Of a DNA stretch of 64,000 bases, positions 1 through 64,000 are shown one piece after another. The stretch covers positions 194,201 to 258,200 of the forward strand of contig PGZM01000002.1 of the NCBI GenBank assembly GCA_002841395.1, in the 5' to 3' direction. Each line of letters begins with the position of its first letter. The stretch's first letter is position 1. Origin of the DNA: Firmicutes bacterium HGW-Firmicutes-9. Lineage in GTDB: Bacteria > Bacillota > Clostridia > Christensenellales > CAG-138. Made by a program: the position numbers and the translations under genes. The notes beneath the pieces were generated by a model. The model saw only the letters and a list, made by a program, of their open reading frames with translations. It made no database searches and had not been told where the DNA came from.

Positions 1-462
1 CGCGAGGATCTGATCCGTACGGATCTGCCGGAATGGGTGCCCACCTATATGCGTTACGACATCCACGCGGAGAATGGCTCCATGTACAACACGCCGAACT
101 GCTGGGCGATCTACGTCTGCGGCAAGGTGTTCAAGTATCTCCAGAAGATCGGCGGTCTCTCCGCCATGCAGGCGATCAACGAGGACAAAGCCAAGGTGCT
201 TTACGACTTCCTCGATTCCAGCAAGATGTTCCGCGGAACGGTCGAGAAGAGATATCGCTCGCTGATGAACATCCCGTTCGTGACCGACGATGAAGCACTC
301 GACGCAAAGGTCGTCTCCGCAACCAAGGCTGCAGGATATGACAACCTCAAGGGCCACAAGAGCGTCGGCGGCCTCCGCGCTTCCACCTACAACGCCATGC
401 CCAAAGAGGGCGTGGTCGCGCTGGTAGACTTCCTCAAGAAGTTTGAAGCAGAGAACAAATAA
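1..462 (+). CDS. serC: Phosphoserine aminotransferase, C-terminal part
   Basis: This is the last ~153 residues of a PLP-dependent aminotransferase that converts 3-phosphohydroxypyruvate and glutamate to phosphoserine in serine biosynthesis. The visible part has the SerC-typical stretch ENGSMYNTPNCWAIYV and the C-terminal domain ending in VALVDFLKKFE. The family is about 360 residues, so more than half, including the PLP lysine, lies before the window. The next gene, serA, starts 26 bases downstream and supplies the substrate, so the two are very probably one serine operon. The reading frame is open from base 1. Confidence 0.93.
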   Translation, partial: REDLIRTDLPEWVPTYMRYDIHAENGSMYNTPNCWAIYVCGKVFKYLQKIGGLSAMQAINEDKAKVLYDFLDSSKMFRGTVEKRYRSLMNIPFVTDDEALDAKVVSATKAAGYDNLKGHKSVGGLRASTYNAMPKEGVVALVDFLKKFEAENK

Positions 463-488
463 CGCATTCAACAAAAGGAGAATTCGCT

Positions 489-1403
489 ATGATTAAGATT
501 CTTGCCAGCGACGGCATGGAAAAGAGCGCAATTGCTGCGCTGGAAGCAAAAGGCTGTCAGGTTGACGTGAAGTTCTATGATCCGGACGCGCTCTGTGAAG
601 CCGTTCAGGATTATGATGTTCTCGTTGTGCGCAGCGCAACCAAGGTTCGCGAACCGCAGATCAACGCGGCGTGCATGACTGGCAGGCTCAAGCTTGTCAT
701 CCGTGCAGGTGTCGGCATCGACAACATCGACAAAGTCTGCGCCGAAGGCCGCGGCATCTCCGTCTGCAACACGCCCAGAGCCAGCTCTGACGCAGTTGCC
801 GAGCTTGCGCTGGGTCACATGTTCTCCTGCGCGCGCTTCATCTCCGCCGCGGGTCACACCATGCGCGAAGGCAAATGGGAAAAGAAATCCTACGAAGGCA
901 TCGAACTGATGGGTAAGACCGTCGGTATCGTTGGCTACGGTCGCATCGGTCAGGCGCTTGGCCGTCGTTGCCAGGCGCTGGGCATGAGCGTTCTTGCGTA
1001 TGACATCTATAAGATGCCGGAACTCGAGTGCGACACCATGCGCTATGTCGAAATGGACGAGCTGCTCAAGTCGTCCGATATCATCTCGCTGCATGTTCCG
1101 TCGCTGCCCGGCCAGCCGCTGGTCAGCCGCGAAGCACTCACGACGATGAAGGATGGCGTAATCATCATCAACACCTCCCGCGGCACCAATGTCGACGAAG
1201 CAGCGCTTTTGGAAGCGCTCGAGAGCGGCAAGGTGTACGGCGCAGGTCTTGACGTGTTCGCAGAAGAACCGAGCAAGAACGAAGCGCTCTATAAGCATCC
1301 TCGCGTGAGCAGCACGCCGCACATCGGCGCGTCCACGCAGGAAGCGCAGGCACGCATCGGCGCAGAGATCGTGGATCTGATCAGCAAGGCATTTAACCTG
1401 TAA
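489..1403 (+). CDS. serA: D-3-phosphoglycerate dehydrogenase, short form
   Basis: This cytoplasmic NAD-dependent dehydrogenase oxidises 3-phosphoglycerate to 3-phosphohydroxypyruvate, the first step of serine synthesis. It is 304 residues long, with the Rossmann motif GKTVGIVGYGRIGQAL near residue 140. The catalytic triad regions of the D-2-hydroxyacid dehydrogenases are present: INTSRG (Arg), DVFAEEP (Glu) and PHIGAST (His). It lacks the C-terminal ACT domain of long SerA enzymes, so serine feedback through that domain is not expected. AAAGGAG lies just upstream of the ATG. It sits directly after serC and is followed by a strong terminator, so it ends the operon. Confidence 0.95.
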   Translation: MIKILASDGMEKSAIAALEAKGCQVDVKFYDPDALCEAVQDYDVLVVRSATKVREPQINAACMTGRLKLVIRAGVGIDNIDKVCAEGRGISVCNTPRASSDAVAELALGHMFSCARFISAAGHTMREGKWEKKSYEGIELMGKTVGIVGYGRIGQALGRRCQALGMSVLAYDIYKMPELECDTMRYVEMDELLKSSDIISLHVPSLPGQPLVSREALTTMKDGVIIINTSRGTNVDEAALLEALESGKVYGAGLDVFAEEPSKNEALYKHPRVSSTPHIGASTQEAQARIGAEIVDLISKAFNL

Positions 1404-1424
1404 ATCCAGTCTGGATAAACAAAA

Positions 1425-1455
1425 AGACTCCGGCTGTCACGGCCGGAGTTTTTTG
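1425..1455 (+). terminator. Rho-independent terminator of serCA
   Basis: The stem CTCCGGC / GCCGGAG at 1428-1434 and 1442-1448 is followed by a run of T from 1449. It lies 25 bases after the serA stop. Confidence 0.9.
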
Positions 1456-1713
1456 TTGTGTTTCTTTTATTGTGGCCACAAACACAAGATGTGGAATTGG
1501 ACTCGAAATATAATACTATATTTTGTATCTAAATTTGAGATAATTTATGAAATCTTTCTAAACATTCGACATGTTTATACAGGATATGCAGACCGTATGC
1601 AGAGATTGTTGCGATGTCACTCTTGCAAGATGCCCTGATTCAGGCTAACTTTACGCAAATTTGATCTGTGGCTACAAAATCGCCATATTTGTCCACAGTC
1701 TATCCACTGAATA
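1456..1713. other. Gene-free AT-rich region upstream of nrdD
   Basis: No convincing gene is present; a 61-codon open frame here has no ribosome site or family resemblance. The stretch contains an interrupted inverted repeat CTGTGG...CCACAG (about 1668-1698). It also contains three sequences close to the DnaA box TTATCCACA: TTGTCCACA at 1689-1697 (8 of 9), and two 7-of-9 matches at about 1670-1678 (reverse) and 1700-1708. The tandem NrdR sites begin immediately downstream. Confidence 0.5.
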
Positions 1714-1771
1714 TATCAATATTTAGTATGCAAGATCGTCTATTGACACAAAATATAGTGACGGATAAACT
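1714..1771 (+). promoter_or_regulatory. nrdD promoter with tandem NrdR boxes
   Basis: The -35 TTGACA is at 1743-1748 and the -10-like TAAACT at 1766-1771, spacing 17. A 16-base element at 1746-1761 matches the NrdR consensus acaCwAtATaTwgtGt at 14 of 16 positions and covers the -35 edge and spacer. A second, weaker element (11 of 16) is at 1714-1729. The two start 32 bases apart, about three helical turns, which is the usual layout of NrdR box pairs. Repression of nrdD by NrdR when dATP is high is therefore likely. The nrdR gene is not in this window. Confidence 0.8.
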
Positions 1772-1804
1772 GATATTGCACACCAAGTGGGAGGGATCGG
1801 ATTT

Positions 1805-3880
1805 ATGTTTACAGTAATTACCAAGCGTGACGGCCATCAGGAGTCGTTTGACCGTCTCAAAATAAAGAATGCCATCTGGAAGGCCGCACAGGCCGTCAAC
1901 GGCACGGACGAGGAGCGCTCTGAGAGACTCGCGGACGAGGTCGTTCGCCTTGCGGAGGAGCGCTACGGCGACAGAACGCCGGACGTCGAAGGCATCCAGG
2001 ACCTTGTGGAAAAGGTTCTGATCGAGGCAGGCCACGCGAAGACCGCGAAGGCCTATATTCTCTATCGCGAAAAGCGCCGCGGCACGCGCGAGATCAACGC
2101 GCTCATTGGAGCTACCATCGACATGTTTGGCGACTATCTCAACGACCGCGACTGGGGCGTAAAAGAGAACGCCAACATGCAGCGCAGCGTCAACGGACTC
2201 AATAACTATGTCCGCGAAGCGTTCACGAAGAAATATTGGCTGTACGAAGTCTATCCCATCGATGTGTGCAAGGTGCACGAGAGCGGGGATGCCCATATCC
2301 ACGACCTCGGCTTCTTCGGCCCGTATTGCGCGGGTTGGGATCTTCGCCAGCTGCTTTCCGACGGCTTCGGCGGCGTAGACGGAAAAGTTGAAAGCAAGCC
2401 CGCAAAGCATCTGCGTTCGTTTTTGGGGCAGATCGTCAACTCCACCTTCACGACGCAGGGCGAAACCGCCGGCGCACAGGCATGGAGCTCGTTTGACACC
2501 TATTGCGCGCCGTTCATCAAGTATGACAACATGACGTTCGACCAGGTTTGCCAGTGCATTCAGGAGTTTGTGTTCAACATCAACGTGCCCACGCGCGTCG
2601 GTTTCCAGTGCCCGTTTTCGAACCTGACGTTTGACATCAAAGTTCCTTCCACACTCAAAGACGAGCCGGTGCTCATCGGCGGCAAGATGATGGAGGAGAC
2701 CTACGGCGATTTCCAGGAGCAGATGGACATTTTCAACCGCGCGTTCTGCAAGGTCATGCTCGATGGCGACGCGAAGGGCCGCGTGTTCACGTTCCCGATT
2801 CCGACGATCAACATCACCAAGGATTTCGACTGGTCGAGCCCCGTGGTGGATGATTTTATGCGCATCACCTGCAAATATGGCATTCCGTATTTCGCGAACT
2901 ACGTTAATTCAGACCTTTCCCCGGAGGATGCTGTCTCCATGTGCTGCCGCCTCAGGCTGGACAAGCGCGAGCTGCGTAAGCGCGGCGGCGGACTCTTTGG
3001 CAGCAATCCCATGACCGGCAGCATTGGCGTCTACAGCATCAACCTGCCGCGCATCGGCTACCTCGCAAAATCAAAGGAAGACTTCTTTGAGCGCCTCCGT
3101 CACATTGCGACGCTGGGCAAGGTCAGCCTCGAGATCAAGCGCAAGATCATTGAAAAACAGTCCGAACAGGGCTTGTATCCGTATTCGACCAACTACCTGC
3201 GCAGTGTCAAAGAACACACGGGCGAGTTTTGGACGAACCACTTTAACACCATCGGCCTCGTCGGCATGAACGAATGCTGCCTCAACTTCATCGGCAAAGA
3301 CGTCGGAAGTCCTGAAGGTCTTGAATTCTCGCTGGAGATCATGAACTATCTGCGTGCGCTGATGATTGAGTTCCAGGAGGAGACGGGGCATAGTTACAAT
3401 CTGGAAGCAACACCCGCCGAAGGCACGAGCTATCGCCTTGCGAAGATGGATCACGAAAAGTTCCCCGGGATCATCCAGAGCGGCGTAGACGAACCGATGT
3501 ACTCCAACTCCTCACAGCTGCCCGTTGGCTATACGGAGGATATCTTCGAGTGCTGCGACCTGCAGGACGAGCTCCAATCGCTCTATACAGGCGGCACGGT
3601 GCAGCATCTCTACATCGGCGAGCGCATTGAGGACATCGAAACCGCAAAGTCGCTCATTCAGCGCGTGTTTGCCAAGTATAAGATGCCGTATATCTCCATC
3701 ACGCCGACGTTCTCGATCTGCAAAGAGCACGGCTACATCGCGGGCGAGCATTTCAATTGCCCGACATGCGGCCAAAAGGCGGAGGTTTGGTCCCGCGTGG
3801 TCGGCTATCTGCGGCCGGTGCAAAACTACAACCCCGGCAAGAAGGAAGAGTACATGATGCGCAAGAAGTTTGTCATCTGA
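1805..3880 (+). CDS. nrdD: Anaerobic ribonucleoside-triphosphate reductase (class III)
   Basis: This oxygen-sensitive glycyl-radical enzyme reduces ribonucleoside triphosphates to deoxyribonucleotides. It is 691 residues from the chosen start (E. coli NrdD is 712). Residues 1-90 form an ATP-cone allosteric domain starting FTVITKRDG. The catalytic domain follows. Near the C-terminus are cysteines of the zinc site (SIC and NCPTCG) and the glycyl-radical motif RVVGYLRP. A GTG at 1787 is in frame, but GGGAGGG at 1789-1795 would lie inside the coding part, so the ATG at 1805, nine bases after it, is preferred. Tandem NrdR boxes precede it, and the activase nrdG follows. Confidence 0.96.
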   Translation: MFTVITKRDGHQESFDRLKIKNAIWKAAQAVNGTDEERSERLADEVVRLAEERYGDRTPDVEGIQDLVEKVLIEAGHAKTAKAYILYREKRRGTREINALIGATIDMFGDYLNDRDWGVKENANMQRSVNGLNNYVREAFTKKYWLYEVYPIDVCKVHESGDAHIHDLGFFGPYCAGWDLRQLLSDGFGGVDGKVESKPAKHLRSFLGQIVNSTFTTQGETAGAQAWSSFDTYCAPFIKYDNMTFDQVCQCIQEFVFNINVPTRVGFQCPFSNLTFDIKVPSTLKDEPVLIGGKMMEETYGDFQEQMDIFNRAFCKVMLDGDAKGRVFTFPIPTINITKDFDWSSPVVDDFMRITCKYGIPYFANYVNSDLSPEDAVSMCCRLRLDKRELRKRGGGLFGSNPMTGSIGVYSINLPRIGYLAKSKEDFFERLRHIATLGKVSLEIKRKIIEKQSEQGLYPYSTNYLRSVKEHTGEFWTNHFNTIGLVGMNECCLNFIGKDVGSPEGLEFSLEIMNYLRALMIEFQEETGHSYNLEATPAEGTSYRLAKMDHEKFPGIIQSGVDEPMYSNSSQLPVGYTEDIFECCDLQDELQSLYTGGTVQHLYIGERIEDIETAKSLIQRVFAKYKMPYISITPTFSICKEHGYIAGEHFNCPTCGQKAEVWSRVVGYLRPVQNYNPGKKEEYMMRKKFVI

Positions 3881-3915
3881 CGATCGGAAAGCATCGCGTC
3901 TTGATTCACAATTTG

Positions 3916-3952
3916 GTTGGAGATGTGCCGCGCGCATGTCTCCAACTTTTTT
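3916..3952 (+). terminator. Hairpin with T-run between nrdD and nrdG
   Basis: GTTGGAGA at 3916-3923 pairs with TCTCCAAC at 3939-3946, followed by six T. It may set the nrdD:nrdG transcript ratio by partial termination, because nrdG has no clear promoter of its own (only a TAAAAT at 3967-3972). Confidence 0.8.
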
Positions 3953-4011
3953 GACCGACTTTATGGTAAAATAGAAAACAGTTGAAATACTGCAGGAGGA
4001 TTACGCCGTTC

Positions 4012-4695
4012 ATGCTGATCGCCGGATTCCAGAAAACATCATTTGTCGATTATCCCGGGCAGCCGTGCGCGGTCGTGTTCACGCCGTATTGCAACATGAA
4101 CTGCGTCTATTGCCACAATGCGCATATCATCAAGCGCGATGCACCGCTTATGCCCGAAGAACCGGTGCTGGAATACTTGGAGAAGCGCGCAGGGCTTCTA
4201 AGCGCGGTCGTCATCTCCGGCGGGGAGCCGACGCTCCAGCAGAATCTGGAGGCGTTCATCCTGCGTGTAAAGACGCTTGGCTATAAAGTCAAGCTGGACA
4301 CGAATGGCACGAAACCGCAGGTGCTGTTGACGTTACTGGGTAAAAACCTGTTGGACTACATCGCGATGGACGTCAAAGCCCCTACCGATAAGTATGATGA
4401 CATTGCCTGTGCAAGCGTCGATATGGACAGCATCCGTCGCAGCATCACGGTCATTCGAAACAGCGGCATTCCACACGAGTTTCGTATGACGTATGCGCCG
4501 CAACTTTCGCAGGAAGACGCGCTGGAAGCGGCCAGAATGGTCAACGGCTGTGATCGTTTTTATCTTCAGCAGTATCGACCACGTAACGAGCAGGATCCGC
4601 TGGCGCATGCGCCGACGGACGTGCTGAAAGCAGGAGAGGCGATTGCGCGCGAGATCGGAAACTGTACGGTGCGTGGGTTAGGACCTGAGCAATAA
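4012..4695 (+). CDS. nrdG: Anaerobic RNR activating radical SAM protein
   Basis: This 227-residue radical SAM activase installs the glycyl radical on NrdD using S-adenosylmethionine and a [4Fe-4S] cluster. The cluster motif is CNMNCVYC near residue 27, followed by the HNAHII segment. The N-terminus LIAGFQKTSFVDYPGQ is typical of the NrdG2 subfamily, which resembles pyruvate formate-lyase activases. A TTG at 3982 is in frame, but AGGAGGA at 3994-4000 points to the ATG at 4012. The gene lies 131 bases after nrdD, and pairing with it supports the assignment over a pyruvate formate-lyase activase. Confidence 0.92.
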   Translation: MLIAGFQKTSFVDYPGQPCAVVFTPYCNMNCVYCHNAHIIKRDAPLMPEEPVLEYLEKRAGLLSAVVISGGEPTLQQNLEAFILRVKTLGYKVKLDTNGTKPQVLLTLLGKNLLDYIAMDVKAPTDKYDDIACASVDMDSIRRSITVIRNSGIPHEFRMTYAPQLSQEDALEAARMVNGCDRFYLQQYRPRNEQDPLAHAPTDVLKAGEAIAREIGNCTVRGLGPEQ

Positions 4696-4697
4696 AT

Positions 4698-4733
4698 AAT
4701 AACGACCTGCAAGAGATTCGCAGGTCGTTATTT
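4698..4733 (+). terminator. Terminator after nrdG
   Basis: A 13-base stem AATAACGACCTGC / GCAGGTCGTTATT begins two bases after the nrdG stop, and a short T-rich tail follows. No gene is seen from here to 4918. Confidence 0.85.
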
Positions 4734-4882
4734 AGCGTTTGATCGATTCAACTTCGCGTTCGAAACAATGAAACTGGTTGCTAAAGCAAGAGTTCATGCC
4801 ATGAAACAGTCATCATTCTCAATAATGCGTGAAAATCATGGAATAAAGCCGTTTTTACACAGTATCGTCACATTTGAAATGT

Positions 4883-4911
4883 TTGAACTATGGAATCAAA
4901 TCGATTATAAT
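4883..4911 (+). promoter_or_regulatory. Promoter of the L,D-transpeptidase gene
   Basis: TTGAAC (4883-4888), 17-base spacer, perfect TATAAT (4906-4911). The expected start of transcription (about 4918) falls on the ATG at 4919, which suggests a leaderless mRNA. No ribosome-binding sequence is seen before this ATG. Confidence 0.7.
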
Positions 4912-4918
4912 AGCTAGC

Positions 4919-6178
4919 ATGGAACGTAAATTTGATTGGAAAAGAATCCTTGTTATAGCCTTGGGTCTCGCGCTCGCGTTTGCGCTTGCCGCCTGCTCGC
5001 TGACGGCGGAAGCACCGGTCGTGGAAGAACCCACACCGTCTCCGGTGCCGATCCCGACCGCGGAACCCGTCATCACGATTGGTGATGCGGTGACGATGCC
5101 GCTTGTCGATGCCAGTCAAGTGCCCGCCGCGTATACGCGCGTAGAGACGGAAGACCCGAATCTCTCGCTGTATGTGTTTACCGACGCAGACGGCGTCCTG
5201 CAGTACCGCGTCTTTGGCGGATACACAGAATTTACGGACGGCGTTCCGGGCGAAATTTACACCGGTTTCTATCCTTCGGATGAAACAGGCGCGATCTTGG
5301 CTGATGCGAAGTCGTTCGTCGATCCTGTAACGGAAGCGTTCGGCGTTGCCGCGGTGACACCGCTTCCGGATACGCTTCGTCTGCGCGCGAAGTATACGCT
5401 GCAGGAAAACGGCGTGATCACCGGCGATGACGGCGGTACGTACGTCTACGGGTCGTTCAACGGCGGCGAGGGCGCGTTTTATCTTGCGGACGGCAGCGGG
5501 AAGATGATTGCCGGTTCGTTGCCAACGAGTGAGAATATCGCGGTGCCTTCCTATACACCGGATTCCGTTCCGGCAGCGGACGGAGACCGCATGATCGTCA
5601 CTTACATCGGTTCTCAAAGCGTCGTCGTCTACAAAGCGGTCGATGGCGAGTGGACCGAAGAACGCGTGATGATCTGCTCTACGGGGCGCAGCAAGGATTT
5701 GACCCCGCGCGGAACCTTCCATCTTGTTCGTCAGTATCCCTATAAGAAGATGGGTGAGATTCGCGGCGAGAATGTCTATTCGCAGTACGCGAGCCGCATC
5801 GTTGGCAGCTATCTGTTCCATTCCGTACCCATTGGCGGCGAAAAACGTCAGGTTCAGGAGTACGGCAAGAAGCAGATGTTTGTGAAGTATTATGAATCGC
5901 TCGGAACGATCGCATCCGGCGGATGCGTCAGGCTCCGCTGTGTGGATGCCTACTGGCTCTATATGAACTGCGTGGTCGGAACCGAAATCATCATTACGGA
6001 CGACACAGGCCCCACGCCGCCGACACCGCCTGCGCTGATCTACGAAGAACCGTATATGGACGCAAGGCACGAGTATGGTTGGGATCCCAGTGATCCGGAC
6101 CCGGAGAACCCGTATCATGCGATCTACCCGCCGGAGTATGTTCTGGACGGCCCCGTGATCGACAAATCGAAAGACTGA
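4919..6178 (+). CDS. Lipoprotein with L,D-transpeptidase (YkuD) domain
   Basis: This 419-residue exported lipoprotein is likely to form or remodel 3-3 peptidoglycan cross-links, or to trim the wall. The N-terminus is basic (ERKFDWKR), followed by a hydrophobic stretch and a lipobox LAAC, so Cys would be lipidated after cleavage. A proline-rich linker follows. The YkuD domain occupies roughly residues 225-370, with FHSVP and the catalytic motif SGGCVRL holding the nucleophilic Cys. The C-terminal ~50 residues are rich in Pro, Asp and Tyr. An upstream in-frame start at 4874 lies before the promoter -10 box, so 4919 is chosen. The gene stands alone between terminators. Confidence 0.88.
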   Translation: MERKFDWKRILVIALGLALAFALAACSLTAEAPVVEEPTPSPVPIPTAEPVITIGDAVTMPLVDASQVPAAYTRVETEDPNLSLYVFTDADGVLQYRVFGGYTEFTDGVPGEIYTGFYPSDETGAILADAKSFVDPVTEAFGVAAVTPLPDTLRLRAKYTLQENGVITGDDGGTYVYGSFNGGEGAFYLADGSGKMIAGSLPTSENIAVPSYTPDSVPAADGDRMIVTYIGSQSVVVYKAVDGEWTEERVMICSTGRSKDLTPRGTFHLVRQYPYKKMGEIRGENVYSQYASRIVGSYLFHSVPIGGEKRQVQEYGKKQMFVKYYESLGTIASGGCVRLRCVDAYWLYMNCVVGTEIIITDDTGPTPPTPPALIYEEPYMDARHEYGWDPSDPDPENPYHAIYPPEYVLDGPVIDKSKD

Positions 6179-6188
6179 TATAATAATC

Positions 6189-6216
6189 AAAGCTTCCCTT
6201 CGGGGAAGCTTTTTTG
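6189..6216 (+). terminator. Terminator of the L,D-transpeptidase gene
   Basis: AAGCTTCCC / GGGAAGCTT with a TTCG tetraloop, then a T-run. Confidence 0.92.
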
Positions 6217-6241
6217 TGTTATCAGCAATATCAGAGAAAAC

Positions 6242-6276
6242 AAAAAACACAGGGTCAAAATCGAACCTGTGTTTTT
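6242..6276 (-). terminator. Terminator after tRNA-Glu(CTC)
   Basis: Read on the minus strand, AAAAACACAGG pairs with CCTGTGTTTTT, followed by more T. It lies three bases beyond the tRNA 3' end. Confidence 0.85.
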
Positions 6277-6278
6277 GA

Positions 6279-6354
6279 TGGCACCCAGTAGGGGAGTCGA
6301 ACCCCTGTTCCCGCCGTGAGAGGGCGGTGTCCTAGGCCACTAGACGAACTGAGC
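6279..6354 (-). tRNA. tRNA-Glu (anticodon CTC)
   Basis: A 76-base cloverleaf with acceptor GCTCAGT / ACTGGGT (G-T pairs tolerated), anticodon loop CTCTCAC giving CTC, T-loop TTCGACT and encoded CCA. It stands alone with its own promoter and terminator. A TTC isoacceptor is in the cluster at 19335-19409. Confidence 0.95.
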
Positions 6355-6369
6355 ACAGCTGCAAGGGAT

Positions 6370-6398
6370 ATGATACCGAAATATCAGGCTTGTGTCAA
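6370..6398 (-). promoter_or_regulatory. Promoter of tRNA-Glu(CTC)
   Basis: On the minus strand: TTGACA (6398-6393), 17-base spacer, TATCAT (6375-6370), about 15 bases before the tRNA 5' end. Confidence 0.8.
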
Positions 6399-6486
6399 TA
6401 GAATATCACAAGAAAAATCAGGTTCTTTTTTATAGAGTTTTTTCACTGATCCTGCATGCTTAATTTGCATCAAACCTGTTCTGTTT

Positions 6487-6517
6487 ATAAAAAAGGCGGC
6501 TGTTGTTGCAGCCGCCC
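6487..6517 (-). terminator. Terminator of the PlsC-like gene
   Basis: Minus-strand stem GGCGGCTG / CAGCCGCC with a six-base loop, followed by a T-run; it begins seven bases after the stop codon. The 130 bases between this and the tRNA promoter hold nothing else recognisable. Confidence 0.9.
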
Positions 6518-6523
6518 GATGCG

Positions 6524-7789
6524 TTAATCTTGCTTCTTGTTTCGCATGTGGTGTTGGTACAGTTCTTCCGTTGCAAGTGCGATCTTCACGATTGAAAAAT
6601 CGCACCCCTGTGGATAACAATACCACGAATCCTCCAGCGTGTTGAGATCGACGCAATCACCGTACTTGCCGAGATAGTTCAACTCAATATGGCTGGAGTA
6701 AAGCGACGACACAGGCTTGACCATCTCGAAGTCTCCGTAAGCGCCCGTTCCGTGGACGGTGAAGCCGTCCATGTTGTGCGTGAGCGTACCGTCGCCGATG
6801 TGTACGTATCCGGTCGCGTTCGGTAGCGACATCACGCGAACAGGCGCGCTGAACGAATACGTGCCCGTCTCGACTTCGGTTCGAACATTGGCGCGTTCCC
6901 ACTCGTACCAGTCGGGAATATGCGAAAACTCTGTCTCTCCGTTTCTCGCATGCAGCACGCCGAGCTCGTCCATCTCCCAACGTTTGCCGCAGGACTTGCA
7001 GAACAGTTCAGCCCCGACAGAATCCATCTGGTTTTCGGCCTTGCAATGCGGACACTGGTATAAGACCTTGTGCAGCCCTTCCGCGCGCTTGGGATACGAA
7101 ATGCGGATGCCGCGTTCGCGCTGCCAGGCAAAATCGTCATACTGAAATGCTTCGTTGATGACGCGGTTAACTTCTTCGGACGAAGCTTTCGCAAGCGCTT
7201 CTGTTGTAAAGAGACAGGTCAACTCTGATTCTACGGGCTTAACCCCGCGATCGCCGAGATTCCAGACGGGCGAATTCACATGATGTCCGTGCATAATCAG
7301 AGAGACGACGGGTACTTTCAGGAGCTTGCAGAGCTTGCCGAGGGATTCCGGCAGAACGGCATTGGTGCCACAGAGCGCATAGCGCGCCTCGGGATACAGA
7401 ACGGCGATATCGCCGTTTCTCACAACACGTCCGAGCTGACGCACAAGAATCGCGTCGTTGGTAAACTTGCGCTTACAGATGCAGCCGACGGTGCGTAGGA
7501 GTCCTTCGCGGCTGGCAAAACCTTTCTTGGTTGGCGAAGTAAATCCGTCGATGGCAACGACATAGTTGGCACGGTGCGGAAAGATTGCGGCGGTCGTCAC
7601 CTTGAAGTCGAGAAACGCGTTGTGATTGCAGAGCAGGATGTACGGCGGCTTGACGCCTTCCATATTGATCTTCCGAATCTTTGCGCGGTGTTTCCAGACA
7701 TCCGGGTAACTGATTGCCCAGGCAAGGGGACGCAATTTCTGTTTCTTGGGTGTGGCCAGCATGTCAAAGCGTTCAAACGAATCCTGCAC
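6524..7789 (-). CDS. PlsC-family acyltransferase with zinc ribbon
   Basis: This is probably a membrane-associated acyltransferase acting on a glycerophosphate-like acceptor. It is 421 residues. The acyltransferase hallmark HX4D is NHNAFLD near residue 53, and YPEARY near residue 135 is the substrate-binding PEG-type motif. Around residues 240-265 two CxxC pairs (CPHC and CKSC) form a zinc ribbon that ordinary PlsC proteins lack. The last ~150 residues are unassigned. The start is GTG with AAGGAG upstream, behind promoter TTGACA-18-TATAAT. The exact substrate cannot be told from sequence. Confidence 0.75.
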   Translation of the reverse strand: MQDSFERFDMLATPKKQKLRPLAWAISYPDVWKHRAKIRKINMEGVKPPYILLCNHNAFLDFKVTTAAIFPHRANYVVAIDGFTSPTKKGFASREGLLRTVGCICKRKFTNDAILVRQLGRVVRNGDIAVLYPEARYALCGTNAVLPESLGKLCKLLKVPVVSLIMHGHHVNSPVWNLGDRGVKPVESELTCLFTTEALAKASSEEVNRVINEAFQYDDFAWQRERGIRISYPKRAEGLHKVLYQCPHCKAENQMDSVGAELFCKSCGKRWEMDELGVLHARNGETEFSHIPDWYEWERANVRTEVETGTYSFSAPVRVMSLPNATGYVHIGDGTLTHNMDGFTVHGTGAYGDFEMVKPVSSLYSSHIELNYLGKYGDCVDLNTLEDSWYCYPQGCDFSIVKIALATEELYQHHMRNKKQD

Positions 7790-7802
7790 GGGTACTCCTT
7801 CT

Positions 7803-7816
7803 CGCGGATTTCCGCG
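7803..7816 (-). promoter_or_regulatory. Small hairpin beside the ribosome site of the PlsC-like gene
   Basis: CGCGGA / TCCGCG separated by two bases, in the 5' leader immediately before the AAGGAG of the GTG start. It could modulate ribosome access; this is inference only. Confidence 0.35.
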
Positions 7817-7842
7817 GGAAAATTTGGGTTGCGACTGTTTTG

Positions 7843-7872
7843 ATTATAGGTGGATACGCTTTCGGCTGTCAA
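7843..7872 (-). promoter_or_regulatory. Promoter of the PlsC-like gene
   Basis: Minus strand: TTGACA (7872-7867), 18-base spacer, TATAAT (7848-7843). The leader is about 45 bases. Confidence 0.8.
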
Positions 7873-7875
7873 TCA

Positions 7876-7912
7876 AAAGGTAACGCCACCGTCTTTTGTC
7901 TGACAGTGGCGT
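7876..7912 (-). terminator. Terminator of the isochorismatase operon
   Basis: Minus strand: ACGCCAC...GTGGCGT with an inner GTC/GAC pairing, then a broken T-run, 16 bases after the stop codon. Confidence 0.7.
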
Positions 7913-7927
7913 GAGTGTTGCGATAGA

Positions 7928-8458
7928 TTATTTTTTGAGAATTTGTATCGCCTCTTCGAGCGGAACGACACGTGCGAGCGGCTCGTGCCAGATCATGCGC
8001 TCGTAAAAATAAACGAGCTTATCGCCTGAGAGAAAGGGGTTTGCGTATGTCGTCGTTGCGCCGGAAGGAACCACGACCTCATAGCCGTGCTCAAACGCGG
8101 TCTTGACGCTGGTGTCGATACAATACTCCGTCTGCATGCCGCAGATGACAAGATTCGTGATGCCTTTGTCGCTCAGATATTCGTTCAACCCGGTTTTCAG
8201 AAACGCGCTGTTGAAACGCTTTTCGAAAATGCGCTCTTCCGAACGCGGTGCAAGCGATTTGTCCAACTGCCAGCCGGGTTCGCCGTAGGCCAACACATCG
8301 CCTTCTCCGCCGTCATGACGAACATAGATGACCTCCGTGCCGGCTTCGTGCGCGGCATCGATGAGAAGCTTGAGATTAACCAGAAATGCATCTTTGTTGG
8401 CGGGTTGATCGTCGATCAACGCCTGCTGCACATCGATGACGAGGAGCGCTGTTTTCAT
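7928..8458 (-). CDS. Isochorismatase-family cysteine hydrolase
   Basis: This 176-residue protein has the isochorismatase fold, whose members hydrolyse nicotinamide, ureido or related amide and ether bonds. The N-terminal LLVIDVQQAL provides the catalytic Asp, and the nucleophilic Cys is in CGMQTEYCIDTSV near residue 115. The true substrate is unknown. Its ATG overlaps the TGA of the upstream hydrolase (ATGA at 8458-8455), so translation is coupled. It is the last gene of the CDGSH / hydrolase / isochorismatase operon. Confidence 0.85.
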   Translation of the reverse strand: MKTALLVIDVQQALIDDQPANKDAFLVNLKLLIDAAHEAGTEVIYVRHDGGEGDVLAYGEPGWQLDKSLAPRSEERIFEKRFNSAFLKTGLNEYLSDKGITNLVICGMQTEYCIDTSVKTAFEHGYEVVVPSGATTTYANPFLSGDKLVYFYERMIWHEPLARVVPLEEAIQILKK

Positions 8459-9303
8459 GAAATACCTCCAAATGAAACTTGATCGGATGATAACGCGGCG
8501 GTCAGGAATGCATCGATCGCAGCGTTGACCGCATCAGGATTGTCGACGTTAGAGTTGTGGGATGCATTCTCGATGATCTGCATCGGATAGCCTGTCGCCT
8601 CGTGCCAAGCCTTTGAGTAAGCAAGCACTTTCCCGGCGCGATCCTTCTCACCGACCAGGATCAAAACGGGGCACGTGATGTTCAAATCTCGGTTCTCCAG
8701 CGCAAATCCGTTTAACCCGGCTTTCGTCAGCGCACTAAACTCATCCTTGCCGTAAAATGAGATTGCTTTGCGCATATTGTCCTGCCCGCGCTCGGTCAGC
8801 GCGACGCTCTTGATGATGGTATTGACATAGTATCCATATGGCATCCATTGACTGATTGCGCCGGCTTTGGAAAGCCAGAAGAGATCGGACTTTGAATAGT
8901 AACGCAGACCATATGGACAGGTATCGATGGCAACAAACGCAAGCGCCATCTCAGGATAACGCAACAGAAACGATTGAACGAGATAGCCGCCCATCGATTG
9001 CCCTGCGAACACCGCGCGATCGATCTGCTCCTGCTCCAGTATGCCGCGCATATCCTCCGCGCAATTCTGATAGGAAAAGTCGTGATAAGGGCGGGAGAGG
9101 GCATGCGCGGGAGCATCCCATGCGATGACGGTATATCGATCTGCAAAATATGGAACTTGCTGATCAAACATGGTGTGATCCGCGGTCAACCCGTGGAGAA
9201 AGAAGATGCACGGCGCATCAGGCTTTTCACTGCGCGTGATCCAATACGCAACATTGCCGCGCGGAGAGGCATATTCCTTCTGAACAGTAGTTGAAAGCGT
9301 CAT
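8455..9303 (-). CDS. Alpha/beta hydrolase
   Basis: This 282-residue soluble alpha/beta-hydrolase-fold enzyme is probably an esterase or lactonase-like protein. The oxyanion region FFLHGLTADHTMF is near residue 35, the nucleophile elbow GQSMGGY near residue 97, and the catalytic His falls in NASHNSNVDNPD near the C-terminus. A GTG at 9306 is in frame, but AGGTGG sits only three bases from it; the ATG at 9303 has better spacing. The gene begins 14 bases after the CDGSH gene and overlaps the isochorismatase gene by four bases. Confidence 0.85.
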   Translation of the reverse strand: MTLSTTVQKEYASPRGNVAYWITRSEKPDAPCIFFLHGLTADHTMFDQQVPYFADRYTVIAWDAPAHALSRPYHDFSYQNCAEDMRGILEQEQIDRAVFAGQSMGGYLVQSFLLRYPEMALAFVAIDTCPYGLRYYSKSDLFWLSKAGAISQWMPYGYYVNTIIKSVALTERGQDNMRKAISFYGKDEFSALTKAGLNGFALENRDLNITCPVLILVGEKDRAGKVLAYSKAWHEATGYPMQIIENASHNSNVDNPDAVNAAIDAFLTAALSSDQVSFGGIS

Positions 9304-9317
9304 CACAATCCACCTTT

Positions 9318-10001
9318 CTACACTTCGTTGTCGCGAAACTCCTCCGACACATGCCGCGAATCGCAGAACGGCTTGTTGCCGGACATGCCGCAGCGGCAGA
9401 GCACAACGCGGTTACGAATTTCGTAAACGCTTCCGTCTGCGGACTCAATCGGGATGCCGCCTTTGACGAAGATACCCGCGCTGACGTGTTCTTCGGGATC
9501 CTGCAGAATTTCGATTGCGGGTTCGTACACGGGTTCATGCTCCGTGCCGTCCTTTTCAACCGCAGTCAGGCGACCGGCGGGGCACTCGTTGGCGGCGATG
9601 ATCGCCTCTGCGTGATGAAAGTCGCTCTCCGAATCTTCGGCAAGCTCCCATGCATCCCCGCTGTCCCTGTGGCAAAATCGCGCAAAGGCGCAGCGTCCGT
9701 CGTCCAATAGATCAATTCCATCTCCGGATATGCGAGCGGATCTTTGATGATAGTCGGTTTTACAGGCTGTTTCCGTTCCGTCGAAATGCATGGCAACATG
9801 TGATCCATCGCAGAAGGGTGGTGTTTTTGTTTTACCGCAGCGGCAAAGGGAATACACCGCTCGTTGCGGCAGGGGGCCGCCTTCCTCATAAATATAGCCG
9901 CCGCCTTTGGGCACGATGACCTTTTCCGAGAGCGGAACGCTGCCGGAAACGATATATGGGCCGTCTTTTATGATGCGAATGCGAGGCTCCTTATTTTGCA
10001 T
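9318..10001 (-). CDS. Double CDGSH iron-sulfur domain protein
   Basis: This 227-residue protein has two CDGSH-type [2Fe-2S] sites: CRCGKTKTPPFCDGSH near residue 50 and CRCGMSGNKPFCDSRH near the C-terminus. The second has Asp-Ser-Arg-His instead of the usual Asp-Gly-Ser-His. Between them lies a region with further cysteines (RCAFARFC, ECPAGRL) resembling the divergent Fe-S domain often fused to CDGSH units. It is probably an electron-transfer or redox-sensing partner of the downstream hydrolases. The open frame extends upstream to 10127, but the promoter lies inside that extension, so the ATG at 10001 is chosen even though no strong ribosome site is seen. Confidence 0.82.
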   Translation of the reverse strand: MQNKEPRIRIIKDGPYIVSGSVPLSEKVIVPKGGGYIYEEGGPLPQRAVYSLCRCGKTKTPPFCDGSHVAMHFDGTETACKTDYHQRSARISGDGIDLLDDGRCAFARFCHRDSGDAWELAEDSESDFHHAEAIIAANECPAGRLTAVEKDGTEHEPVYEPAIEILQDPEEHVSAGIFVKGGIPIESADGSVYEIRNRVVLCRCGMSGNKPFCDSRHVSEEFRDNEV

Positions 10002-10047
10002 GACGATTGTACTATTCCAGTTCTGTAAATTTGATGAGACTACTCCT

Positions 10048-10076
10048 ATAGTATGCGTGTTTGATCGTTTTGTAAA
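10048..10076 (-). promoter_or_regulatory. Promoter of the CDGSH operon
   Basis: Minus strand: TTTACA (10076-10071), 17-base spacer, TACTAT (10053-10048), giving a ~40-base leader. Confidence 0.7.
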
Positions 10077-10099
10077 GGTTTGGGTGATGCAATAAACGC

Positions 10100-10135
10100 G
10101 AAAAATCCGTCCGCAACGCATTGTCACGGACGGAT
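10100..10135 (-). terminator. Terminator of the FMN reductase gene
   Basis: Nine-base stem ATCCGTCCG / CGGACGGAT followed, on the minus strand, by a T-run. Confidence 0.88.
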
Positions 10136-10146
10136 CAAAGACGAAA

Positions 10147-10701
10147 TTATTCTCCGATAAATTTCAGGAAAGCATCGGCTTGCTTCTGTAGATACGGTAA
10201 GCTGGTCGTAAGCTTGAGATGACCCTCTTCATCCGTCTGCTCCTGTGCGTTCGGGACGCGCAGGCGGGGAAAGTTCATCACGCGCGCGTTGAGCATACTG
10301 AGCAGCATCACCAACAAATCCTGCGCGGTGACCGTGCCGCCCATGCCGTTGGAAGCGCCGCTGATGGCAATCGGTTTTTTCGAAAGCACCTGACGTTCCT
10401 CCTTGCTGATCGGGCGGGAAAGCCAGTCGATCAAGTTCTTCAGAAGGCCGGGGTAGGAGTGATTGTATTCCGGCGAGAAAATCCATACGCCATCCGCGAT
10501 TTTGATCTGCTCGCGCACGCGACGGACCGATTCCGGCGCCGGATATTCGATGTCCTGATTCATCATCGGGACATCTGAAAAATCGATGATTTCAAATATT
10601 GCTCTGTCGCCTATGGCTTCTTTTGCGGCGAGCGCCAGTTGGCGGTTAAAAGAGTCTTTTCGTAATGAGCCGACGATTGCGGCAATTCGTTTCTGTTCCA
10701 T
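10147..10701 (-). CDS. NADPH-dependent FMN reductase
   Basis: This 184-residue flavodoxin-fold quinone, chromate or azo-type reductase uses NAD(P)H and FMN. The FMN phosphate loop is GSLRKDSFNR near residue 11, and SPEYNHSYPGLLKNLIDW near residue 77 is the family signature. GASNGMGGT near residue 115 completes the flavin pocket. It belongs to a minus-strand group with pirin and a DOPA-dioxygenase-like gene, all typical of redox and aromatic stress responses. The natural substrate is unknown. Confidence 0.88.
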   Translation of the reverse strand: MEQKRIAAIVGSLRKDSFNRQLALAAKEAIGDRAIFEIIDFSDVPMMNQDIEYPAPESVRRVREQIKIADGVWIFSPEYNHSYPGLLKNLIDWLSRPISKEERQVLSKKPIAISGASNGMGGTVTAQDLLVMLLSMLNARVMNFPRLRVPNAQEQTDEEGHLKLTTSLPYLQKQADAFLKFIGE

Positions 10702-10767
10702 GTGTTCTCCAGTGTTCGTTATAGTATTGTGGTGAGAGGAAACGCTTCTCGTGTAGTACGGTGTTTT

Positions 10768-11613
10768 CTAAAGTGTTGGATTATGTTTGATAAACGTTCC
10801 ACGGCGCAGCTCGTCAAACGCAAGATCGAGTTCTTCGCGTGTGTTCATGACGATCGGGCCGCCCCACGCGATCGTCTCATGCAATGCTTTGCCGGAAAAC
10901 AGCAAGAACCGTAGGTCGCGATCCGGCGTTGCTTCTATCGTAACGGATTCTCCCGCCCCGAAGAGCACCGCTGTCTTTTCGTTGATCAGATGCGCGTCAA
11001 TCACTGCGTCTCCGGTGATCAGGAACGCAAACACGGTTTCATCCGGTTTTGTGGGCAGAGTAATGCTTCCTTTCTTTACGAGAGAAACATCGAGAATGCT
11101 TGCCTGAATATGCCGCGGCATGACGCCGGACACGCCGTTATAGCTGCCCGACAGCACGCGAACGGTTGCCTGATCGGTTTCGACGATGGGCATCATCTCC
11201 TGCGTGATGCCAAGATAGGCGGGATCCGCCATTTTCTCGCTTTTCGGCAGGTTCAGCCAAAGCTGCAGCCCCAGCATGCGCTCAGACGCCATCGGCATCT
11301 CCTGATGCAGAATCCCGCTGCCAGCAGTCATCCATTGGCTCTCGCCCGATTCGATGGTGCCTTTGTTTCCGAGGCTGTCCATGTGTTCGATTTTACCGCT
11401 GATAAGGTAAGTTATCGTCTCGATGCCGCGATGCGGATGCCACGGAAATCCTGCGGTGTAGTCCGCAGGATCCGTGGAATCGAACGAATCCAGCATCAAG
11501 AATGGATCAAAATCGTATACGTCGCGATTGCCCAATACCCGCACGAGTGATACGCCCGCGCCGTCTACCGCGCGCTGACCGCGAACGGTCTTCAAGATTT
11601 CCCGATGTTTCAT
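10768..11613 (-). CDS. Pirin family protein (quercetinase-like cupin)
   Basis: This 281-residue bicupin of the pirin family may act as an iron-dependent dioxygenase or redox sensor. The metal-binding motif HPHRGIET near residue 58 and the segment GESQWMTAGSGILHQE near residue 90 give the His/Glu ligands of the N-terminal cupin. The C-terminal cupin is intact in length. It lies between the DOPA-dioxygenase-like gene (44 bases upstream) and the FMN reductase gene (66 bases downstream). Confidence 0.92.
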   Translation of the reverse strand: MKHREILKTVRGQRAVDGAGVSLVRVLGNRDVYDFDPFLMLDSFDSTDPADYTAGFPWHPHRGIETITYLISGKIEHMDSLGNKGTIESGESQWMTAGSGILHQEMPMASERMLGLQLWLNLPKSEKMADPAYLGITQEMMPIVETDQATVRVLSGSYNGVSGVMPRHIQASILDVSLVKKGSITLPTKPDETVFAFLITGDAVIDAHLINEKTAVLFGAGESVTIEATPDRDLRFLLFSGKALHETIAWGGPIVMNTREELDLAFDELRRGTFIKHNPTL

Positions 11614-11657
11614 TCCGTTATCTCTCCTTGTTCCAGTATGGTTCTTCTATTAGATGC

Positions 11658-12443
11658 TCAAGATGTCTGTTTTGGTGTAAACAAATAGCTTGCCATACAC
11701 ATTGATCCTAGTGTGCAGCTGTCATTGAGGGACGAGATTTCGTCATCGCTATTGCTTGCACCAAGGACATACAGAAGCGGTGCAAAGTGATCCACAGACG
11801 GTACAGATAGCTCCGCCGGTTGTCCGGCGAGTTCATAATGCAGCACCGATTCGTGGTCCTTTGCGAAGATGGCGTTCGAAATATAGTGGTCAAAATCCTG
11901 CGCCCAGGGCTGACCGTCGTTCATACGCCAATCGACGCGTGATAAATTGTGCACGATGTTGCCGCTGCCAAAGATCAAAACGCCCTCATCGCGAAGAGGC
12001 TGGAGCTTTTGCCCGATCGCGTAGTGTTCCTCCGGCGTCAATGCTGCATTGACACTGAGCTGCACAATCGGCACATCCGCCTTTGGAAATACGCGATTCA
12101 GCACAGACCATGTTCCGTGGTCGATGCCCCAGTTGTTATCGATGGTTACAAAATCCCCGATCAATGCTTTTGCCTTGTATGCGAGCTCCGGCGAACCGGG
12201 GGCAGGATACTTCAGTTGATAGAGCTCTTCCGGAAACCCGTACATGTCATAGATCATATTGGGCGTAGGGGAGTCGTTCAGCTTTGTACCGCGTGTAAAC
12301 CAATGCGCGGAGACGGAGAGAATGGCGGAAGGTTTTTCCAGTTTATCTCCAAGCGCGCTCCATGCGCGTGAGTATTCGTTGTTTTCAATTGCGTTCATCG
12401 GCGAACCATGGCCGACAAACAAAACGGGTAATCGTTTTTTCAT
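11658..12443 (-). CDS. Class III extradiol ring-cleavage dioxygenase, YgiD-like
   Basis: This 261-residue LigB-superfamily protein resembles 4,5-DOPA extradiol dioxygenase (YgiD). The metal ligands expected of the family are in LFVGHGSPMNAI (His near residue 12), SAHWFTRG (His near residue 47) and IDHGTWSVL (His near residue 108), with GSGNIVHNL further on. It cleaves catechol-type rings when Fe or Zn is bound; the physiological substrate in an anaerobe is unclear. It is divergent from the tetR gene, with 238 bases between that hold inverted repeats. Confidence 0.88.
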   Translation of the reverse strand: MKKRLPVLFVGHGSPMNAIENNEYSRAWSALGDKLEKPSAILSVSAHWFTRGTKLNDSPTPNMIYDMYGFPEELYQLKYPAPGSPELAYKAKALIGDFVTIDNNWGIDHGTWSVLNRVFPKADVPIVQLSVNAALTPEEHYAIGQKLQPLRDEGVLIFGSGNIVHNLSRVDWRMNDGQPWAQDFDHYISNAIFAKDHESVLHYELAGQPAELSVPSVDHFAPLLYVLGASNSDDEISSLNDSCTLGSMCMASYLFTPKQTS

Positions 12444-12474
12444 CTGATATTCACCTCACTTCAGATGTATGTTG

Positions 12475-12524
12475 ACACCTGGCCGCAAAGCGGCACGGTG
12501 TATGTTGTTTATAGTATCATACTA
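12475..12524. promoter_or_regulatory. Inverted repeats between the DODA-like and tetR genes
   Basis: One interrupted inverted repeat has 12-base arms (ACACCTGGCCGC / GCGGCACGGTGT, two mismatches) around AAA at 12475-12501. A perfect 6-1-6 palindrome TAGTATcATACTA follows at 12512-12524. Both lie in the leader/promoter zone of the dioxygenase-like gene and are candidate operators for the adjacent TetR protein; this is inference. Confidence 0.45.
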
Positions 12525-12596
12525 ATCCTCGAACTACTTCTTGTAAAGTGTGTTTGGCACAGATAGAGAAGGTGTTCTGATACAAGAAAGTTTTTC

Positions 12597-12660
12597 TTGA
12601 CATCGCAGTAGAAGAGTGATATATATTGAACGATCAATCAATGAACAAACATTCAATGAA
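12597..12660 (+). promoter_or_regulatory. tetR promoter with overlapping operator-like repeats
   Basis: TTGACA (12597-12602), 17-base spacer, TATATA (12620-12625). Immediately downstream is ATTGA-ACGA-TCAAT (12624-12637), then AATGaacaaaCATT, two short palindromes built from the same TTGA/TCAA units. This is the usual layout for TetR autorepression. Confidence 0.65.
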
Positions 12661-12681
12661 TTAGAAATAGGAGTTGAGAGC

Positions 12682-13257
12682 GTGACAATACGAGAAGATC
12701 AGAAGGAAAAGCGCAGGCAGGAGATTCTGTTTGCAGGCCTGAGTTTGTTTATCTCAAAGGGATATTCCGGTACAACGATCAAAGATATCGCAGGCGCGGT
12801 CGGCATGAGCGCGGGGCTGATGTTTCATTATTTTGCGTCAAAAGAGGAGCTGTATCTAGCGCTCGTTTCACAGGGGATTGAGGGACCGATGAACAGCGTG
12901 CAACCGACGGAACTGGAACCGATGACGTTCTTTGAAATCACGGCAGAACGCATCCTTTCCTACATCAAAACACAGCCCTTTGTTGCAAAAATGTTTGTGT
13001 TGATGCATCAGGCAACGTACAGCGACGATGTGCCGGCAAGCGTAAAAGCGCTTTTGACGAAACTGGATATTCACACGCCAACGGCAAAGATCATTCGCAA
13101 AGGTCAGGAAAACGGTACAATCCGTGCTGGCGATCCGCTTGCGCTCTCACTCGCTTTCTGGAGCGCCATACAAGGCGTTGCGGAGACGATGGCGATGAAC
13201 GCAGATATGCCTTGCCCGGAGAGCGAATGGATCGCGGATATCTTGCGGGCAAAATAA
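12682..13257 (+). CDS. TetR/AcrR family transcriptional regulator
   Basis: This 191-residue one-component repressor has an N-terminal helix-turn-helix (TTIKDIAGAVGMSAGLMFHYFASKEELY region, about residues 30-58). The ligand-binding C-terminal domain is variable. The open frame runs upstream to 12616, but AGGAG at 12669-12673 points to the GTG at 12682, and the promoter and operator repeats occupy the earlier part. The flavoprotein gene begins 28 bases after its stop, so the two are probably co-transcribed. The divergent dioxygenase-like gene is another likely target. Confidence 0.9.
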   Translation: MTIREDQKEKRRQEILFAGLSLFISKGYSGTTIKDIAGAVGMSAGLMFHYFASKEELYLALVSQGIEGPMNSVQPTELEPMTFFEITAERILSYIKTQPFVAKMFVLMHQATYSDDVPASVKALLTKLDIHTPTAKIIRKGQENGTIRAGDPLALSLAFWSAIQGVAETMAMNADMPCPESEWIADILRAK

Positions 13258-13285
13258 CAAGAACAATAAGATGGGGGATTTTAAA

Positions 13286-14770
13286 ATGAAACAGGTGATC
13301 ATCGTTGGTGCGGGAATAGCGGGAATTACCGCCGGCATCTACGCAAGACAGAGTGGGTTTGATGTGACGATTTACGAAAGCCACACCATCCCGGGCGGCG
13401 CCTCGACCAGCTGGCGCAGAGGGGGATATTACTTTGAAGGCGGATTACACTGGCTGACGGGTTCGTCGCCGGAATCGCAGCTCTACAGTCTCTGGCGCGA
13501 GGTGGGTGCGCTGGACGACTCTGTAGACGTATATAACCGAGATCCGTTCTTTAACTATGAATTGGACGGCGTGCGAGCATGCCTCTATCGCGATATCGAG
13601 AAACTGCGTAAGCACTTGACGGAACTTTCGCCGGAGGATCGACGGGAGATCAACAAGCTTTGCGCAGACGTCAAACGGTTCACAAAGATGGAGATGCCGG
13701 TCATGGACCTGCCGAATCTCAAATCGAAGTATCCGGTGAAGGTTCCGATCACAAAACTGCTTGCGATGCTGCCTGCCATGCCGCGCATGAAGTACTATCA
13801 GAATTTATCGACGCAGGAATACAGCGAGCGGTTCAAAAACCCTGTGATTCGAAATCTGATCTGTAACATGATTGGTGAGCAGTACTGCGCAACTGGCGTG
13901 CTCTTTACGATTGCTACGCTTGCCTCGGGTGACGGCGGCTATCCAACCGGCGGCTCGCTCGCGATGGTGCAGCGTATGGCGAAGAAGTTTCTCTCGCTCG
14001 GCGGAACGATTCAATATCGTACGAAGATAGATCAAGTCGTCGTTGAAAATGGCGTGGCAAAAGGCGTGGTGATCGACGGCGATGTGGTCGCGGCGGATGC
14101 AGTGATTGTCACAAAGGATACGCTCAGCGCGATCGACGATCTGTTTGCCGAGCCGATCCATGAACCCTGGGCGGAACAGATGCGCAGCAACACTTACCCG
14201 ATGATGGACGTGTTTGTTGGCCTCGGCGTGCAGGAAGATCTATCGGAACTGCCTGCAAACTGTTATTTTCCGGTTGAGACGCCGATTCGAATTGGAAGCG
14301 TGAGCTACGATAGCATCGGGTTCAACAATTACGCGGGCTTTGCCGGATACGCGCCGGAGGGCGGTACGGCACTTACACTCGCGCTGGTTGGCGACACCTA
14401 TGATTTCTGGAAACAATGCAAAGAGAACGGCACTTACGTGGCGGAGAAGCAAAAACTCGCGGAACACATCATTTGCGAGATGGAGCAAAAGTATCCGCAG
14501 ATCAAAGGAAAAGTCGTGGTTTGGGATGTCGCCACGCCGTTGACCTATGAGCGGTATCTCGGCTCCTACAAGGGCAGCTGGATGACGGTCACGAAGAAAG
14601 GACAGGGGGATATGCGCTATCCGTGCAAGCCGGAAAGCATTTCAAACCTATACTTCGCAGGCCAGCGGTTGACAGCGCCCGGCGGTTGCCCGGTTGCGCT
14701 CTTCACAGGACGCACGTCAGTGCAGCATCTTTGCATCGATACCGATTCTGTATTTCAAGCGAATCTGTAA
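13286..14770 (+). CDS. Phytoene desaturase-like FAD oxidoreductase
   Basis: This 494-residue flavoprotein belongs to the CrtI / retinol-saturase-like group of amine-oxidase-fold enzymes. It opens with the FAD-binding Rossmann motif VGAGIAGITAGIYARQ, then SHTIPGGASTSW and GGLHWLTG. The C-terminal FAD motif YFAGQRLTAPGGCP is present. Such enzymes desaturate, isomerise or saturate polyenes and lipids; no phytoene synthase is nearby, so carotenoid synthesis is not established. GGGGGA upstream selects the ATG at 13286 over the earlier one at 13271. It probably forms an operon with the tetR gene. Confidence 0.82.
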   Translation: MKQVIIVGAGIAGITAGIYARQSGFDVTIYESHTIPGGASTSWRRGGYYFEGGLHWLTGSSPESQLYSLWREVGALDDSVDVYNRDPFFNYELDGVRACLYRDIEKLRKHLTELSPEDRREINKLCADVKRFTKMEMPVMDLPNLKSKYPVKVPITKLLAMLPAMPRMKYYQNLSTQEYSERFKNPVIRNLICNMIGEQYCATGVLFTIATLASGDGGYPTGGSLAMVQRMAKKFLSLGGTIQYRTKIDQVVVENGVAKGVVIDGDVVAADAVIVTKDTLSAIDDLFAEPIHEPWAEQMRSNTYPMMDVFVGLGVQEDLSELPANCYFPVETPIRIGSVSYDSIGFNNYAGFAGYAPEGGTALTLALVGDTYDFWKQCKENGTYVAEKQKLAEHIICEMEQKYPQIKGKVVVWDVATPLTYERYLGSYKGSWMTVTKKGQGDMRYPCKPESISNLYFAGQRLTAPGGCPVALFTGRTSVQHLCIDTDSVFQANL

Positions 14771-14789
14771 GCGAAAGAATGGGGGAACA

Positions 14790-14818
14790 AAAAGAGCGGG
14801 GCGATCCCGCTCTTTTTT
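14790..14818. terminator. Bidirectional terminator between convergent genes
   Basis: AAAGAGCGGG / CCCGCTCTTT with a five-base loop; A-run on the left and T-run on the right serve both the flavoprotein gene (+) and the GH114-like gene (-). Confidence 0.9.
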
Positions 14819-14825
14819 GTTTGCT

Positions 14826-15641
14826 TTAATCCAGATTGATTGAAGGAGATATATGGTATTGGAACCCTTCTTCACGGCAATAATCTTCAATCGTGCGGAT
14901 TAGCGCACTACTGGAGTTGGCATATTCCGTCAGATACACATCCAATCCGGCCGATTTGCAGCGCGTAAGGTATGCTTGATAATACTCGGAATTTTCCGTG
15001 TTCTGCCGGATTAGCTTACCGCGATCAAAGTCGATGTTCGTAAAAACGCATTCCTGATTCACGCCTGTGATGACCGGATTGGGAATGTCCGCATCCAGCA
15101 CGGCTTTTGCCACAAACACGTCGCCGCCGTTGATGAGCACGGGTTTTTCATACTGCGCGAGCGCTTGTAATATCGCGTTCAGACCGTCGTAAATAGCACT
15201 CGTCGGGTAGAGATAGTAAACGTCCGCGTTGTCCAGAAAGAACCCGTCTACGCCTTTCTCCGCGAGCGATTTTGCCTCGTCTGAGACGAATGTCTGCCAC
15301 TCCTGCCGCGAGACATCGACCCAGTATTCGTCCGGCCAATTGTCATAGGGAGAGAGGATACAATCCTGAACGGACTCATATCCATCGCGGAATGTTTCGA
15401 TGCTGCCGATATTGAGATAGGTATAGACGGGTGTTCCGTTTTGCTGAAGTTGCGCAATCTCTTCTTGCGTGAAATACTGCGCGTCGATGACGACGGTTTG
15501 ATACCCCGCGATCTTGTCGATCTCTTCGGGATTGACGCCGAGAAACACGCCGTAGCTATGATCGCTTGCAGGTTTCGAGCATGCGACGCACGTTAAGCAC
15601 AGGAGAAGAGCAATCAAGAGAGAAAGACTAATTCTCTTCAT
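14826..15641 (-). CDS. GH114-like TIM-barrel lipoprotein
   Basis: This 271-residue exported lipoprotein has a basic start (KRIS), a hydrophobic core and lipobox CVAC. The mature part resembles the GH114 (endo-alpha-1,4-polygalactosaminidase-like) TIM barrel: VYTYLNIGSIETFR, the acidic DGFFLDNADVYYLYP strand end, and VLINGGDVFV. Asp and Glu residues at these strand ends are the likely catalytic sites. It may cut an amino-sugar polysaccharide at the cell surface. It is the third gene of an operon, five bases after the toroid protein gene. Confidence 0.75.
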   Translation of the reverse strand: MKRISLSLLIALLLCLTCVACSKPASDHSYGVFLGVNPEEIDKIAGYQTVVIDAQYFTQEEIAQLQQNGTPVYTYLNIGSIETFRDGYESVQDCILSPYDNWPDEYWVDVSRQEWQTFVSDEAKSLAEKGVDGFFLDNADVYYLYPTSAIYDGLNAILQALAQYEKPVLINGGDVFVAKAVLDADIPNPVITGVNQECVFTNIDFDRGKLIRQNTENSEYYQAYLTRCKSAGLDVYLTEYANSSSALIRTIEDYCREEGFQYHISPSINLD

Positions 15642-15646
15642 ATCGT

Positions 15647-16600
15647 TTACCCGATCCGATCAAGAATTCGAAGGCATAAGTAAGTTAAATATGGGGAAGC
15701 AGTCTTCTTTTGTCCAAAGTCCCAATCCTTCATCTTCATATAGATGGATTCGGGAACGAAAAACCCGTCGTCACGTTGCTTGCTTTTGATCAAGTCGATC
15801 ATCTCAAGAAAACGCGGATCGCTGTGATTGAAAGAAAATTTGCTCAGCACACCGGCAACGCTGACAATATCATACCAGCAGGACGGCGCTTTCAACTTTC
15901 TGAAGTCGGTTCCCATATGAAATAGATACGGGTGCTGTTCCCGGCTTTTCGACCAAAGATTGAGAAGCGCTTTTGATGATGCTTTTGCGATCGACGAATC
16001 ACGATATTCCGGCAGATAGGACAACAGGTCGGTCATAATCAATGTCGCATACGGACAACAGTCGTCCTTTTTGCCGGGGCCTCGAAACCTGCCCAACTCA
16101 GGAGAGGCCGCGCAAGGAAAGCCGTTCTCTCTATATAGCGAAACAAGGTATTCAACGCCCTGCTTGATGTGTTCTTCGTAGGAAACACTTGCTTTGATGA
16201 GCGCGATCATAAGATTCGGCGCGTCGCAAAGGCACCAGCTAAAGTCATCTTCGCCGGTTCCGCCGAATTGCTTCGGAACATTGATCATCGAGAAGTAAAC
16301 GCCGTTATCGTCTTTGTGCGCTAATATTTCGTTGATTGCCGCTTGAATCTGCGGAACACTTGTATCAAACCCGAGATCGAGCAAGAACAGAAGCCGCTGT
16401 ATTGGCAGCGTTGGATCTTTGTGACTCGAGATGCGCGTGCTGTGGAATGCCGCCACTTCTTCCAATGCGCGTTGAATCTTTGCATCCATCAAAGCTGATT
16501 GCAACAACGTGATCTGATCCTCTTTCTTCGCGTGAAGCAGATTGATCTGTATCGCGTATTTCAGCCAATCTTCGCTGTTTTCATATAAAGCCTCAAACAT
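15647..16600 (-). CDS. Alpha/alpha-toroid-like protein, function unknown
   Basis: This 317-residue soluble protein is not firmly recognised. Repeating helical pairs with motifs such as IQRLLFLLDLGFDTSVPQIQ, SWCLCDAPNLMIALIKA, DDCCPYATLIMTDLLSYLPEY and SCWYDIVSVAGVLSKF resemble prenyltransferase/terpene-cyclase toroid repeats. It has several Cys (CLC, DDCCPY). No DxDD or QW motif of true terpene cyclases is evident. It sits between a TrkA-C membrane protein (45 bases upstream) and a GH114-like lipoprotein (five bases downstream), so it probably works with them. Confidence 0.55.
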   Translation of the reverse strand: MFEALYENSEDWLKYAIQINLLHAKKEDQITLLQSALMDAKIQRALEEVAAFHSTRISSHKDPTLPIQRLLFLLDLGFDTSVPQIQAAINEILAHKDDNGVYFSMINVPKQFGGTGEDDFSWCLCDAPNLMIALIKASVSYEEHIKQGVEYLVSLYRENGFPCAASPELGRFRGPGKKDDCCPYATLIMTDLLSYLPEYRDSSIAKASSKALLNLWSKSREQHPYLFHMGTDFRKLKAPSCWYDIVSVAGVLSKFSFNHSDPRFLEMIDLIKSKQRDDGFFVPESIYMKMKDWDFGQKKTASPYLTYLCLRILDRIG

Positions 16601-16645
16601 TTACGCCGCTCCTTTAACGATGATGGTTTGCTTATGTGTGAACGA

Positions 16646-17326
16646 CTAGGCATCGTTACCGTTCATGATGAGATTTGTCAGCGCCTCGATTTTTCCATAT
16701 ACGATCATGCGATCCCCGGCGAGAATCTGCATATCGGCGAGCGGAAAATCGATCATTTCAGAACCGCGGTCAATCTTTAAAACCTGAATGAAGTGCTCTT
16801 TCAGATGCAGCTCGCGCAGCGTCTTTCGGCAGATGAAACTATCCGTGTCGACGATCAGCTCGTAGATGCTGAATTCTGGGCTTAGGTTTAATAGCTGATC
16901 GATGCGGTTGTTCGAGTTGATTTTCTTGATTTTGTTTCGGAGCAGCCGCTCTGCAAAACGATCAAATCCTCTGGAGAAGCTCTCCACCTGCGTTGAAATC
17001 AGAATCAACACCAGAACCACGGAGAGTACGATCGAGATACTGAGCAGGCTCTTGGTAGCGTTGTTCAGCACATCGAAAAGCAGCGTGATCAATGTGATCT
17101 GTGCAACATAGCTCACGACCATGAGGATGCTTGCGATTTTCCGTCTGGTTGGATGCTGCACAATCAGCTCGGATTCACGCGAGGTAAACCCCGTGTGCGT
17201 CAGAATGGATATGATCTGAAATCTTGCTTTGCTCAGCTCCAGACCGGTTAGCTTCATCACGATCGCGATGATTTCGATCAGGAGCCAAAGCATGATAAAT
17301 ATGACCAGGAATATAATGAGACTCAT
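16646..17326 (-). CDS. Membrane protein with TrkA-C (RCK_C) domain
   Basis: This 226-residue protein has one N-terminal transmembrane helix (residues 2-27), a second hydrophobic block of one or two helices (about 68-112), and a C-terminal RCK_C domain (about 145-222, SIYELIVDTDSF ... LAGDRMIVYGK). RCK_C domains bind small ligands such as c-di-AMP or ions. No pore or transport domain is present, so this is a sensor-like membrane protein rather than a complete transporter. It is the first gene of the operon with the toroid and GH114-like genes. Confidence 0.7.
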   Translation of the reverse strand: MSLIIFLVIFIMLWLLIEIIAIVMKLTGLELSKARFQIISILTHTGFTSRESELIVQHPTRRKIASILMVVSYVAQITLITLLFDVLNNATKSLLSISIVLSVVLVLILISTQVESFSRGFDRFAERLLRNKIKKINSNNRIDQLLNLSPEFSIYELIVDTDSFICRKTLRELHLKEHFIQVLKIDRGSEMIDFPLADMQILAGDRMIVYGKIEALTNLIMNGNDA

Positions 17327-17345
17327 TCTGTAGTTCGCATGCTAA

Positions 17346-17363
17346 AAGCTGGAAAACATGCGC
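17346..17363 (-). other. Possible five-codon leader ORF before the TrkA-C gene
   Basis: GGAG lies four bases before an ATG that opens a five-codon frame ending in TAG, about 20 bases upstream of the TrkA-C start. The main gene has no good ribosome site of its own, so re-initiation from this mini-ORF is possible. Weak evidence. Confidence 0.3.
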
Positions 17364-17456
17364 TCCTTTCTTCGATTTTATAGATTATAAAAGTATTATG
17401 ATAGCAATAAACGTTTGTTAAAGTAGATTGGTAAATATACTTGTATTATAACATAT

Positions 17457-17487
17457 CAAAAAAACAAGCCGGAGAACCGACTTGTTT
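17457..17487 (-). terminator. Terminator of the cupin gene
   Basis: Minus strand: AAACAAGTCGG / CCGGCTTGTTT (one G-T pair) with a four-base loop, then a T-run. Confidence 0.85.
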
Positions 17488-17545
17488 GAGGTGGTGGGGG
17501 AATAGGGGTGATTTTGCTGCTTTTCTTCTGAAAATGTTGACTCCG

Positions 17546-18001
17546 TTAATACTTCGTCTGATCTTTCAAATAATAAACCTGCTTCATGTTCTCGCCGAAG
17601 ATGCCGACCTTCTGCGTGTCGGGATAGAAGCAGACTTCGGGGTAGTGGAAGGTGTCAAAGTCAAGGTAGAGGAGAGGTTCGGTTTCCGAGAGGTTTGTGA
17701 GCTGGTGCGCGCCCGTTTCTCCGGTTGGGAAGAAGATGGAATCTCCCGCGGCGACTTCCTGTTCATCTTCCGGCGTGCGGAGAAGTCCACGGCCGTTGAG
17801 GATAAAGAAGCATTCTTCATTGATCGTGTGGTAGTGGTAGGGGAAGCCCGCTTTCTTCGGCGGGAGCTTGATGAGGTTCGCATAGCAACCCTTTGCTTCG
17901 GAACGGGGGATGAGTTCGATTTTGTCAAAATCGTAGGTCTCGTGATCCGGTCTGCGTGTCCAGACGGCATCCGGAGAGTTGGTGTGGCGGATAATGGGCA
18001 T
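17546..18001 (-). CDS. Cupin domain protein
   Basis: This 151-residue single-cupin protein has cupin motif 1 in FPYHYHTINEECFFILNGRG (two His and a Glu as metal ligands) and motif 2 around PTGETGAHQLTN. Small cupins of this type often act as sugar isomerases, epimerases or sensors; the substrate is unknown. It lies downstream of the methyltransferase gene with 37 bases between, on the same strand, and ends at a terminator. Confidence 0.82.
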   Translation of the reverse strand: MPIIRHTNSPDAVWTRRPDHETYDFDKIELIPRSEAKGCYANLIKLPPKKAGFPYHYHTINEECFFILNGRGLLRTPEDEQEVAAGDSIFFPTGETGAHQLTNLSETEPLLYLDFDTFHYPEVCFYPDTQKVGIFGENMKQVYYLKDQTKY

Positions 18002-18038
18002 GATTTTTCACTCCTTGTCAATCGAGCATTTTTTTGCA

Positions 18039-18641
18039 CTATTTACGTGCTCTTACGATTTGAATGTGACCATGAATCGAGTAATTTGTATCCTGAAAGC
18101 CAGCTTTATTCAAGGTTGAAATGATTGCATCAGGCGAGTATATCTTGACATCACCTTTGTTTAGCAGTGGCATAAACGGATTCATTAGCAAGCGTATCGT
18201 GGACGGGTAATATACCTCAGCGATATAAATGCTACCTCCAGATTTCATCAACCGAAACGACTCGCGGGCGAATAGATCGACATGCGGAAAATGATGGTAT
18301 GCCGCGCAAACCGTAATCACGTCCATCGTTTGATCCGGTAATGGGATTTTCTCACAATTTCCGACAGAAAAGTGCATATATGGATTGAGTTGTTTCGCGT
18401 GTTCAATCATTTGTTCAGTAATATCCACACCGTATCCATTGAATCGATTCTGCTTCGCGAGCATGTTCAATAATCTACCATTGCCGCAAGCGATATCCAG
18501 AATATTCGCGTTCGGCTGGATTCTTATTTCGTTTAATAACAAAGCTTTAAATTGAGCGGTATATTCGCCTTCAAAACTGGCATCATATCCATCTGCCAGT
18601 TCGTTGTATGTCTTTTTTGAGCGCTTTTCAAACCAATTCAT
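18039..18641 (-). CDS. SAM-dependent methyltransferase (class I)
   Basis: This 200-residue methyltransferase has the SAM-binding motif ILDIACGNGRLL near residue 47, then VDITEQMIEHA, and the post-motif region MDVITVCAAYHHF. The substrate is not identifiable; the family is UbiE/Methyltransf_11-like. The open frame extends upstream into the tRNA-Leu gene, so the ATG at 18641 preceded by AAAGGAAG is chosen. It follows the tRNA operon terminator and is upstream of the cupin gene. Confidence 0.85.
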   Translation of the reverse strand: MNWFEKRSKKTYNELADGYDASFEGEYTAQFKALLLNEIRIQPNANILDIACGNGRLLNMLAKQNRFNGYGVDITEQMIEHAKQLNPYMHFSVGNCEKIPLPDQTMDVITVCAAYHHFPHVDLFARESFRLMKSGGSIYIAEVYYPSTIRLLMNPFMPLLNKGDVKIYSPDAIISTLNKAGFQDTNYSIHGHIQIVRARK

Positions 18642-18703
18642 GTTCGTCTTCCTTTGCTTGATAATAAACAAATAAACGGTTCGGATCAGTATCGTAACAA
18701 TAA

Positions 18704-18740
18704 CAAAAAAGAAGGTGAAAATCAATTCAACCTTCTTTTT
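18704..18740 (-). terminator. Terminator of the tRNA operon
   Basis: Minus strand: AGAAGGTTGA / TCACCTTCT-type stem followed by T-run, starting two bases past the tRNA-Leu 3' end. Confidence 0.85.
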
Positions 18741-18741
18741 C

Positions 18742-18828
18742 TGGTGCAGGAAACAGGACTTGAACCTGCATGAGTGTGACCTCACACGGACCTGAACCGT
18801 GCGCGTCTGCCAATTCCGCCATTCCTGC
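18742..18828 (-). tRNA. tRNA-Leu (anticodon CAG)
   Basis: 87 bases, acceptor GCAGGAA / TTCCTGC, long variable arm, anticodon loop TTCAGGT, CCA encoded. Last gene of the eight-tRNA operon. Confidence 0.95.
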
Positions 18829-18842
18829 AATGGTGAGATGAT

Positions 18843-18927
18843 TGGTGGATGGGGATGGATTCGAACCATCGAAGTCTACGACAACGGATTTACAGTCCGC
18901 TCCCTTTGGCCGCTCGGGAACCCATCC
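18843..18927 (-). tRNA. tRNA-Tyr (anticodon GTA)
   Basis: 85 bases with long variable arm, acceptor GGATGGG / CCCATCC, anticodon loop CTGTAAA, CCA encoded. A substrate class for MiaB/MiaA, which are encoded nearby. Confidence 0.95.
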
Positions 18928-18970
18928 ATGACTTTTTTAGAATTGGCTATTCACTTTTCAAGGAAAACAG

Positions 18971-19046
18971 TGGAGCTGGTGATGGGACTCGAACCCGCAA
19001 CCTGCTGATTACAAATCAGCTGCTCTGCCAATTGAGCTACACCAGC
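18971..19046 (-). tRNA. tRNA-Thr (anticodon TGT)
   Basis: 76 bases, acceptor GCTGGTG / CACCAGC, anticodon loop TTTGTAA, CCA encoded. Confidence 0.95.
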
Positions 19047-19055
19047 CAGCAAGTC

Positions 19056-19131
19056 TGGTGCCTCAGAGTGGACTTGAACCACCGACACAGGGATTTTCAG
19101 TCCCTTGCTCTACCAGCTGAGCTACCGAGGC
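19056..19131 (-). tRNA. tRNA-Phe (anticodon GAA)
   Basis: 76 bases, acceptor GCCTCGG / CTGAGGC with one G-T pair, anticodon loop CTGAAAA, CCA encoded. Expected target of MiaA/MiaB at A37. Confidence 0.95.
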
Positions 19132-19140
19132 AAGAAAAAA

Positions 19141-19217
19141 TGGCGACCCGGAGGGGGCTCGAACCCCTGACCTCCAGCGTGACAGGCTGGCGTACTAACC
19201 AACTGTACTACCGCCAA
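19141..19217 (-). tRNA. tRNA-Asp (anticodon GTC), acceptor stem mismatched
   Basis: The D arm (GTAC/GTAC), anticodon arm (CCAGC-CTGTCAC-GCTGG), T arm (AGGGG-TTCGAGC-CCCCT), 3' acceptor strand CCGGGTC, discriminator G and CCA are all canonical. The 5' acceptor strand should read about GACCCGG but reads TTGGCGG, so only the three inner pairs form. The gene is therefore probably a pseudo-tRNA or a chimera unless the 5' end is processed differently. The 5' boundary given is the canonical seven-base position. Confidence 0.7.
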
Positions 19218-19237
19218 TCGGCATCTCAAACAGGGGA

Positions 19238-19314
<77 letters not shown>

Positions 19315-19334
19315 AAGTACCTGAACAAGAAAAA

Positions 19335-19409
19335 TGGTGACCCCGAGGAGAATCGAACTCCTGTTACCGCCGTGAAAGGGCGGTGTCTTGACCGCTTGAC
19401 CACGGGGCC
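19335..19409 (-). tRNA. tRNA-Glu (anticodon TTC)
   Basis: 75 bases, acceptor GGCCCCG / CGGGGTC, anticodon loop CTTTCAC, CCA encoded. Confidence 0.95.
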
Positions 19410-19414
19410 ACTAC

Positions 19415-19491
19415 TGGTCGGGGTGAAAGGATTTGAACCTTCGGCCCCATGCTCCCAAAGCACGTGCGCTACCGGACTGCGCTACACCCCG
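19415..19491 (-). tRNA. tRNA-Pro (anticodon TGG)
   Basis: 77 bases, acceptor CGGGGTG / CACCCCG, anticodon loop TTTGGGA, CCA encoded. First gene of the operon. Confidence 0.95.
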
Positions 19492-19524
19492 AAGATGGCG
19501 CGCACCGCTTTTCGCGACTTTCAT

Positions 19525-19553
19525 AATATACAACAAGCTCATAAAATTGTCAA
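19525..19553 (-). promoter_or_regulatory. Promoter of the eight-tRNA operon
   Basis: Minus strand: TTGACA (19553-19548), 17-base spacer, TATATT (19530-19525), about 35 bases before tRNA-Pro. Confidence 0.88.
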
Positions 19554-19594
19554 CACGGAAAACACAAAAATCTTTCATTCGATTTGATAAATCA

Positions 19595-19603
19595 TGCTAT
19601 AAT
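19595..19603 (+). promoter_or_regulatory. Extended -10 promoter of miaB
   Basis: TGCTATAAT, a perfect -10 with the TGn extension; no good -35 is seen. It is divergent from the tRNA operon promoter, 42 bases away. Confidence 0.6.
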
Positions 19604-19631
19604 GGAGCAAGTTGAAATGGAGTGTACTAAC

Positions 19632-20993
19632 ATGGAGCAAAAATCGCCTTTTTGTGACCAGCCAAACCAGGGCGGACGCAAATATTATATTGAAACTTTC
19701 GGCTGCCAAATGAACGTTCGGGACAGCGAAACAGCCGCAGGATTACTGGAAACACTGGGTTTTTCGCGCGGATCGGACAAAGAAACGGCAGACCTGATTC
19801 TCTTTAATACCTGCTGCGTGCGAGACCATGCGGAGAAGCGCGTTTTTGGAAACATCGGCGCGCTCAAGGAACTCAAGGACGAGAAACCGAACCTGATCAT
19901 CGGCGTGTTCGGCTGCATGATGCAGCAGCAGGAGGTCGCCGAAAAACTGTATAAACGATTCCCGTTCGTGGATATTGCGTTTGGAACCAACCTGCTTTCG
20001 CGTCTGCCCGGCTTTGTGGAGAGCGCGGAGTCCGGCTCGCGAACACTTGCAGTCGACGAACAGAATATCCAGATCGAGGACGACCTGCCGAGCATCCGCA
20101 CGGGGAAGATTAACGCGTTTGTCAACATCAACTACGGGTGCGACAACTTCTGCACATATTGTATCGTGCCGTATGTACGCGGGCGCGAGCGCTCGCGCGA
20201 GATGACGGCTGTCGTAGAAGAAGCGAATAAACTCGTTTCGGAAGGATACAGCGAGATCACGCTGCTGGGTCAGAACGTCAATTCTTATGGCAAAGACCTG
20301 CCGGACGCGTCGTTTGCAAAACTTCTTTCGGAGGTTTCAAAGGTGGAGGGGCTTAAACGCATTCGATTTATGACCTCTCATCCGAAGGATCTGACCGACG
20401 AGATGATTGCCGCTATGGCAACGCTGCCGAATGTCTGCCACCACGTGCATCTGCCGATGCAGAGCGGGTCAAACGAGATTCTCGCGAAAATGAATCGTAA
20501 ATACACGCGCGAACGGTATCTGGAGATCGTCGAAAAACTGCATGCCGCGATGCCGGATGTGGAGCTCACGACAGACATCATCGTTGGATTTCCCGGCGAA
20601 ACGGAGGAAGATTTCCTACAGACGCTTGATTTGGTCGAACGCGTTGGGTTTGCCTCTGCGTTTACGTTTAAGTATTCGCCGCGCAAAGGCACCCGCGCTG
20701 CGACGATGGAAGATCAGGTGCCGGACGTCATCAAGCGAGAACGTCTGCACCGCCTGAATGAGTTGCAGGAGCGCAAGTCCCGCGAGAACAATGAAAAATA
20801 CGTCGGCGTTACCGGCGTCGTTCATGTAGAGGATTGCGACATGCGGAATGAACCCGTATGCTACGGAAAGTTCCCGAACTTCAAGATGGTATACTTTGCG
20901 GGAACGCCGGAACTGGTCGGATCATACGTTCCGCTCACGATTACAAACGTTCGAAAGAACTCGCTCTACGGCAAAATTGCCGAGAAGGAATAA
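19632..20993 (+). CDS. miaB: tRNA-2-methylthio-N6-dimethylallyladenosine synthase
   Basis: This 453-residue radical SAM methylthiotransferase converts i6A37 to ms2i6A37 in tRNAs reading UNN codons. The N-terminal UPF0004 domain begins YYIETFGCQMNVRDSE. The radical SAM cluster motif is CDNFCTYC near residue 160, and a TRAM domain closes the protein. In-frame starts at 19584, 19602 and 19617 are rejected because the -10 box overlaps the first two and GGAG at 19619-19622 fits the ATG at 19632. It heads the miaB / ymcA-like / mutS / mutL / miaA / ynbB run. Confidence 0.96.
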   Translation: MEQKSPFCDQPNQGGRKYYIETFGCQMNVRDSETAAGLLETLGFSRGSDKETADLILFNTCCVRDHAEKRVFGNIGALKELKDEKPNLIIGVFGCMMQQQEVAEKLYKRFPFVDIAFGTNLLSRLPGFVESAESGSRTLAVDEQNIQIEDDLPSIRTGKINAFVNINYGCDNFCTYCIVPYVRGRERSREMTAVVEEANKLVSEGYSEITLLGQNVNSYGKDLPDASFAKLLSEVSKVEGLKRIRFMTSHPKDLTDEMIAAMATLPNVCHHVHLPMQSGSNEILAKMNRKYTRERYLEIVEKLHAAMPDVELTTDIIVGFPGETEEDFLQTLDLVERVGFASAFTFKYSPRKGTRAATMEDQVPDVIKRERLHRLNELQERKSRENNEKYVGVTGVVHVEDCDMRNEPVCYGKFPNFKMVYFAGTPELVGSYVPLTITNVRKNSLYGKIAEKE

Positions 20994-21039
20994 GATGAAT
21001 ATCACGCCAAACAAACCGGAAACCGGAGGAGATAGAACC

Positions 21040-21429
21040 ATGATTGAACTGGCAAGAGAACTTGGATTGGCGCTGGCCAATTCTTGCGAATTCGTACAAA
21101 TGAAGCAGGCGCAGAGCGACTTTGAAGGCAATGAAGCCATCGCAAAGCTAATGCAGGAGCTCAATGATAAACGCGATCGGCTGATCAGCATTCTCGCGAG
21201 TGACGAAGGCGACGATCTGGAGGCAGTTTCGCTGACCAATGACATCGACCGATTAGAAGCGCAGCTTAGAGAAAGCCCGCTGTATTCAGAACTCATCGCG
21301 GCGCAGAGCGCGTTTTCTGCGGTGCTCACCGCGGTCAACGACGAAATCAACGCCTGCATCGGTGCGGAGACAAGCGATAGCAGCTCTTGCAACGGTGACT
21401 GCGGCGGATGTGGCGGCTGCAAACACTAA
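21040..21429 (+). CDS. YlbF/YmcA family protein
   Basis: This 129-residue helical protein of the YlbF/YmcA (RicF/RicA) family has N-terminal coiled-coil helices and a Cys-rich C-terminus CNGDCGGCGGCKH. In Bacillus the RicA-RicF-RicT complex binds Fe-S clusters and controls RNase Y-dependent mRNA maturation and phosphorelay functions. Its position directly after miaB and before mutS is that of ymcA (ricA) in Bacillus. An upstream ATG at 20995 is in frame, but GGAGGA at 21025-21030 supports 21040. Confidence 0.82.
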   Translation: MIELARELGLALANSCEFVQMKQAQSDFEGNEAIAKLMQELNDKRDRLISILASDEGDDLEAVSLTNDIDRLEAQLRESPLYSELIAAQSAFSAVLTAVNDEINACIGAETSDSSSCNGDCGGCGGCKH

Positions 21430-21495
21430 AATAACGTGTCGGGCATTAAGGAACGACTGCCCGATTTTCTGAATACCCGAACGACGGAGGAATGA

Positions 21496-24102
21496 ATGCC
21501 TGCTTCGATGACGCCGATGATGCGGCAGTATCTGGAATTAAAAGACAAGTACAGCGACTGTCTGCTGTTTTTTCGCCTCGGCGATTTTTATGAGATGTTT
21601 TTTGAGGACGCGAAAACCGCGGCAAGAGAACTCGATCTGGTTCTGACCGGGCGCGATTGCGGGTTGAGTGAACGGGCGCCGATGTGCGGAGTGCCGTATC
21701 ACGCGGTGGACAACTACATCTCCAAACTCATTGAAAAGGGCTACAAAGTTGCCATCTGCGAACAGGTGGAAGACCCCGCTCTGGCGAAAGGCCTCGTCGA
21801 GCGGGATGTCATCCGTGTCATCACGCCGGGTACGGTCATCGAAGACCGTATGCTGGAGGAAGGGCAGAACAACTATATTGCAGCAATTTCAATCGGCGAT
21901 AGTGTTATCGGCCTTGCATATGCGGATGTTTCGACGGGCGAATTCTATTTGTTGCAGTTGAGCGGCAAACAACCATCGGTTGCGCTACTCGATGAACTGG
22001 AGCGCATCCGTCCGCGCGAGATCATCGCCGAGACTTCGCTGTTTTTACAGCAACTGCTGTCGCGACAGATATCGTCCTCCTATTATCTGGAACAATATGG
22101 CGCAAATGCATTCCTTCCTGAGAGCGCTCGCGACATTCTGAAACGGCACTTTAACGTCAGCTCGTTGTCCGGATTCGGCGCGGACGAAGCGCCATATGCC
22201 GTCTCGGCTGCGGGTGCTTTGATGCGCTATCTCGACGAAACGCAGAAGAACGCATTGTCGCATATTCAAGGCATGCGCCTTCTCAACCGCAGCAACTATA
22301 TGGTGCTGGATGCAACCACGCGCCGCAATCTGGAGCTCACGCAGCCGCTTCGCTACGGTGGCAACAAGAAGAACACGCTGATCCATTTGCTTGACCACGC
22401 GAAAACGGGCATGGGTGGCAGAATGCTACGTGACTGGGTGGATCGCCCGTTGCAGTCGATTCAGCAGATCGAGCGCAGACTGGATGCGCTTGAAGAACTC
22501 AAAGAGAACATGACGCAGCGCAAGCAGCTACAAGAGCTGCTGCATGGTATGTATGACATCGAGCGGCTTTGCAGCAAGATCGTCTATGGTTCTGTCAATG
22601 CGCGGGATTGCGTCGCGTTGATTCGCACCATTGAGCGTGTACCGATCATAAAAGAATCCATACGCGGGAGTGAGAGCGAGGCGCTCTCTGAAATCTCATC
22701 TTCATTGGACGAGATGGAGGATGTGCTCCGGCTTCTGCTCACCGCGATCACCGAAGAACCGCCGGCTACGCTGAAAGACGGCGGATTCATCCGCACCGGA
22801 TACAACGCAGAGGTGGACGAGCTTCGTAGCATCGCGGAAAACTCGCAGTCCTGGCTGGAAAATTTCGAACAGACGCAACGAGAGATCACGAAGATCAAAT
22901 CTCTGCGCGTGAGCTACAACCGCGTGTTTGGATACTACATCGAGGTCACGAAGTCGTATCTGGCGCAGGTGCCGTATGAGTATGAGCGCAAACAGACGCT
23001 CGCCAATGCAGAGCGCTTCATCACGCCTGAACTCAAGGAGATGGAGCAAAAAATCCTTGGCGCAAAAGACCGGCTGGTCGTGCTCGAGAATGAACTCTTC
23101 GCTGGCATTCGCGATGTGCTCGTCAATTGTACTGCTAGATTGCAGACAAACGGCGCGTTGATTGCGGAGCTGGATTGCTATGTTTCTCTTGCGGAAGTAG
23201 CGAGCAACAATCAGTATTGCCGCCCGAAATGGAACCAGCAGGGAAGAATCAAGATCATCAACGGCCGTCATCCCGTGATTGAACGCGCGATGAAGGAACC
23301 GTTTGTGCCAAACGACGTGCTGCTCAACCGCACAGATGACCGTCTGCTGATCATCACAGGCCCAAACATGGCAGGTAAGAGCACCTATATGCGCCAGACC
23401 GCGCTGATTGCGTTGATGGCGCACATCGGTTCGTTCGTTCCCGCGACAGAAGCGGAATTGTCGATTGTTGATCGCATTTTTACGCGCATCGGTGCAAGTG
23501 ATGATCTTTCGTCCGGGCAGAGTACGTTCATGGTGGAGATGAGCGAGGTCGCGAACATCCTCCATAACGCAAGTGAAAACAGCCTGCTGATTCTCGACGA
23601 AATCGGCAGAGGCACAAGCACGTTTGATGGACTCAGCATCGCCTGGTCGGTGTTGGAGTACATCGCGGACGCAAAGAAGTGCGGCGCGAAAGCGTTGTTT
23701 GCCACGCATTATCATGAGTTGACAGAGCTGGAAGGCGAGCTGTCGGGCGTGAAAAACTTCCGTGTCACCGTTCGCGAAATCGGCGAGGACATCGTTTTTT
23801 TACGAAAGATCGTTCGCGGCGGAGCAGACCAAAGTTTCGGCATTCAAGTGGCGCGGCTTGCCGGACTTCCGGACATGGTGCTTGCGCGGGCAAAAGAGAT
23901 TCTAGAAAAGCTCGAGTCTGCGGATATCGCCGCAAAACGCGAACCTGCGAAGATTGAAACCAGTGTGCAGCCCTCGTTGCTCGACGAGAGCGGGGAAGAA
24001 AGCGCACTGCGTATCCTGCGGGAGATGGATGTCAATCATCTTACGCCGCTCGACGCGCTCAATCAATTGTTCGCGCTGCATGCAATGTTAAAGCACTCAT
24101 AA
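21496..24102 (+). CDS. mutS: DNA mismatch repair protein MutS
   Basis: This 868-residue mismatch-recognition ATPase has the mismatch-binding Phe-X-Glu motif in RLGDFYEMFFEDA near residue 35. The connector and lever/clamp domains span about 130-560. The ATPase has Walker A GPNMAGKSTYMRQ near 620 and Walker B LLILDEIGRGTSTFDG near 700. The C-terminal helix-turn-helix dimer region is present. GGAGG lies just before the ATG. mutL follows 26 bases downstream in the same transcription unit. Confidence 0.98.
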   Translation: MPASMTPMMRQYLELKDKYSDCLLFFRLGDFYEMFFEDAKTAARELDLVLTGRDCGLSERAPMCGVPYHAVDNYISKLIEKGYKVAICEQVEDPALAKGLVERDVIRVITPGTVIEDRMLEEGQNNYIAAISIGDSVIGLAYADVSTGEFYLLQLSGKQPSVALLDELERIRPREIIAETSLFLQQLLSRQISSSYYLEQYGANAFLPESARDILKRHFNVSSLSGFGADEAPYAVSAAGALMRYLDETQKNALSHIQGMRLLNRSNYMVLDATTRRNLELTQPLRYGGNKKNTLIHLLDHAKTGMGGRMLRDWVDRPLQSIQQIERRLDALEELKENMTQRKQLQELLHGMYDIERLCSKIVYGSVNARDCVALIRTIERVPIIKESIRGSESEALSEISSSLDEMEDVLRLLLTAITEEPPATLKDGGFIRTGYNAEVDELRSIAENSQSWLENFEQTQREITKIKSLRVSYNRVFGYYIEVTKSYLAQVPYEYERKQTLANAERFITPELKEMEQKILGAKDRLVVLENELFAGIRDVLVNCTARLQTNGALIAELDCYVSLAEVASNNQYCRPKWNQQGRIKIINGRHPVIERAMKEPFVPNDVLLNRTDDRLLIITGPNMAGKSTYMRQTALIALMAHIGSFVPATEAELSIVDRIFTRIGASDDLSSGQSTFMVEMSEVANILHNASENSLLILDEIGRGTSTFDGLSIAWSVLEYIADAKKCGAKALFATHYHELTELEGELSGVKNFRVTVREIGEDIVFLRKIVRGGADQSFGIQVARLAGLPDMVLARAKEILEKLESADIAAKREPAKIETSVQPSLLDESGEESALRILREMDVNHLTPLDALNQLFALHAMLKHS

Positions 24103-24128
24103 GAGCGGATGAAATAAACGGAGAGAAT

Positions 24129-25931
24129 ATGCCAAAGGTACACGTTTTACCACCAAGAATCGCGAACCAGATTGCCGCAGGCGAAGTCGTCGAGCGGCCG
24201 AGTTCTGTTGTCAAAGAACTGGTGGAAAACGCAATCGACGCGGGAGCCACCGCTATCACCGTCGAGATCGAAAACGGCGGGCTGGACAGCATCCGCATCA
24301 CCGACAACGGCACCGGCATTGCAGACGACGATTGCGAGACGGCATTCCTTCGCCATGCAACCAGCAAGATCTCTTCTGCGAACGATCTGTTTGCGATTCG
24401 TTCACTCGGCTTCCGCGGGGAAGCATTGGCGTCTATCGCTGCTGTTTCGCGCGTTACACTCCAAACGCAAACAGAGGAAGACGAGCTCGGCAGCCTGATT
24501 CGCTATGATGGTGGGGATTTGATTGAGCATCGACGCACCGCGGGCACGCGAGGCACGACGATCGAAATTAAAAACTTGTTTTATAATGTCCCTGCGCGCT
24601 TGAAGTTTGTCAAAAGCGCGCGCGCAGAGAGCGCGGCAATCGGAGACTATATCGCGCGGTTGATTCTCTCTGTGCCGCAGATAGCGGTACACTATGTCAA
24701 CGGCGGAAAGACCGTCTATCGCTCAACGGGAAACGGCAGCGCGAAGGATGCGCTGGTCTCCGTCTATGGCATCAGCGCGGAACGACAGATTTGCCCGGTT
24801 TCGTTTGACGATGGATACCTGAAGATCACTGGATTTGTCGGCGTGCCGGATCTTGCGCGCGCCAACCGTTCCGGACAGACGTTCCTGCTCAACGGCCGCA
24901 TCATCCGCTCCAATGCGCTGAGCAACGCGCTCATGCGATCGTTTGATACGCGGGTGCTGATCGGTCGATTTCCGTTTGCAGTGCTCTACCTCAACATCGC
25001 CTATGCCGAGGTAGACGTAAACGTGCATCCGGCGAAATTGGAAGTGCGCTTCACTGACGAACAGCGCGTCTCGCGCAGTGTTGTCGTCGCCTGTTCTGAA
25101 GCGTTGATTCGCAGCTATGTCCCTACGATTCAAGTGAATCGTGAGGAGGCTGACGATAAGCCTGCACCTGTGTTTTCGGTCCCCGATGAAGCGCGAAAGG
25201 TTGATCTGCGTGCGCCGATTTCGCAACCGAGTACCGGTCTGCGAGAGGAAACATATTCGTCTGTTCCGCGCGTGCCGACCTATCGGTTGCCGCCGCGCGA
25301 GCCGGAAGAACGCCAGCGTCTGGAGCCGATCTTCCTCACAAAACCTGCGGAACCGTTTTCGGAGCCGTTTCATATCATAGGTTGTGCGTTTGAGACCTAT
25401 TGGTATGTCCAGCAGGGCGAACATGTGTTCTGCATCGATCAGCATGCGGCGCATGAGCGCTTGCTCTACGACGCATTGATGGCGCGATCCGCTGCAATCG
25501 TCTCGCAGACGTTGTTTTTACCGGAGGACATGCGGCTGTTGCCGTCCGAATCCGATGCGTTTTTCACCAATAAAAAGGAGTTGGAGCGGCTCGGCTTCGT
25601 ATTTTCGGACGCAACGGAAACGAGCGTTACGCTGCTTGCCGTGCCGCAGATCAACGGCACTGCGCTCAAAACGGCATTTCTTCACGATGTACTGGAGTTT
25701 TTGTCCGGCGCGGAGGAAGCGCGACCCAACGACTGGTTCCGCGATGCCATCGCGCAATCTGCGTGCAAACATGCCATCAAGGCGGGGGAACGCCTCTCGC
25801 ATGAGGAAATTCAAAAGCTGTTGGATCGCCTGACGCAGGAAGATTCGCTGTTAACCTGTCCGCACGGGCGGCCTGTTGCGGTTCGTTTTACAAAGACTGA
25901 CATCGAGAAGATGTTTAAGCGCGTATTATAA
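24129..25931 (+). CDS. mutL: DNA mismatch repair protein MutL (endonuclease type)
   Basis: This 600-residue GHKL ATPase links MutS to strand incision. N-terminal ATP motifs are NQIAAGEVVERP, ENAIDAGAT and the DNGTGI loop. A proline-rich linker spans about 330-415. The C-terminal domain has the endonuclease metal-site motif DQHAAHERLLYD near 440, the ACKHAIKAG segment, and CPHGRP near the end. These are the marks of latent-endonuclease MutL. The canonical last Glu of DQHA(X)2E(X)4E is Asp here. It lies between mutS and miaA, with four bases to miaA. Confidence 0.97.
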   Translation: MPKVHVLPPRIANQIAAGEVVERPSSVVKELVENAIDAGATAITVEIENGGLDSIRITDNGTGIADDDCETAFLRHATSKISSANDLFAIRSLGFRGEALASIAAVSRVTLQTQTEEDELGSLIRYDGGDLIEHRRTAGTRGTTIEIKNLFYNVPARLKFVKSARAESAAIGDYIARLILSVPQIAVHYVNGGKTVYRSTGNGSAKDALVSVYGISAERQICPVSFDDGYLKITGFVGVPDLARANRSGQTFLLNGRIIRSNALSNALMRSFDTRVLIGRFPFAVLYLNIAYAEVDVNVHPAKLEVRFTDEQRVSRSVVVACSEALIRSYVPTIQVNREEADDKPAPVFSVPDEARKVDLRAPISQPSTGLREETYSSVPRVPTYRLPPREPEERQRLEPIFLTKPAEPFSEPFHIIGCAFETYWYVQQGEHVFCIDQHAAHERLLYDALMARSAAIVSQTLFLPEDMRLLPSESDAFFTNKKELERLGFVFSDATETSVTLLAVPQINGTALKTAFLHDVLEFLSGAEEARPNDWFRDAIAQSACKHAIKAGERLSHEEIQKLLDRLTQEDSLLTCPHGRPVAVRFTKTDIEKMFKRVL

Positions 25932-25935
25932 AGCT

Positions 25936-26889
25936 ATGGAAGAACAATCACGTCGGCAAAGGATCGTCTGCATCGTAGGCCCTACTGCCTGCCACAAAAC
26001 AGAACTTTCAATCGAGCTTGCAAAGAGAGTCAGCGGAGAGATCGTCTCTGCGGATTCGGTGCAGGTGTATTTTGGCATGGATATCGGCTCCGCTAAGCCG
26101 CCGCTTTCAGAACGGCAGTGGATACCGCACCATCTTATCGACTGCTTGCCGATCAATACGCCGGAGTTTTCGGCATCGATGTTTCGCGCCATGGCGACGG
26201 AAGCGATTGACGGAATTGTACAAAGAGGCAACACGCCAATCGTTGTCGGCGGCAGCGGGTTATATGTAAACGCCCTGACGTATCCTCTCGGATTCGCGAT
26301 TCCAAGAAATGACGCCGCGCGCGAAAACGCAATATTGGAGTATGACAAGAGTGCAGAAGCGGCATATGCGCGATTGACGAGCGTCGATCCAATCACCGCT
26401 GAACGATTGCATCCGAACGATAAGAAGCGAATCGTCCGTGCGCTGGAAGTGTATGACTGTTCCGGCCAGCCTCTTTCGAGCTATGGTGCAGATTTTCAGA
26501 ACAGCAGGGGACAGGAAGCCCCATTTGAACCGATGTTGATTGGGCTCACGATGGATCGCGAAAAGCTGTACGAACGGATTAATCTACGCGTTGATCTCAT
26601 GATGGAGAGAGGACTACTTGCGGAAGCTAAGGCGATTTTTGATGCAAATTATGATCGCGCATTGCCTGCGATGAAGTCAATCGGTTATCAACAGCTATTC
26701 ACGTACTTCGATGGCAATTGCTCGTTGAAGGAGGCTGTCGAGAAGATCAAGCAGGACACGCGGCACTTTGCCAAACGCCAGCTGACCTGGTTTAAGCGCG
26801 ATGATCGTATCGTATGGCATGATGTAACCGAATGGGATGAGATGAAAACAGATTTGATTGAGAAGCTTGCGCAGGATGCGCAAGTGTGA
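25936..26889 (+). CDS. miaA: tRNA dimethylallyltransferase
   Basis: This 317-residue enzyme transfers a dimethylallyl group to A37 of UNN-reading tRNAs, making i6A, the substrate of MiaB. The P-loop reads GPTACHKT near residue 15, where most homologues have Gly before Lys. DSVQVYFGMDIGSAKP and VGGSGLYVNAL are typical, as is the C-terminal FAKRQLTWFKRD. The start ATG is four bases after mutL with no clear ribosome site, so translation is probably coupled. An in-frame upstream start lies within mutL and is rejected. Confidence 0.94.
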   Translation: MEEQSRRQRIVCIVGPTACHKTELSIELAKRVSGEIVSADSVQVYFGMDIGSAKPPLSERQWIPHHLIDCLPINTPEFSASMFRAMATEAIDGIVQRGNTPIVVGGSGLYVNALTYPLGFAIPRNDAARENAILEYDKSAEAAYARLTSVDPITAERLHPNDKKRIVRALEVYDCSGQPLSSYGADFQNSRGQEAPFEPMLIGLTMDREKLYERINLRVDLMMERGLLAEAKAIFDANYDRALPAMKSIGYQQLFTYFDGNCSLKEAVEKIKQDTRHFAKRQLTWFKRDDRIVWHDVTEWDEMKTDLIEKLAQDAQV

Positions 26890-26906
26890 ATGAAAGGAAC
26901 GGAGCA

Positions 26907-28157
26907 ATGATCGAAACGAGTGACCGCGCAAGAGAGCTTGTCTGGAGCGCAGAACAATATTTGGAAGTCGAATACCGTAAAGCGGATTCGATTGAGATGG
27001 TCAACCAGCAGCGCGTGCTGGAAGCATTTTGGCAGGAGCGCGTCAGCGCGCGGCATTTTTCGCCGACCACGGGCTACGGGTATGACGACATCGGCAGAGA
27101 TACGTTGGATCGCGTGTTTGCGCACGCGCTGATGGCGGAGAAAGCGCTCGTTCGCCCGCAGTTTGTCAACGGCACACATGCGATCTTTACCGCGTTGGCT
27201 GGGTTGGTTGAACCGGGGGATATGATTCTTTCTGTCACAGGCGAGCCATATGATACCCTGCTAGAGGCGATCGGCGTGCGCGGAAACGCTCCGAATTCGT
27301 TAAAACGTCTGGGTGTCTCGTTCCAATCGCTTGAACTAACCGACAAAGGAAAAATCGATTTAGATGCAATTCGTGCAGTTACGCAAGACAATGTCAAAAT
27401 CGTCTATGCACAACGCTCCCGCGGCTATGCATGGCGCGAAGCAGTGACGATTGCTCAACTCAAAGAAGCGATAGATTGCGTCCGCGAGAAGTTCCCGGAT
27501 GCGATTGTTCTTGTTGACAATTGCTATGGCGAATTCGTTGAAGCAACCGAACCGACCGCGCAGGGCGCGGATATCATCGCAGGATCGTTGATCAAGAATC
27601 CCGGCGGAGGGCTCGCGCCGACCGGCGGCTATATTGCCGGCAGGGAAGACCTCGTTGACCGCATTGCACAGCGTTATACCGTTCCTGGTATGGGCGCGGA
27701 GGTTGGCTCGTATTCCGGCGAATATCGTCTGTTTTATCAAGGGCTGTTTTTAGCACCGCATGTTACCGCGCAGTGCGTAAAAGGCGCGGCTTTGTTCGCG
27801 CGTGTCTTTGAGCAGATGAATTTGATGACGATGCCGAAGTATGACGCGCAGCGTTCCGATATCATTCAAGCGGTGCAGTTCCCGGATGCGGAATCTCTCG
27901 TTGCCTTCTGCCGCAGCATACAAAAAGCGGCCCCGGTAGACAGTTTCGTGTCTCCGGAGCCGTGGGATATGCCGGGATATGAAGATCAGGTCGTGATGGC
28001 GGCCGGTGCGTTCGTACAAGGCGCGACTACCGAGCTTAGCGCGGATGGACCGATTCGCGAACCGTACACAGCCTATTTGCAGGGCGCATTGACTTATGCG
28101 CATGCGCGCATCGCTTGCATGATGGCCTGCGACGAGCTGATCCGACAGGGATTTTGA
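26907..28157 (+). CDS. YnbB-like PLP enzyme (methionine gamma-lyase / aluminium resistance family)
   Basis: This 416-residue fold-type I PLP protein has a PLP-binding Lys in AGSLIKNPGGGLAPTGGYIAG near residue 230 and an Asp/Asn partner at VLVDNCYGEFVE. The family is annotated as aluminium-resistance protein or methionine gamma-lyase-like; its biochemical role is poorly defined. In Bacillus ynbB also lies a short way downstream of miaA. AAGGA and GGAG precede the ATG. It ends three bases before the convergent lexA stop. Confidence 0.85.
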   Translation: MIETSDRARELVWSAEQYLEVEYRKADSIEMVNQQRVLEAFWQERVSARHFSPTTGYGYDDIGRDTLDRVFAHALMAEKALVRPQFVNGTHAIFTALAGLVEPGDMILSVTGEPYDTLLEAIGVRGNAPNSLKRLGVSFQSLELTDKGKIDLDAIRAVTQDNVKIVYAQRSRGYAWREAVTIAQLKEAIDCVREKFPDAIVLVDNCYGEFVEATEPTAQGADIIAGSLIKNPGGGLAPTGGYIAGREDLVDRIAQRYTVPGMGAEVGSYSGEYRLFYQGLFLAPHVTAQCVKGAALFARVFEQMNLMTMPKYDAQRSDIIQAVQFPDAESLVAFCRSIQKAAPVDSFVSPEPWDMPGYEDQVVMAAGAFVQGATTELSADGPIREPYTAYLQGALTYAHARIACMMACDELIRQGF

Positions 28158-28160
28158 TCG

Positions 28161-28787
28161 CTAGATCGAACGGAGAAGACCGATAACCTTTCCGGAGATC
28201 TCTACCTCGTCGAAGGGTACGTAGATCGGATCGAAGAGATCGTTTTCCGGTTGCAAGCGTACGCGATCTTTCTCGCGGAAAAACCGTTTGACCGTTGCGC
28301 TCTCGCCATGCACGCGGGCAACAACGATATCGCCGTTGACGCAGTTGCAGTTGTGGTTGACCACGAGGATGTCGCCGTCGCGAATACCGGCGTCTCGCAT
28401 ACTTTCGCCGTCAACGCGGAGCATGTATACTTCTGTCGGCTCTTTGCCGTGCATGAGCACGTCCGGCAGCGGGAAGGCATCTTCGATGTTTTCTGCAGCA
28501 AGCATGGGAAGACCTGCCGCAACGCGACCGACAAGCGGGATTGCGAATTGTTTCTCTTCTCGCTCGGGCAGCAGATCGGTGTTGATGAACACCGCGCGCT
28601 GCTTGGAAGGATCCCGCGTGATCAAGCCGCGTTTTTCAAGATTTCTCAGGTGCGTATGCACCGTAGCTGTCGATTTCAGACCCACAGCGGCGCAGATTTC
28701 CCTTACCGACGGCGGATAAGCATGCTCCTCGGTAAAAGAGATCATATAGTCGAGAATCACCTGCTGGGGATCGGCTAATTTCTTCAT
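28161..28787 (-). CDS. lexA: LexA repressor
   Basis: This 208-residue SOS repressor has an N-terminal winged helix (PPSVREICAAVGLKSTATVHTHL). The cleavage site is Ala-Gly within GRVAAGLPML near residue 95. The Ser/Lys dyad is in DGESMRDAG and ESATVKRF. RecA-stimulated self-cleavage inactivates it. Its own promoter (TTGCAA-17-TAAAAT, minus strand) overlaps a LexA box at 28862-28875. GGAGG lies 13 bases before the ATG, somewhat far, and overlaps a weaker LexA-like site at 28797-28810. Confidence 0.97.
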   Translation of the reverse strand: MKKLADPQQVILDYMISFTEEHAYPPSVREICAAVGLKSTATVHTHLRNLEKRGLITRDPSKQRAVFINTDLLPEREEKQFAIPLVGRVAAGLPMLAAENIEDAFPLPDVLMHGKEPTEVYMLRVDGESMRDAGIRDGDILVVNHNCNCVNGDIVVARVHGESATVKRFFREKDRVRLQPENDLFDPIYVPFDEVEISGKVIGLLRSI

Positions 28788-28796
28788 GGTCAGTCA

Positions 28797-28810
28797 ACAA
28801 CCTCCGTTCG
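28797..28810. promoter_or_regulatory. Weak second LexA-like site
   Basis: Minus strand CGAACGGAGGTTGT, matching CGAACnnnnGTTCG at eight of ten fixed positions. It covers the lexA ribosome-binding GGAGG, so it may be coincidental. Confidence 0.35.
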
Positions 28811-28821
28811 CGTGTTATCGC

Positions 28822-28875
28822 TTGACTTTAAAATGATTTTACCATATACTGCAAAATATTGCAAACATATGTTCG
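28822..28875. promoter_or_regulatory. Divergent lexA / ferredoxin-like promoters with shared LexA box
   Basis: Plus strand: TTGACT (28822-28827), 17-base spacer, TATACT (28845-28850). Minus strand: TTGCAA (28864-28859), 17-base spacer, TAAAAT (28841-28836). CAAACATATGTTCG at 28862-28875 matches the Gram-positive LexA box CGAACATATGTTCG at 13 of 14. It overlaps the lexA -35 and lies just after the predicted plus-strand start, so both genes should be SOS-controlled. Confidence 0.88.
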
Positions 28876-28894
28876 GGAGACTAATGTATTTTTT

Positions 28895-29227
28895 ATGAAA
28901 CGTTGTATTTTACAGGCTGATAAGGTTTGCAACGATTGTGGCGCGTGTGATGACCGCTGCGAGCTCGATCCAGCAAAGATTTGCGACAATTGTTTCCGTT
29001 GCCTCGATGAGGGGATAGAGGCGTTTGCGCAGATTCCGATCTCCGGCGTTTTCTTGGATGATGACTTTGTGCCCGAGCGCGAAGGCGAAGAGCAAGAGGA
29101 GGTCGATCTGGATGACGGGTTTATACCCGATCTGTACGATGATTGGAAGGACGAGGAGATTGTCCATGCAAAAACGCTGCCAATGACGTTTGGCGTGCGC
29201 GTGCGTCGCAGCCACAATCGCCGTTAA
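28895..29227 (+). CDS. Small ferredoxin-like Cys-rich protein, SOS-linked
   Basis: This 110-residue protein has eight cysteines in its first 36 residues: C4, C12-x2-C15-x2-C18-x3-C22, and C30-x2-C33-x2-C36. The middle set is a classic [4Fe-4S] ferredoxin motif; the rest could hold a second cluster. The remainder is acidic (ERE, EEQEEVDLDD) with a basic tail RVRRSHNRR. Function is unknown. It is divergent from lexA with a LexA box immediately after its predicted transcription start, the position of yneA in Bacillus, to which it shows no similarity. The chosen ATG lacks a strong ribosome site. Confidence 0.75.
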   Translation: MKRCILQADKVCNDCGACDDRCELDPAKICDNCFRCLDEGIEAFAQIPISGVFLDDDFVPEREGEEQEEVDLDDGFIPDLYDDWKDEEIVHAKTLPMTFGVRVRRSHNRR

Positions 29228-30270
29228 TCCTCGCGTAGTTTGATCTTTTTCGCGGCGATGCGCTTGTGCTCTTCGCTGGTGGCTGCATAGTGCTTTCGCG
29301 TGGTGTTGACGTCCTTGTGTCCCAACACATCCGCAACGAGATAGATATCTTCGGTCTCGTGGTAGAGCATGGTGCCGTATGTACTGCGCAGTTTGTGCGG
29401 CGTAATCTTTTTGAGCGGCGTCGCGAGCTTTGCATATTTTTTAACCAGCAACTCAACGGAGCGCACGGTGATTCTACGCATCTGCATCGAGAGAAACAAC
29501 GCGCGTTCATGCCCTGGCAGGGGCGATTGCTTCTCGCGAACCGCGTAGTAGTCCGAAAGCGCTGCATGCACCTCATCGCCGAAATTCAGGATATCTTCGC
29601 TGCCGCCTTTTCGGGTGACGACAAATGCGTTGTTGTCAAAATCGATATCGGTAAGGTCGATGCCGACGAGTTCGCTGATGCGGATACCCGTGCCGAGAAA
29701 GAGGGTCAGAATCGCAACATCGCGGAGCTTTGTTGATATGTGGTATGCTTTTTGCCGATCCGTCAACCCGTCTCCATTTTCTACCAGGTCGAGCAGATCC
29801 GCAACCTCGTTTGGCTCGAGCCGGATAATTGCCTTTTCGTTGAGCTTCGGGATATCGACAAGCGCCGCTACATTCGTCGGCAGGTACTCCTGTTTGTGCA
29901 AAAACTTAAAAAACGAACGAAGGGACGAGAGTTTTCTCGCCTTCGCGCGTTCCTGATTGACCCATTCGCGGTCACCTTTCTGATAAAACGAGACCTCTGC
30001 TAAAAACAGCTCTATATGGTATGCCTGCACTTTTTCCAAATCGCTTGCGGTGAGGGAGGGGATGTCCTTTCCTGCGAACAAATCCTCCTGCTGTGCTGCA
30101 AACTGAAAGAAACCGCGCAGGTCCACCGCGTAAGCATAGCGTGTCAGAACAGAAGTCTGGCTGTCGATCGCGCGAAAAAACGTTCCGCAAAGCACCGGAA
30201 GTTCGGTGAGCAGAGCGCGGATTTTGAGCGTATAGTCTTTGTTCAGAGCGGTATGATAGGAGTTTGGCAT
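29224..30270 (-). CDS. Tyrosine recombinase, XerS/XerC-like
   Basis: This 348-residue integrase has an N-terminal SAM-like DNA-binding domain (about 15-145) and a C-terminal catalytic domain. Catalytic residues are visible: Arg in GTGIRISEL, Lys in VTRKGG, HxxR in HKLRSTYG, His in LGHKDVNTTRKHY and the nucleophilic Tyr in the same segment. Length and layout resemble single-component Xer recombinases (XerS type), which resolve chromosome dimers. No phage genes lie nearby. Its promoter overlaps a perfect 14-6-14 inverted repeat, a candidate target site. Its 3' end overlaps the convergent Cys-rich gene by four bases. Confidence 0.88.
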   Translation of the reverse strand: MPNSYHTALNKDYTLKIRALLTELPVLCGTFFRAIDSQTSVLTRYAYAVDLRGFFQFAAQQEDLFAGKDIPSLTASDLEKVQAYHIELFLAEVSFYQKGDREWVNQERAKARKLSSLRSFFKFLHKQEYLPTNVAALVDIPKLNEKAIIRLEPNEVADLLDLVENGDGLTDRQKAYHISTKLRDVAILTLFLGTGIRISELVGIDLTDIDFDNNAFVVTRKGGSEDILNFGDEVHAALSDYYAVREKQSPLPGHERALFLSMQMRRITVRSVELLVKKYAKLATPLKKITPHKLRSTYGTMLYHETEDIYLVADVLGHKDVNTTRKHYAATSEEHKRIAAKKIKLRED

Positions 30271-30317
30271 GAAATTCGCCTCAAAATATCAAAATTACGC
30301 TACCATTATTCTAACAC

Positions 30318-30351
30318 AACTATTCGTTAAAGACAAGTTTAACGAATAGTT
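30318..30351. repeat. Perfect 14-6-14 inverted repeat, dif-like candidate
   Basis: AACTATTCGTTAAA and its exact reverse complement TTTAACGAATAGTT flank a six-base centre GACAAG. Xer sites have two 11-base arms and a six-base centre, and the inner 11-6-11 of this repeat has that geometry. It is 47 bases upstream of the recombinase start. The predicted recombinase promoter (minus strand TTGTCT-17-TAGAAT) has its -35 over the centre, so the site could also serve as an autoregulatory operator. Confidence 0.65.
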
Positions 30352-30355
30352 AATG

Positions 30356-30380
30356 AAAAAAACGCATAGAATCATGCGTT
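30356..30380 (-). terminator. Terminator of rnhA
   Basis: Minus strand: AAACGCAT / ATGCGTTT, loop of six, then a T-run; the stem includes the last codons and stop of rnhA. Confidence 0.85.
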
Positions 30381-30830
30381 TTGCACGGCTGCAAGCGCTT
30401 GCTTGATGGCAAGCCGCGCCAGCTCGTCGCAGCGGTTGTTAAACGGATTGTCCGAATGACCTTTGACTTTGATGAACTCATATGAATGCGTGTGTAACGC
30501 ATCCAGCAGTTCACGCCAAAGATCCTGATTTTCTACGTCGCGTTTTGAGGACGTTTTCCAGCCATTGGCCTTCCAGTTGTTCAGCCAATTCTGTTGAAAT
30601 GCGTTACAGACGTACGCACTGTCCGTATGAATCTTGATGACGCACGAAACTTTCAACGCACGCACAGCCTCAATCACGGCGCGCAGTTCCATGCGATTAT
30701 TCGTCGTTACGGGCTCAAACCCGGACAACTCTTTCTTTTGATCCTGATACATCAAGATCGCGCCCCAGCCGCCCGGACCCGGGTTGCCGGAGCACGCGCC
30801 GTCCGTATAGATCGTTACTTGTTTCTTCAT
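30372..30830 (-). CDS. rnhA: Ribonuclease HI
   Basis: This 152-residue endonuclease cuts the RNA strand of RNA-DNA hybrids. The DEDD active-site residues are in YTDGACSGNPGPGGWG (Asp10), NRMELRAVIEA (Glu), HTDSAYV (Asp) and NNRCDELAR (Asp), and VKGHSDN carries the conserved His. The basic handle (NNWKANGWKTSSKRDVEN) is present as in E. coli RNase HI. It lies 30 bases after proC on the same strand. Confidence 0.97.
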   Translation of the reverse strand: MKKQVTIYTDGACSGNPGPGGWGAILMYQDQKKELSGFEPVTTNNRMELRAVIEAVRALKVSCVIKIHTDSAYVCNAFQQNWLNNWKANGWKTSSKRDVENQDLWRELLDALHTHSYEFIKVKGHSDNPFNNRCDELARLAIKQALAAVQNA

Positions 30831-30844
30831 CCCTGCTCTTTTCG

Positions 30845-30865
30845 AATAATATATAATATATTATT
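30845..30865. repeat. AT-only 10-1-10 palindrome
   Basis: AATAATATAT-A-ATATATTATT, perfect arms, between proC and rnhA and covering the proC stop codon. It might be an rnhA promoter element (several TATATT/TATAAT-like hexamers) or a simple AT hairpin. Confidence 0.5.
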
Positions 30866-31673
30866 TACTCATCTTTTCAGATTTCTCTCGGCATGCGTCA
30901 ACGGCCGCAATCACGGCTCCGCGCAGGCCTTTTTGCTCCAGCACCGCTACGGCTTCAATCGTCGTTCCGCCCGGCGAGCAAACGCGATCTTTCAATTCTC
31001 CCGGATGTACCCCCGTTTCAGAGACCATCATAGCAGATCCTTTTACCGTCTGCGCCGCGAGTTTGAGCGCGATTGGTCTTGGTAAGCCAGCTTTTACGCC
31101 GCCGTCTGCCAGCGCTTCAATAAAGAGATACACATAAGCAGGCCCGCTGCCGCTGACCGCGGTGACCGCATCCATGAGCTTGGGTTCGACGCTGATGACG
31201 TCGCCAACCGATCCGAACAGCGTTTCCGAAAATGCGCGTTCTTCCGCAGTCAACGTATCGCCGGACTCAAACACGATCATGCCTTCGCCGATCATCGCCG
31301 GCGTATTCGGCATCACGCGCATCACGCGCGTGGTAGCGGGAAGCGCGCTTTTCAGACGCTCCCCTCCCCACCCCGCTGCGATAGAAACAATCGCCTTGTT
31401 CGCAAAGCGGTCAAACTGCTCCTCAAACAAATGCGCACATATGTTTGGTTTCACGGCGATCAATAAGAGATCGCTTTCATCGATCAAAGTGCCAAGCGAT
31501 GATGCGACCGATACGCCGAGATCGCGCTCCAGTGCACGGCACTTCTCCGTATCCAGATCAAATACCGCCGTTTTCTCACCGGATGCGTATCCGCTGGTCA
31601 GGTATCCGCGGAGGATAGCCTCCCCCATGTTCCCCGCGCCGATGACGCCAAGACGAATCGAATTTGAACGCAT
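30861..31673 (-). CDS. proC: Pyrroline-5-carboxylate reductase
   Basis: This 270-residue NAD(P)H enzyme makes proline from pyrroline-5-carboxylate. The Rossmann motif is LGVIGAGNMGEAIL near the start. RVMPNTPAMIGEGM and the C-terminal signature VSGSGPAYVYLFIEALADGGVKAGL are diagnostic. An ATG at 31688 is in frame, but GGAG inside that extension fits the ATG at 31673. A TATAAT (31708-31703) supplies a promoter. proA is at 51.4-52.7 kb, and proB is not in the window. Confidence 0.95.
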   Translation of the reverse strand: MRSNSIRLGVIGAGNMGEAILRGYLTSGYASGEKTAVFDLDTEKCRALERDLGVSVASSLGTLIDESDLLLIAVKPNICAHLFEEQFDRFANKAIVSIAAGWGGERLKSALPATTRVMRVMPNTPAMIGEGMIVFESGDTLTAEERAFSETLFGSVGDVISVEPKLMDAVTAVSGSGPAYVYLFIEALADGGVKAGLPRPIALKLAAQTVKGSAMMVSETGVHPGELKDRVCSPGGTTIEAVAVLEQKGLRGAVIAAVDACREKSEKMSK

Positions 31674-31752
31674 ATCGCTTATCTCCATTTCACTTTTGAT
31701 TGATTATACCAAATCCAGCTACTGCATGTGTAGTTTTCTTGCGCGCTCAGAC

Positions 31753-34386
31753 TCAGGCGAGCGTTTCGAGACGCTCGCGGAGTTTCGATAGCATTTCTTC
31801 TGCAGTAGCAAGTTTCGCCTTTTCCTCGTCGATGACGCTTTGCGGCGCTTTGGCGATGAAACCCTGATTATTGAGTTTGCCGTTGGCGCGGGAGATGTCT
31901 CCGCTCATGCGCTCGATTTCCTTTTGAATGCGCGCGCGTTCCTTCTCCGGATCGATGAGCGAGGAAAGCGGGATGACCGCCTCTACGCCTTCACAGACGA
32001 TGTGCACGTCGCTCTTGGGAATCTCGCCTGTGTCGGTGGAGACGGTTGCGCCTTCCACACCGGCAAGCTTCGCAAGATATCCCGTCATCGTGGCGAATGC
32101 ATCTGCATCGGTCTTGTCCACGACGAGCCGTGCGCCGATTCTCTGTGCCGGCGGCACTTTCATCTCGGCGCGGAGGTTACGGATGGAGCGCACAAGCTCC
32201 ATCATCCGTTCCATGCGCGTGCAGTCCTCGTTGTATGCGTTGAATCGCTCGTCCACCTGCGGCCAGCTCGAAAGCATGATCGTCGGCTCGTCCGAGAGCT
32301 TGGTGAAGATCTCTTCCGTAATGAACGGCATGAACGGGTGCAGCAGCTTCAGACTGGTTTTCAGCACGTGAATGAGCACCGCGCTCACAGCAGATTTCGC
32401 TTCTGCGCTCTCTCCGTAGAGACGGGATTTCGCGATCTCGATATACCAATCACAATACTCCGACCAGATGAAATCATAGATTTTCTGCGCAGCCATGCTC
32501 AGGTCATACTCGTCGAGGTTCTTCGTCACCTCGGTGATGATCGCGTTGAGGCGGCTTAGAATCCACTTGTCGGCAATCTCCAACTGGCCTTCCGGCGGGA
32601 GTTCCGTCGCGTTTTCGTCCGTGCCCATCAGCACGAAACGAGATGCGTTATAGACCTTGTTGCAGAAGTTGCGCGCGGATTCCACCTTTTCCCAATAGAA
32701 GCGCATGTCATTGCCCGCGGAGGTTCCGGAAAGCAGCGAGAAACGGAGCGAGTCCGCGCCGTGCTTTTCGATGACGTCCAAAGGATCGACACCGTTGCCG
32801 AGGGATTTACTCATCTTTCTGCCCTGGCTATCGCGCATGATGCCGTGCACATACACCGTCTCAAACGGACGCTCGTGCATGACCTCATAACCGAACACGA
32901 TCATACGCGCCACCCAGAAGAAGATGATGTCATAACCCGTCACGAGTGTATTTGTGGGATAGAAATACTTCAACTCATCCGTTTCTTCGGGATACCCAAG
33001 CGTCGAGAATGGCCACATGCCGGAGCTGAACCACGTATCGAGCACGTCTTCGTCCTGCCGAATCGGGCCGCCGCAGTCCGGGCACTTGTCCGGCGCTTCT
33101 TCCGAAACGATCATCTTTCCGCAAGCATCGCAATAGTATGCGGGAATGCGGTGACCCCACCAGAGCTGGCGCGAAATGCACCAGTCGCGAATGTTGTCCA
33201 TCCAGTTGAAATACGTCTTTTCAAACCGTTCCGGCACAAACTTCACTTCGCCGTTTTTCACGGCTTCGATGGCGGGAGCGGCCAGCGGTTTCATATCCAC
33301 AAACCACTGCTTGGACACGATGGGTTCCACCGTGCTGTGGCAGCGATAACAGGTGCCGACGTTGTGCGCATACGGTTCAATCTTTACGAGATTGCCGCTC
33401 TCCTCCAGCTCTTTGACGATTGCTTTGCGACAATCAAAGCGCTCGAGACCCACAAACTTGCCGCCGTTTTCGTTGATATAACCCGCGTCGGTATACACAC
33501 GCAGCACGGGCAAACCCTGCCGCATGGCGACCTCGAAATCGTTCGGGTCGTGCGCGGGTGTGATCTTCACCGCGCCCGTGCCGAACTCCATCTCGCAATA
33601 TTCATCGCCAACGATGGGGATTTCGCGTCCCACAGCGGGAATGATGACGGTCTTGCCGATCAGGTGCTGATAACGCGGGTCCTCGGGATTCACAGCCACA
33701 CCGGTATCACCCAACATGGTCTCGGGACGCGTCGTTGCAACCGTGATGGAATAGCTCTTGTCGGGCGCGTCATAGCGCACATGCCAGAGATAGCTGTGCT
33801 GTTCTTCATATTCCACTTCAGCGTCAGAAAGCGCCGTTTTGCAGTCTGGGCACCAGTTGATGATGCGGTCACCGCGATAGATCAAGCCCTTGTTATAGAG
33901 GCTCACAAACACCTTGGTCACGGCTTTGCTGCAACCTTCGTCCATCGTGAAGCGCTCGCGCACCCAGTCGCACGAAGAGCCGAGATAGCGAAGCTGTTTG
34001 ACGATGGTGGAGCCGTACTCTTCGCGCCATTCCCAGGCGCGCTTTAGGAAGCCCTCACGACCGAGGTCTTTCTTTGTGAGACCCTCTTTTGCCATCTGTT
34101 CAACGATCTTCACCTCAGTTGCAATTGAAGCGTGATCGGTGCCGGGCATCCAGAGCGTCTCAAAGCCGCTCATGCGCTTATAGCGGATCAAAACATCCTG
34201 AAGCGTCTCGTCAATCGCATGGCCCATATGGAGCTTGCCCGTGATGTTAGGCGGCGGAATGACGATGGTATACGGCGGCTTGCCGGTGTTCGGACGCGCG
34301 TGAAAATAGCCGCGCTCTTCCCATGTTTTGTAGAGCTTGCCTTCCACGTGCGCGTGGTCGTAGGTTTTTTCCATCTCGGGACGCAT
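31753..34386 (-). CDS. valS: Valyl-tRNA synthetase
   Basis: This 877-residue class I aminoacyl-tRNA synthetase has the HIGH motif as HMGH near residue 52 and the KMSKS loop as GRKMSKSLGNGVDP near 527. The CP1 editing domain is about 190-345. Zinc-type Cys pairs are present in CDACG / CPDCG (about 420-440). A C-terminal coiled-coil tRNA-binding arm ends the protein. It is expressed from TTGACA-17-TAGACT through a T-box leader reading Val codon GUC, so uncharged tRNA-Val should induce it. Confidence 0.98.
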   Translation of the reverse strand: MRPEMEKTYDHAHVEGKLYKTWEERGYFHARPNTGKPPYTIVIPPPNITGKLHMGHAIDETLQDVLIRYKRMSGFETLWMPGTDHASIATEVKIVEQMAKEGLTKKDLGREGFLKRAWEWREEYGSTIVKQLRYLGSSCDWVRERFTMDEGCSKAVTKVFVSLYNKGLIYRGDRIINWCPDCKTALSDAEVEYEEQHSYLWHVRYDAPDKSYSITVATTRPETMLGDTGVAVNPEDPRYQHLIGKTVIIPAVGREIPIVGDEYCEMEFGTGAVKITPAHDPNDFEVAMRQGLPVLRVYTDAGYINENGGKFVGLERFDCRKAIVKELEESGNLVKIEPYAHNVGTCYRCHSTVEPIVSKQWFVDMKPLAAPAIEAVKNGEVKFVPERFEKTYFNWMDNIRDWCISRQLWWGHRIPAYYCDACGKMIVSEEAPDKCPDCGGPIRQDEDVLDTWFSSGMWPFSTLGYPEETDELKYFYPTNTLVTGYDIIFFWVARMIVFGYEVMHERPFETVYVHGIMRDSQGRKMSKSLGNGVDPLDVIEKHGADSLRFSLLSGTSAGNDMRFYWEKVESARNFCNKVYNASRFVLMGTDENATELPPEGQLEIADKWILSRLNAIITEVTKNLDEYDLSMAAQKIYDFIWSEYCDWYIEIAKSRLYGESAEAKSAVSAVLIHVLKTSLKLLHPFMPFITEEIFTKLSDEPTIMLSSWPQVDERFNAYNEDCTRMERMMELVRSIRNLRAEMKVPPAQRIGARLVVDKTDADAFATMTGYLAKLAGVEGATVSTDTGEIPKSDVHIVCEGVEAVIPLSSLIDPEKERARIQKEIERMSGDISRANGKLNNQGFIAKAPQSVIDEEKAKLATAEEMLSKLRERLETLA

Positions 34387-34435
34387 AGTGTTTCTCTCCC
34401 TATCCTTCTATAATACTTCCGATTGATTCTTGCAA

Positions 34436-34703
34436 ATAAAAAGCGTCCGCCTCGCCAAAGGACGAAGCGGACGCTCGCGGTACCACCTTTGTTGAATATG
34501 GCGCAAAGAGCGCAATATTCCTCTCAGACTTCCGTAACGTGGAACAGACGGGAAACACTACTTATGTTGATTCATGTTTCCGGCTCCGATGCGACCTTCT
34601 GCACGTTGATTCGCAAACCGCCTCACAGCAAACTGGCGGTCTCTCTGTTGCGTCAAAAGCGCGTACTCCTCATCTTCACAGCCGATGATTGATTTGATCA
34701 ATT
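34436..34703 (-). ncRNA. T-box leader of valS
   Basis: Minus-strand leader of ~268 bases. The Stem I elements GGAGTACGCGC and CAGAGAGACC are followed by the specifier region GCAGAAGGTCGCATC, placing the Val codon GTC at 34595-34593. The conserved T-box AAAGGTGGTACCGCG is at 34490-34476. A terminator GCGTCCGC / GCGGACGC with T-run follows at about 34474-34436. Binding of uncharged tRNA-Val (anticodon GAC) should favour the antiterminator. Confidence 0.93.
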
Positions 34704-34709
34704 GTTGTC

Positions 34710-34738
34710 AGTCTAGTCGAATCCTGACGTTTTGTCAA
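34710..34738 (-). promoter_or_regulatory. valS promoter
   Basis: Minus strand: TTGACA (34738-34733), 17-base spacer, TAGACT (34715-34710). It lies four bases after the stop of the DUF885 gene. Confidence 0.9.
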
Positions 34739-34742
34739 GATG

Positions 34743-36617
34743 TCAGACGTCATCCTGAAGACGTGCGTCCAGCCAGACATACATCTGCTCCTTGATCAGG
34801 TCAAAGTTGCCCGGGCCAAGATCGAGATACGTCTTCAGAAATTCCGCCATGTCAAACCGATCGCCAAGCTCCGTCTGCGTCTCGCGATACAGCTGCTCCA
34901 GCTGACTGTAACCGATGGCATAGTCGAAGAAATAGTACGGTTGATCCACGACAAGCTTATAGTAGATCGAGGAGAAATATTCCCCGTCAAATCCATAGCT
35001 CGAGACAGCATTGATCAGCGCGTCTTCGGTATAGCCGTAGTAATTGACCAGAATGCTCGAGATCGCGGGCAGAATCGAGTTTACAATCTGGCTGTAATCA
35101 AAATAGAACCGCACGAGATCCTGATCGTACTTATCCTGATTTTCAACTGTCAAAAGCTCTGCAAACTGTGCCCAACCTTCTGCGTATCCGCCAAAGTGCG
35201 CCGCGCGTTGCATCAATCCCAGATTATCCTGACTGCGCTGATAGATGTATTGATACATGTGTCCCGGATAACCTTCGTGCGCCAGCGTCAAAAGCAGCGT
35301 CGGGTCTTCGGTCGCGGTGTTGATGTAGATGACGTTGTCTTTCCAATCGTCCATCGAAGGAATGACGTATGCGGCAGGCGCAAACTGATCTTGAAGCTCT
35401 TCCGGTACGTCGGTCAACGTCAGATTGTGCTCCGGCAGAGCGGGCAGCAATGGCGAAATCAGCGACTGCAGGTAATCGAGGTCCTGCTGCATGTCTCCGC
35501 TGGTGATGTTCATGTCCAAATCATAGATGTCAGGACGATCATTGAGGATCTTTCTGAAATCATATTGCAGTAGACCCATTTCGCTCTTGAGCATCTCAAG
35601 TGTTTCTTCAACGGAGAGCGTGTTGTTTCCGGCGGACTGCATCGAATACTCGTAATATTGCTTTTGAATATCGTTGAGCTTCGCGACCTCTTCATAGCTT
35701 CGGCAGCTCTTGCGCAGGTCGTCAAGCCCGTCATAGAGCGTCTGGAACGAGTTGAGATACTCGTTTTGCAGCAGGCTGGTGTTGCGATCTTTATATGTCT
35801 GAGCCTGTTCTGCGGTCAGTGTGGTGATCTTATCAATGCCTTCTTCAAACGTTACATAAAGGAACGTCGTGTCTTTCGCGTCGATGATCAGCTGGATATC
35901 CTCCAGAATCGCATCCAGCGCGGGCTCTGTCATGAAAATACCGAGCTCTGCGCGTTTCTGTTCATAGGTAAGCACCTGCCCCATATAGCGCGGCATATCG
36001 GCAAGTAGTGTCAAATAGTCTTCCACATCCTGCACGTTCTTCAACTCAAACAGCGCAAACGAAAGCGGCATATTTGAGTGCAGGCCACTGTACTCGGTCA
36101 ACGGCTCGTAGAAGTACTCAAAATGCGTCTCTTCTGCGTAATCCGACAGAATCTGATACAGCACATCATAGGAAAACTGCGTCTCCGGCTTCAGCTGTTC
36201 GCGGTTGATCGTGTTGAGTCTTTCTAGATAGACCGCGGCCTCCGTACTCATGCGCACGGTGTCTTCTTCCGTGAACTCACCGAGCGTCATGTTTACGCTT
36301 GCGTGATCAATCTGATAGACGCTGGGATCGTCTATAAACATATGGAACGAATAACCGTCCTGCGTTGCGTACCAACGGAACACTTCGAGGTCCAGCGCGT
36401 GATATGCGGCTTCCGTCGCGTCATCAACGACGAATGTGGGCTCGGGGATCGGCGTCTCAGCGACTTGCGTCGAATCTGCCGTCTCTTCGGGTTCGATGGT
36501 GATTGGTTCGATAACCGAGGTGTCCGGCAGCTTGCAAGCGCTGAACATACTTAAAACGAGAATCAGCGCCATCATCAGCGCGATCAGCTTGATTGTTTTC
36601 TTTCCAGCTATATTCAT
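34743..36617 (-). CDS. DUF885 family lipoprotein (putative metalloprotein)
   Basis: This 624-residue exported lipoprotein has a hydrophobic signal with lipobox FSAC near residue 28, then a Thr/Glu/Pro-rich linker. The DUF885 domain carries the motif LTLAHEGYPGHMYQ near residue 465 (HExxPGH), resembling a zinc-peptidase active site. The downstream Glu expected for a third ligand may be in GYAEGWAQFAE. Substrate unknown; extracellular peptidase activity is inferred. It starts 18 bases after rluD and shares its strand, with AAGGAG before the ATG. Confidence 0.83.
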   Translation of the reverse strand: MNIAGKKTIKLIALMMALILVLSMFSACKLPDTSVIEPITIEPEETADSTQVAETPIPEPTFVVDDATEAAYHALDLEVFRWYATQDGYSFHMFIDDPSVYQIDHASVNMTLGEFTEEDTVRMSTEAAVYLERLNTINREQLKPETQFSYDVLYQILSDYAEETHFEYFYEPLTEYSGLHSNMPLSFALFELKNVQDVEDYLTLLADMPRYMGQVLTYEQKRAELGIFMTEPALDAILEDIQLIIDAKDTTFLYVTFEEGIDKITTLTAEQAQTYKDRNTSLLQNEYLNSFQTLYDGLDDLRKSCRSYEEVAKLNDIQKQYYEYSMQSAGNNTLSVEETLEMLKSEMGLLQYDFRKILNDRPDIYDLDMNITSGDMQQDLDYLQSLISPLLPALPEHNLTLTDVPEELQDQFAPAAYVIPSMDDWKDNVIYINTATEDPTLLLTLAHEGYPGHMYQYIYQRSQDNLGLMQRAAHFGGYAEGWAQFAELLTVENQDKYDQDLVRFYFDYSQIVNSILPAISSILVNYYGYTEDALINAVSSYGFDGEYFSSIYYKLVVDQPYYFFDYAIGYSQLEQLYRETQTELGDRFDMAEFLKTYLDLGPGNFDLIKEQMYVWLDARLQDDV

Positions 36618-36635
36618 ATCATTCTCCTTTGGTGC

Positions 36636-37604
36636 TTACTTAATGACTATAACGAATTCGTGCTCCAAGGACTTCAGAAGCTGTAATATGGAAGCTTCGT
36701 CCTGTTGCTCCCCCGCCTTCTTGAGTGCAATCATAAAATAATCCGGCAGAGGCGCGTAAAACACCATGTCTTCATTGCGAGTTGGGTGTCTAAACGTCAA
36801 CCGATACCCGTGCAGTGCCTGTCCTTGCAGTCCAAACGGACGTTTTTCCCGCCCATAGACATCGTCACCCGTTACGGGATGTTGCAAGCTCGCAAGATGG
36901 ACGCGAATCTGGTGTGTTCGTCCAGTTTCCAGTTCAATCTGGAGCAACGTATATTGTCCGTATCTTGCGGCAACCTGCCAATGCGTTACAGCTTCTCTGC
37001 CGCCCTGCACGATTGCCATACGTTTGCGATCGACGGGATGCCGCGCAAGCGGTGCGTCTACGGTGCCGTTATCCTGCTTGATGTTGCCATCAACAAGCGC
37101 CGCATAGTTTCTGTGTGCCGTGTGATCGCGAAACTGGTCACTGAGCGCACGATGCGCAAGGTCGTTTTTCGCGACCACGAGCAGTCCAGACGTCATGCGA
37201 TCGATGCGATGCACAATACCGGGGCGGAGCTCGCCGCCGATGCCGGAAAGATCACGAATGTGAAACAACAGTGCATTAACGAGTGTGCCGCTCAAGTGTC
37301 CCGGAGCCGGGTGCACCACCATGCCTTGCGGCTTATTGATTACCAACAGATCGGAATCCTCGTAGAGGATGTCCAGCGGGATATCCTCCGGGATCACGTC
37401 GGTCTCAACAGGATCGGGATAGGTCACATCGACCAAATCCCCAACCGAAACCGTCACGTTTGGTTTCACAATCTTGCCGTTGAGCAGGATTGCGCCGTCG
37501 CGGATCATTCGCTGCGCCTGCGTGCGGGAAAGATCCGTTTCTCCTGCGACAAACGAATCCAGCCTGCCTTGCGCGTTGCAGAGAATGCTTTCCTGCTCAG
37601 GCAT
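36636..37604 (-). CDS. Pseudouridine synthase, RluD/RluA family
   Basis: This 322-residue RluA-family enzyme has an N-terminal S4 RNA-binding domain (SRTQAQRMIRDGAILLNGK). The catalytic motif HRIDRMTSGLLVVAKN near residue 143 has the Asp nucleophile. It probably isomerises uridines in 23S rRNA (RluD type). The open frame continues upstream into lspA; the ATG at 37604 overlaps the lspA stop by eight bases. The lspA-rluD pairing is widespread in bacteria and supports this start. Confidence 0.92.
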   Translation of the reverse strand: MPEQESILCNAQGRLDSFVAGETDLSRTQAQRMIRDGAILLNGKIVKPNVTVSVGDLVDVTYPDPVETDVIPEDIPLDILYEDSDLLVINKPQGMVVHPAPGHLSGTLVNALLFHIRDLSGIGGELRPGIVHRIDRMTSGLLVVAKNDLAHRALSDQFRDHTAHRNYAALVDGNIKQDNGTVDAPLARHPVDRKRMAIVQGGREAVTHWQVAARYGQYTLLQIELETGRTHQIRVHLASLQHPVTGDDVYGREKRPFGLQGQALHGYRLTFRHPTRNEDMVFYAPLPDYFMIALKKAGEQQDEASILQLLKSLEHEFVIVIK

Positions 37605-38166
37605 TGGATTGATCGGAAGCCTCGGTTGGTTCCGAAGCGACTTCTTTAACCTCGGCTTTTTCGGCAGTTTTTGCCTGTGCCTTTTCTTTTTTGAAGGTGA
37701 CACGGTCAAACATCGATTTCTCTTTCAGGAACAGCGCGTCGATGATCAGCATGACGCAGCCAATGCTCAGCGCGCTATCGGCAACGTTGAATACCGGAAA
37801 CGAGATCAACGGTGTGATATCCACAAAATCGCGCACATACGAGAGCAGGACGCGGTCGATAAAGTTGCCAATTGCACCAGCAAATAGCAGCGCGAGCGTA
37901 ACGCGCGAAAAGACGGTCAGTTTCTTGCGGAATCGGAGCATCACAACAATCAATAATCCGGCGACGATCAACGTCAGCGGGATAAACAGCCAGCGGAATC
38001 CTTCAAGCATACCCCACGCAGCGCCCGTATTATGTACGTTGGTCAGTTGCACAAGACCGTCAATGACGGGTGTTGAGGTGCCGACGGGTGAAAGAAAAAG
38101 CTGCACCAGATACTTGGAAATCTGATCCAGTACAAGCAGAACGACGATGATGATGAGTTCTAACAA
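37597..38166 (-). CDS. lspA: Lipoprotein signal peptidase
   Basis: This 189-residue integral membrane aspartic protease cleaves prolipoproteins after lipidation. It has four hydrophobic segments and conserved boxes DQISKYLV, NTGAAWGML, GAIGNFIDRV (catalytic Asp) and FNVADSAL (catalytic Asp). The C-terminal ~30 residues form a charged Lys/Glu/Ala tail not found in most LspA. The start is TTG with GGAGG eight bases upstream. Promoter TTGTGA-17-TATACT (minus strand, 38221-38193) precedes it. Several lipoproteins in this window are its likely substrates. Confidence 0.95.
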   Translation of the reverse strand: MLELIIIVVLLVLDQISKYLVQLFLSPVGTSTPVIDGLVQLTNVHNTGAAWGMLEGFRWLFIPLTLIVAGLLIVVMLRFRKKLTVFSRVTLALLFAGAIGNFIDRVLLSYVRDFVDITPLISFPVFNVADSALSIGCVMLIIDALFLKEKSMFDRVTFKKEKAQAKTAEKAEVKEVASEPTEASDQSNA

Positions 38167-38192
38167 AATTGTTTCCTCCGACTATTTAATCT

Positions 38193-38221
38193 AGTATAGC
38201 ACGCATGTTAACCGTTCACAA
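38193..38221 (-). promoter_or_regulatory. lspA promoter
   Basis: Minus strand: TTGTGA (38221-38216), 17-base spacer, TATACT (38198-38193), partly inside the end of the transglycosylase gene. Confidence 0.6.
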
Positions 38222-38888
38222 CCGTCACGGGCTGCGCGTCGGTTGTAAAAAGCTCGGGATAAAGCGTCGTATAATTCTCATACGCGGCAACGACTTTTTC
38301 ATAATACCGCGCGGTGTCTTCATAGGGAATCACGGTGAGCTTTCCGTCCTGAGAGAATCTGGCATCTTCCAGCCAGCCTTCAACCGTTCCGTGACCTGCA
38401 TTGTAGGCGGAAACGATCTCTATGATGCTACCGTCAAATCGCTCGCTTAGAAAATGCAAATACCAGCAGCCGTATTCGATGCTGGTTGCCGGGTCTTCCA
38501 GCATATCCAGCGAATACGCAAGTTCGGGATCGATCTTATGGCCGATCCACTCCCCTGTCTCCGGCATGATTTGCATGAGACCGACTGCGCCGACATCGCT
38601 CTTAGCGGTCGGGTTGTTGCTGCTTTCACAGCGCATGATCGACTGCACGAGATATGGGTCCAGTTCATACTGATCCGCAAATTGCTTAATCAGGTCGGTA
38701 TACGCAACCGGATAATTGCGCAGGGCTTTTTGATACTGTGCTTCTTCATAAATGAGATAGCCGCCAAACCCGCAGGCGGAGAGAAACACGATGACTCCCA
38801 ATACGATGACCGTGATCTGTAAAGCGGTCAGTTTCTTTCGCTTCTTCCTGCTGTGTTGTTTCTGTATGCGCTGCGTCGGTTGGTTCAA
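38208..38888 (-). CDS. Membrane-anchored lytic transglycosylase (SLT domain)
   Basis: This 226-residue protein has a basic cytoplasmic N-terminus, one transmembrane helix (about 23-48) and an external SLT domain. The catalytic Glu is in QSIMRCESSNNP, with GAVGLMQIMPET and SAYNAGHGTVEGW as family motifs. It cleaves the MurNAc-GlcNAc bond. The start is TTG, overlapping the coaE stop as TTGA, so translation is coupled. The polA-coaE-slt order is common in Clostridia. Confidence 0.92.
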   Translation of the reverse strand: MNQPTQRIQKQHSRKKRKKLTALQITVIVLGVIVFLSACGFGGYLIYEEAQYQKALRNYPVAYTDLIKQFADQYELDPYLVQSIMRCESSNNPTAKSDVGAVGLMQIMPETGEWIGHKIDPELAYSLDMLEDPATSIEYGCWYLHFLSERFDGSIIEIVSAYNAGHGTVEGWLEDARFSQDGKLTVIPYEDTARYYEKVVAAYENYTTLYPELFTTDAQPVTVVNG

Positions 38889-39517
38889 GCGTGCAACCCT
38901 CCTGCGACAATGTTCACAAATAGCTGATCAACCTGTTGATATAAATCTTCCGCAGAGCCACAGTTATTCAGGACGAAATCAGCAAGCGAAATCTTCTCTT
39001 CTTCCGGCATTTGCGCCTGCATCCTTGCAACGACTTGCTCGCGCGTAAGATGATCCCGCTCCATGACGCGACGAATGCGATCCTCTTCTGCGCAAGTGAC
39101 GACGATGTTGTAGTCCATCTGCTCATGCATGCCGCTCTCAAATAGCAGCGGCACTTCAAACACGGCAATTCCGTTTGGCAGACCTGCCAGATCGCGTTCA
39201 GCGCGAGAAAACAATTCGTTGATGACATAGGGATGGACGATATTGTTGAGGGTCAATCGTTTCGACTCGTCGGCAAACACGATTTCACCAAGTTTTTTGC
39301 GATTGATCGTGTCATCTTCGTTCAAAATCTGCCGGCCGAATTCGGAAACGACGCGATCGTAACAGACCGCGCCGGGATCGAGCGTATGACGGGCTACTTC
39401 GTCCGCGTGATATACGCGCGCGCCAAGGGTCGCAAACCGGGCGGCTGCGGTTGTCTTGCCTGAGCCGATGCCGCCTGTCAGACCGATTTTTTTGTAATTA
39501 CCATGTCCCGTCGTCAT
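38885..39517 (-). CDS. coaE: Dephospho-CoA kinase
   Basis: This 210-residue kinase performs the last step of CoA synthesis. P-loop GLTGGIGSGKTTAA near residue 12, DEVARHTLDPG and the lid segment VFEVPLLFESGM are typical. Its ATG overlaps the polA stop as ATGA (39517-39514), and its own stop overlaps the transglycosylase start. Confidence 0.96.
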   Translation of the reverse strand: MTTGHGNYKKIGLTGGIGSGKTTAAARFATLGARVYHADEVARHTLDPGAVCYDRVVSEFGRQILNEDDTINRKKLGEIVFADESKRLTLNNIVHPYVINELFSRAERDLAGLPNGIAVFEVPLLFESGMHEQMDYNIVVTCAEEDRIRRVMERDHLTREQVVARMQAQMPEEEKISLADFVLNNCGSAEDLYQQVDQLFVNIVAGGLHA

Positions 39518-42081
39518 TTGGTTTCATACCAGCTGTGACCGACTTTGACATCCGCGTCAAGCGGCACGGAAAGCTGTACTACCTGTTCCATGCAATCGTG
39601 AACAAGCGCAACGACCTCGTCCGCCTCCGCTTCCGGCACATCGAAGATCAGTTCATCGTGCACCTGTAAAATGAGCTTTGTTTGAAGCCCACGTTCCTGC
39701 AGTGCCGCGTTTACCTTGACCATCGCGAGTTTGATGATGTCGGCCGCGGTGCCCTGGATGGGCATATTCATCGCGACGCGTTCGCCGAAGGAACGCGTGT
39801 TATAGTTGGAACTCTTCAGCTCCGGCAACGAGCGGCGCCGTTCAAACATCGTGATGGCGAAACCAAACCGCTTTGCATCTTCAACGCTGCGATCCAGATA
39901 TTCTTTCACGCCGGGATAACGGTCAAAGTAGAGCTTGATGTATTCGCCCGCACGTTTGACTGGAATATCAAGATTTCGCGCAAGACCGAAGTCACTGATG
40001 CCGTAGACGATGCCGAAATTGACAGCCTTTGCCGCGCTGCGCTGCTCGTTGGTCACTTCAGCAAACGGCACGCGGAACACCTCACTCGCGGTGGTGCGAT
40101 GGATATCCTTGCCGCTGTTGAATGCGGCGATCATACCTTCGTCACCGCTGATGTGCGCAAGCAGTCGTAGCTCAATCTGCGAATAGTCCGCATCGACGAG
40201 CACGTTGCCCTCCGAGGCGACAAACGCCTTGCGAATCTCTCTGCCCTGCTGCGTTCGCACGGGGATGTTTTGCATGTTTGGCTCGGTGCTGGAAATGCGG
40301 CCCGTCGCGGTGATGCACTGGTTAAACTGCGTTCGTACGCGGTCGTTCTGGTCGCTGACGACGTTTAAAAGCCCATCCACAAACGTGCTCTTCAGCTTTG
40401 TGATGAAACGGTACTCCTGAATCAGCGAAATAGCAGGATGCTTGTCCATGAGTGCATCCAGCGTTTCTGCGTCAGTCGAGAAGCCGCTTTTGTTCTTTCT
40501 TCCGGTTGGCAATCCGAGTTTATCAAACAACACTTCACCGAGTTGCTTTGGCGAGAGAATGTTGAATGTTTCGCCGGTCAACTCGTAGATGCGCTTGGCG
40601 AGCGACTCGCTCTGCTCGTTAAATTGTGTCTGCAGCTGCTTGAGAATATCGCGATCCACGCGGAATCCAGTGTGCTCCATCTCAAACAAAACGCTCGCAA
40701 GCGGCAGCTCCATTTCGGAATAGAGCTTTGACATATTCGCTTCTTCGAGTTCGCGGAGCATACTCTCCCGCAGCGAGAATAACATCGCGACATTCTGCTT
40801 CTGGTTGGGGCAAACGCGCTCGCAAAGCATTGCAAAGCTCGTTGCCGGGCGCGTCGCATCCAACAGATAGTCCGCAATCATCGCGTCGAACACGGTTGCG
40901 TTGAGCGAGATGGAAAATTTTTCGAGCAGGTGCCGCAAGCGCTTGGTATCAAATGCGAGCACATCGCAGTTCTTGTTCTCGAAGATCTCCTTAAATGCGC
41001 CATATAAGGAAGGTTCATCGATCGGCGTGGAAAACAAGTCCGCGCCCTGAACGACCACGTAGCAGGTTTCAGGCGAAAACGCAAATTGAACCGTTTCCCC
41101 TGCTTCGATCGCAAATTTTTTGATCGGAGCTGCTTTCCGGATCGCTTCGCGTACGGCTTCGATTGAATCAAGCTCAATGCGCTGTGCCGCGGGAATGTCA
41201 GACTGATTTGCTGCTTCCTGCGCGCTTTCTCCGCCGATCCGTGCGGCTAACCCGCGCATTTCAAGTTCGAGCAGCTTTGTGCGTGCGCCGCTCATCGCCT
41301 CCGGCCGGAAGGTGCAGTCCTCAATGGATAGCGGAACCGGCACATCCGTGCAGATGGTGCCAATCTCATAGCTCATGCGTGCGCTGTCTGCGCCCGCTGC
41401 GATCTTTTCGCCGAGCTTTCCCTTGACTTCGCCCGCGTGTGCAAGCACATTTTCCAGCGTGCCATACTCTTCCAGCAACTTCATGGCGGTCTTCTCGCCA
41501 ACGCCAGCAATGCCGGGGATGTTGTCGGAATTATCACCCATGAGGCCTTTCAAATCTCGCATGCGGTCTGGTTCAAGTCCGTATTGTTCTTTGAGTACGT
41601 CACGGTCAAATTCGATTGTTTCGCTGATGCCCTTTTTCGTCATGAGCACATGCGTGCGTTCGCTGATGAGCTGCAATGCGTCGCGGTCACCCGTGACGAG
41701 AAGCGCATCGATGCCCTTTGACTCGCATTTTCTGGCGAATGTGCCGAGAATATCGTCCGCTTCATAGCGCGGCGTTTCACAAACAACAACGCCCATATCG
41801 CGAAGAAGTTCTTTTAGTACGGGAAACTGTGTCCGCAGGTCGTCTTCCGTTTCGCGTCTGCCTGCTTTATATGCCTCAAACTGTTCGTGGCGGAACGTTG
41901 GGCCATGCATATCAAACGCAACGACAAGATAGTCCGGGTTGCGTTCAATGAGCTTTAACAGCATGCTCAGAAAGCCATGCAACGCGCCGGTTGGTACCCC
42001 CGCACGCGTGGTCATAGGCGGCAACGCGTGATAAGCGCGATGCATGAGGCTGTTTCCGTCGATGGCAATCAGCTGTTTCAA
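39514..42081 (-). CDS. polA: DNA polymerase I
   Basis: This 855-residue polymerase has an N-terminal 5'-3' exonuclease (about 1-285; DGNSLMHRAYHA, DRDALQLI, GLMGDNSDNIPG). The middle 3'-5' exonuclease-like domain seems to lack the Asp-X-Glu motif (KKFAIEAGE at the expected place), so proofreading is probably absent. The polymerase domain has DADYSQIELRLLAHISGD and QVHDELIFDVPE. The start is TTG with AGGAGG seven bases upstream. coaE overlaps its end. Confidence 0.97.
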   Translation of the reverse strand: MKQLIAIDGNSLMHRAYHALPPMTTRAGVPTGALHGFLSMLLKLIERNPDYLVVAFDMHGPTFRHEQFEAYKAGRRETEDDLRTQFPVLKELLRDMGVVVCETPRYEADDILGTFARKCESKGIDALLVTGDRDALQLISERTHVLMTKKGISETIEFDRDVLKEQYGLEPDRMRDLKGLMGDNSDNIPGIAGVGEKTAMKLLEEYGTLENVLAHAGEVKGKLGEKIAAGADSARMSYEIGTICTDVPVPLSIEDCTFRPEAMSGARTKLLELEMRGLAARIGGESAQEAANQSDIPAAQRIELDSIEAVREAIRKAAPIKKFAIEAGETVQFAFSPETCYVVVQGADLFSTPIDEPSLYGAFKEIFENKNCDVLAFDTKRLRHLLEKFSISLNATVFDAMIADYLLDATRPATSFAMLCERVCPNQKQNVAMLFSLRESMLRELEEANMSKLYSEMELPLASVLFEMEHTGFRVDRDILKQLQTQFNEQSESLAKRIYELTGETFNILSPKQLGEVLFDKLGLPTGRKNKSGFSTDAETLDALMDKHPAISLIQEYRFITKLKSTFVDGLLNVVSDQNDRVRTQFNQCITATGRISSTEPNMQNIPVRTQQGREIRKAFVASEGNVLVDADYSQIELRLLAHISGDEGMIAAFNSGKDIHRTTASEVFRVPFAEVTNEQRSAAKAVNFGIVYGISDFGLARNLDIPVKRAGEYIKLYFDRYPGVKEYLDRSVEDAKRFGFAITMFERRRSLPELKSSNYNTRSFGERVAMNMPIQGTAADIIKLAMVKVNAALQERGLQTKLILQVHDELIFDVPEAEADEVVALVHDCMEQVVQLSVPLDADVKVGHSWYETK

Positions 42082-42144
42082 GCGGTTCCTCCTACTTGGT
42101 CGTTGGCGAATTGTGGGCGATCGATGCAGTCGGTTAAAGCGTAT

Positions 42145-43461
42145 TTACCGAATGACTCCATAGACCATCGGCGGGACATGGTCCGGCTTTGCGCCGATGT
42201 GCACCGCTTCGTACATGGTCGAGATTGCGTCTTCCAGGTTCTTCTCGTCGTTGACATAGAGTGTGCAGAAGGCTTCGTCTTTTTCGATCTTATCACCAAC
42301 GCGCTTCTGCATGACGAGTCCCACCGCGGGATCGATGACGTCTTCCTTCGTTGCGCGGCCCGCGCCGAGCACCTGCGCCGCTCTGCCGATGAGTTCCGCC
42401 TGCATGCCGACAACGTAGCCGCTCTCTTTCGCGGTTACGGGCACAAGACGCTTCACCTTGCAGAGGCTGTCCATGCCTTCAAGTGTGAGATACGATTCGT
42501 CTCCGCCGAGCTCGTGAATCATCAGGCGCAGCTTCTCCAGACCCGAGCCGTTCTCGATGGCTTTTTCGAGCAAGGCGCGCGCTTCTTCTTCCGTTTTTGC
42601 GAGCTTGGAGAGCAGCAGCATATGCGTGCTGAGCAGCAGACACACTTCCAGAAGCGGATCGCCCGCAGGCAGTTGTCCGCTGAGCAGTTGCACCGCCTCG
42701 CGGAACTCCAACGCGTTGCCGACCGAAAGACCAAGCGGCTGGTTCATATCGGTTACAACCGCGACGATCTCGCGCTTGAGGTGTTTGCCCATCTTGACCA
42801 TCAGTTCGGCGAGAAGCTTGGAATCCTCCACCGTCTTCATGAAAGCGCCGCTGCCGGTTTTCACATCGAGAACAATCGCGTCCGAACCTGCGGCGAGTTT
42901 TTTGCTCATGATGCTCGCGGCAATCAACGGAACGCTCTGCACGGTTCCCGTTACGTCGCGCAGCGCATACATCTTCTTATCCGCGGGCACGAGGTTGCCC
43001 GTTTGACCGATGACGCAGACGCCGATTTTGCGCACGATCTCCTTGAAGCGCTCAATGGTCTGCCCGGGATTCACGCCGGGAACAGACTCCAGCTTATCGA
43101 TGGTGCCGCCGGAGAACGCGAGTCCACGCCCGGACATCTTTGCCACCGTGCCGCCGCAGGCAGCAACGAGCGGCGCAACCACAAGCGTCGTCGTATCGCC
43201 GACGCCGCCGGATGAATGCTTATCCACCTTGATGCCGGGCAGGTCGCTCAAATCGACCGTGTCGCCTGAGTGCATCATGCTCAGTGTCAGATCGGCGGCC
43301 TCGCGCTCGTTCATATCGTTGAGCACGATAGCCATCATCAGCGCGGACATCTGATAATCCGGGATCTCGCCGCTGACAAAGCCGTCCACAACAAACTTGA
43401 TCTCTTCTGAAGTTAGCTCTTCTTTGTTCACCTTTTTTTCAATGCAGTCTACCATTCGCAT
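42145..43461 (-). CDS. pdp: Pyrimidine-nucleoside phosphorylase
   Basis: This 438-residue phosphorylase cleaves uridine and thymidine with phosphate for salvage. The signature DKHSSGGVGDTTTL and KMSGRGLAFSGGTIDKLES (phosphate and substrate sites) are near residues 80-120, and a Lys-rich hinge and C-terminal domain follow. It could equally be called thymidine phosphorylase (deoA); the N-terminus MRMVDCIEKK is closer to Bacillus pdp. AGGAGG precedes the ATG. It lies 63 bases upstream of polA. Confidence 0.94.
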   Translation of the reverse strand: MRMVDCIEKKVNKEELTSEEIKFVVDGFVSGEIPDYQMSALMMAIVLNDMNEREAADLTLSMMHSGDTVDLSDLPGIKVDKHSSGGVGDTTTLVVAPLVAACGGTVAKMSGRGLAFSGGTIDKLESVPGVNPGQTIERFKEIVRKIGVCVIGQTGNLVPADKKMYALRDVTGTVQSVPLIAASIMSKKLAAGSDAIVLDVKTGSGAFMKTVEDSKLLAELMVKMGKHLKREIVAVVTDMNQPLGLSVGNALEFREAVQLLSGQLPAGDPLLEVCLLLSTHMLLLSKLAKTEEEARALLEKAIENGSGLEKLRLMIHELGGDESYLTLEGMDSLCKVKRLVPVTAKESGYVVGMQAELIGRAAQVLGAGRATKEDVIDPAVGLVMQKRVGDKIEKDEAFCTLYVNDEKNLEDAISTMYEAVHIGAKPDHVPPMVYGVIR

Positions 43462-43518
43462 GCAGAGTGTTCCTCCTCGTCGATTATATGAAATAAAGAT
43501 AGTAAAGTTTTTAAACTC

Positions 43519-44757
43519 TTAAACGTCGCTGATAACGGTCTCTTCGCGAAGAATCGGCGCGAACAGCGGCGCGGGTGAAATCGGTGTGTTCTTGATGATC
43601 AAAAACAGTGCATCCGCCGCTTCGTCAAACGAAGTCGTCTCAATCGGAACCAACGGCGCATCGTCGATCTTCGCAAAAAAGTATCCGTCGTCCGAAAACG
43701 CGAGTACGGCAACATGTTTTCTCTGCACGCGGCAGTGAAACAGAAGTGCATCCGTTGTTGCGTCCCGCATGGAACCTTCGTCGTCCAGTAGCCGCGTCAG
43801 AGCGATCAGCCAGTCCGCTTTGGCAAGCCTTCGGTCAAACTCGCACTGCTCCAACACAGTTTCGATGCCGTTACGATATTCCACGCGGACGTTGTTGCGC
43901 TGAGATGCGGGAATACGCTTGCCGAGTACGGTTGCATATCTGCCCTCCGGCACATCCTCCGGCAAAAAGCCGTTTCCTGCCGCGACAATGTACTCCGTGA
44001 AGCCTTTATTTTGCGGGAGCGTCAGCGCCTGGTTCAGTTCGTCCTGCGAGAGCGGTTCGGATTCTATCACAACCGTGCGATTGGGTAAAATTCCATAATG
44101 CAGCTCGTGCGGAATGTCAGCCGCGTTCAGAATTGGGGCTTTTAAATATCTTCCTTTGTTGGAACAGATCAGCGCGTCGAGCGTGCCCTCCCCGCCGTCT
44201 GCAATCAGTTGTGTGCTCAGCACGGCTTTGGGTAGAATCCGCGACGCAGCGCGAAGCATATGCCGCGCGGCATCCGCAGAGGTAAACTTTCCATACCATG
44301 CATCCGGCGCGATCAGGATTCGCGTACACTGACCGGGTTTCTCGCAAGTCTCCGGCAAACCGCCGGAAATCTTCATCGTGCCGTAATGAACATCGCCTTT
44401 TTGGACTGTGCCATCCTCCTGTACCTGACCCAGATACTCTACTTCGCTGCATTTTTCCACGCGGTTGTTCTGGATGAACGGACGATAGATCGTTAGATAA
44501 GACAGTAGAACGGGTTTTTGCTGCAACTGCGCAAACAACGCCTTGCCGACCTTGAGCGGTAGGTTGGAAAACATGCAGATGTAGGCAGATTCGCTCGCCG
44601 CATCGCCGACGTCGTCCCAAGCGCCAAAGAGCGTCGAACCGACCACGTGTGTGATCGGCACTTCTGAAAAAATGATGTTCCAGCAATCGTTTGGCGTGAG
44701 ATTTGCGTCGCTCGTCATCGCAAAACGAAGGCCTAAAGAGAACTTGGAGTATTCCAT
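43519..44757 (-). CDS. Glycerate-kinase-like fusion protein
   Basis: This 412-residue protein has two parts. Residues ~145-412 resemble the glycerate kinase (GckA/GlxK) family: RILIAPDAWYGKFTSADAARHM and LIADGGEGTLDAL match the family's start and substrate loop, and NKGFTEYIVAAGNG is also in register. This part is shorter than the ~380-residue family and diverges toward its end. Residues 1-140 are unrecognised. Whether it is a working kinase is doubtful. It lies 57 bases upstream of pdp and 40 bases downstream of the ABC-F gene. Confidence 0.6.
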   Translation of the reverse strand: MEYSKFSLGLRFAMTSDANLTPNDCWNIIFSEVPITHVVGSTLFGAWDDVGDAASESAYICMFSNLPLKVGKALFAQLQQKPVLLSYLTIYRPFIQNNRVEKCSEVEYLGQVQEDGTVQKGDVHYGTMKISGGLPETCEKPGQCTRILIAPDAWYGKFTSADAARHMLRAASRILPKAVLSTQLIADGGEGTLDALICSNKGRYLKAPILNAADIPHELHYGILPNRTVVIESEPLSQDELNQALTLPQNKGFTEYIVAAGNGFLPEDVPEGRYATVLGKRIPASQRNNVRVEYRNGIETVLEQCEFDRRLAKADWLIALTRLLDDEGSMRDATTDALLFHCRVQRKHVAVLAFSDDGYFFAKIDDAPLVPIETTSFDEAADALFLIIKNTPISPAPLFAPILREETVISDV

Positions 44758-44797
44758 GTGTACTGATCCTCCTCAAGCGGCATTCGACCGCTTGGAG

Positions 44798-46714
44798 TTA
44801 TTCTTCCTCGTCGTTGAACTGTTGGAATTCCGCTTCAGCCAGCTCCCATTCGCCATAGCAAATCTCGACCAGCTGCCGCTGCTGATCAAGCGCTTCATAT
44901 ACGGCTTTTGCCGCTTCAAAATCGCTCGCAATCTGCGGATCAAACGCCTTTTCTTCTAGCTGCTTGAGCTTGGCCTCTTCGGCGTGAATGCGTTCCTCCG
45001 CTTTACGCAGGGCGGCTTTCGCCTTGGTCAACGCACTCTTGCGCTCTTTTGCAAGCTGATAGTCGTTTTTCGCAACGGGCGCTTCCTTTTCCTTCGGCGC
45101 GGTGCTCTCGGCAAGGAACTCTTTGTACGCGTCCCAATCGCCCTCAAACTCGCGCATGCCGTCCTCATCCATAATGATGATGCGGTCTGCGATGCGATTT
45201 GCGAGGTATCGGTCGTGGGTTACGATCAACATCGTTCCGCCGTAGTCGCTCAGCGCACCTTCGAGCGCCTCGCAGGACGGGATATCGAGGTGGTTGGTCG
45301 GTTCGTCAAGAAACAACACGTTGCTGCCGTTGAGCATCAGCTTTAAGAGCTGAATGCGCGCATATTCTCCGCCGGAAAGATCACTCATTTGTTTGAACAC
45401 ATCGTCTCCGCGGAACAAAAAGGAGCCGAGCATGTTTCTCAGTTGCTTTGTGTCGTAGCGCGGGAACATGGCGTTGAGCGCCTCCAGTACCGTGCGCGGA
45501 TCGTTCGGGCGAACGGAACCCTGCTCATAGTAACCGACGTGCACGTTGGAACCCAATTTATAACTGCCGGAATCCGGTTCGATCTTGTTGGTCAGAATCT
45601 TGAGCAGCGTCGTTTTGCCACAGCCGTTTGCGCCGAGCAGACAGACTTTTTCGTCGCGACGGATCATCAGATTCATACTGCGGAAGATCTCGCGATCTCC
45701 GAATCGTTTGCTCAGGTCTTTGCAGACGATGACCTCGTTGGCCGTCAGCGCATCCGCCTTCAGATGAAAGTGTATCCCCTGCGGCGCGTCTTCGGGCTTG
45801 ACGAGTGTGCTTTTGATCCGCTCTATCTGTTTTTCTTTGGACGCGATGGTCACATAGTTGCGCGCCTGGTTCCAACGGCGTTGCTGCTCGATAATGCCCT
45901 CTATGCGCTTGATCTCGCGCAGCGTGTTTTGATACTTTCGCATGGCGAACTCGCGTTCGTCCATCTTCTTTTCCATGGACTGGCTGTAGTTGCCGGAATA
46001 TTGATTCATCGAGCCGTTTTCCAGCTCGAAGATGCGATTGCAAACCTTGTCTAAAAAATAGCGATCGTGCGAAATCAGCACAAACGCACCGCGAAAAGCG
46101 GAAAGATACGTCTCCAACCACTCCAGCGAAGCGATGTCAAGATGGTTGGTAGGCTCGTCCAATAGCAGCAGATCGGCGTCGGAGAGCAGAATTTTCGCGA
46201 GGGATGCTTTGCGCATCTGGCCGCCGCTCATCACCGAAATTGGCTGATCGAGCTGCGCTTCGCTAAATCCAAGCCCCAACAACGTGGAACGTGTACGCGC
46301 GCGGTAGGTCAGCCCGCCGTCTTGTGTGTAGCGATCCTGCAAATCCGCTTGTCTGCGGATGAGTGACTCGCTTGCGCCCTGTTCTTCGATCTTTTGTGCG
46401 ATCTCGTGCAGCTCGCGCTCTGCGCGCATCCATTTGCCGGAGGCTTCCAGTACGGCTTCGTATAATGTCTGCCCGTTTCCCCAGTTGGGACTTTGATCGA
46501 GCATTGCAACGGTTGCATTTTTGGAAACAGAAAGCTGGCCGCGTCCGTCGTGCGGCTCCAGCCCTGCAATCATGCGCATCAGTGTGCTTTTTCCGCAGCC
46601 GTTGACCCCGACGAGGCCTACATGATCTTGCTCAAACACATCAAACGCGATATTGGAAAATAAGGTTCTTTCCCCGAAGCTCTTCTCTAGCTCCTGTGCG
46701 TGAATCAGCGACAT
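44798..46714 (-). CDS. ABC-F family ATPase
   Basis: This 638-residue cytosolic ATPase has duplicated ABC domains and no membrane segment. Walker A motifs are GVNGCGKST near 37 and GANGCGKTT near 360; signatures are MSGGQMRKASLAK and LSGGEYARIQLLK. The inter-domain linker is charged, and the C-terminal ~90 residues form a coiled coil, as in Uup/YdiF-type ribosome-associated factors. A TTG at 46729 is in frame, but GGAG within that extension selects the ATG at 46714. The promoter spans a perfect 16-base palindrome. Confidence 0.93.
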   Translation of the reverse strand: MSLIHAQELEKSFGERTLFSNIAFDVFEQDHVGLVGVNGCGKSTLMRMIAGLEPHDGRGQLSVSKNATVAMLDQSPNWGNGQTLYEAVLEASGKWMRAERELHEIAQKIEEQGASESLIRRQADLQDRYTQDGGLTYRARTRSTLLGLGFSEAQLDQPISVMSGGQMRKASLAKILLSDADLLLLDEPTNHLDIASLEWLETYLSAFRGAFVLISHDRYFLDKVCNRIFELENGSMNQYSGNYSQSMEKKMDEREFAMRKYQNTLREIKRIEGIIEQQRRWNQARNYVTIASKEKQIERIKSTLVKPEDAPQGIHFHLKADALTANEVIVCKDLSKRFGDREIFRSMNLMIRRDEKVCLLGANGCGKTTLLKILTNKIEPDSGSYKLGSNVHVGYYEQGSVRPNDPRTVLEALNAMFPRYDTKQLRNMLGSFLFRGDDVFKQMSDLSGGEYARIQLLKLMLNGSNVLFLDEPTNHLDIPSCEALEGALSDYGGTMLIVTHDRYLANRIADRIIIMDEDGMREFEGDWDAYKEFLAESTAPKEKEAPVAKNDYQLAKERKSALTKAKAALRKAEERIHAEEAKLKQLEEKAFDPQIASDFEAAKAVYEALDQQRQLVEICYGEWELAEAEFQQFNDEEE

Positions 46715-46743
46715 TGTGTTGTTCTCCAATAGTAAGACAGTTT

Positions 46744-46772
46744 ATTTTACCATAGCAAATACGTATTTGCAA
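46744..46772 (-). promoter_or_regulatory. ABC-F promoter with perfect 16-bp palindrome
   Basis: Minus strand: TTGCAA (46772-46767), 17-base spacer, TAAAAT (46749-46744). GCAAATACGTATTTGC at 46755-46770 is a perfect palindrome covering most of the spacer and the -35 edge, an ideal repressor site. No repressor gene is adjacent. Confidence 0.7.
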
Positions 46773-46805
46773 AAGCAGACAGCGTTGATTTATGCAAACA
46801 AATCG

Positions 46806-46821
46806 TGTCATATTTTGTGCA
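46806..46821. repeat. 16-mer shared with the 62.85-kb promoter
   Basis: TGTCATATTTTGTGCA occurs here and, identically, at 62848-62863 over the -35 region of the c-di-GMP enzyme gene. It lies in the gene-free stretch 46715-47026, which otherwise holds the ABC-F promoter and a TATAAT at 46958-46963 for the NlpC/P60 gene. Confidence 0.55.
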
Positions 46822-46957
46822 TCCTCGTGCTTTGAAAGCCATAAAATTGGAATAAAAACGTATATAACAAACAGAATGTATCCTATCCGTTCAAAATCTT
46901 GTTACATTCGGGGTAGCATGTTTTGAATTTGTTCAAACCCAAAGGCGACAAACTCGC

Positions 46958-46963
46958 TATAAT
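46958..46963 (+). promoter_or_regulatory. Possible -10 of the NlpC/P60 gene
   Basis: Perfect TATAAT about 64 bases before the TTG start; no convincing -35 is found at the usual spacing. Confidence 0.4.
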
Positions 46964-47026
46964 AATAGTATGCGGGTCATATGGATCGTATTGAATCTTC
47001 GCAAACAAAATTGAGAGGTATCAGAA

Positions 47027-48313
47027 TTGAATACACCCCGTCTTCCTTCTGGAAAACCGAATAAACATATATTCCCGTCTTCTGCGCGCACGTGGATATT
47101 AACCATCGCGGGCGGCTGCGTGATTGCGTTTCTTGTTCTTCCGCTGGCGATCAACTATTTCTCCGGCGCGAATGCTGTTGCACTGACCGCCGAACGAATC
47201 GTTCGTGAAGCAACGCCCACGCCGATTCCCTTTAGTGCGGATGTTCTTGCGCCGACTTCCTGTGCGCTGGATACGCCAAATCCCCTTCCGGAGGAAACGC
47301 CGGGCGTGATGGTGTCCCAGTTTACGCTACTTCAGGAGAACGACGATTATCCGACCGTTTCACAGCTGCAAAACCGGTTGATGGAGCTAGGCTACCTCGA
47401 TTCCGATGAGCCGACGACTGTTTTTAACGCGGCAACGACGGTCGCTGTTTCGCTGTTTCAACGTACGATCAGCAAACCTATGGACGGAGTCGCAACCGGC
47501 GAGCTGCAAGAGCACCTCTTCAGCGCGGAAGCAAAACCATATGAAATCAAGCTTGGTGACAGCGGCACGGATGTTGAGAGCATGCAGTCCCGCTTAAACG
47601 AACTCGGTTATTATAACGATAAGATCAACGGCTATTTCGGTGTCGCAACCGAGGAAGCCTTGCGCGCGTTTCAGGTAAAGAACAAGATCACGGAAGACAG
47701 TGTGTTTAACGTGGAGGACCGCGACTTGCTCTATTCTCCGCAAGCGCGCCCGAAGATTGATCCAACCCCGACGCCAACACCGAAACCGACGCCGAAGCCA
47801 ACGCAAAAACCAACGACGACGAAGAGACCGACAACGACCTCTTCCGGATCGACGACCACGACCACCACGCAGGCACCGACAGTGACGCAAGCGCCTTCGA
47901 CGGAAGAGGTCAGCTACACCGCGTCCTATAGTGCGGACGGATTGGTCTCTGTCGCGACCGCGATGCTCGGAAAACCATATTCTTGGTCAGAAGAGAGCCC
48001 GTCCAAGGGGTTTGACTGCTCCGGTCTTGTTTACTTCTGTCTGCGCACCTGCGGTGTCAGCACGAGCCGCTACAGCGCTGCTGGCTTCTCGTCCGTGAGT
48101 AAATGGGCGGAGATCACCTCAACCGGCGATCTGCAAAAAGGCGATCTTGTGTTTTTTAAAAACGATACATCCGATCGCGTGAGCCATACGGGAATCTATA
48201 TCGGCGGCGGCAGGTTCATCCACGCATCCTCCAGCTCCGGCAAGGTAATCACGAGCTCCATCTCCACGTCCTACTGGACGCGAAACTTCGTCAACGGCAG
48301 GCGCGTGTTCTGA
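47027..48313 (+). CDS. Peptidoglycan hydrolase, two PG-binding domains plus NlpC/P60
   Basis: This 428-residue membrane-anchored wall hydrolase has one N-terminal transmembrane helix (about 24-45). Two PG_binding_1 repeats follow (about 105-165, DYPTVSQLQNRLMELGYLDS; about 170-235, GTDVESMQSRLNELGYYND). A Pro/Thr linker spans about 240-295. The NlpC/P60 domain carries catalytic Cys in SKGFDCSGLVYF and His in SHTGIYIGGGRFIHA. It probably cuts D-Glu to diamino-acid bonds. The start is TTG with AGAGG eight bases upstream. One base separates it from the next gene. Confidence 0.92.
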   Translation: MNTPRLPSGKPNKHIFPSSARTWILTIAGGCVIAFLVLPLAINYFSGANAVALTAERIVREATPTPIPFSADVLAPTSCALDTPNPLPEETPGVMVSQFTLLQENDDYPTVSQLQNRLMELGYLDSDEPTTVFNAATTVAVSLFQRTISKPMDGVATGELQEHLFSAEAKPYEIKLGDSGTDVESMQSRLNELGYYNDKINGYFGVATEEALRAFQVKNKITEDSVFNVEDRDLLYSPQARPKIDPTPTPTPKPTPKPTQKPTTTKRPTTTSSGSTTTTTTQAPTVTQAPSTEEVSYTASYSADGLVSVATAMLGKPYSWSEESPSKGFDCSGLVYFCLRTCGVSTSRYSAAGFSSVSKWAEITSTGDLQKGDLVFFKNDTSDRVSHTGIYIGGGRFIHASSSSGKVITSSISTSYWTRNFVNGRRVF

Positions 48314-48314
48314 T

Positions 48315-49193
48315 ATGGAAGCCTGTATGTTATGTCCGCGTAAATGCGGGGCGGCTCGATCCATTCAACGCGGCGTTTGCGGGGCTGATGATCAGGTGCG
48401 CGTGGCGAAGATCATGCTGCATCAATGGGAGGAACCGTTCATCAGCGGAACGCGCGGTTCCGGCACGGTTTTTTTCTCCGGCTGCAACCTCGGCTGCGTT
48501 TATTGCCAGAATCACGAGATTCGCGATGGCGGAATCGGCGAAGTTTATGACGTAGCAGCTCTTGCAGATGCTTATCTAAAGCTCCAGCAGGACGGAGCGC
48601 ATAACATCAATCTCGTCACCGCTGCTCCATATGTACCGGATGTTGCGGAGAGTTTGCGGCTTGCAAAAGCGCTAGGTTTGACGATCCCCGTCGTTTATAA
48701 TTCCAGCGGTTACGAATGCGTTGAAGCGATTCATTCTCTGGAAGGCTTGGTCGATATCTACTTGCCGGACTATAAATACATCACTCCCCTGCTTGCTCAA
48801 AAGTTCTCCACCGCGCCGGATTATGCGGCGATCGCATCGCCCGCAATCACGGAGATGTTTCGTCAGGTAGGCGACCTCGTGCTGGACGAAACAGGCGTTG
48901 CAAAGCGCGGTCTGGTCATTCGACATTTGATTCTGCCGGGCTGTGTGGACGACTCGCGAAAGGTGCTGGATGAGATTGTCAGAATCTTACCGCTCACGAC
49001 GCACATTTCGCTGATGAGCCAGTATACGCCGCAAGTATATACAACCGAGTTCCCGCTCAATCGGAAAATCACGCAACGGGAGTATGACCGCGTGATCTCG
49101 TATGCGCTGTCACTGGGGCTACACAATATATTGTTACAAACCCGTGACTCGGCGAAATCGATTTTTACGCCACAATTCACAGAACAGATATAA
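48315..49193 (+). CDS. PflX-like radical SAM protein
   Basis: This 292-residue radical SAM protein resembles the putative pyruvate formate-lyase activase PflX group. The SAM cluster motif is CNLGCVYC near residue 57, followed by QNHEIR. An N-terminal Cys set (CMLCPRKCGAAR...GVCG) suggests an extra metal or Fe-S site. True substrate unknown. It starts one base after the NlpC/P60 stop and is very probably co-transcribed. No pyruvate formate-lyase gene is in the window. Confidence 0.82.
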   Translation: MEACMLCPRKCGAARSIQRGVCGADDQVRVAKIMLHQWEEPFISGTRGSGTVFFSGCNLGCVYCQNHEIRDGGIGEVYDVAALADAYLKLQQDGAHNINLVTAAPYVPDVAESLRLAKALGLTIPVVYNSSGYECVEAIHSLEGLVDIYLPDYKYITPLLAQKFSTAPDYAAIASPAITEMFRQVGDLVLDETGVAKRGLVIRHLILPGCVDDSRKVLDEIVRILPLTTHISLMSQYTPQVYTTEFPLNRKITQREYDRVISYALSLGLHNILLQTRDSAKSIFTPQFTEQI

Positions 49194-49221
49194 ATTTGAC
49201 ACATTTAACGCATAGATTTGC

Positions 49222-49250
49222 TTGCAATTGCATAATTCGGGTGTTATACT
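49222..49250 (+). promoter_or_regulatory. Strong promoter of a non-coding transcript
   Basis: TTGCAA (49222-49227), 17-base spacer, TATACT (49245-49250) with TGt extension at 49242-49244. No plus-strand gene follows for over 3 kb. Confidence 0.75.
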
Positions 49251-49256
49251 CAAACC

Positions 49257-49441
49257 ATAAAAAAGTTCATAAGTTTCCGTCCGTTACGTACGTTTTTTCA
49301 TTACCGATTTCCTCCTTAAAACCGCGTAACCGAACTACATCGTAACATCATAATTACTTTCTGGTGGATAGGGCACCATCGGAAAGGCTTAGCGGACGGA
49401 AAGTACAAAGGAGCCAAGAAATTGGCTCCTTGTCTATTTTT
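49257..49441 (+). ncRNA. Candidate structured small RNA, ~185 nt
   Basis: The transcript expected from the upstream promoter ends at a good intrinsic terminator. TTTCCGTCCG (49274-49283) pairs perfectly with CGGACGGAAA (49393-49402), enclosing a ~109-base interior. That interior has a TGGTG/CACCA hairpin (about 49361-49377), a CCGAT/ATCGG pairing option, and GTTACG that can pair with either of two CGTAAC copies. No open frame or ribosome site fits. A 6S-like regulator is one idea, but no family signature is recognised. Confidence 0.55.
49408..49441 (+). terminator. Terminator of the small RNA
   Basis: Ten-base stem AAGGAGCCAA / TTGGCTCCTT closed by GAAA, then GTCTATTTTT. Confidence 0.88.
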
Positions 49442-49566
49442 GGCTAGCAGTTCGAAGCTGCCTCCACATTTTGGTTTTACTCCCCGTCAAAGAAATTGGC
49501 TCCTTGTCTATATTTTGGCGAACAGTTCGAAACTGCCTCCACATTTTGGTTTACTTTACGTCTAAG
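49417..49566. repeat. Tandem 74-nt direct repeat
   Basis: Copies at about 49417-49490 and 49491-49565, with a third copy's first few bases after. Each has AGAAATTGGCTCCTTGTCTA, CAGTTCGAA and CTGCCTCCACATTTTGG. The copy starts with the 3' arm of the small RNA terminator, so the second copy repeats that arm without its partner. No coding capacity. Confidence 0.85.
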
Positions 49567-49568
49567 AA

Positions 49569-49603
49569 ATAAGAGCAGGGATTTCTCCCCGCTCTTACTA
49601 TTA
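49569..49603 (-). terminator. Terminator of the glucokinase operon
   Basis: Minus strand: AAGAGCGGG / CCCTGCTCTT with one unpaired base per side, followed by a short T-rich stretch; 28 bases after the glucokinase stop. Confidence 0.7.
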
Positions 49604-49624
49604 GTTTTGGGCGAAGCCCGAAAT

Positions 49625-50572
49625 CTATTTCTGTAAGTGCAGCATCGCGGCACCGACGATGCCTGCGTCATTCTTCATCTCTGCGGTAACGATCTTTGCG
49701 TGATTCTTAAAGAACGCGTACTTCTTGGCGTACTCGCGAATCGGGGCAAGCAAGAATTCGCCGTCGTTGCTGACGCCGCCGCCAAAGGCGATGATCTCCG
49801 GATCAAACAGCGCGATTGCCGTGCAGGCCGTTGCGCCCAGGTAATCCGTGAAGCGGCTATATACCTCGCAGGCGACCGGATCCCCTTCCCTTGCGCAGTC
49901 CATAACGAGTTTTGCGTTGATCTTTGTCAAGTCCCCCTGCGCGCGCTGGAACATTGCGCTCTCATGGTGCAAATTCGCGGCCTTTCTGCCTTCGCGGACA
50001 AGCGCCGCAGCAGAGCAATACGATTCGATGCAGCCGCATTGACCGCAGGTACAAGGCTCGCCGCCGAAGACGAGCACGGCGTGACCAAACTCAAAACCGT
50101 TCTTTTTGCCGCCGACAAAGATCTTGCCGTCGAGAATTAAACCGCCGCCGATGCCGGTGCCGATGGTGATCAGCAGGCCGGAAGAGCAGCCGCGGAACGC
50201 GCCGCTGTAATATTCGGCAAGCGCCGCTGCGTTTGCATCGTTCTCAACATAAACTGTTACGCCGGGGAAATTCTCGCCGACGAGCTGGCAGAGCGGGAAA
50301 TCGTGATAGTCGAGATTGTGCGCGTCGATGACGACGCCGCGCGCATAATCGATGCTGCCCGGCACAGCAAGGCCGATGGCAACGACTTCCTTGAGACCAA
50401 CATTGTTCTCTGTGAGCAGACCGTTGATCAACGACTGAATGGTTGTGATGGAATCCTTCGGATCGCCTGTATGCGGAAACGGAAGCGATTTCTTGCTGAT
50501 GAGCTTGTAATCTTCCCCTACGATGCCCGCGGCAATCTTGCTTCCGCCGATATCCACGCCAATGCTGTACAT
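49625..50572 (-). CDS. ROK family glucokinase
   Basis: This 315-residue sugar kinase probably phosphorylates glucose at C6. The N-terminal phosphate motif is GVDIGGSKIAAG, the sugar-binding region VENDANAAALAEY with GIGGGLI is near 105-135, and the ROK zinc motif CTCGQCGCIESYCS is near 175. AGGAGG seven bases before the ATG at 50572 selects it over an in-frame start at 50596. It is the last gene of a proA / HAD / glucokinase operon. Confidence 0.92.
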   Translation of the reverse strand: MYSIGVDIGGSKIAAGIVGEDYKLISKKSLPFPHTGDPKDSITTIQSLINGLLTENNVGLKEVVAIGLAVPGSIDYARGVVIDAHNLDYHDFPLCQLVGENFPGVTVYVENDANAAALAEYYSGAFRGCSSGLLITIGTGIGGGLILDGKIFVGGKKNGFEFGHAVLVFGGEPCTCGQCGCIESYCSAAALVREGRKAANLHHESAMFQRAQGDLTKINAKLVMDCAREGDPVACEVYSRFTDYLGATACTAIALFDPEIIAFGGGVSNDGEFLLAPIREYAKKYAFFKNHAKIVTAEMKNDAGIVGAAMLHLQK

Positions 50573-50592
50573 GCTGATTCCTCCTGAAACGT

Positions 50593-51396
50593 TCAAACTA
50601 ATGAAAGAATATGATCTTCAATGAACACTGCAACGCCGTCTTCCCCGCATGCGGGCACGATCAAATCGGCGCTGGCAAGGACTTCCGGCACTGCATCCGC
50701 AACGCCAACGCCCAGTCCCGCCCACTCGATCATCTCGAGATCGAGAAAATTATCTCCGACGGCTGCAACCTGATCGCGCCGAAGGCCAAGCATAGATGTG
50801 AGATCTTCAATCGCAGTGGCCTTTGTAATACCGATGTTATTGATTTCGATGAAACCCGGGCTCGAACGGGATACCTGCGCGATTCCAGCAAACTTCTCTT
50901 TAAATATCGCAAAGAGATCATTTTCCTGATTGAGCGGTGCAAACGCTAAAATCTTCGGCACGTTGTGAAACGTCTTCTTGCGTATGTCGGGATCGACGAT
51001 AAACTTGAGTTTGTGACGATTGACATATCCGTTTGCGACCTCGCTTGCGCGCTCCGTAATCACTGCTTCATCCAGATAGATTTGCGCAGGAATGTCCAAC
51101 TCATGGGAGAAACTGAGCACTTCGCGTATGACCTCCGGGTCCATCTCGTGCAGGACAATTGCGCGTTCCGTGTCAATATCCGCAATCATCGCCCCGCCGT
51201 ATTGAATCGAAGGGCCGTGCATTTCCAGAAAACGCCAGATCGGCCTTGTCGCGATTCTCCCGCGTCCGGTTGCTAATACGACGCGTATGCCGGCATCGAT
51301 GGCTTTTCGTACGGCCAGGCGGTTTCGCTCACTGATGATGCCTGCATGATTGGTCAAGGTTCCGTCTATGTCAAGCGCGATGAGTTTGATATCCAT
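50593..51396 (-). CDS. HAD superfamily phosphatase, Cof type
   Basis: This 267-residue Cof/YkrA-type HAD hydrolase has the nucleophile motif LDIDGTLT at residues 8-15. The second motif Thr is in VLATGRGR, and the C-terminal metal motif is VGDNFLDLEM. A C2-type cap lies between. Such enzymes dephosphorylate sugar phosphates and flavin precursors; the substrate is not predictable. It lies 20 bases upstream of the glucokinase gene. Confidence 0.92.
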   Translation of the reverse strand: MDIKLIALDIDGTLTNHAGIISERNRLAVRKAIDAGIRVVLATGRGRIATRPIWRFLEMHGPSIQYGGAMIADIDTERAIVLHEMDPEVIREVLSFSHELDIPAQIYLDEAVITERASEVANGYVNRHKLKFIVDPDIRKKTFHNVPKILAFAPLNQENDLFAIFKEKFAGIAQVSRSSPGFIEINNIGITKATAIEDLTSMLGLRRDQVAAVGDNFLDLEMIEWAGLGVGVADAVPEVLASADLIVPACGEDGVAVFIEDHILSLV

Positions 51397-51415
51397 TCTC
51401 TCTCCTGAATCGTTC

Positions 51416-51437
51416 TCGCTGCCCGAACCGGCAGCGA
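51416..51437 (-). other. Intercistronic hairpin between proA and the HAD gene
   Basis: Perfect eight-base stem TCGCTGCC / GGCAGCGA, six-base loop, no T-run. It may stabilise or process the transcript. Confidence 0.5.
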
Positions 51438-51441
51438 ACCG

Positions 51442-52683
51442 TTATCGAATCTGACCCGAACCCCGGATCGTGTATTTCACGGTAGTGAGCTCGTCCAGCC
51501 CCATCGGCCCGCGTGCATGAATCTTTTGCGTGCTGATTCCGATCTCTGCGCCGAAACCAAACTCTTCTCCATCGGTAAACCGCGTCGAAGCGTTGACATA
51601 GACCGCGGCAGAGTTCACTTCGTTGAGGAAACGTTCTGCATTGTTGATATCCCGCGTTACAATCGCATCGCTGTGGTGCGTGCCATACGTGTCGATGTGG
51701 GTAATCGCCTCGTCAAACGAATCGACCACCTTTACCGAGAGGATCAGGTCGTTGTATTCCGTCGACCAATCTTCTTCCGTGGCGTCGATGGATCCCGGCA
51801 TCAAGGCCTTTGCGCGCGCATCGCAGCGCAGTTCCACACCGCGCGCGGTCAACCGCTGCGCAATCTGCGGGAGACAGTCTTTTGCGACGCTCTGATGCAC
51901 CAGAAGCGTCTCCGCCGCGTTACAGACGGAAGGACGCGAGCATTTCGCGTTTTCGATGATATCGGCGGCCATGTCCAGATCGGCTGTTTCGTCAATATAA
52001 ACGTGGCAAACGCCGGAGCCGGTCTCGATCACAGGAATCGTGGCCTGCTGCACGACGCTCTGGATCAATCCTGCGCCTCCACGCGGAATGAGCACGTCGA
52101 TGAGACCGTTGAGCTTCATCATCTCGGCGGCAGTCGCGCGGTCAGTGTCTCTGAGCAACTGAATCGCGCCGTCGGGAATGCCGTTTTTAACGGCGGCATC
52201 GTTGAGCACGTCGGTGATCGTTGAGTTACTCAACAGCGCTTCGCTGCCGCCGCGGAGCACACAAGCGTTGCCGCTCTTGATGCAGAGCGCAATCGCGTCC
52301 GCGGTAACGTTCGGCCGCGCTTCATAGATGATGCCGATTACGCCGAGCGGAACGCGGCGCTTTTCAATGCGAATACCATTGGGGTGGACAATGACGGAAT
52401 CGCTCTTTCCAATCGGGTCATGAAGGAGAGCTACCTTCTTCATTCCGTTCGCCATGCCTTCAACCCGCTTATGATCGAGCGTCAAGCGGTCGATATAGGA
52501 CGTCTTTACCCCGCGTTCTTTCGCCTTTTGCACATCTGCTGCGTTCGCAGAGAGGATTGCAGGCGTGGCGGCAAGCAGCGCGTCTGCCATTGAAAGCAGG
52601 GCGTCGTTTCTCGTCTTCGCGGATGTAATGGCAAGCTTGCTGGAAGCTTTTTTTGCGCTTTGCGCCAATTCTCGAACCGTCAT
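51442..52683 (-). CDS. proA: Gamma-glutamyl phosphate reductase
   Basis: This 413-residue NADPH enzyme makes glutamate-5-semialdehyde for proline. Family motifs include GVIGIIYEARPNVTADA, CVLRGGSEAL, and the catalytic Cys region AKCSRPSVCNAAETLLVH. The ATG at 52683 follows GGAGGGG; the in-frame start at 52737 lies upstream of the -10 box and is rejected. Promoter TTGTGA-17-TATAAT. The expected partner proB is not adjacent; proC is at 30.9 kb. Confidence 0.96.
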   Translation of the reverse strand: MTVRELAQSAKKASSKLAITSAKTRNDALLSMADALLAATPAILSANAADVQKAKERGVKTSYIDRLTLDHKRVEGMANGMKKVALLHDPIGKSDSVIVHPNGIRIEKRRVPLGVIGIIYEARPNVTADAIALCIKSGNACVLRGGSEALLSNSTITDVLNDAAVKNGIPDGAIQLLRDTDRATAAEMMKLNGLIDVLIPRGGAGLIQSVVQQATIPVIETGSGVCHVYIDETADLDMAADIIENAKCSRPSVCNAAETLLVHQSVAKDCLPQIAQRLTARGVELRCDARAKALMPGSIDATEEDWSTEYNDLILSVKVVDSFDEAITHIDTYGTHHSDAIVTRDINNAERFLNEVNSAAVYVNASTRFTDGEEFGFGAEIGISTQKIHARGPMGLDELTTVKYTIRGSGQIR

Positions 52684-52710
52684 GGATTGTCCCCTCCAAA
52701 CTTTCCACAC

Positions 52711-52739
52711 ATTATATCGTATATAGTTGAGAATCACAA
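52711..52739 (-). promoter_or_regulatory. proA operon promoter
   Basis: Minus strand: TTGTGA (52739-52734), 17-base spacer, TATAAT (52716-52711). Confidence 0.78.
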
Positions 52740-52796
52740 GTTGAAAACAGTTTACATACGAATCGTTGGATATCTGTGATTTCCTCTTGACGTACC

Positions 52797-52825
52797 TCTC
52801 CTATCGTGATACTCCTAAAGTGACC
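52797..52825 (+). promoter_or_regulatory. Possible promoter of the paired flavoprotein genes
   Basis: TTGACG (52797-52802) with only weak -10 matches (GATACT / TACTCC, 52818-52825). A poor -10 suggests activator dependence. Confidence 0.4.
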
Positions 52826-52843
52826 AATCTTTGGAGGACAATC

Positions 52844-53404
52844 ATGCAGGCATATCTGATTACGGATGGCGAGTTTGAAACACCTCGTCAGGCGGAACTC
52901 AAAGAATTGATAAAGGGTTACTATACCGCGCGCGGATTCTTCATCATTGAAAAGACTTTGCAGCGTGACGACCTTGCGTTTTGCCGTGGCTGCTTCGATT
53001 GCTGGGTGAAGACGCCGGGTGAGTGCATCATGCGCGATGGTATCGTCGAAATCAACCGCACCTGTATGACGAGCGACGTCGTGGTGTACCTCTGCCCCGT
53101 CGTGTTCGGTCAATTCTCGGCAAACATGAAATACGCGATTGATCGCTGGCTGCCCAATATGCTGCCCTACTTTATTACCAGAGACGATGGCTCAACCATG
53201 CATTCGCCGCGCTATGCAGATTATCCCGCACAGATCTTTCTAGGTTACGGTGAGCATCTGTCGCAAGCGGCGATGCATCTGTTTACGGATATCAACAAGA
53301 AGCACAGAAGCAACGTCGCGGTCTTTTTTGATCAGGGAGACGATGCGGAGATTTGCGAATCACTCGGCAAAAGCCCAATGAGCCGGACGGGAGGTGCGTT
53401 ATGA
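52844..53404 (+). CDS. Iron-sulfur flavoprotein-like FMN reductase
   Basis: This 186-residue flavodoxin-fold protein has the Cys cluster CRGCFDCWVKTPGECIMRD near residue 47, the compact motif seen in iron-sulfur flavoprotein-type NADPH:FMN reductases. PVVFGQFSANMKYAIDRW forms part of the flavin site. Probably an electron carrier or quinone/nitro reductase. GGAGGA precedes the ATG at 52844; the longer frame is rejected. Its stop overlaps the next gene's ATG as ATGA. Confidence 0.83.
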   Translation: MQAYLITDGEFETPRQAELKELIKGYYTARGFFIIEKTLQRDDLAFCRGCFDCWVKTPGECIMRDGIVEINRTCMTSDVVVYLCPVVFGQFSANMKYAIDRWLPNMLPYFITRDDGSTMHSPRYADYPAQIFLGYGEHLSQAAMHLFTDINKKHRSNVAVFFDQGDDAEICESLGKSPMSRTGGAL

Positions 53405-54081
53405 GCGAAACAAAGCAAAAGGTCGTTCTTATCAGCGCAAGCCCGAAGGTTGATCAGGATTGGGCGGTTTCAGCATTTTTAGCTAGACGCGGCGAAGAAT
53501 ATCTGAAAAGCGCGGATGTGTCAGCCGAAGTAATTCAGGTGCGTAGTTCGCTCATGCATCACAAAACACAAGAGGCGTTTGAGATTGTGCAGGCTGCGGA
53601 CGCAATCGTGCTCGTCTTCCCTCTTTACTTCTTCTGCATGCCTGCGATGCTGACGCGATTCTTACAGGATTTCGCCGGTGTATATCCCGCAGCTGACAAA
53701 GAATCTCGCGTTTACGCAATCATCAACTGCGGCTTCCCGGAATCCGGCATTAACATGGAAGCCATGCGTGTGGTCGAATGCTTTGCGCGGCAGACCGGGC
53801 GGTTGTTTCTGGGCGGCGTTATGATCGGCGGCGGCGGGATGCTCATCGGTGCAAAGGACGCGCCGTTTATGCGACCGACGTTTGAATTGATCGACGCTCT
53901 GTTTGCGCGTGTCGCAAAAGACACACTCTCTGAAACTCCTGAACACGGACAAATTACGGAGAGCTCCCCAAAGTTTCCCAGATGGCTCTATATCATTGGC
54001 GGTCATGCGGGATGGCACTCTATGGCGCGAAAAAACCACATCAAACCAAAAGAGATCCGCCACAAACCATATCTTCGATAA
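53401..54081 (+). CDS. Flavodoxin-fold NAD(P)H oxidoreductase
   Basis: This 226-residue protein starts VVLISASPKVDQDW, the FMN phosphate loop of NADPH-dependent FMN reductases, and has IVLVFPLYFFCMPAMLTRFLQDF as the second flavin segment and GGVMIGGGGM as the third. It lacks the Cys cluster of its neighbour. The C-terminus is basic. GGGAGG precedes the ATG, which overlaps the upstream stop by four bases. The two probably work as a pair; the substrate is unknown. Confidence 0.82.
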   Translation: MSETKQKVVLISASPKVDQDWAVSAFLARRGEEYLKSADVSAEVIQVRSSLMHHKTQEAFEIVQAADAIVLVFPLYFFCMPAMLTRFLQDFAGVYPAADKESRVYAIINCGFPESGINMEAMRVVECFARQTGRLFLGGVMIGGGGMLIGAKDAPFMRPTFELIDALFARVAKDTLSETPEHGQITESSPKFPRWLYIIGGHAGWHSMARKNHIKPKEIRHKPYLR

Positions 54082-54108
54082 AATTGCAACTCATTATTAT
54101 AAAACAAC

Positions 54109-54139
54109 AAGACCGCCGGCTGATACCGACGGTCTTTGT
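54109..54139. terminator. Bidirectional terminator
   Basis: AAGACCGCCGG / CCGACGGTCTT with one mismatch, between convergent flavoprotein and APC permease genes; A- and T-rich flanks on both sides. Confidence 0.78.
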
Positions 54140-54161
54140 TTACGGGTTGAAGTGGATGATC

Positions 54162-55520
54162 TTAAAGAGGCTTCTTCTCTTTTGCGAAGAACGCGCCGAA
54201 GCCCATGATGACGACGAACACGACAAGATACCAGACAACCGCCATCTTATGCGAAACGATTGCCGCATAGACCATGAACAGACAGCCGAGCACACCGAGA
54301 ACAGGCATCAGGATACGCTTGAAGAAGCCAAGATCCTTCTGCTTGACGAGGAACGCGAGGAACATCGGAATGTACATCGCATAGACCGTGATGATCGGAA
54401 GCTCCGAAGAGTCAAACGACAGTTTGCCAAACCACGGCACTTCGACAAGGTTTGCGCCGTAGAAATACGCAAGCCAAATCACGCAGAGCAGCAAGCCAAG
54501 CACGGACGAGTTGGTCGCCATGTTGGTCTTCGGGCTGACTTCACAATAGATCTCCGGTTGCGGACCGACTTTACGGGCGGCGAGCGAATAGAAGCCGCGC
54601 GTGCAGCCCATCATGAGGCCGTTAAGCGTACCCAGGCAGGAGATGATGACAAACACAAACAGCAGCGTGCCGCCAACGCTGGAGAACAGCGTGGAGAACG
54701 CGATCTTCGCACCTTCCTGGCCGTTTTCCATCAACGTTGCGTTCGGAACCACGCCCGCGAGGCCGACATAATAAAGAATGTAGACCACGATGACGATTGC
54801 CGCACCGGCAACCAGTGCGATGGGCAGATTTTTCTTCGAGTCCCTGAGTTCGGCATTGATGCTGGTCGCGATGACCCAGCCTTCATATGCAAACGCCGTT
54901 GCGCATACGGCGGTCAGCAGTGCGCCGCTCTTGGAAGTGACTTCTGAAACCGCGTTGGTGAAGTTCTGCACGGTCATGCCGTTGGTCAGACCCACGATCA
55001 CGCCGACCACGCCCATCAGAACGAGTGGGATGAGCTTGATGACGGTTGTCGTAACCTGGAACTTGCCGGCGAGCTTCGGCGAAAGCGCGTTGATGGCGTA
55101 GCTTGCGATGAGGAACACCGCGGAGATCACCATGCACTCCGGGCCCACGATCGACCAACCAAACAGCACGGCGGTATAACGCGCGGAGACCCAAGCGAGA
55201 ACGCTCGTCAGCGTTGGATAATAGATGGTGGCAAAGAACCAGCCCATCATATAGCCATACGTTTTGCCGACGGTGACTTCTGAATAGTCGACGACGCCGT
55301 TGACATACTCATATTTGGTTGCCATAACGGCAAACACATAGGAGCAGATCATCATGATCACGCCGCCGATGATCCACGCGAGAATGCCGAGCGGCAGGTT
55401 GCCGCCGGTAACGCCAAGGATCTTTTCTGCCTTAAAGAAAACGCCGCTTCCGATGACGATACCAACGACCATCGAAATAGCGGTAAACAGGCCATACTTC
55501 TTTTTGAGTTGTGTTTCCAT
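54162..55520 (-). CDS. APC family amino acid permease
   Basis: This 452-residue integral membrane transporter has about 12 hydrophobic helices. Helix 1 has the substrate-binding GSGVFF motif (VVGIVIGSGVFFKAEKIL), typical of the LAT-like branch. Extended loops carry GWFFATIYYPTLTSVLAW and EGWVIATSINAELRD, the latter in the conserved helix 6 region. Substrate unknown; amino acids or amines. Promoter TTGACA-17-TATAAA on the minus strand. The gene is monocistronic. Confidence 0.92.
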   Translation of the reverse strand: METQLKKKYGLFTAISMVVGIVIGSGVFFKAEKILGVTGGNLPLGILAWIIGGVIMMICSYVFAVMATKYEYVNGVVDYSEVTVGKTYGYMMGWFFATIYYPTLTSVLAWVSARYTAVLFGWSIVGPECMVISAVFLIASYAINALSPKLAGKFQVTTTVIKLIPLVLMGVVGVIVGLTNGMTVQNFTNAVSEVTSKSGALLTAVCATAFAYEGWVIATSINAELRDSKKNLPIALVAGAAIVIVVYILYYVGLAGVVPNATLMENGQEGAKIAFSTLFSSVGGTLLFVFVIISCLGTLNGLMMGCTRGFYSLAARKVGPQPEIYCEVSPKTNMATNSSVLGLLLCVIWLAYFYGANLVEVPWFGKLSFDSSELPIITVYAMYIPMFLAFLVKQKDLGFFKRILMPVLGVLGCLFMVYAAIVSHKMAVVWYLVVFVVIMGFGAFFAKEKKPL

Positions 55521-55576
55521 TACCCAATCCCCTTAAATAATGATAAATAATTCGTACTCTGTTCAACCCCGATACA

Positions 55577-55605
55577 TTTATACAGTATGCAGGATGTGTT
55601 GTCAA
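55577..55605 (-). promoter_or_regulatory. APC permease promoter
   Basis: Minus strand: TTGACA (55605-55600), 17-base spacer, TATAAA (55582-55577). Confidence 0.83.
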
Positions 55606-55675
55606 CAAACTTCATTCGCTCGCCAGAAAAATATTTTCATGGCATGTTTGCAGAAGACAATGCATGGTATTAGCA

Positions 55676-55704
55676 TTGACGTGGATTGCTGGTAAAGCTA
55701 GAAT
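55676..55704 (+). promoter_or_regulatory. Alpha-galactosidase promoter
   Basis: TTGACG (55676-55681), 17-base spacer, TAGAAT (55699-55704). The same -35/-10 pair precedes the DegV gene. No cre-like site was recognised. Confidence 0.75.
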
Positions 55705-55759
55705 TGTACTATATCTATTCAAATTGTTTCCGATCAGAATTCAACTTGAAAGGACGCTT

Positions 55760-58120
55760 ATGATCACATTTAACGATCAGGTTTTCGCGCTGGAGACGAA
55801 TCAAACAAGTTATCTGTTCCGCGTCACAAAGTTCGGACATTTAGAGCATATTCATTATGGAGAGATCGTATCGCATGATGAGATTGAGTCGCTTCAAACC
55901 AAGCGGTCGATCATGCACGGAAGCTCTGTCATGTACTCCGAGCAGGACGAGACCTACTGCCTCGACAACATCCCATTGGAGTGGTCAGGCGTAGGCTGCG
56001 GAGACTATCGCCAAACACCGGTTGAAGTGAAGCTTTCTGACGGAACATTCCGCACGGACTTCATCTACGTTTCTCACGAGGTCGTTTCCGGCTGCGTTTC
56101 GTTGAACACGCTTCCTAACGCCTATGACGATTCCGGCTCGGCAGAGACGATGGTAATCACCCTTGCCGATGAGGCAGGCAGTATGCAGTTGCTGCTGTAC
56201 TACACGGTCTTCCCCTCTGTCGATGTGATCTCGCGCCGCGCGGTGCTCATCAATACCGGATCGAGCGCAATCTCGATTCGTCGTATCATGAGCATGCAGC
56301 TCGATATGGAAAACGAAGGGTTCTCCCTCGTCACCTTTGACGGCGCATGGGCAAAGGAAACGCACCGGCACGATCGCAAGCTGCAATACGGACAGTACGT
56401 CAACTCCTCCGTCACAGGTGCGTCCAGCAATCGGCACAACCCGGGATTTCTGCTCTATGCCGATGGCGCGACGCAGTCGCATGGGCACGTGTACGGCTTC
56501 AATCTCATTTACAGCGGCAACCACATCGGTATCGCGGAGCTGTCGCCTTTTGATCTGGTTCGCGTGCAGCTTGGCATTCACCCGCAGAGCTTTGAGTGGA
56601 CGCTGGCACCTGGCGAACGATTTGAAACACCCGAAGCGGTGATGACGTTCTCTCCAGACGGTTTTAACGGCATGAGCGCGCATTTTCATGATTTTGTAAA
56701 CGCGCATATTGTCCGCGGTAATTGGAAAGGCAAAGAGCGGCCGGTGCTCATCAACAACTGGGAAGCCTGTTTTTTTCGGTTTACCCGGAGTAAGCTTCTC
56801 CGTCTTGCGCGGCAGGCAAGGCGGCTCGGCGTAGAGCTGTTTGTGCTGGATGATGGTTGGTTCGGCAAACGCAACGACGACCACGCTGGCCTTGGCGACT
56901 ACAACGTGAACACTAAGAAGCTGCCCCGGGGTATGAAATCCTTTGCCGACGAAATCCGTGCACTCGGTATGATGTTCGGGCTTTGGTTTGAGCCTGAAAT
57001 GGTCAATCCCGACAGCGATCTCTATCGCGCGCATCCGGAATATGCGGTCACCACGCCGGGTAGAGCGCCGTTGTATGGCAGAAATCAGCTGGTGCTCGAT
57101 CTATGCAATCCCGATGTGCAGGATTATATCGTCAACAACGTCTCAAAGACTCTGGATGACGCCAGCGTCAATTACGTCAAGTGGGATATGAACCGCCATA
57201 TCAGCGACGCATGCTCCCCAGTCCTTACGAATCAGGGTGAGTTTTATCATCGTTATATGATGGGATTGTACGATGTGCTCGCGCGGATCTTCCGTCCGCG
57301 TCCGCAGATCCTGCTCGAGTCTTGCTCCAGTGGCGGCAATCGATTTGATCTTGGTATGCTTTGCTTTTCGCCGCAGGTTTGGTCGAGCGATGACACAGAC
57401 GCCATCGAGAGGTTGAAAATCCAGGAAGGCTTGAGCTACCTCTACCCGCTTTCGACGATGGGCGCGCATGTTTCCGCGGCGCCGAACCAGCAGACGCTGC
57501 GTCAAACGCCGATCGCAACGCGCTTTAACGTTGCGAGCTTCGGCTGCCTCGGTTACGAGCTGGATTTGAAGCATCTGACGATGCTGGAACGAATAGAAGT
57601 GCGCGAGCAAATCGCGTATTATCGCACGCACCGCAAAACACTTCAATACGGTAGATTCTTCCGCCACGACACACCGAAGGGTAACAAAGTCTATTGGCAG
57701 ACGGTGTCTAAGGATCGTAGCCGTTCTATTGCCGGTTCATTCCAAACGCTGACACAGGCCGCAGAAGGCAACGATATCATGCCGATCACAGGCTTGGATG
57801 CGACGACGAAGTATCGTTTGCAGACCAAACCGCAGCGTATTTTCATTCGCAGATTCGGCGGTTTAATCAATCACTTGCTTCCGTTTTCGATCAATTCGAA
57901 TGGGTTTCTTTTCCGTTGGATCGATCGGCTGTACGCCATGCAGGATTGTGTGGAGACCTACACCGCAAGCGGTAAGACCCTCATGCAGGGCGTTCATTTG
58001 AACAATCAGTTTGTTGCAACCGGATACAACCAAAACATTCGCCTGCTCGGCGATTTTGGTTCAAATCTGTATGCCTTAGATTCCGTGGATGAGATTGCTG
58101 AACATTCGGAAGTCGTTTAA
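55760..58120 (+). CDS. Alpha-galactosidase, GH36
   Basis: This 786-residue cytoplasmic enzyme (no signal peptide) cleaves terminal alpha-galactose from raffinose- or melibiose-type sugars. An N-terminal beta-sandwich is followed by the TIM barrel: FVLDDGWFGKRNDD, the nucleophile Asp in YVKWDMNRHIS near residue 475, and the acid/base Asp in SSDDTDAIER after CSSGGNRFDLGML. An in-frame start at 55664 lies before the promoter; AAAGGA supports 55760. No sugar transporter is adjacent. Confidence 0.94.
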   Translation: MITFNDQVFALETNQTSYLFRVTKFGHLEHIHYGEIVSHDEIESLQTKRSIMHGSSVMYSEQDETYCLDNIPLEWSGVGCGDYRQTPVEVKLSDGTFRTDFIYVSHEVVSGCVSLNTLPNAYDDSGSAETMVITLADEAGSMQLLLYYTVFPSVDVISRRAVLINTGSSAISIRRIMSMQLDMENEGFSLVTFDGAWAKETHRHDRKLQYGQYVNSSVTGASSNRHNPGFLLYADGATQSHGHVYGFNLIYSGNHIGIAELSPFDLVRVQLGIHPQSFEWTLAPGERFETPEAVMTFSPDGFNGMSAHFHDFVNAHIVRGNWKGKERPVLINNWEACFFRFTRSKLLRLARQARRLGVELFVLDDGWFGKRNDDHAGLGDYNVNTKKLPRGMKSFADEIRALGMMFGLWFEPEMVNPDSDLYRAHPEYAVTTPGRAPLYGRNQLVLDLCNPDVQDYIVNNVSKTLDDASVNYVKWDMNRHISDACSPVLTNQGEFYHRYMMGLYDVLARIFRPRPQILLESCSSGGNRFDLGMLCFSPQVWSSDDTDAIERLKIQEGLSYLYPLSTMGAHVSAAPNQQTLRQTPIATRFNVASFGCLGYELDLKHLTMLERIEVREQIAYYRTHRKTLQYGRFFRHDTPKGNKVYWQTVSKDRSRSIAGSFQTLTQAAEGNDIMPITGLDATTKYRLQTKPQRIFIRRFGGLINHLLPFSINSNGFLFRWIDRLYAMQDCVETYTASGKTLMQGVHLNNQFVATGYNQNIRLLGDFGSNLYALDSVDEIAEHSEVV

Positions 58121-58240
58121 ATTGTACGCAAGATACAAAATACGCTTGCAAAATCACAAAAGATAAGATTAAATAGACAAGGCAGCTGCATTGTGACGCG
58201 CAATCCAATCGCACGCTATCTTGTTTCTTTTTTGTCTGGG

Positions 58241-58269
58241 TTGACGCTCGCAAATGTGTTTGCTAGAAT
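58241..58269 (+). promoter_or_regulatory. degV promoter
   Basis: TTGACG (58241-58246), 17-base spacer, TAGAAT (58264-58269), followed after a short leader by AGGAGG. Confidence 0.82.
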
Positions 58270-58293
58270 AAGAAAACTCTTTTAGGAGGAATC

Positions 58294-59190
58294 ATGCGTA
58301 TGCCGGATCAAAAGATCATACTCAGCGCGGATACCCCTTGCGACATCGGCGACGAACTCAAGGCGCGCTATCATGTGTCTCTCCATCCGCTCCATATTAT
58401 CTTGGATGATAAGCAGTATACCGACGGAGTCGATATCACTTCTGCGCAGTTATATGATGCGTGGTGGAAACACAAGCTTCTGCCTCGCACTGCAGCAATC
58501 AACCCCGAGGAATACGAAAGCTACTTTTCAAACTATCTCGATCAAGGGTATGACATTATCCACGTTTCTCTTGGATCGGGGTTATCCAGTTCCCATGCAA
58601 ACGCGACGATTGCGGCGGAGACGTTGAAGGACAAAGGCAACGTCTACGTGATCGACTCCTGCTCGCTCTCAACGGGCTTTGGCCTGTTGGTTTGCGAAGC
58701 GGGCGAGCGCATCAAAGCCGGTATTCCGACAAAGCAAATTGTTGAAGAAGTATCCGCGCTTACGCAAGATACACGCGCAAGTTTCATTCTTGATACGCTT
58801 GAATTCATGCGCGCAGGCGGCAGATGCTCCAGCATCACGCAAATTGGTGCGGCGATGTTAAACCTCAAGCCTACTATCATCGTAAAAAACGACCGGCAAG
58901 GCAGCATGATTGTCGGTAAAAAATACATGGGCAAGCTCGCACCGTCGCTGATGAAATACGTCGACGATCAGATCAAGGATCGAACCGATCTGGTACTGGA
59001 TCGCGTGTTCGTCACCCATTCCGGAATGGATGATCCTGCGATCATCGACAAAGTTGTCGCACGCATCAAAGAGCTGCAACCGTTTAAGGAGATATTCGTT
59101 ACACAAGCGAGCTGCACAATCAGCTGCCATTGCGGACCAAATACGCTGGGCGTCCTTTTCCTCACCAAGCCCGGCTCCATATCAAACTAA
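58294..59190 (+). CDS. DegV family fatty-acid-binding protein
   Basis: This 298-residue protein is of the DegV/FakB group, which presents fatty acids to the FakA kinase for phospholipid synthesis. Family landmarks are ILSADTPCDIGDEL near the start, PRTAAINPEEYESYF, VSLGSGLSSSHANA (fatty-acid carboxylate site), and DTLEFMRAGGRCSS. The C-terminus ends in HCGPNTLGVLFLTK, also typical. AGGAGG lies five bases before the ATG. No fakA in the window. Single-gene unit with its own terminator. Confidence 0.93.
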   Translation: MRMPDQKIILSADTPCDIGDELKARYHVSLHPLHIILDDKQYTDGVDITSAQLYDAWWKHKLLPRTAAINPEEYESYFSNYLDQGYDIIHVSLGSGLSSSHANATIAAETLKDKGNVYVIDSCSLSTGFGLLVCEAGERIKAGIPTKQIVEEVSALTQDTRASFILDTLEFMRAGGRCSSITQIGAAMLNLKPTIIVKNDRQGSMIVGKKYMGKLAPSLMKYVDDQIKDRTDLVLDRVFVTHSGMDDPAIIDKVVARIKELQPFKEIFVTQASCTISCHCGPNTLGVLFLTKPGSISN

Positions 59191-59203
59191 ATTGTGAGTA
59201 AAT

Positions 59204-59231
59204 AAAAAGACGGCAGAAGCCGTCTTTTTTT
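59204..59231. terminator. Bidirectional terminator after degV
   Basis: AAAGACGGC / GCCGTCTTT with a four-base loop, flanked by A-run and T-run; shared with the convergent methyltransferase gene. Confidence 0.9.
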
Positions 59232-59240
59232 GCGAGTCAG

Positions 59241-59900
59241 TTAGTGAGTCAGATAGAATGATCGATTGATCATGTCATGTTCCGGATAATAGATCGTTCC
59301 CTCGTGAACGATCGAGAAATCATGCTCAAGGAATGATCGCCATTGTTCGGTCGTATTGTTCCAAAGAAGCAATCCATCATCCAGAAGATTTCCGGAGATC
59401 GTCTTTATGTTCCACTCAGCGATTTGTTCAGGCGTTAGAAACGGATTGAGTTTGACAAAGAGTTTTCCGCCCGGCTTTACAATGCGAGCGCATTCAGACA
59501 GCAGAAGTTTTGCATCGTCGGGGTAAAGATTGTCGATGATATTGGATAGGATCATTGCGTCAAACGATGCTTCCGGAACATTGGATAATGCCTCCACCCC
59601 GCCTTGCTGGAATTCAAACGAGCCATGTGGGTACGTCTCGGCGCGACGTTGCGAAAGCATGATCGCTTCTGACGATAAATCGATGCCCAGATGCTCCTGT
59701 GTTCCATTCTGCGCGCAAAAAAATAACATGGACCCTCTGCCGCACCCGAAATCGATCATGCTGCGCGATCCTTCACACAGCCATAGTAATGCGTTTTCTA
59801 AGTCGACGTTATCCAATGAAACTTGATTGGAAACGGAATCACCTGCTTTTGAGAAAACATTGTCCCAGTATTCGATAAAACGTTCATATGAAACCGTCAT
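59241..59900 (-). CDS. SAM-dependent methyltransferase
   Basis: This 219-residue class I methyltransferase has motif I SMIDFGCGRGSMLFF near residue 47, motif II LGIDLSSEAIMLSQRR, and motif IV FDAMILSNIIDNLYPDD. Substrate unknown. It begins 40 bases after the end of the c-di-GMP enzyme gene on the same strand and may be co-transcribed with it. Confidence 0.87.
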   Translation of the reverse strand: MTVSYERFIEYWDNVFSKAGDSVSNQVSLDNVDLENALLWLCEGSRSMIDFGCGRGSMLFFCAQNGTQEHLGIDLSSEAIMLSQRRAETYPHGSFEFQQGGVEALSNVPEASFDAMILSNIIDNLYPDDAKLLLSECARIVKPGGKLFVKLNPFLTPEQIAEWNIKTISGNLLDDGLLLWNNTTEQWRSFLEHDFSIVHEGTIYYPEHDMINRSFYLTH

Positions 59901-59940
59901 TCAACAACTCCTAATTTATAAGCAAAGATACTCAAAATCA

Positions 59941-62763
59941 TTACAGATCATCCTGCTCAACGATCTCAAGAAAGACCTGGGCGATCCTCGGGTCAAATTG
60001 CGTTCCGGCGTTTTTTCGGATTTCATCCATTGCGGCTTTTGCGGAGAGCGCCTTGCGATATACGCGGTCTTCCGTCATCGCATCATATGCGTCTGCTACG
60101 GCGAGAATGCGTGCCAAAATCGGAATGTTCTCGCCGGACAGATGGTTGGGATACCCTGTTCCATCCCAGCGCTCGTGATGCGTTAAGATCAGGTCTGCGA
60201 TTGAGGCGAAGTCAGGCGAAGACATCGCGATACGGTAACCTATTTCTGGATGCGTTCGCATCACCACAAGTTCTTCTTCGTTCAGCGGGCCAGGTTTATT
60301 CAGAATCTGGTCGCTGATGCCGATCTTGCCTATGTCATGCAGATAAGCAAACAGACGAAGACGGTCAATGTCGTCATGAGAGAGATTCAATTTCATGCCA
60401 ACCGTTGCGCAAAGATCGCCGATTCGTTTCGCGTGTTCCTCCGTCTCAAAGCTTCTTGCAAACAGCGTTGCCATCATCGACGAAAGAACAGCGTTATGGT
60501 GACTCTTTTGATCGAGCAGTTTGTGCTGCGAAAGGTTCGCCTCCGCATCCCTAGCGACATGAGAAAGATCTTCATCCATAGTCGACTTCGTTTCGCAGCC
60601 GATGGAGATATTGATGATCATCGTCTTGTCTTGCAAGATTGCATTATAGTTATCAAACACTTCTTTGAGCGATTGCATGCGTTTTGCGCATTCGTTTTTG
60701 TCCGTGTACGGTAAAAGAAGACCGAATTCATCGCCGCCGATGCGCGCGACAATCTCATGCGGCAGGATGTTTGCCTTGATCAGTGCAGCGGTGGTTTGAA
60801 TCATGCGGTCGCCAGCATCGTATCCGAACGCGTCGTTGATGAGTTTCAAACCGTTGATGTCTACGAAGATCATCGATAAGGGTAAAGAGGATTCCTTATC
60901 CAAGCGCTTTTTCGCATTGTCATAATGCAGGCGATTGTGCAGCCCCGTGAGTTGGTCGTGGTTGCTGAGATACTGTATCTGTAAAAATTGAAGCTTTGAT
61001 TTTGTGATATCGACGATAATGCCTTCCAACGCAACGATTTTCCCGCTCTCGTCGGCAACGCCCTGATTGATGTCGAGAACCCATTTGCGCTCGCCGGAAG
61101 CGGTTAAAATCTCGTATTCATATTGAACGCCCTCATGCGCAATCAGGTGCTTCTGGCTTTCTTCCCAGATGCTTTCCTGATATTCCGGGCAAATAATATC
61201 GTTGAATGCAACCACTCTGTTGTCGATAAACTCATCCGGCAAAAATCCGGTTAATTCGTAACACCCGGAAGAAACAAACTTCATCGTCCAATCGTGGTCG
61301 TTGTTGCAACGATATGCCATACCCGGTAGATTGGAAAGTAATACGCTTTTGCTTCGTTCACTTTCTCGCAAAGCGCTGATCGTATTGCGAAGATCGGTCA
61401 CGTCAACACCTGCGGATAATATTCCTGTTGGATTCCCCTCTGCATCTCTCAGAATCGTGTTGCGCCATTCGATGGTTCGAATGTCGTTGTCTGCTGTCAA
61501 CATTCCGTTCTCGTGTATTTCAGTTGTTACGAAAGTTCCCTCATAGATTTGCTTAATAACATCATTTACGCCTTCGCGGTCATTTTCCGGAACGAAATGT
61601 TCCACCCAAGTTGTTCCAATAATCTCTTCTTTTGGCAGACCTAGCGTCTCACAGCCGCAACGGTTGATCATTGCTACGCAACCTTCATTATTCAAAACAA
61701 TAAATATAATCGGCGCGATCTCAAAGTATGTCTGCGCGCGGTCGCGTTCTTGAATCACGATCGCCTCTGTTTGCTTCCTCTGAGAGATATCGCGGGAGAT
61801 ACCGCCTACACCGCGTTTGTTGTCAGCGAATTCGACCGGAAAAATAATTGTTTCAAACGATTGACCTTCACTCGTGTCTTCTATGAATAGCGGTTTGCCA
61901 CTGAGTAAAACGCTCTTATCACGTGCTTCCCACAACTTCGCTTCTTCACTTGGTTTAATATCGCTTAACTGTCGACCAATCAGCTCTTCTTCTTTGATTC
62001 CGTAATACTCCTGCATGTTCGTATTGACCGAGATATAATGCAAAGAGCTGTCTTTTAAATAGACCAAATCATAGCTGGAGTTGAGAAACGTTTTATAGAT
62101 TGCTTCATTGGTTTTGGCAGACATCTGAGCACTGACGCGGTCGGTGATGTCTTGAAGCGTACCAATCGTTGTTGGATGCTCGCTTTTATTCTGGTCTAAA
62201 AGCTGTAATCGAACCTGAATATACCGTTCTGATTCATTTGCATGCAGTATTCGACATTCAAATGATGTGGACTCGCCGCGCGTCAAAGCATCCTTTGCAA
62301 GCACATACACGCGATTTCGATCCTCAACATGGAGCAATTTTAATATCTCTTCCGGTTTAGTTGGTAGTGCAGCAGCATCCAGACCCATCACCCGAATTGC
62401 TTCATCAGAAAATTGAAACTGCTGCAAACTCGCATCGTAGGAAAAATTCCCGATATGCGCGATACGCTGCGCTTCTTCGAGCGCAACTTCATTTCTTCTG
62501 CGTTTGTCGCTTTCGCGCGTTATCTTCCGCAAACTTGAATAAACTAGGAAAAAGATTAAGGCCGCGGTTGCCGTGACAAATCCGAGGCCTTTTGTGACAC
62601 TGATGATGAATATTTGCGGACTTTCCGGGAGCATACTCGATAGCGCAAGCTCAGATCCGATAATCCAGGTATATCCGACAAACGCATAGACAGCCGTGAT
62701 CAGAAGCGACCTTTTCAAGGCACTCCTGGACTGTTTGGCTTGCGTACTGACGGATTGCTTCAC
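59941..62763 (-). CDS. PAS-GGDEF-HD-GYP cyclic-di-GMP turnover protein
   Basis: This 940-residue membrane signalling protein has two N-terminal transmembrane helices (about 17-80), a coiled region, four PAS-type sensory domains (about 85-600), a GGDEF domain with intact ARIGGDEFG near 700, and an HD-GYP domain with HDIGKIGI and HHERWDGTGYP near 820-870. Both catalytic signatures look intact, so it could make and degrade c-di-GMP. A TTG at 62805 is in frame but has no ribosome site; GTG at 62763 has GGAGG eight bases upstream. Promoter TTGCAC-17-TATGAT. Confidence 0.93.
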   Translation of the reverse strand: MKQSVSTQAKQSRSALKRSLLITAVYAFVGYTWIIGSELALSSMLPESPQIFIISVTKGLGFVTATAALIFFLVYSSLRKITRESDKRRRNEVALEEAQRIAHIGNFSYDASLQQFQFSDEAIRVMGLDAAALPTKPEEILKLLHVEDRNRVYVLAKDALTRGESTSFECRILHANESERYIQVRLQLLDQNKSEHPTTIGTLQDITDRVSAQMSAKTNEAIYKTFLNSSYDLVYLKDSSLHYISVNTNMQEYYGIKEEELIGRQLSDIKPSEEAKLWEARDKSVLLSGKPLFIEDTSEGQSFETIIFPVEFADNKRGVGGISRDISQRKQTEAIVIQERDRAQTYFEIAPIIFIVLNNEGCVAMINRCGCETLGLPKEEIIGTTWVEHFVPENDREGVNDVIKQIYEGTFVTTEIHENGMLTADNDIRTIEWRNTILRDAEGNPTGILSAGVDVTDLRNTISALRESERSKSVLLSNLPGMAYRCNNDHDWTMKFVSSGCYELTGFLPDEFIDNRVVAFNDIICPEYQESIWEESQKHLIAHEGVQYEYEILTASGERKWVLDINQGVADESGKIVALEGIIVDITKSKLQFLQIQYLSNHDQLTGLHNRLHYDNAKKRLDKESSLPLSMIFVDINGLKLINDAFGYDAGDRMIQTTAALIKANILPHEIVARIGGDEFGLLLPYTDKNECAKRMQSLKEVFDNYNAILQDKTMIINISIGCETKSTMDEDLSHVARDAEANLSQHKLLDQKSHHNAVLSSMMATLFARSFETEEHAKRIGDLCATVGMKLNLSHDDIDRLRLFAYLHDIGKIGISDQILNKPGPLNEEELVVMRTHPEIGYRIAMSSPDFASIADLILTHHERWDGTGYPNHLSGENIPILARILAVADAYDAMTEDRVYRKALSAKAAMDEIRKNAGTQFDPRIAQVFLEIVEQDDL

Positions 62764-62835
62764 TTGGATTTCCTCCGTTGCACGAACAGAATATTGTGTG
62801 GTCAAGGATTATCGCATGATCGTAGTCTTAGTACC

Positions 62836-62864
62836 ATCATATAATTTTGTCATATTTTGTGCAA
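62836..62864 (-). promoter_or_regulatory. Promoter of the c-di-GMP enzyme gene, with shared 16-mer
   Basis: Minus strand: TTGCAC (62864-62859), 17-base spacer, TATGAT (62841-62836). The 16-mer at 62848-62863, identical to 46806-46821, covers most of the -35 and the adjacent spacer. Confidence 0.72.
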
Positions 62865-62906
62865 TGTAAAATTTTACAATCTTTCCCGAAATTCTATCAA
62901 ACGGTA

Positions 62907-63122
62907 TTATTCTCCGATGAAGGTAAAGCGGGTATATGTCTGTCCGTCCCGCTCTACTGTTTCGTTCCACATTTTTGCGGGACGCACCCAAACGCCGTGC
63001 TCACCGTAAAGGGCGCGGTATACGACCATTGGCTCCAACGTTTCGGAGTGCTTGGCGAGATATAGTACCTCATATTCGTTGCCTTTAAAATGGCGGTATC
63101 GACCGATTTTTATCTCATCCAT
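62907..63122 (-). CDS. DUF1653 family small protein
   Basis: This 71-residue cytoplasmic protein matches the DUF1653 pattern: GRYRHFKGNEYEVLYLAKHSET, MVVYRALYGE and WVRPAKMWNE. Function unknown. It lies 18 bases after azlD on the same strand and probably shares its transcript. Confidence 0.85.
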   Translation of the reverse strand: MDEIKIGRYRHFKGNEYEVLYLAKHSETLEPMVVYRALYGEHGVWVRPAKMWNETVERDGQTYTRFTFIGE

Positions 63123-63140
63123 ACTTTCACCTCAAAATAA

Positions 63141-63485
63141 TTATACTACGAAAACTGCCTGCACCAGAAACATATATAACGCAGTACCGCAACCGATGCT
63201 GAGCAGTACATTCTTGCGCCAAAGATGGATCAGGACGATAAAAGCAATCGAAATCAACTCCGGCAGTCCGTGCGGAAATGCAACAATCGGCACTTCTTTC
63301 AGGCAATAGACGACCAGCAATCCCATCATCACGGGTGGCAGGACATTGCCGAGATATGTGACAACCTGCGGCGGCTTCTTTCCTTCCGGAAAGAGAAAAA
63401 ACGGCGGGAACCGTGTTGCCATTGCTCCAATCGCTACCGCAACGACCGTCAGAACAATTTGAACCGGGGTTAACAAAGGTTGCAT
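63141..63485 (-). CDS. azlD: AzlD-like branched-chain amino acid export subunit
   Basis: This 114-residue protein has four hydrophobic segments: residues 7-25, about 40-60 (VTYLGNVLPPVMMGLLVVYCL), 68-88 and 92-112. It matches AzlD, the small partner of AzlC in export of branched-chain amino acids or their analogues. ATRFPPFFLFPEGKKPPQ is a typical loop. Its start lies inside the end of azlC (16-base overlap). Confidence 0.88.
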   Translation of the reverse strand: MQPLLTPVQIVLTVVAVAIGAMATRFPPFFLFPEGKKPPQVVTYLGNVLPPVMMGLLVVYCLKEVPIVAFPHGLPELISIAFIVLIHLWRKNVLLSIGCGTALYMFLVQAVFVV

Positions 63486-64000
63486 AGATTCTTCCTCCCG
63501 GCAAGAAGCGTGATGAGAATGATAATGAGTGCGGGCAGAACCATATTGCCTGCGCCAAACACGAAACGCGAAATCAGCGCGCAGGCGATGCCGATCAACC
63601 CCAAGATCCAGTTGCCCTTCTTCTTCATTTGTTCTATAAACAGTACGACAAACAGTGCGGTCAGCGCAAAATCGAGCCCTTTCATGTCAAACGGCATTAG
63701 TCCGCCGAGCAGACCGCCCAGGAGCGTGCCGAACACCCAATACAGATAGTCGAGCAGTGAAATGCTTAGGTAAAAGTACTTGGGTTCCACATCCTCCGGC
63801 GGATTGACGGAGGAAACGATGGAGAAGGTTTCGTCACACAGCGTGTAGATCAGAAAGCCTTTCACTTTTCCGAAGCCTTTGTATTTGTCAAGCATGGACA
63901 ATCCATAGAACAAGTGTCTTGCATTGACCAGCAAACTTAAAACCAGCGCCTCAAATGGCTGAAACGCGGTCGAGAGCAGCGTAATTGCGACAAACTGCAT
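63470..64000 (-). CDS. azlC: AzlC-like permease, N-terminus beyond the window
   Basis: The 176 visible residues begin at QFVAITLLSTAF, which in AzlC follows an N-terminal ~60 residues; full proteins are about 235. NARHLFYGLSML and YTLCDETFSIVSS are family signatures. Several hydrophobic helices are visible. The Met at the window edge is probably internal, so the gene is partial. It pairs with azlD. Confidence 0.88.
   Translation of the reverse strand: MQFVAITLLSTAFQPFEALVLSLLVNARHLFYGLSMLDKYKGFGKVKGFLIYTLCDETFSIVSSVNPPEDVEPKYFYLSISLLDYLYWVFGTLLGGLLGGLMPFDMKGLDFALTALFVVLFIEQMKKKGNWILGLIGIACALISRFVFGAGNMVLPALIIILITLLAGRKNLCNLC

Follow-up and report, generated by a model that had tools for sequence, protein, structure and literature searches.

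What is the perfect inverted repeat that lies just upstream of a lone tyrosine recombinase gene in a Christensenellales chromosome? The repeat and the gene fall within a stretch of 64,000 nucleotides, referred to here as the window. The first-pass annotation proposed that the repeat is the recombination site of the neighbouring enzyme, or else an operator. The comparisons presented here make it very probable that the palindrome is the chromosomal dif (dimer-resolution) site of a single-recombinase Xer system; neither binding nor recombination has been assayed. The recombination-site reading is upheld by a repeat that is present in single copy, conserved beside orthologous genes and located at a skew switch, by the absence of a detected second Xer, and by phages found at the equivalent position in relatives.

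The recombinase gene and the adjacent palindrome

The xer gene (29224–30270, minus strand) encodes a single tyrosine recombinase of 348 aa that is related to XerS. The protein contains a Phage_integrase domain and a SAM-like N-terminal domain. Residues R197, K221, H292, R295 and H318, whose catalytic roles were assigned by motif, and the tyrosine Y328 are invariant in 23 Xer orthologues; by the same motif, the catalytic residues of the window protein are intact. The best NCBIfam match is XerS (the NF003462 equivalog), at 191.1 bits, which is below the curated cut-off of 267 bits; against the 23 orthologues the XerS model gives a best E-value of 1.2e-58. The XerD model matches this gene alone in the genome, with 150 bits against a cut-off of 329.6, and the XerC model scores 163 bits against 335. 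In a small sampled tree the 23 orthologues form one clade (99/98) with XerS adjacent (88/75). Separation of the clostridial clade from XerS is well supported in this tree; a sister relationship between the two is provisional because the tree has long branches. The label of XerS-like given in the first-pass annotation is correct in that the protein is XerS-related, but the protein falls below the XerS cut-off (191 versus 267 bits) and belongs to a separate clade. By function the locus is filed as a single-recombinase Xer/dif system, outside the curated XerS family.

The window gene is the sole tyrosine recombinase detected in the genome, both by protein search and by search with the XerD model, and assemblies of the same genus likewise show one. 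No canonical XerC/XerD pair was found, since no two recombinases exceeded the cut-offs in a search of this assembly. A second recombinase could be missing from the genome data because the assembly is 92.2% complete. Matches to xer were obtained in 76 of the 81 genomes searched, mostly full-length, and the closest named relative, from Christensenella sp. MAG UBA7703, is 93% identical. The description of a lone gene without phage context also stands: each genome search gave one match, xer is flanked by housekeeping genes (lexA, rnhA, proC and valS) and has conserved neighbours in many genomes, and no phage genes occur among its neighbours. The genome encodes an FtsK with a gamma domain (PF09397, 97.7 bits, in a 917-aa frame). 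A 122-aa open reading frame with a cysteine-rich stretch adjoins xer (28859–29227, plus strand) and has no Pfam or NCBIfam match. One other genome, G343 (L332, L502), encodes an XerS-like orthologue plus an XerD above the curated cut-off, and two Xer systems possibly coexist there, judging by these matches.

The dif-like site (30318–30351, no strand assigned) is a perfect 14-6-14 inverted repeat, AACTATTCGTTAAA-GACAAG-TTTAACGAATAGTT. The left arm, AACTATTCGTTAAA (30318–30331), and the right arm, TTTAACGAATAGTT (30338–30351), are 100% complementary and enclose an asymmetric 6-bp centre (30332–30337; GACAAG, or CTTGTC on the opposite strand) that is the predicted crossover region. Assignment of a 6-bp centre is based on promoter pairing within the family, on 77 host sites and on spacing controls in viral contigs, all given below. 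The repeat is upstream of xer and its start is 47 bp from the ATG, as initially described. Allowing up to 3 mismatches, the window contains a single copy, compared to matches in 0 of 100 shuffles, and a search for other genomic copies, which had been proposed as a check, found one copy in the 3.17-Mb genome. A second short inverted repeat at the rnhA end (30359–30382) is terminator-like on the minus strand.

Conservation and chromosomal position of the site

Comparison of the regions upstream of orthologous genes, also proposed with the first-pass annotation, revealed that the repeat is conserved. A similar palindrome is upstream of xer in 26 of 29 and in 30 of 40 loci, two sets that were found by orthology alone without using the site; in about 10–28% of orthologue loci the stretch read contained no site. 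When 80 named relatives were scanned, including many Lachnospiraceae, 58 had the site at a score of at least 26/28, and none (0/80) reached this score with the reversed sequence. The scan is not fully independent: its consensus was built on the first set, with which it shares some genomes. A weak match in G069 was not relied on. Conserved arms with strict 6-bp spacing next to xer orthologues are a feature of both Christensenellales and Lachnospiraceae.

The arms vary symmetrically, which is the basis for predicting that each is an Xer half-site. Among the 77 host sites the two arms agree at position 11 in 97% (50% expected), at position 5 in 97% (73% expected) and at position 2 in 94% (62% expected). 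The arm variants AACTCTTCG, ATCTTTTCGC and AACATTGCG are each present on both sides, indicating that the arms change jointly. Arms are typically perfectly symmetric in the window's family, and arm ends are often unequal in Lachnospiraceae, with CGTTAAA on one and CGCAAAA on the other. Lachnospiraceae loci such as L433, L437 and L448 have one arm of each kind, with kilobases between site and xer.

The proposed GC-skew check placed the repeat at a skew switch. Within 400 kb of its own contig, the maximum of the cumulative GC skew is 571 bp from the site. Genome G080, a single contig, switches 0.3 kb away from the site; in G078, also a single contig, skew is +0.125 at 2.21–2.23 Mb and −0.19 from 2.27 Mb, with the site at 2,270,629. 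A plus-to-minus change of skew at the site was found in 20 of 25 and in 38 of 48 relatives, two sets that partly overlap, and no switch was seen at the site in G031, G070, G022, G033 and G018. The site is not always beside the gene. In G179 it remains at the skew switch with xer 13 kb off, in G191 it is at the switch with xer on another contig, and in G027 and G519 site and gene are likewise apart. Criteria for a single-recombinase Xer/dif system include a sole Xer in the genome, one near-palindromic site per chromosome at the GC-skew switch, intact catalytic residues and an FtsK with a gamma domain, and the window's genome satisfies all four.

Insertions, a predicted promoter and the probable function of the palindrome

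A scan of viral contigs for Xer returned contigs that have an orthologous xer near one end. The site is upstream of xer in L338, L340, L341, L343, L344 and L349. L338, L340, L341 and L344 gave matches to filamentous-phage proteins of the Zot-like, rolling-circle replication or coat-like kind; the family search left the elements of L343 and L349 untyped. L341 contains tandem filamentous prophages (3068–9107) with a unit of 6,039 bp and ends that share CCAACTATGCGCGAAACACTTCTT; they are inserted at the site, with a PP-loop (TtcA-like) gene and xer downstream of it. In L340 and L344, an arm and the centre are common to both element ends. A microvirus occupies the site in L239 (identical to L339), where the order is MGL, lexA, xer, site, microvirus and second half-site. 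This element has the 17-bp direct repeat TTTTGCGAATAGATTAT at each end and a capsid protein matching PF02305 at 390 bits; microvirus genes are also beside xer in L345 and L347. L480 represents an unoccupied chromosomal site with a centre identical to that of L343 and L344. The relatives with occupied sites are outside the window genus, with 48–53% identity in protein comparison, and contigs from viral collections and assemblies may contain assembly errors. As assembled, the insertions have the arrangement typical of phages that exploit Xer at dif, and they are the strongest sequence evidence that palindromes of this class are recombined. They also offer an explanation for the direct repeats that flank filamentous prophages in clostridial single-Xer hosts. 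Such repeats have been noted for Enterocloster inoviruses, without mention of Xer (PMC10061712).

The palindrome is likely also the promoter of xer, given a conserved pair of hexamers. On the minus strand, a predicted −35 hexamer TTGTCT (30331–30336) begins in the palindrome centre and is followed after 17 bp by a predicted −10 hexamer TAGAAT (30308–30313). In the window's family, 36 of 38 sites have a TTG centre in the direction of the gene, and TANNNT occurs at exactly 17 bp in 26 of these 36 loci, and in none at 14–16 or 18 bp. Other families of the order have the pair at 17 bp in 0 of 19 loci, with the site still present. The first-pass prediction that the −35 falls on the centre is thus borne out, with TTGTCT mostly inside it, and in the window's family the predicted crossover centre very probably doubles as the xer −35 box. 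With the centre serving as −35 box, binding of Xer to dif would be predicted to silence xer itself. The arrangement suggests such self-repression but does not demonstrate it; of the operator reading, the conserved promoter pair over the centre is supported and repression by bound Xer remains an inference.

The promoter pair, with its 17-bp spacer in 26 of 36 family loci, and the location of the palindrome 47 bp from the start codon could mean that the repeat is solely an operator or promoter element involved in autoregulation of xer, without recombination. This is very unlikely given that G179 and G191 keep the site at the skew switch far from the gene, that families without the promoter pair (0/19) retain the site, and that phages are inserted within it. 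Symmetric variation in an intergenic repeat could alternatively reflect base-pair compensation in an RNA hairpin, either a terminator or an attenuator of the rnhA-xer region. However, no run of T follows the palindrome, the primary sequence of the arms is conserved beyond what pairing alone would require, the 6-bp spacing is kept at sites distant from the gene and at those of phages, and the terminator-like hairpin of rnhA is the separate repeat at 30359–30382; the hairpin can be virtually discounted. The operator and the hairpin are both rejected as sole explanations.

The proximity of a tyrosine recombinase to an att-like palindrome, together with proviruses in some relatives, raises the question of whether the palindrome instead serves a mobile element as its attachment site, with the window recombinase as the integrase carried by that element. 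An integrase is scarcely credible for a gene that is located among housekeeping genes with neighbours conserved in many genomes, that is present in nearly all relatives, and that has its site at the terminus. A housekeeping dif site is the interpretation favoured here.

At such a dif site, two Xer monomers would bind the two identical arms, and FtsK would bring together, at the division septum, the two sites of a chromosome dimer. Strand exchange across the asymmetric 6-bp centre would then convert the dimer to monomers. Because the arms are identical, the orientation of the site would depend solely on the centre, like that of loxP. Sequence data establish the site, its conservation, its position at the terminus, its occasional separation from the gene, the phage insertions in relatives and the promoter pair; binding by Xer, the cleavage positions, recombination, control by FtsK and autorepression are inferred from them.

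Related systems and sites in tailed phages

In the open-licence literature searched, single-recombinase Xer systems are named only in streptococci and lactococci, epsilonproteobacteria, Legionellales and archaea, and no paper was found that treats XerS, dif and Lachnospiraceae together. To these the window system adds a separate single-Xer clade, whose site is defined, from two groups of abundant gut and rumen bacteria, the Christensenellales and Lachnospiraceae. With it come a site on which dimer resolution can readily be tested, the prediction of a promoter within dif, and a large number of tailed phages that possibly make use of the host Xer.

The window system resembles XerS/difSL in having a single Xer of similar size (348 versus 356 aa for XerS) with its gene adjoining the site at the terminus, and XerS gives the best NCBIfam match and is placed as its sister clade by the sampled tree. 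The sites differ: the centre of difSL is 11 bp long and its arms are imperfect and unequal (PMC5357621), whereas the window site has a 6-bp centre and matching arms. No window-type site was found within about 1.4 kb in four XerS-type loci sampled. XerH/difH of Helicobacter and Campylobacter is similar in that a single recombinase is linked to a site with a 6-bp centre (PMC2731167), but is Proteobacterial; XerH is reported to be phylogenetically unrelated to XerS, and single-recombinase dif sites other than that of XerL to be only partly symmetric (PMC9765430). Perfectly palindromic arms, which the first-pass annotation considered unlike dif, are already known from XerL/dif of Legionellales, where a single recombinase acts with uninterrupted perfect inverted-repeat arms and the single site, near the skew switch, is exploited by an integrative element (PMC9765430). 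The window system shares each of these features, and differs in that the Legionella gene is more than 400 kb from dif. Insertion at the site, tandem arrays and end repeats are also characteristic of IMEX phages (CTXphi-type filamentous phages and dif-integrating microviruses), except that the clostridial insertions involve a single Xer. Like loxP of phage P1, the window site has perfect arms and an asymmetric centre as the sole source of orientation.

The motif TATKCGYWAAA-6-TTTWRCGMATA matched at least 120 viral contigs, mostly of tailed phages. The same scan gave 0 matches with reversed arms, 0 with a 5-bp centre and 8 with a 7-bp centre. At least one of the 120 matches listed, L239, is host sequence with a microvirus. 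A TerS- or TerL-like cluster is within 3 kb of the site in 91 of the 120 matches listed, and the usual position in tailed-phage contigs is between the two genes, shortly after terS and before terL. Cluster members were matched as small or large terminase in PHROGs; some proteins of the TerS-like cluster had no match. The viral matches listed have 63 distinct centres, compared to 26 on chromosomes. Integration of tailed phages at chromosomal dif is disfavoured because a centre found among the 77 chromosomal sites occurs in only 5 of the 120 viral sites listed, and because no relatives of the TerS/TerL clusters were found in the host contexts searched.

Near most of the phage sites no recombinase encoded by the phage was seen, and the host enzyme would have to act on them. 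A tentative proposal, for which the case is close to balanced, is that many clostridial tailed phages carry a host-Xer site between terS and terL and use it as P1 uses Cre-lox, to circularise the incoming genome or resolve multimers, with a private centre that prevents recombination with the chromosome. A role in terminase recognition (pac or cos) is also possible. In P1, lox lies near pac, and the location of the tailed-phage sites by terminase genes is reminiscent of this arrangement; the absence of a nearby phage-borne recombinase at most sites is a difference from Cre. The viral contigs listed as containing the palindrome (L032–L041 and L133–L242) have exactly 6 bp between the arms and variable centres.
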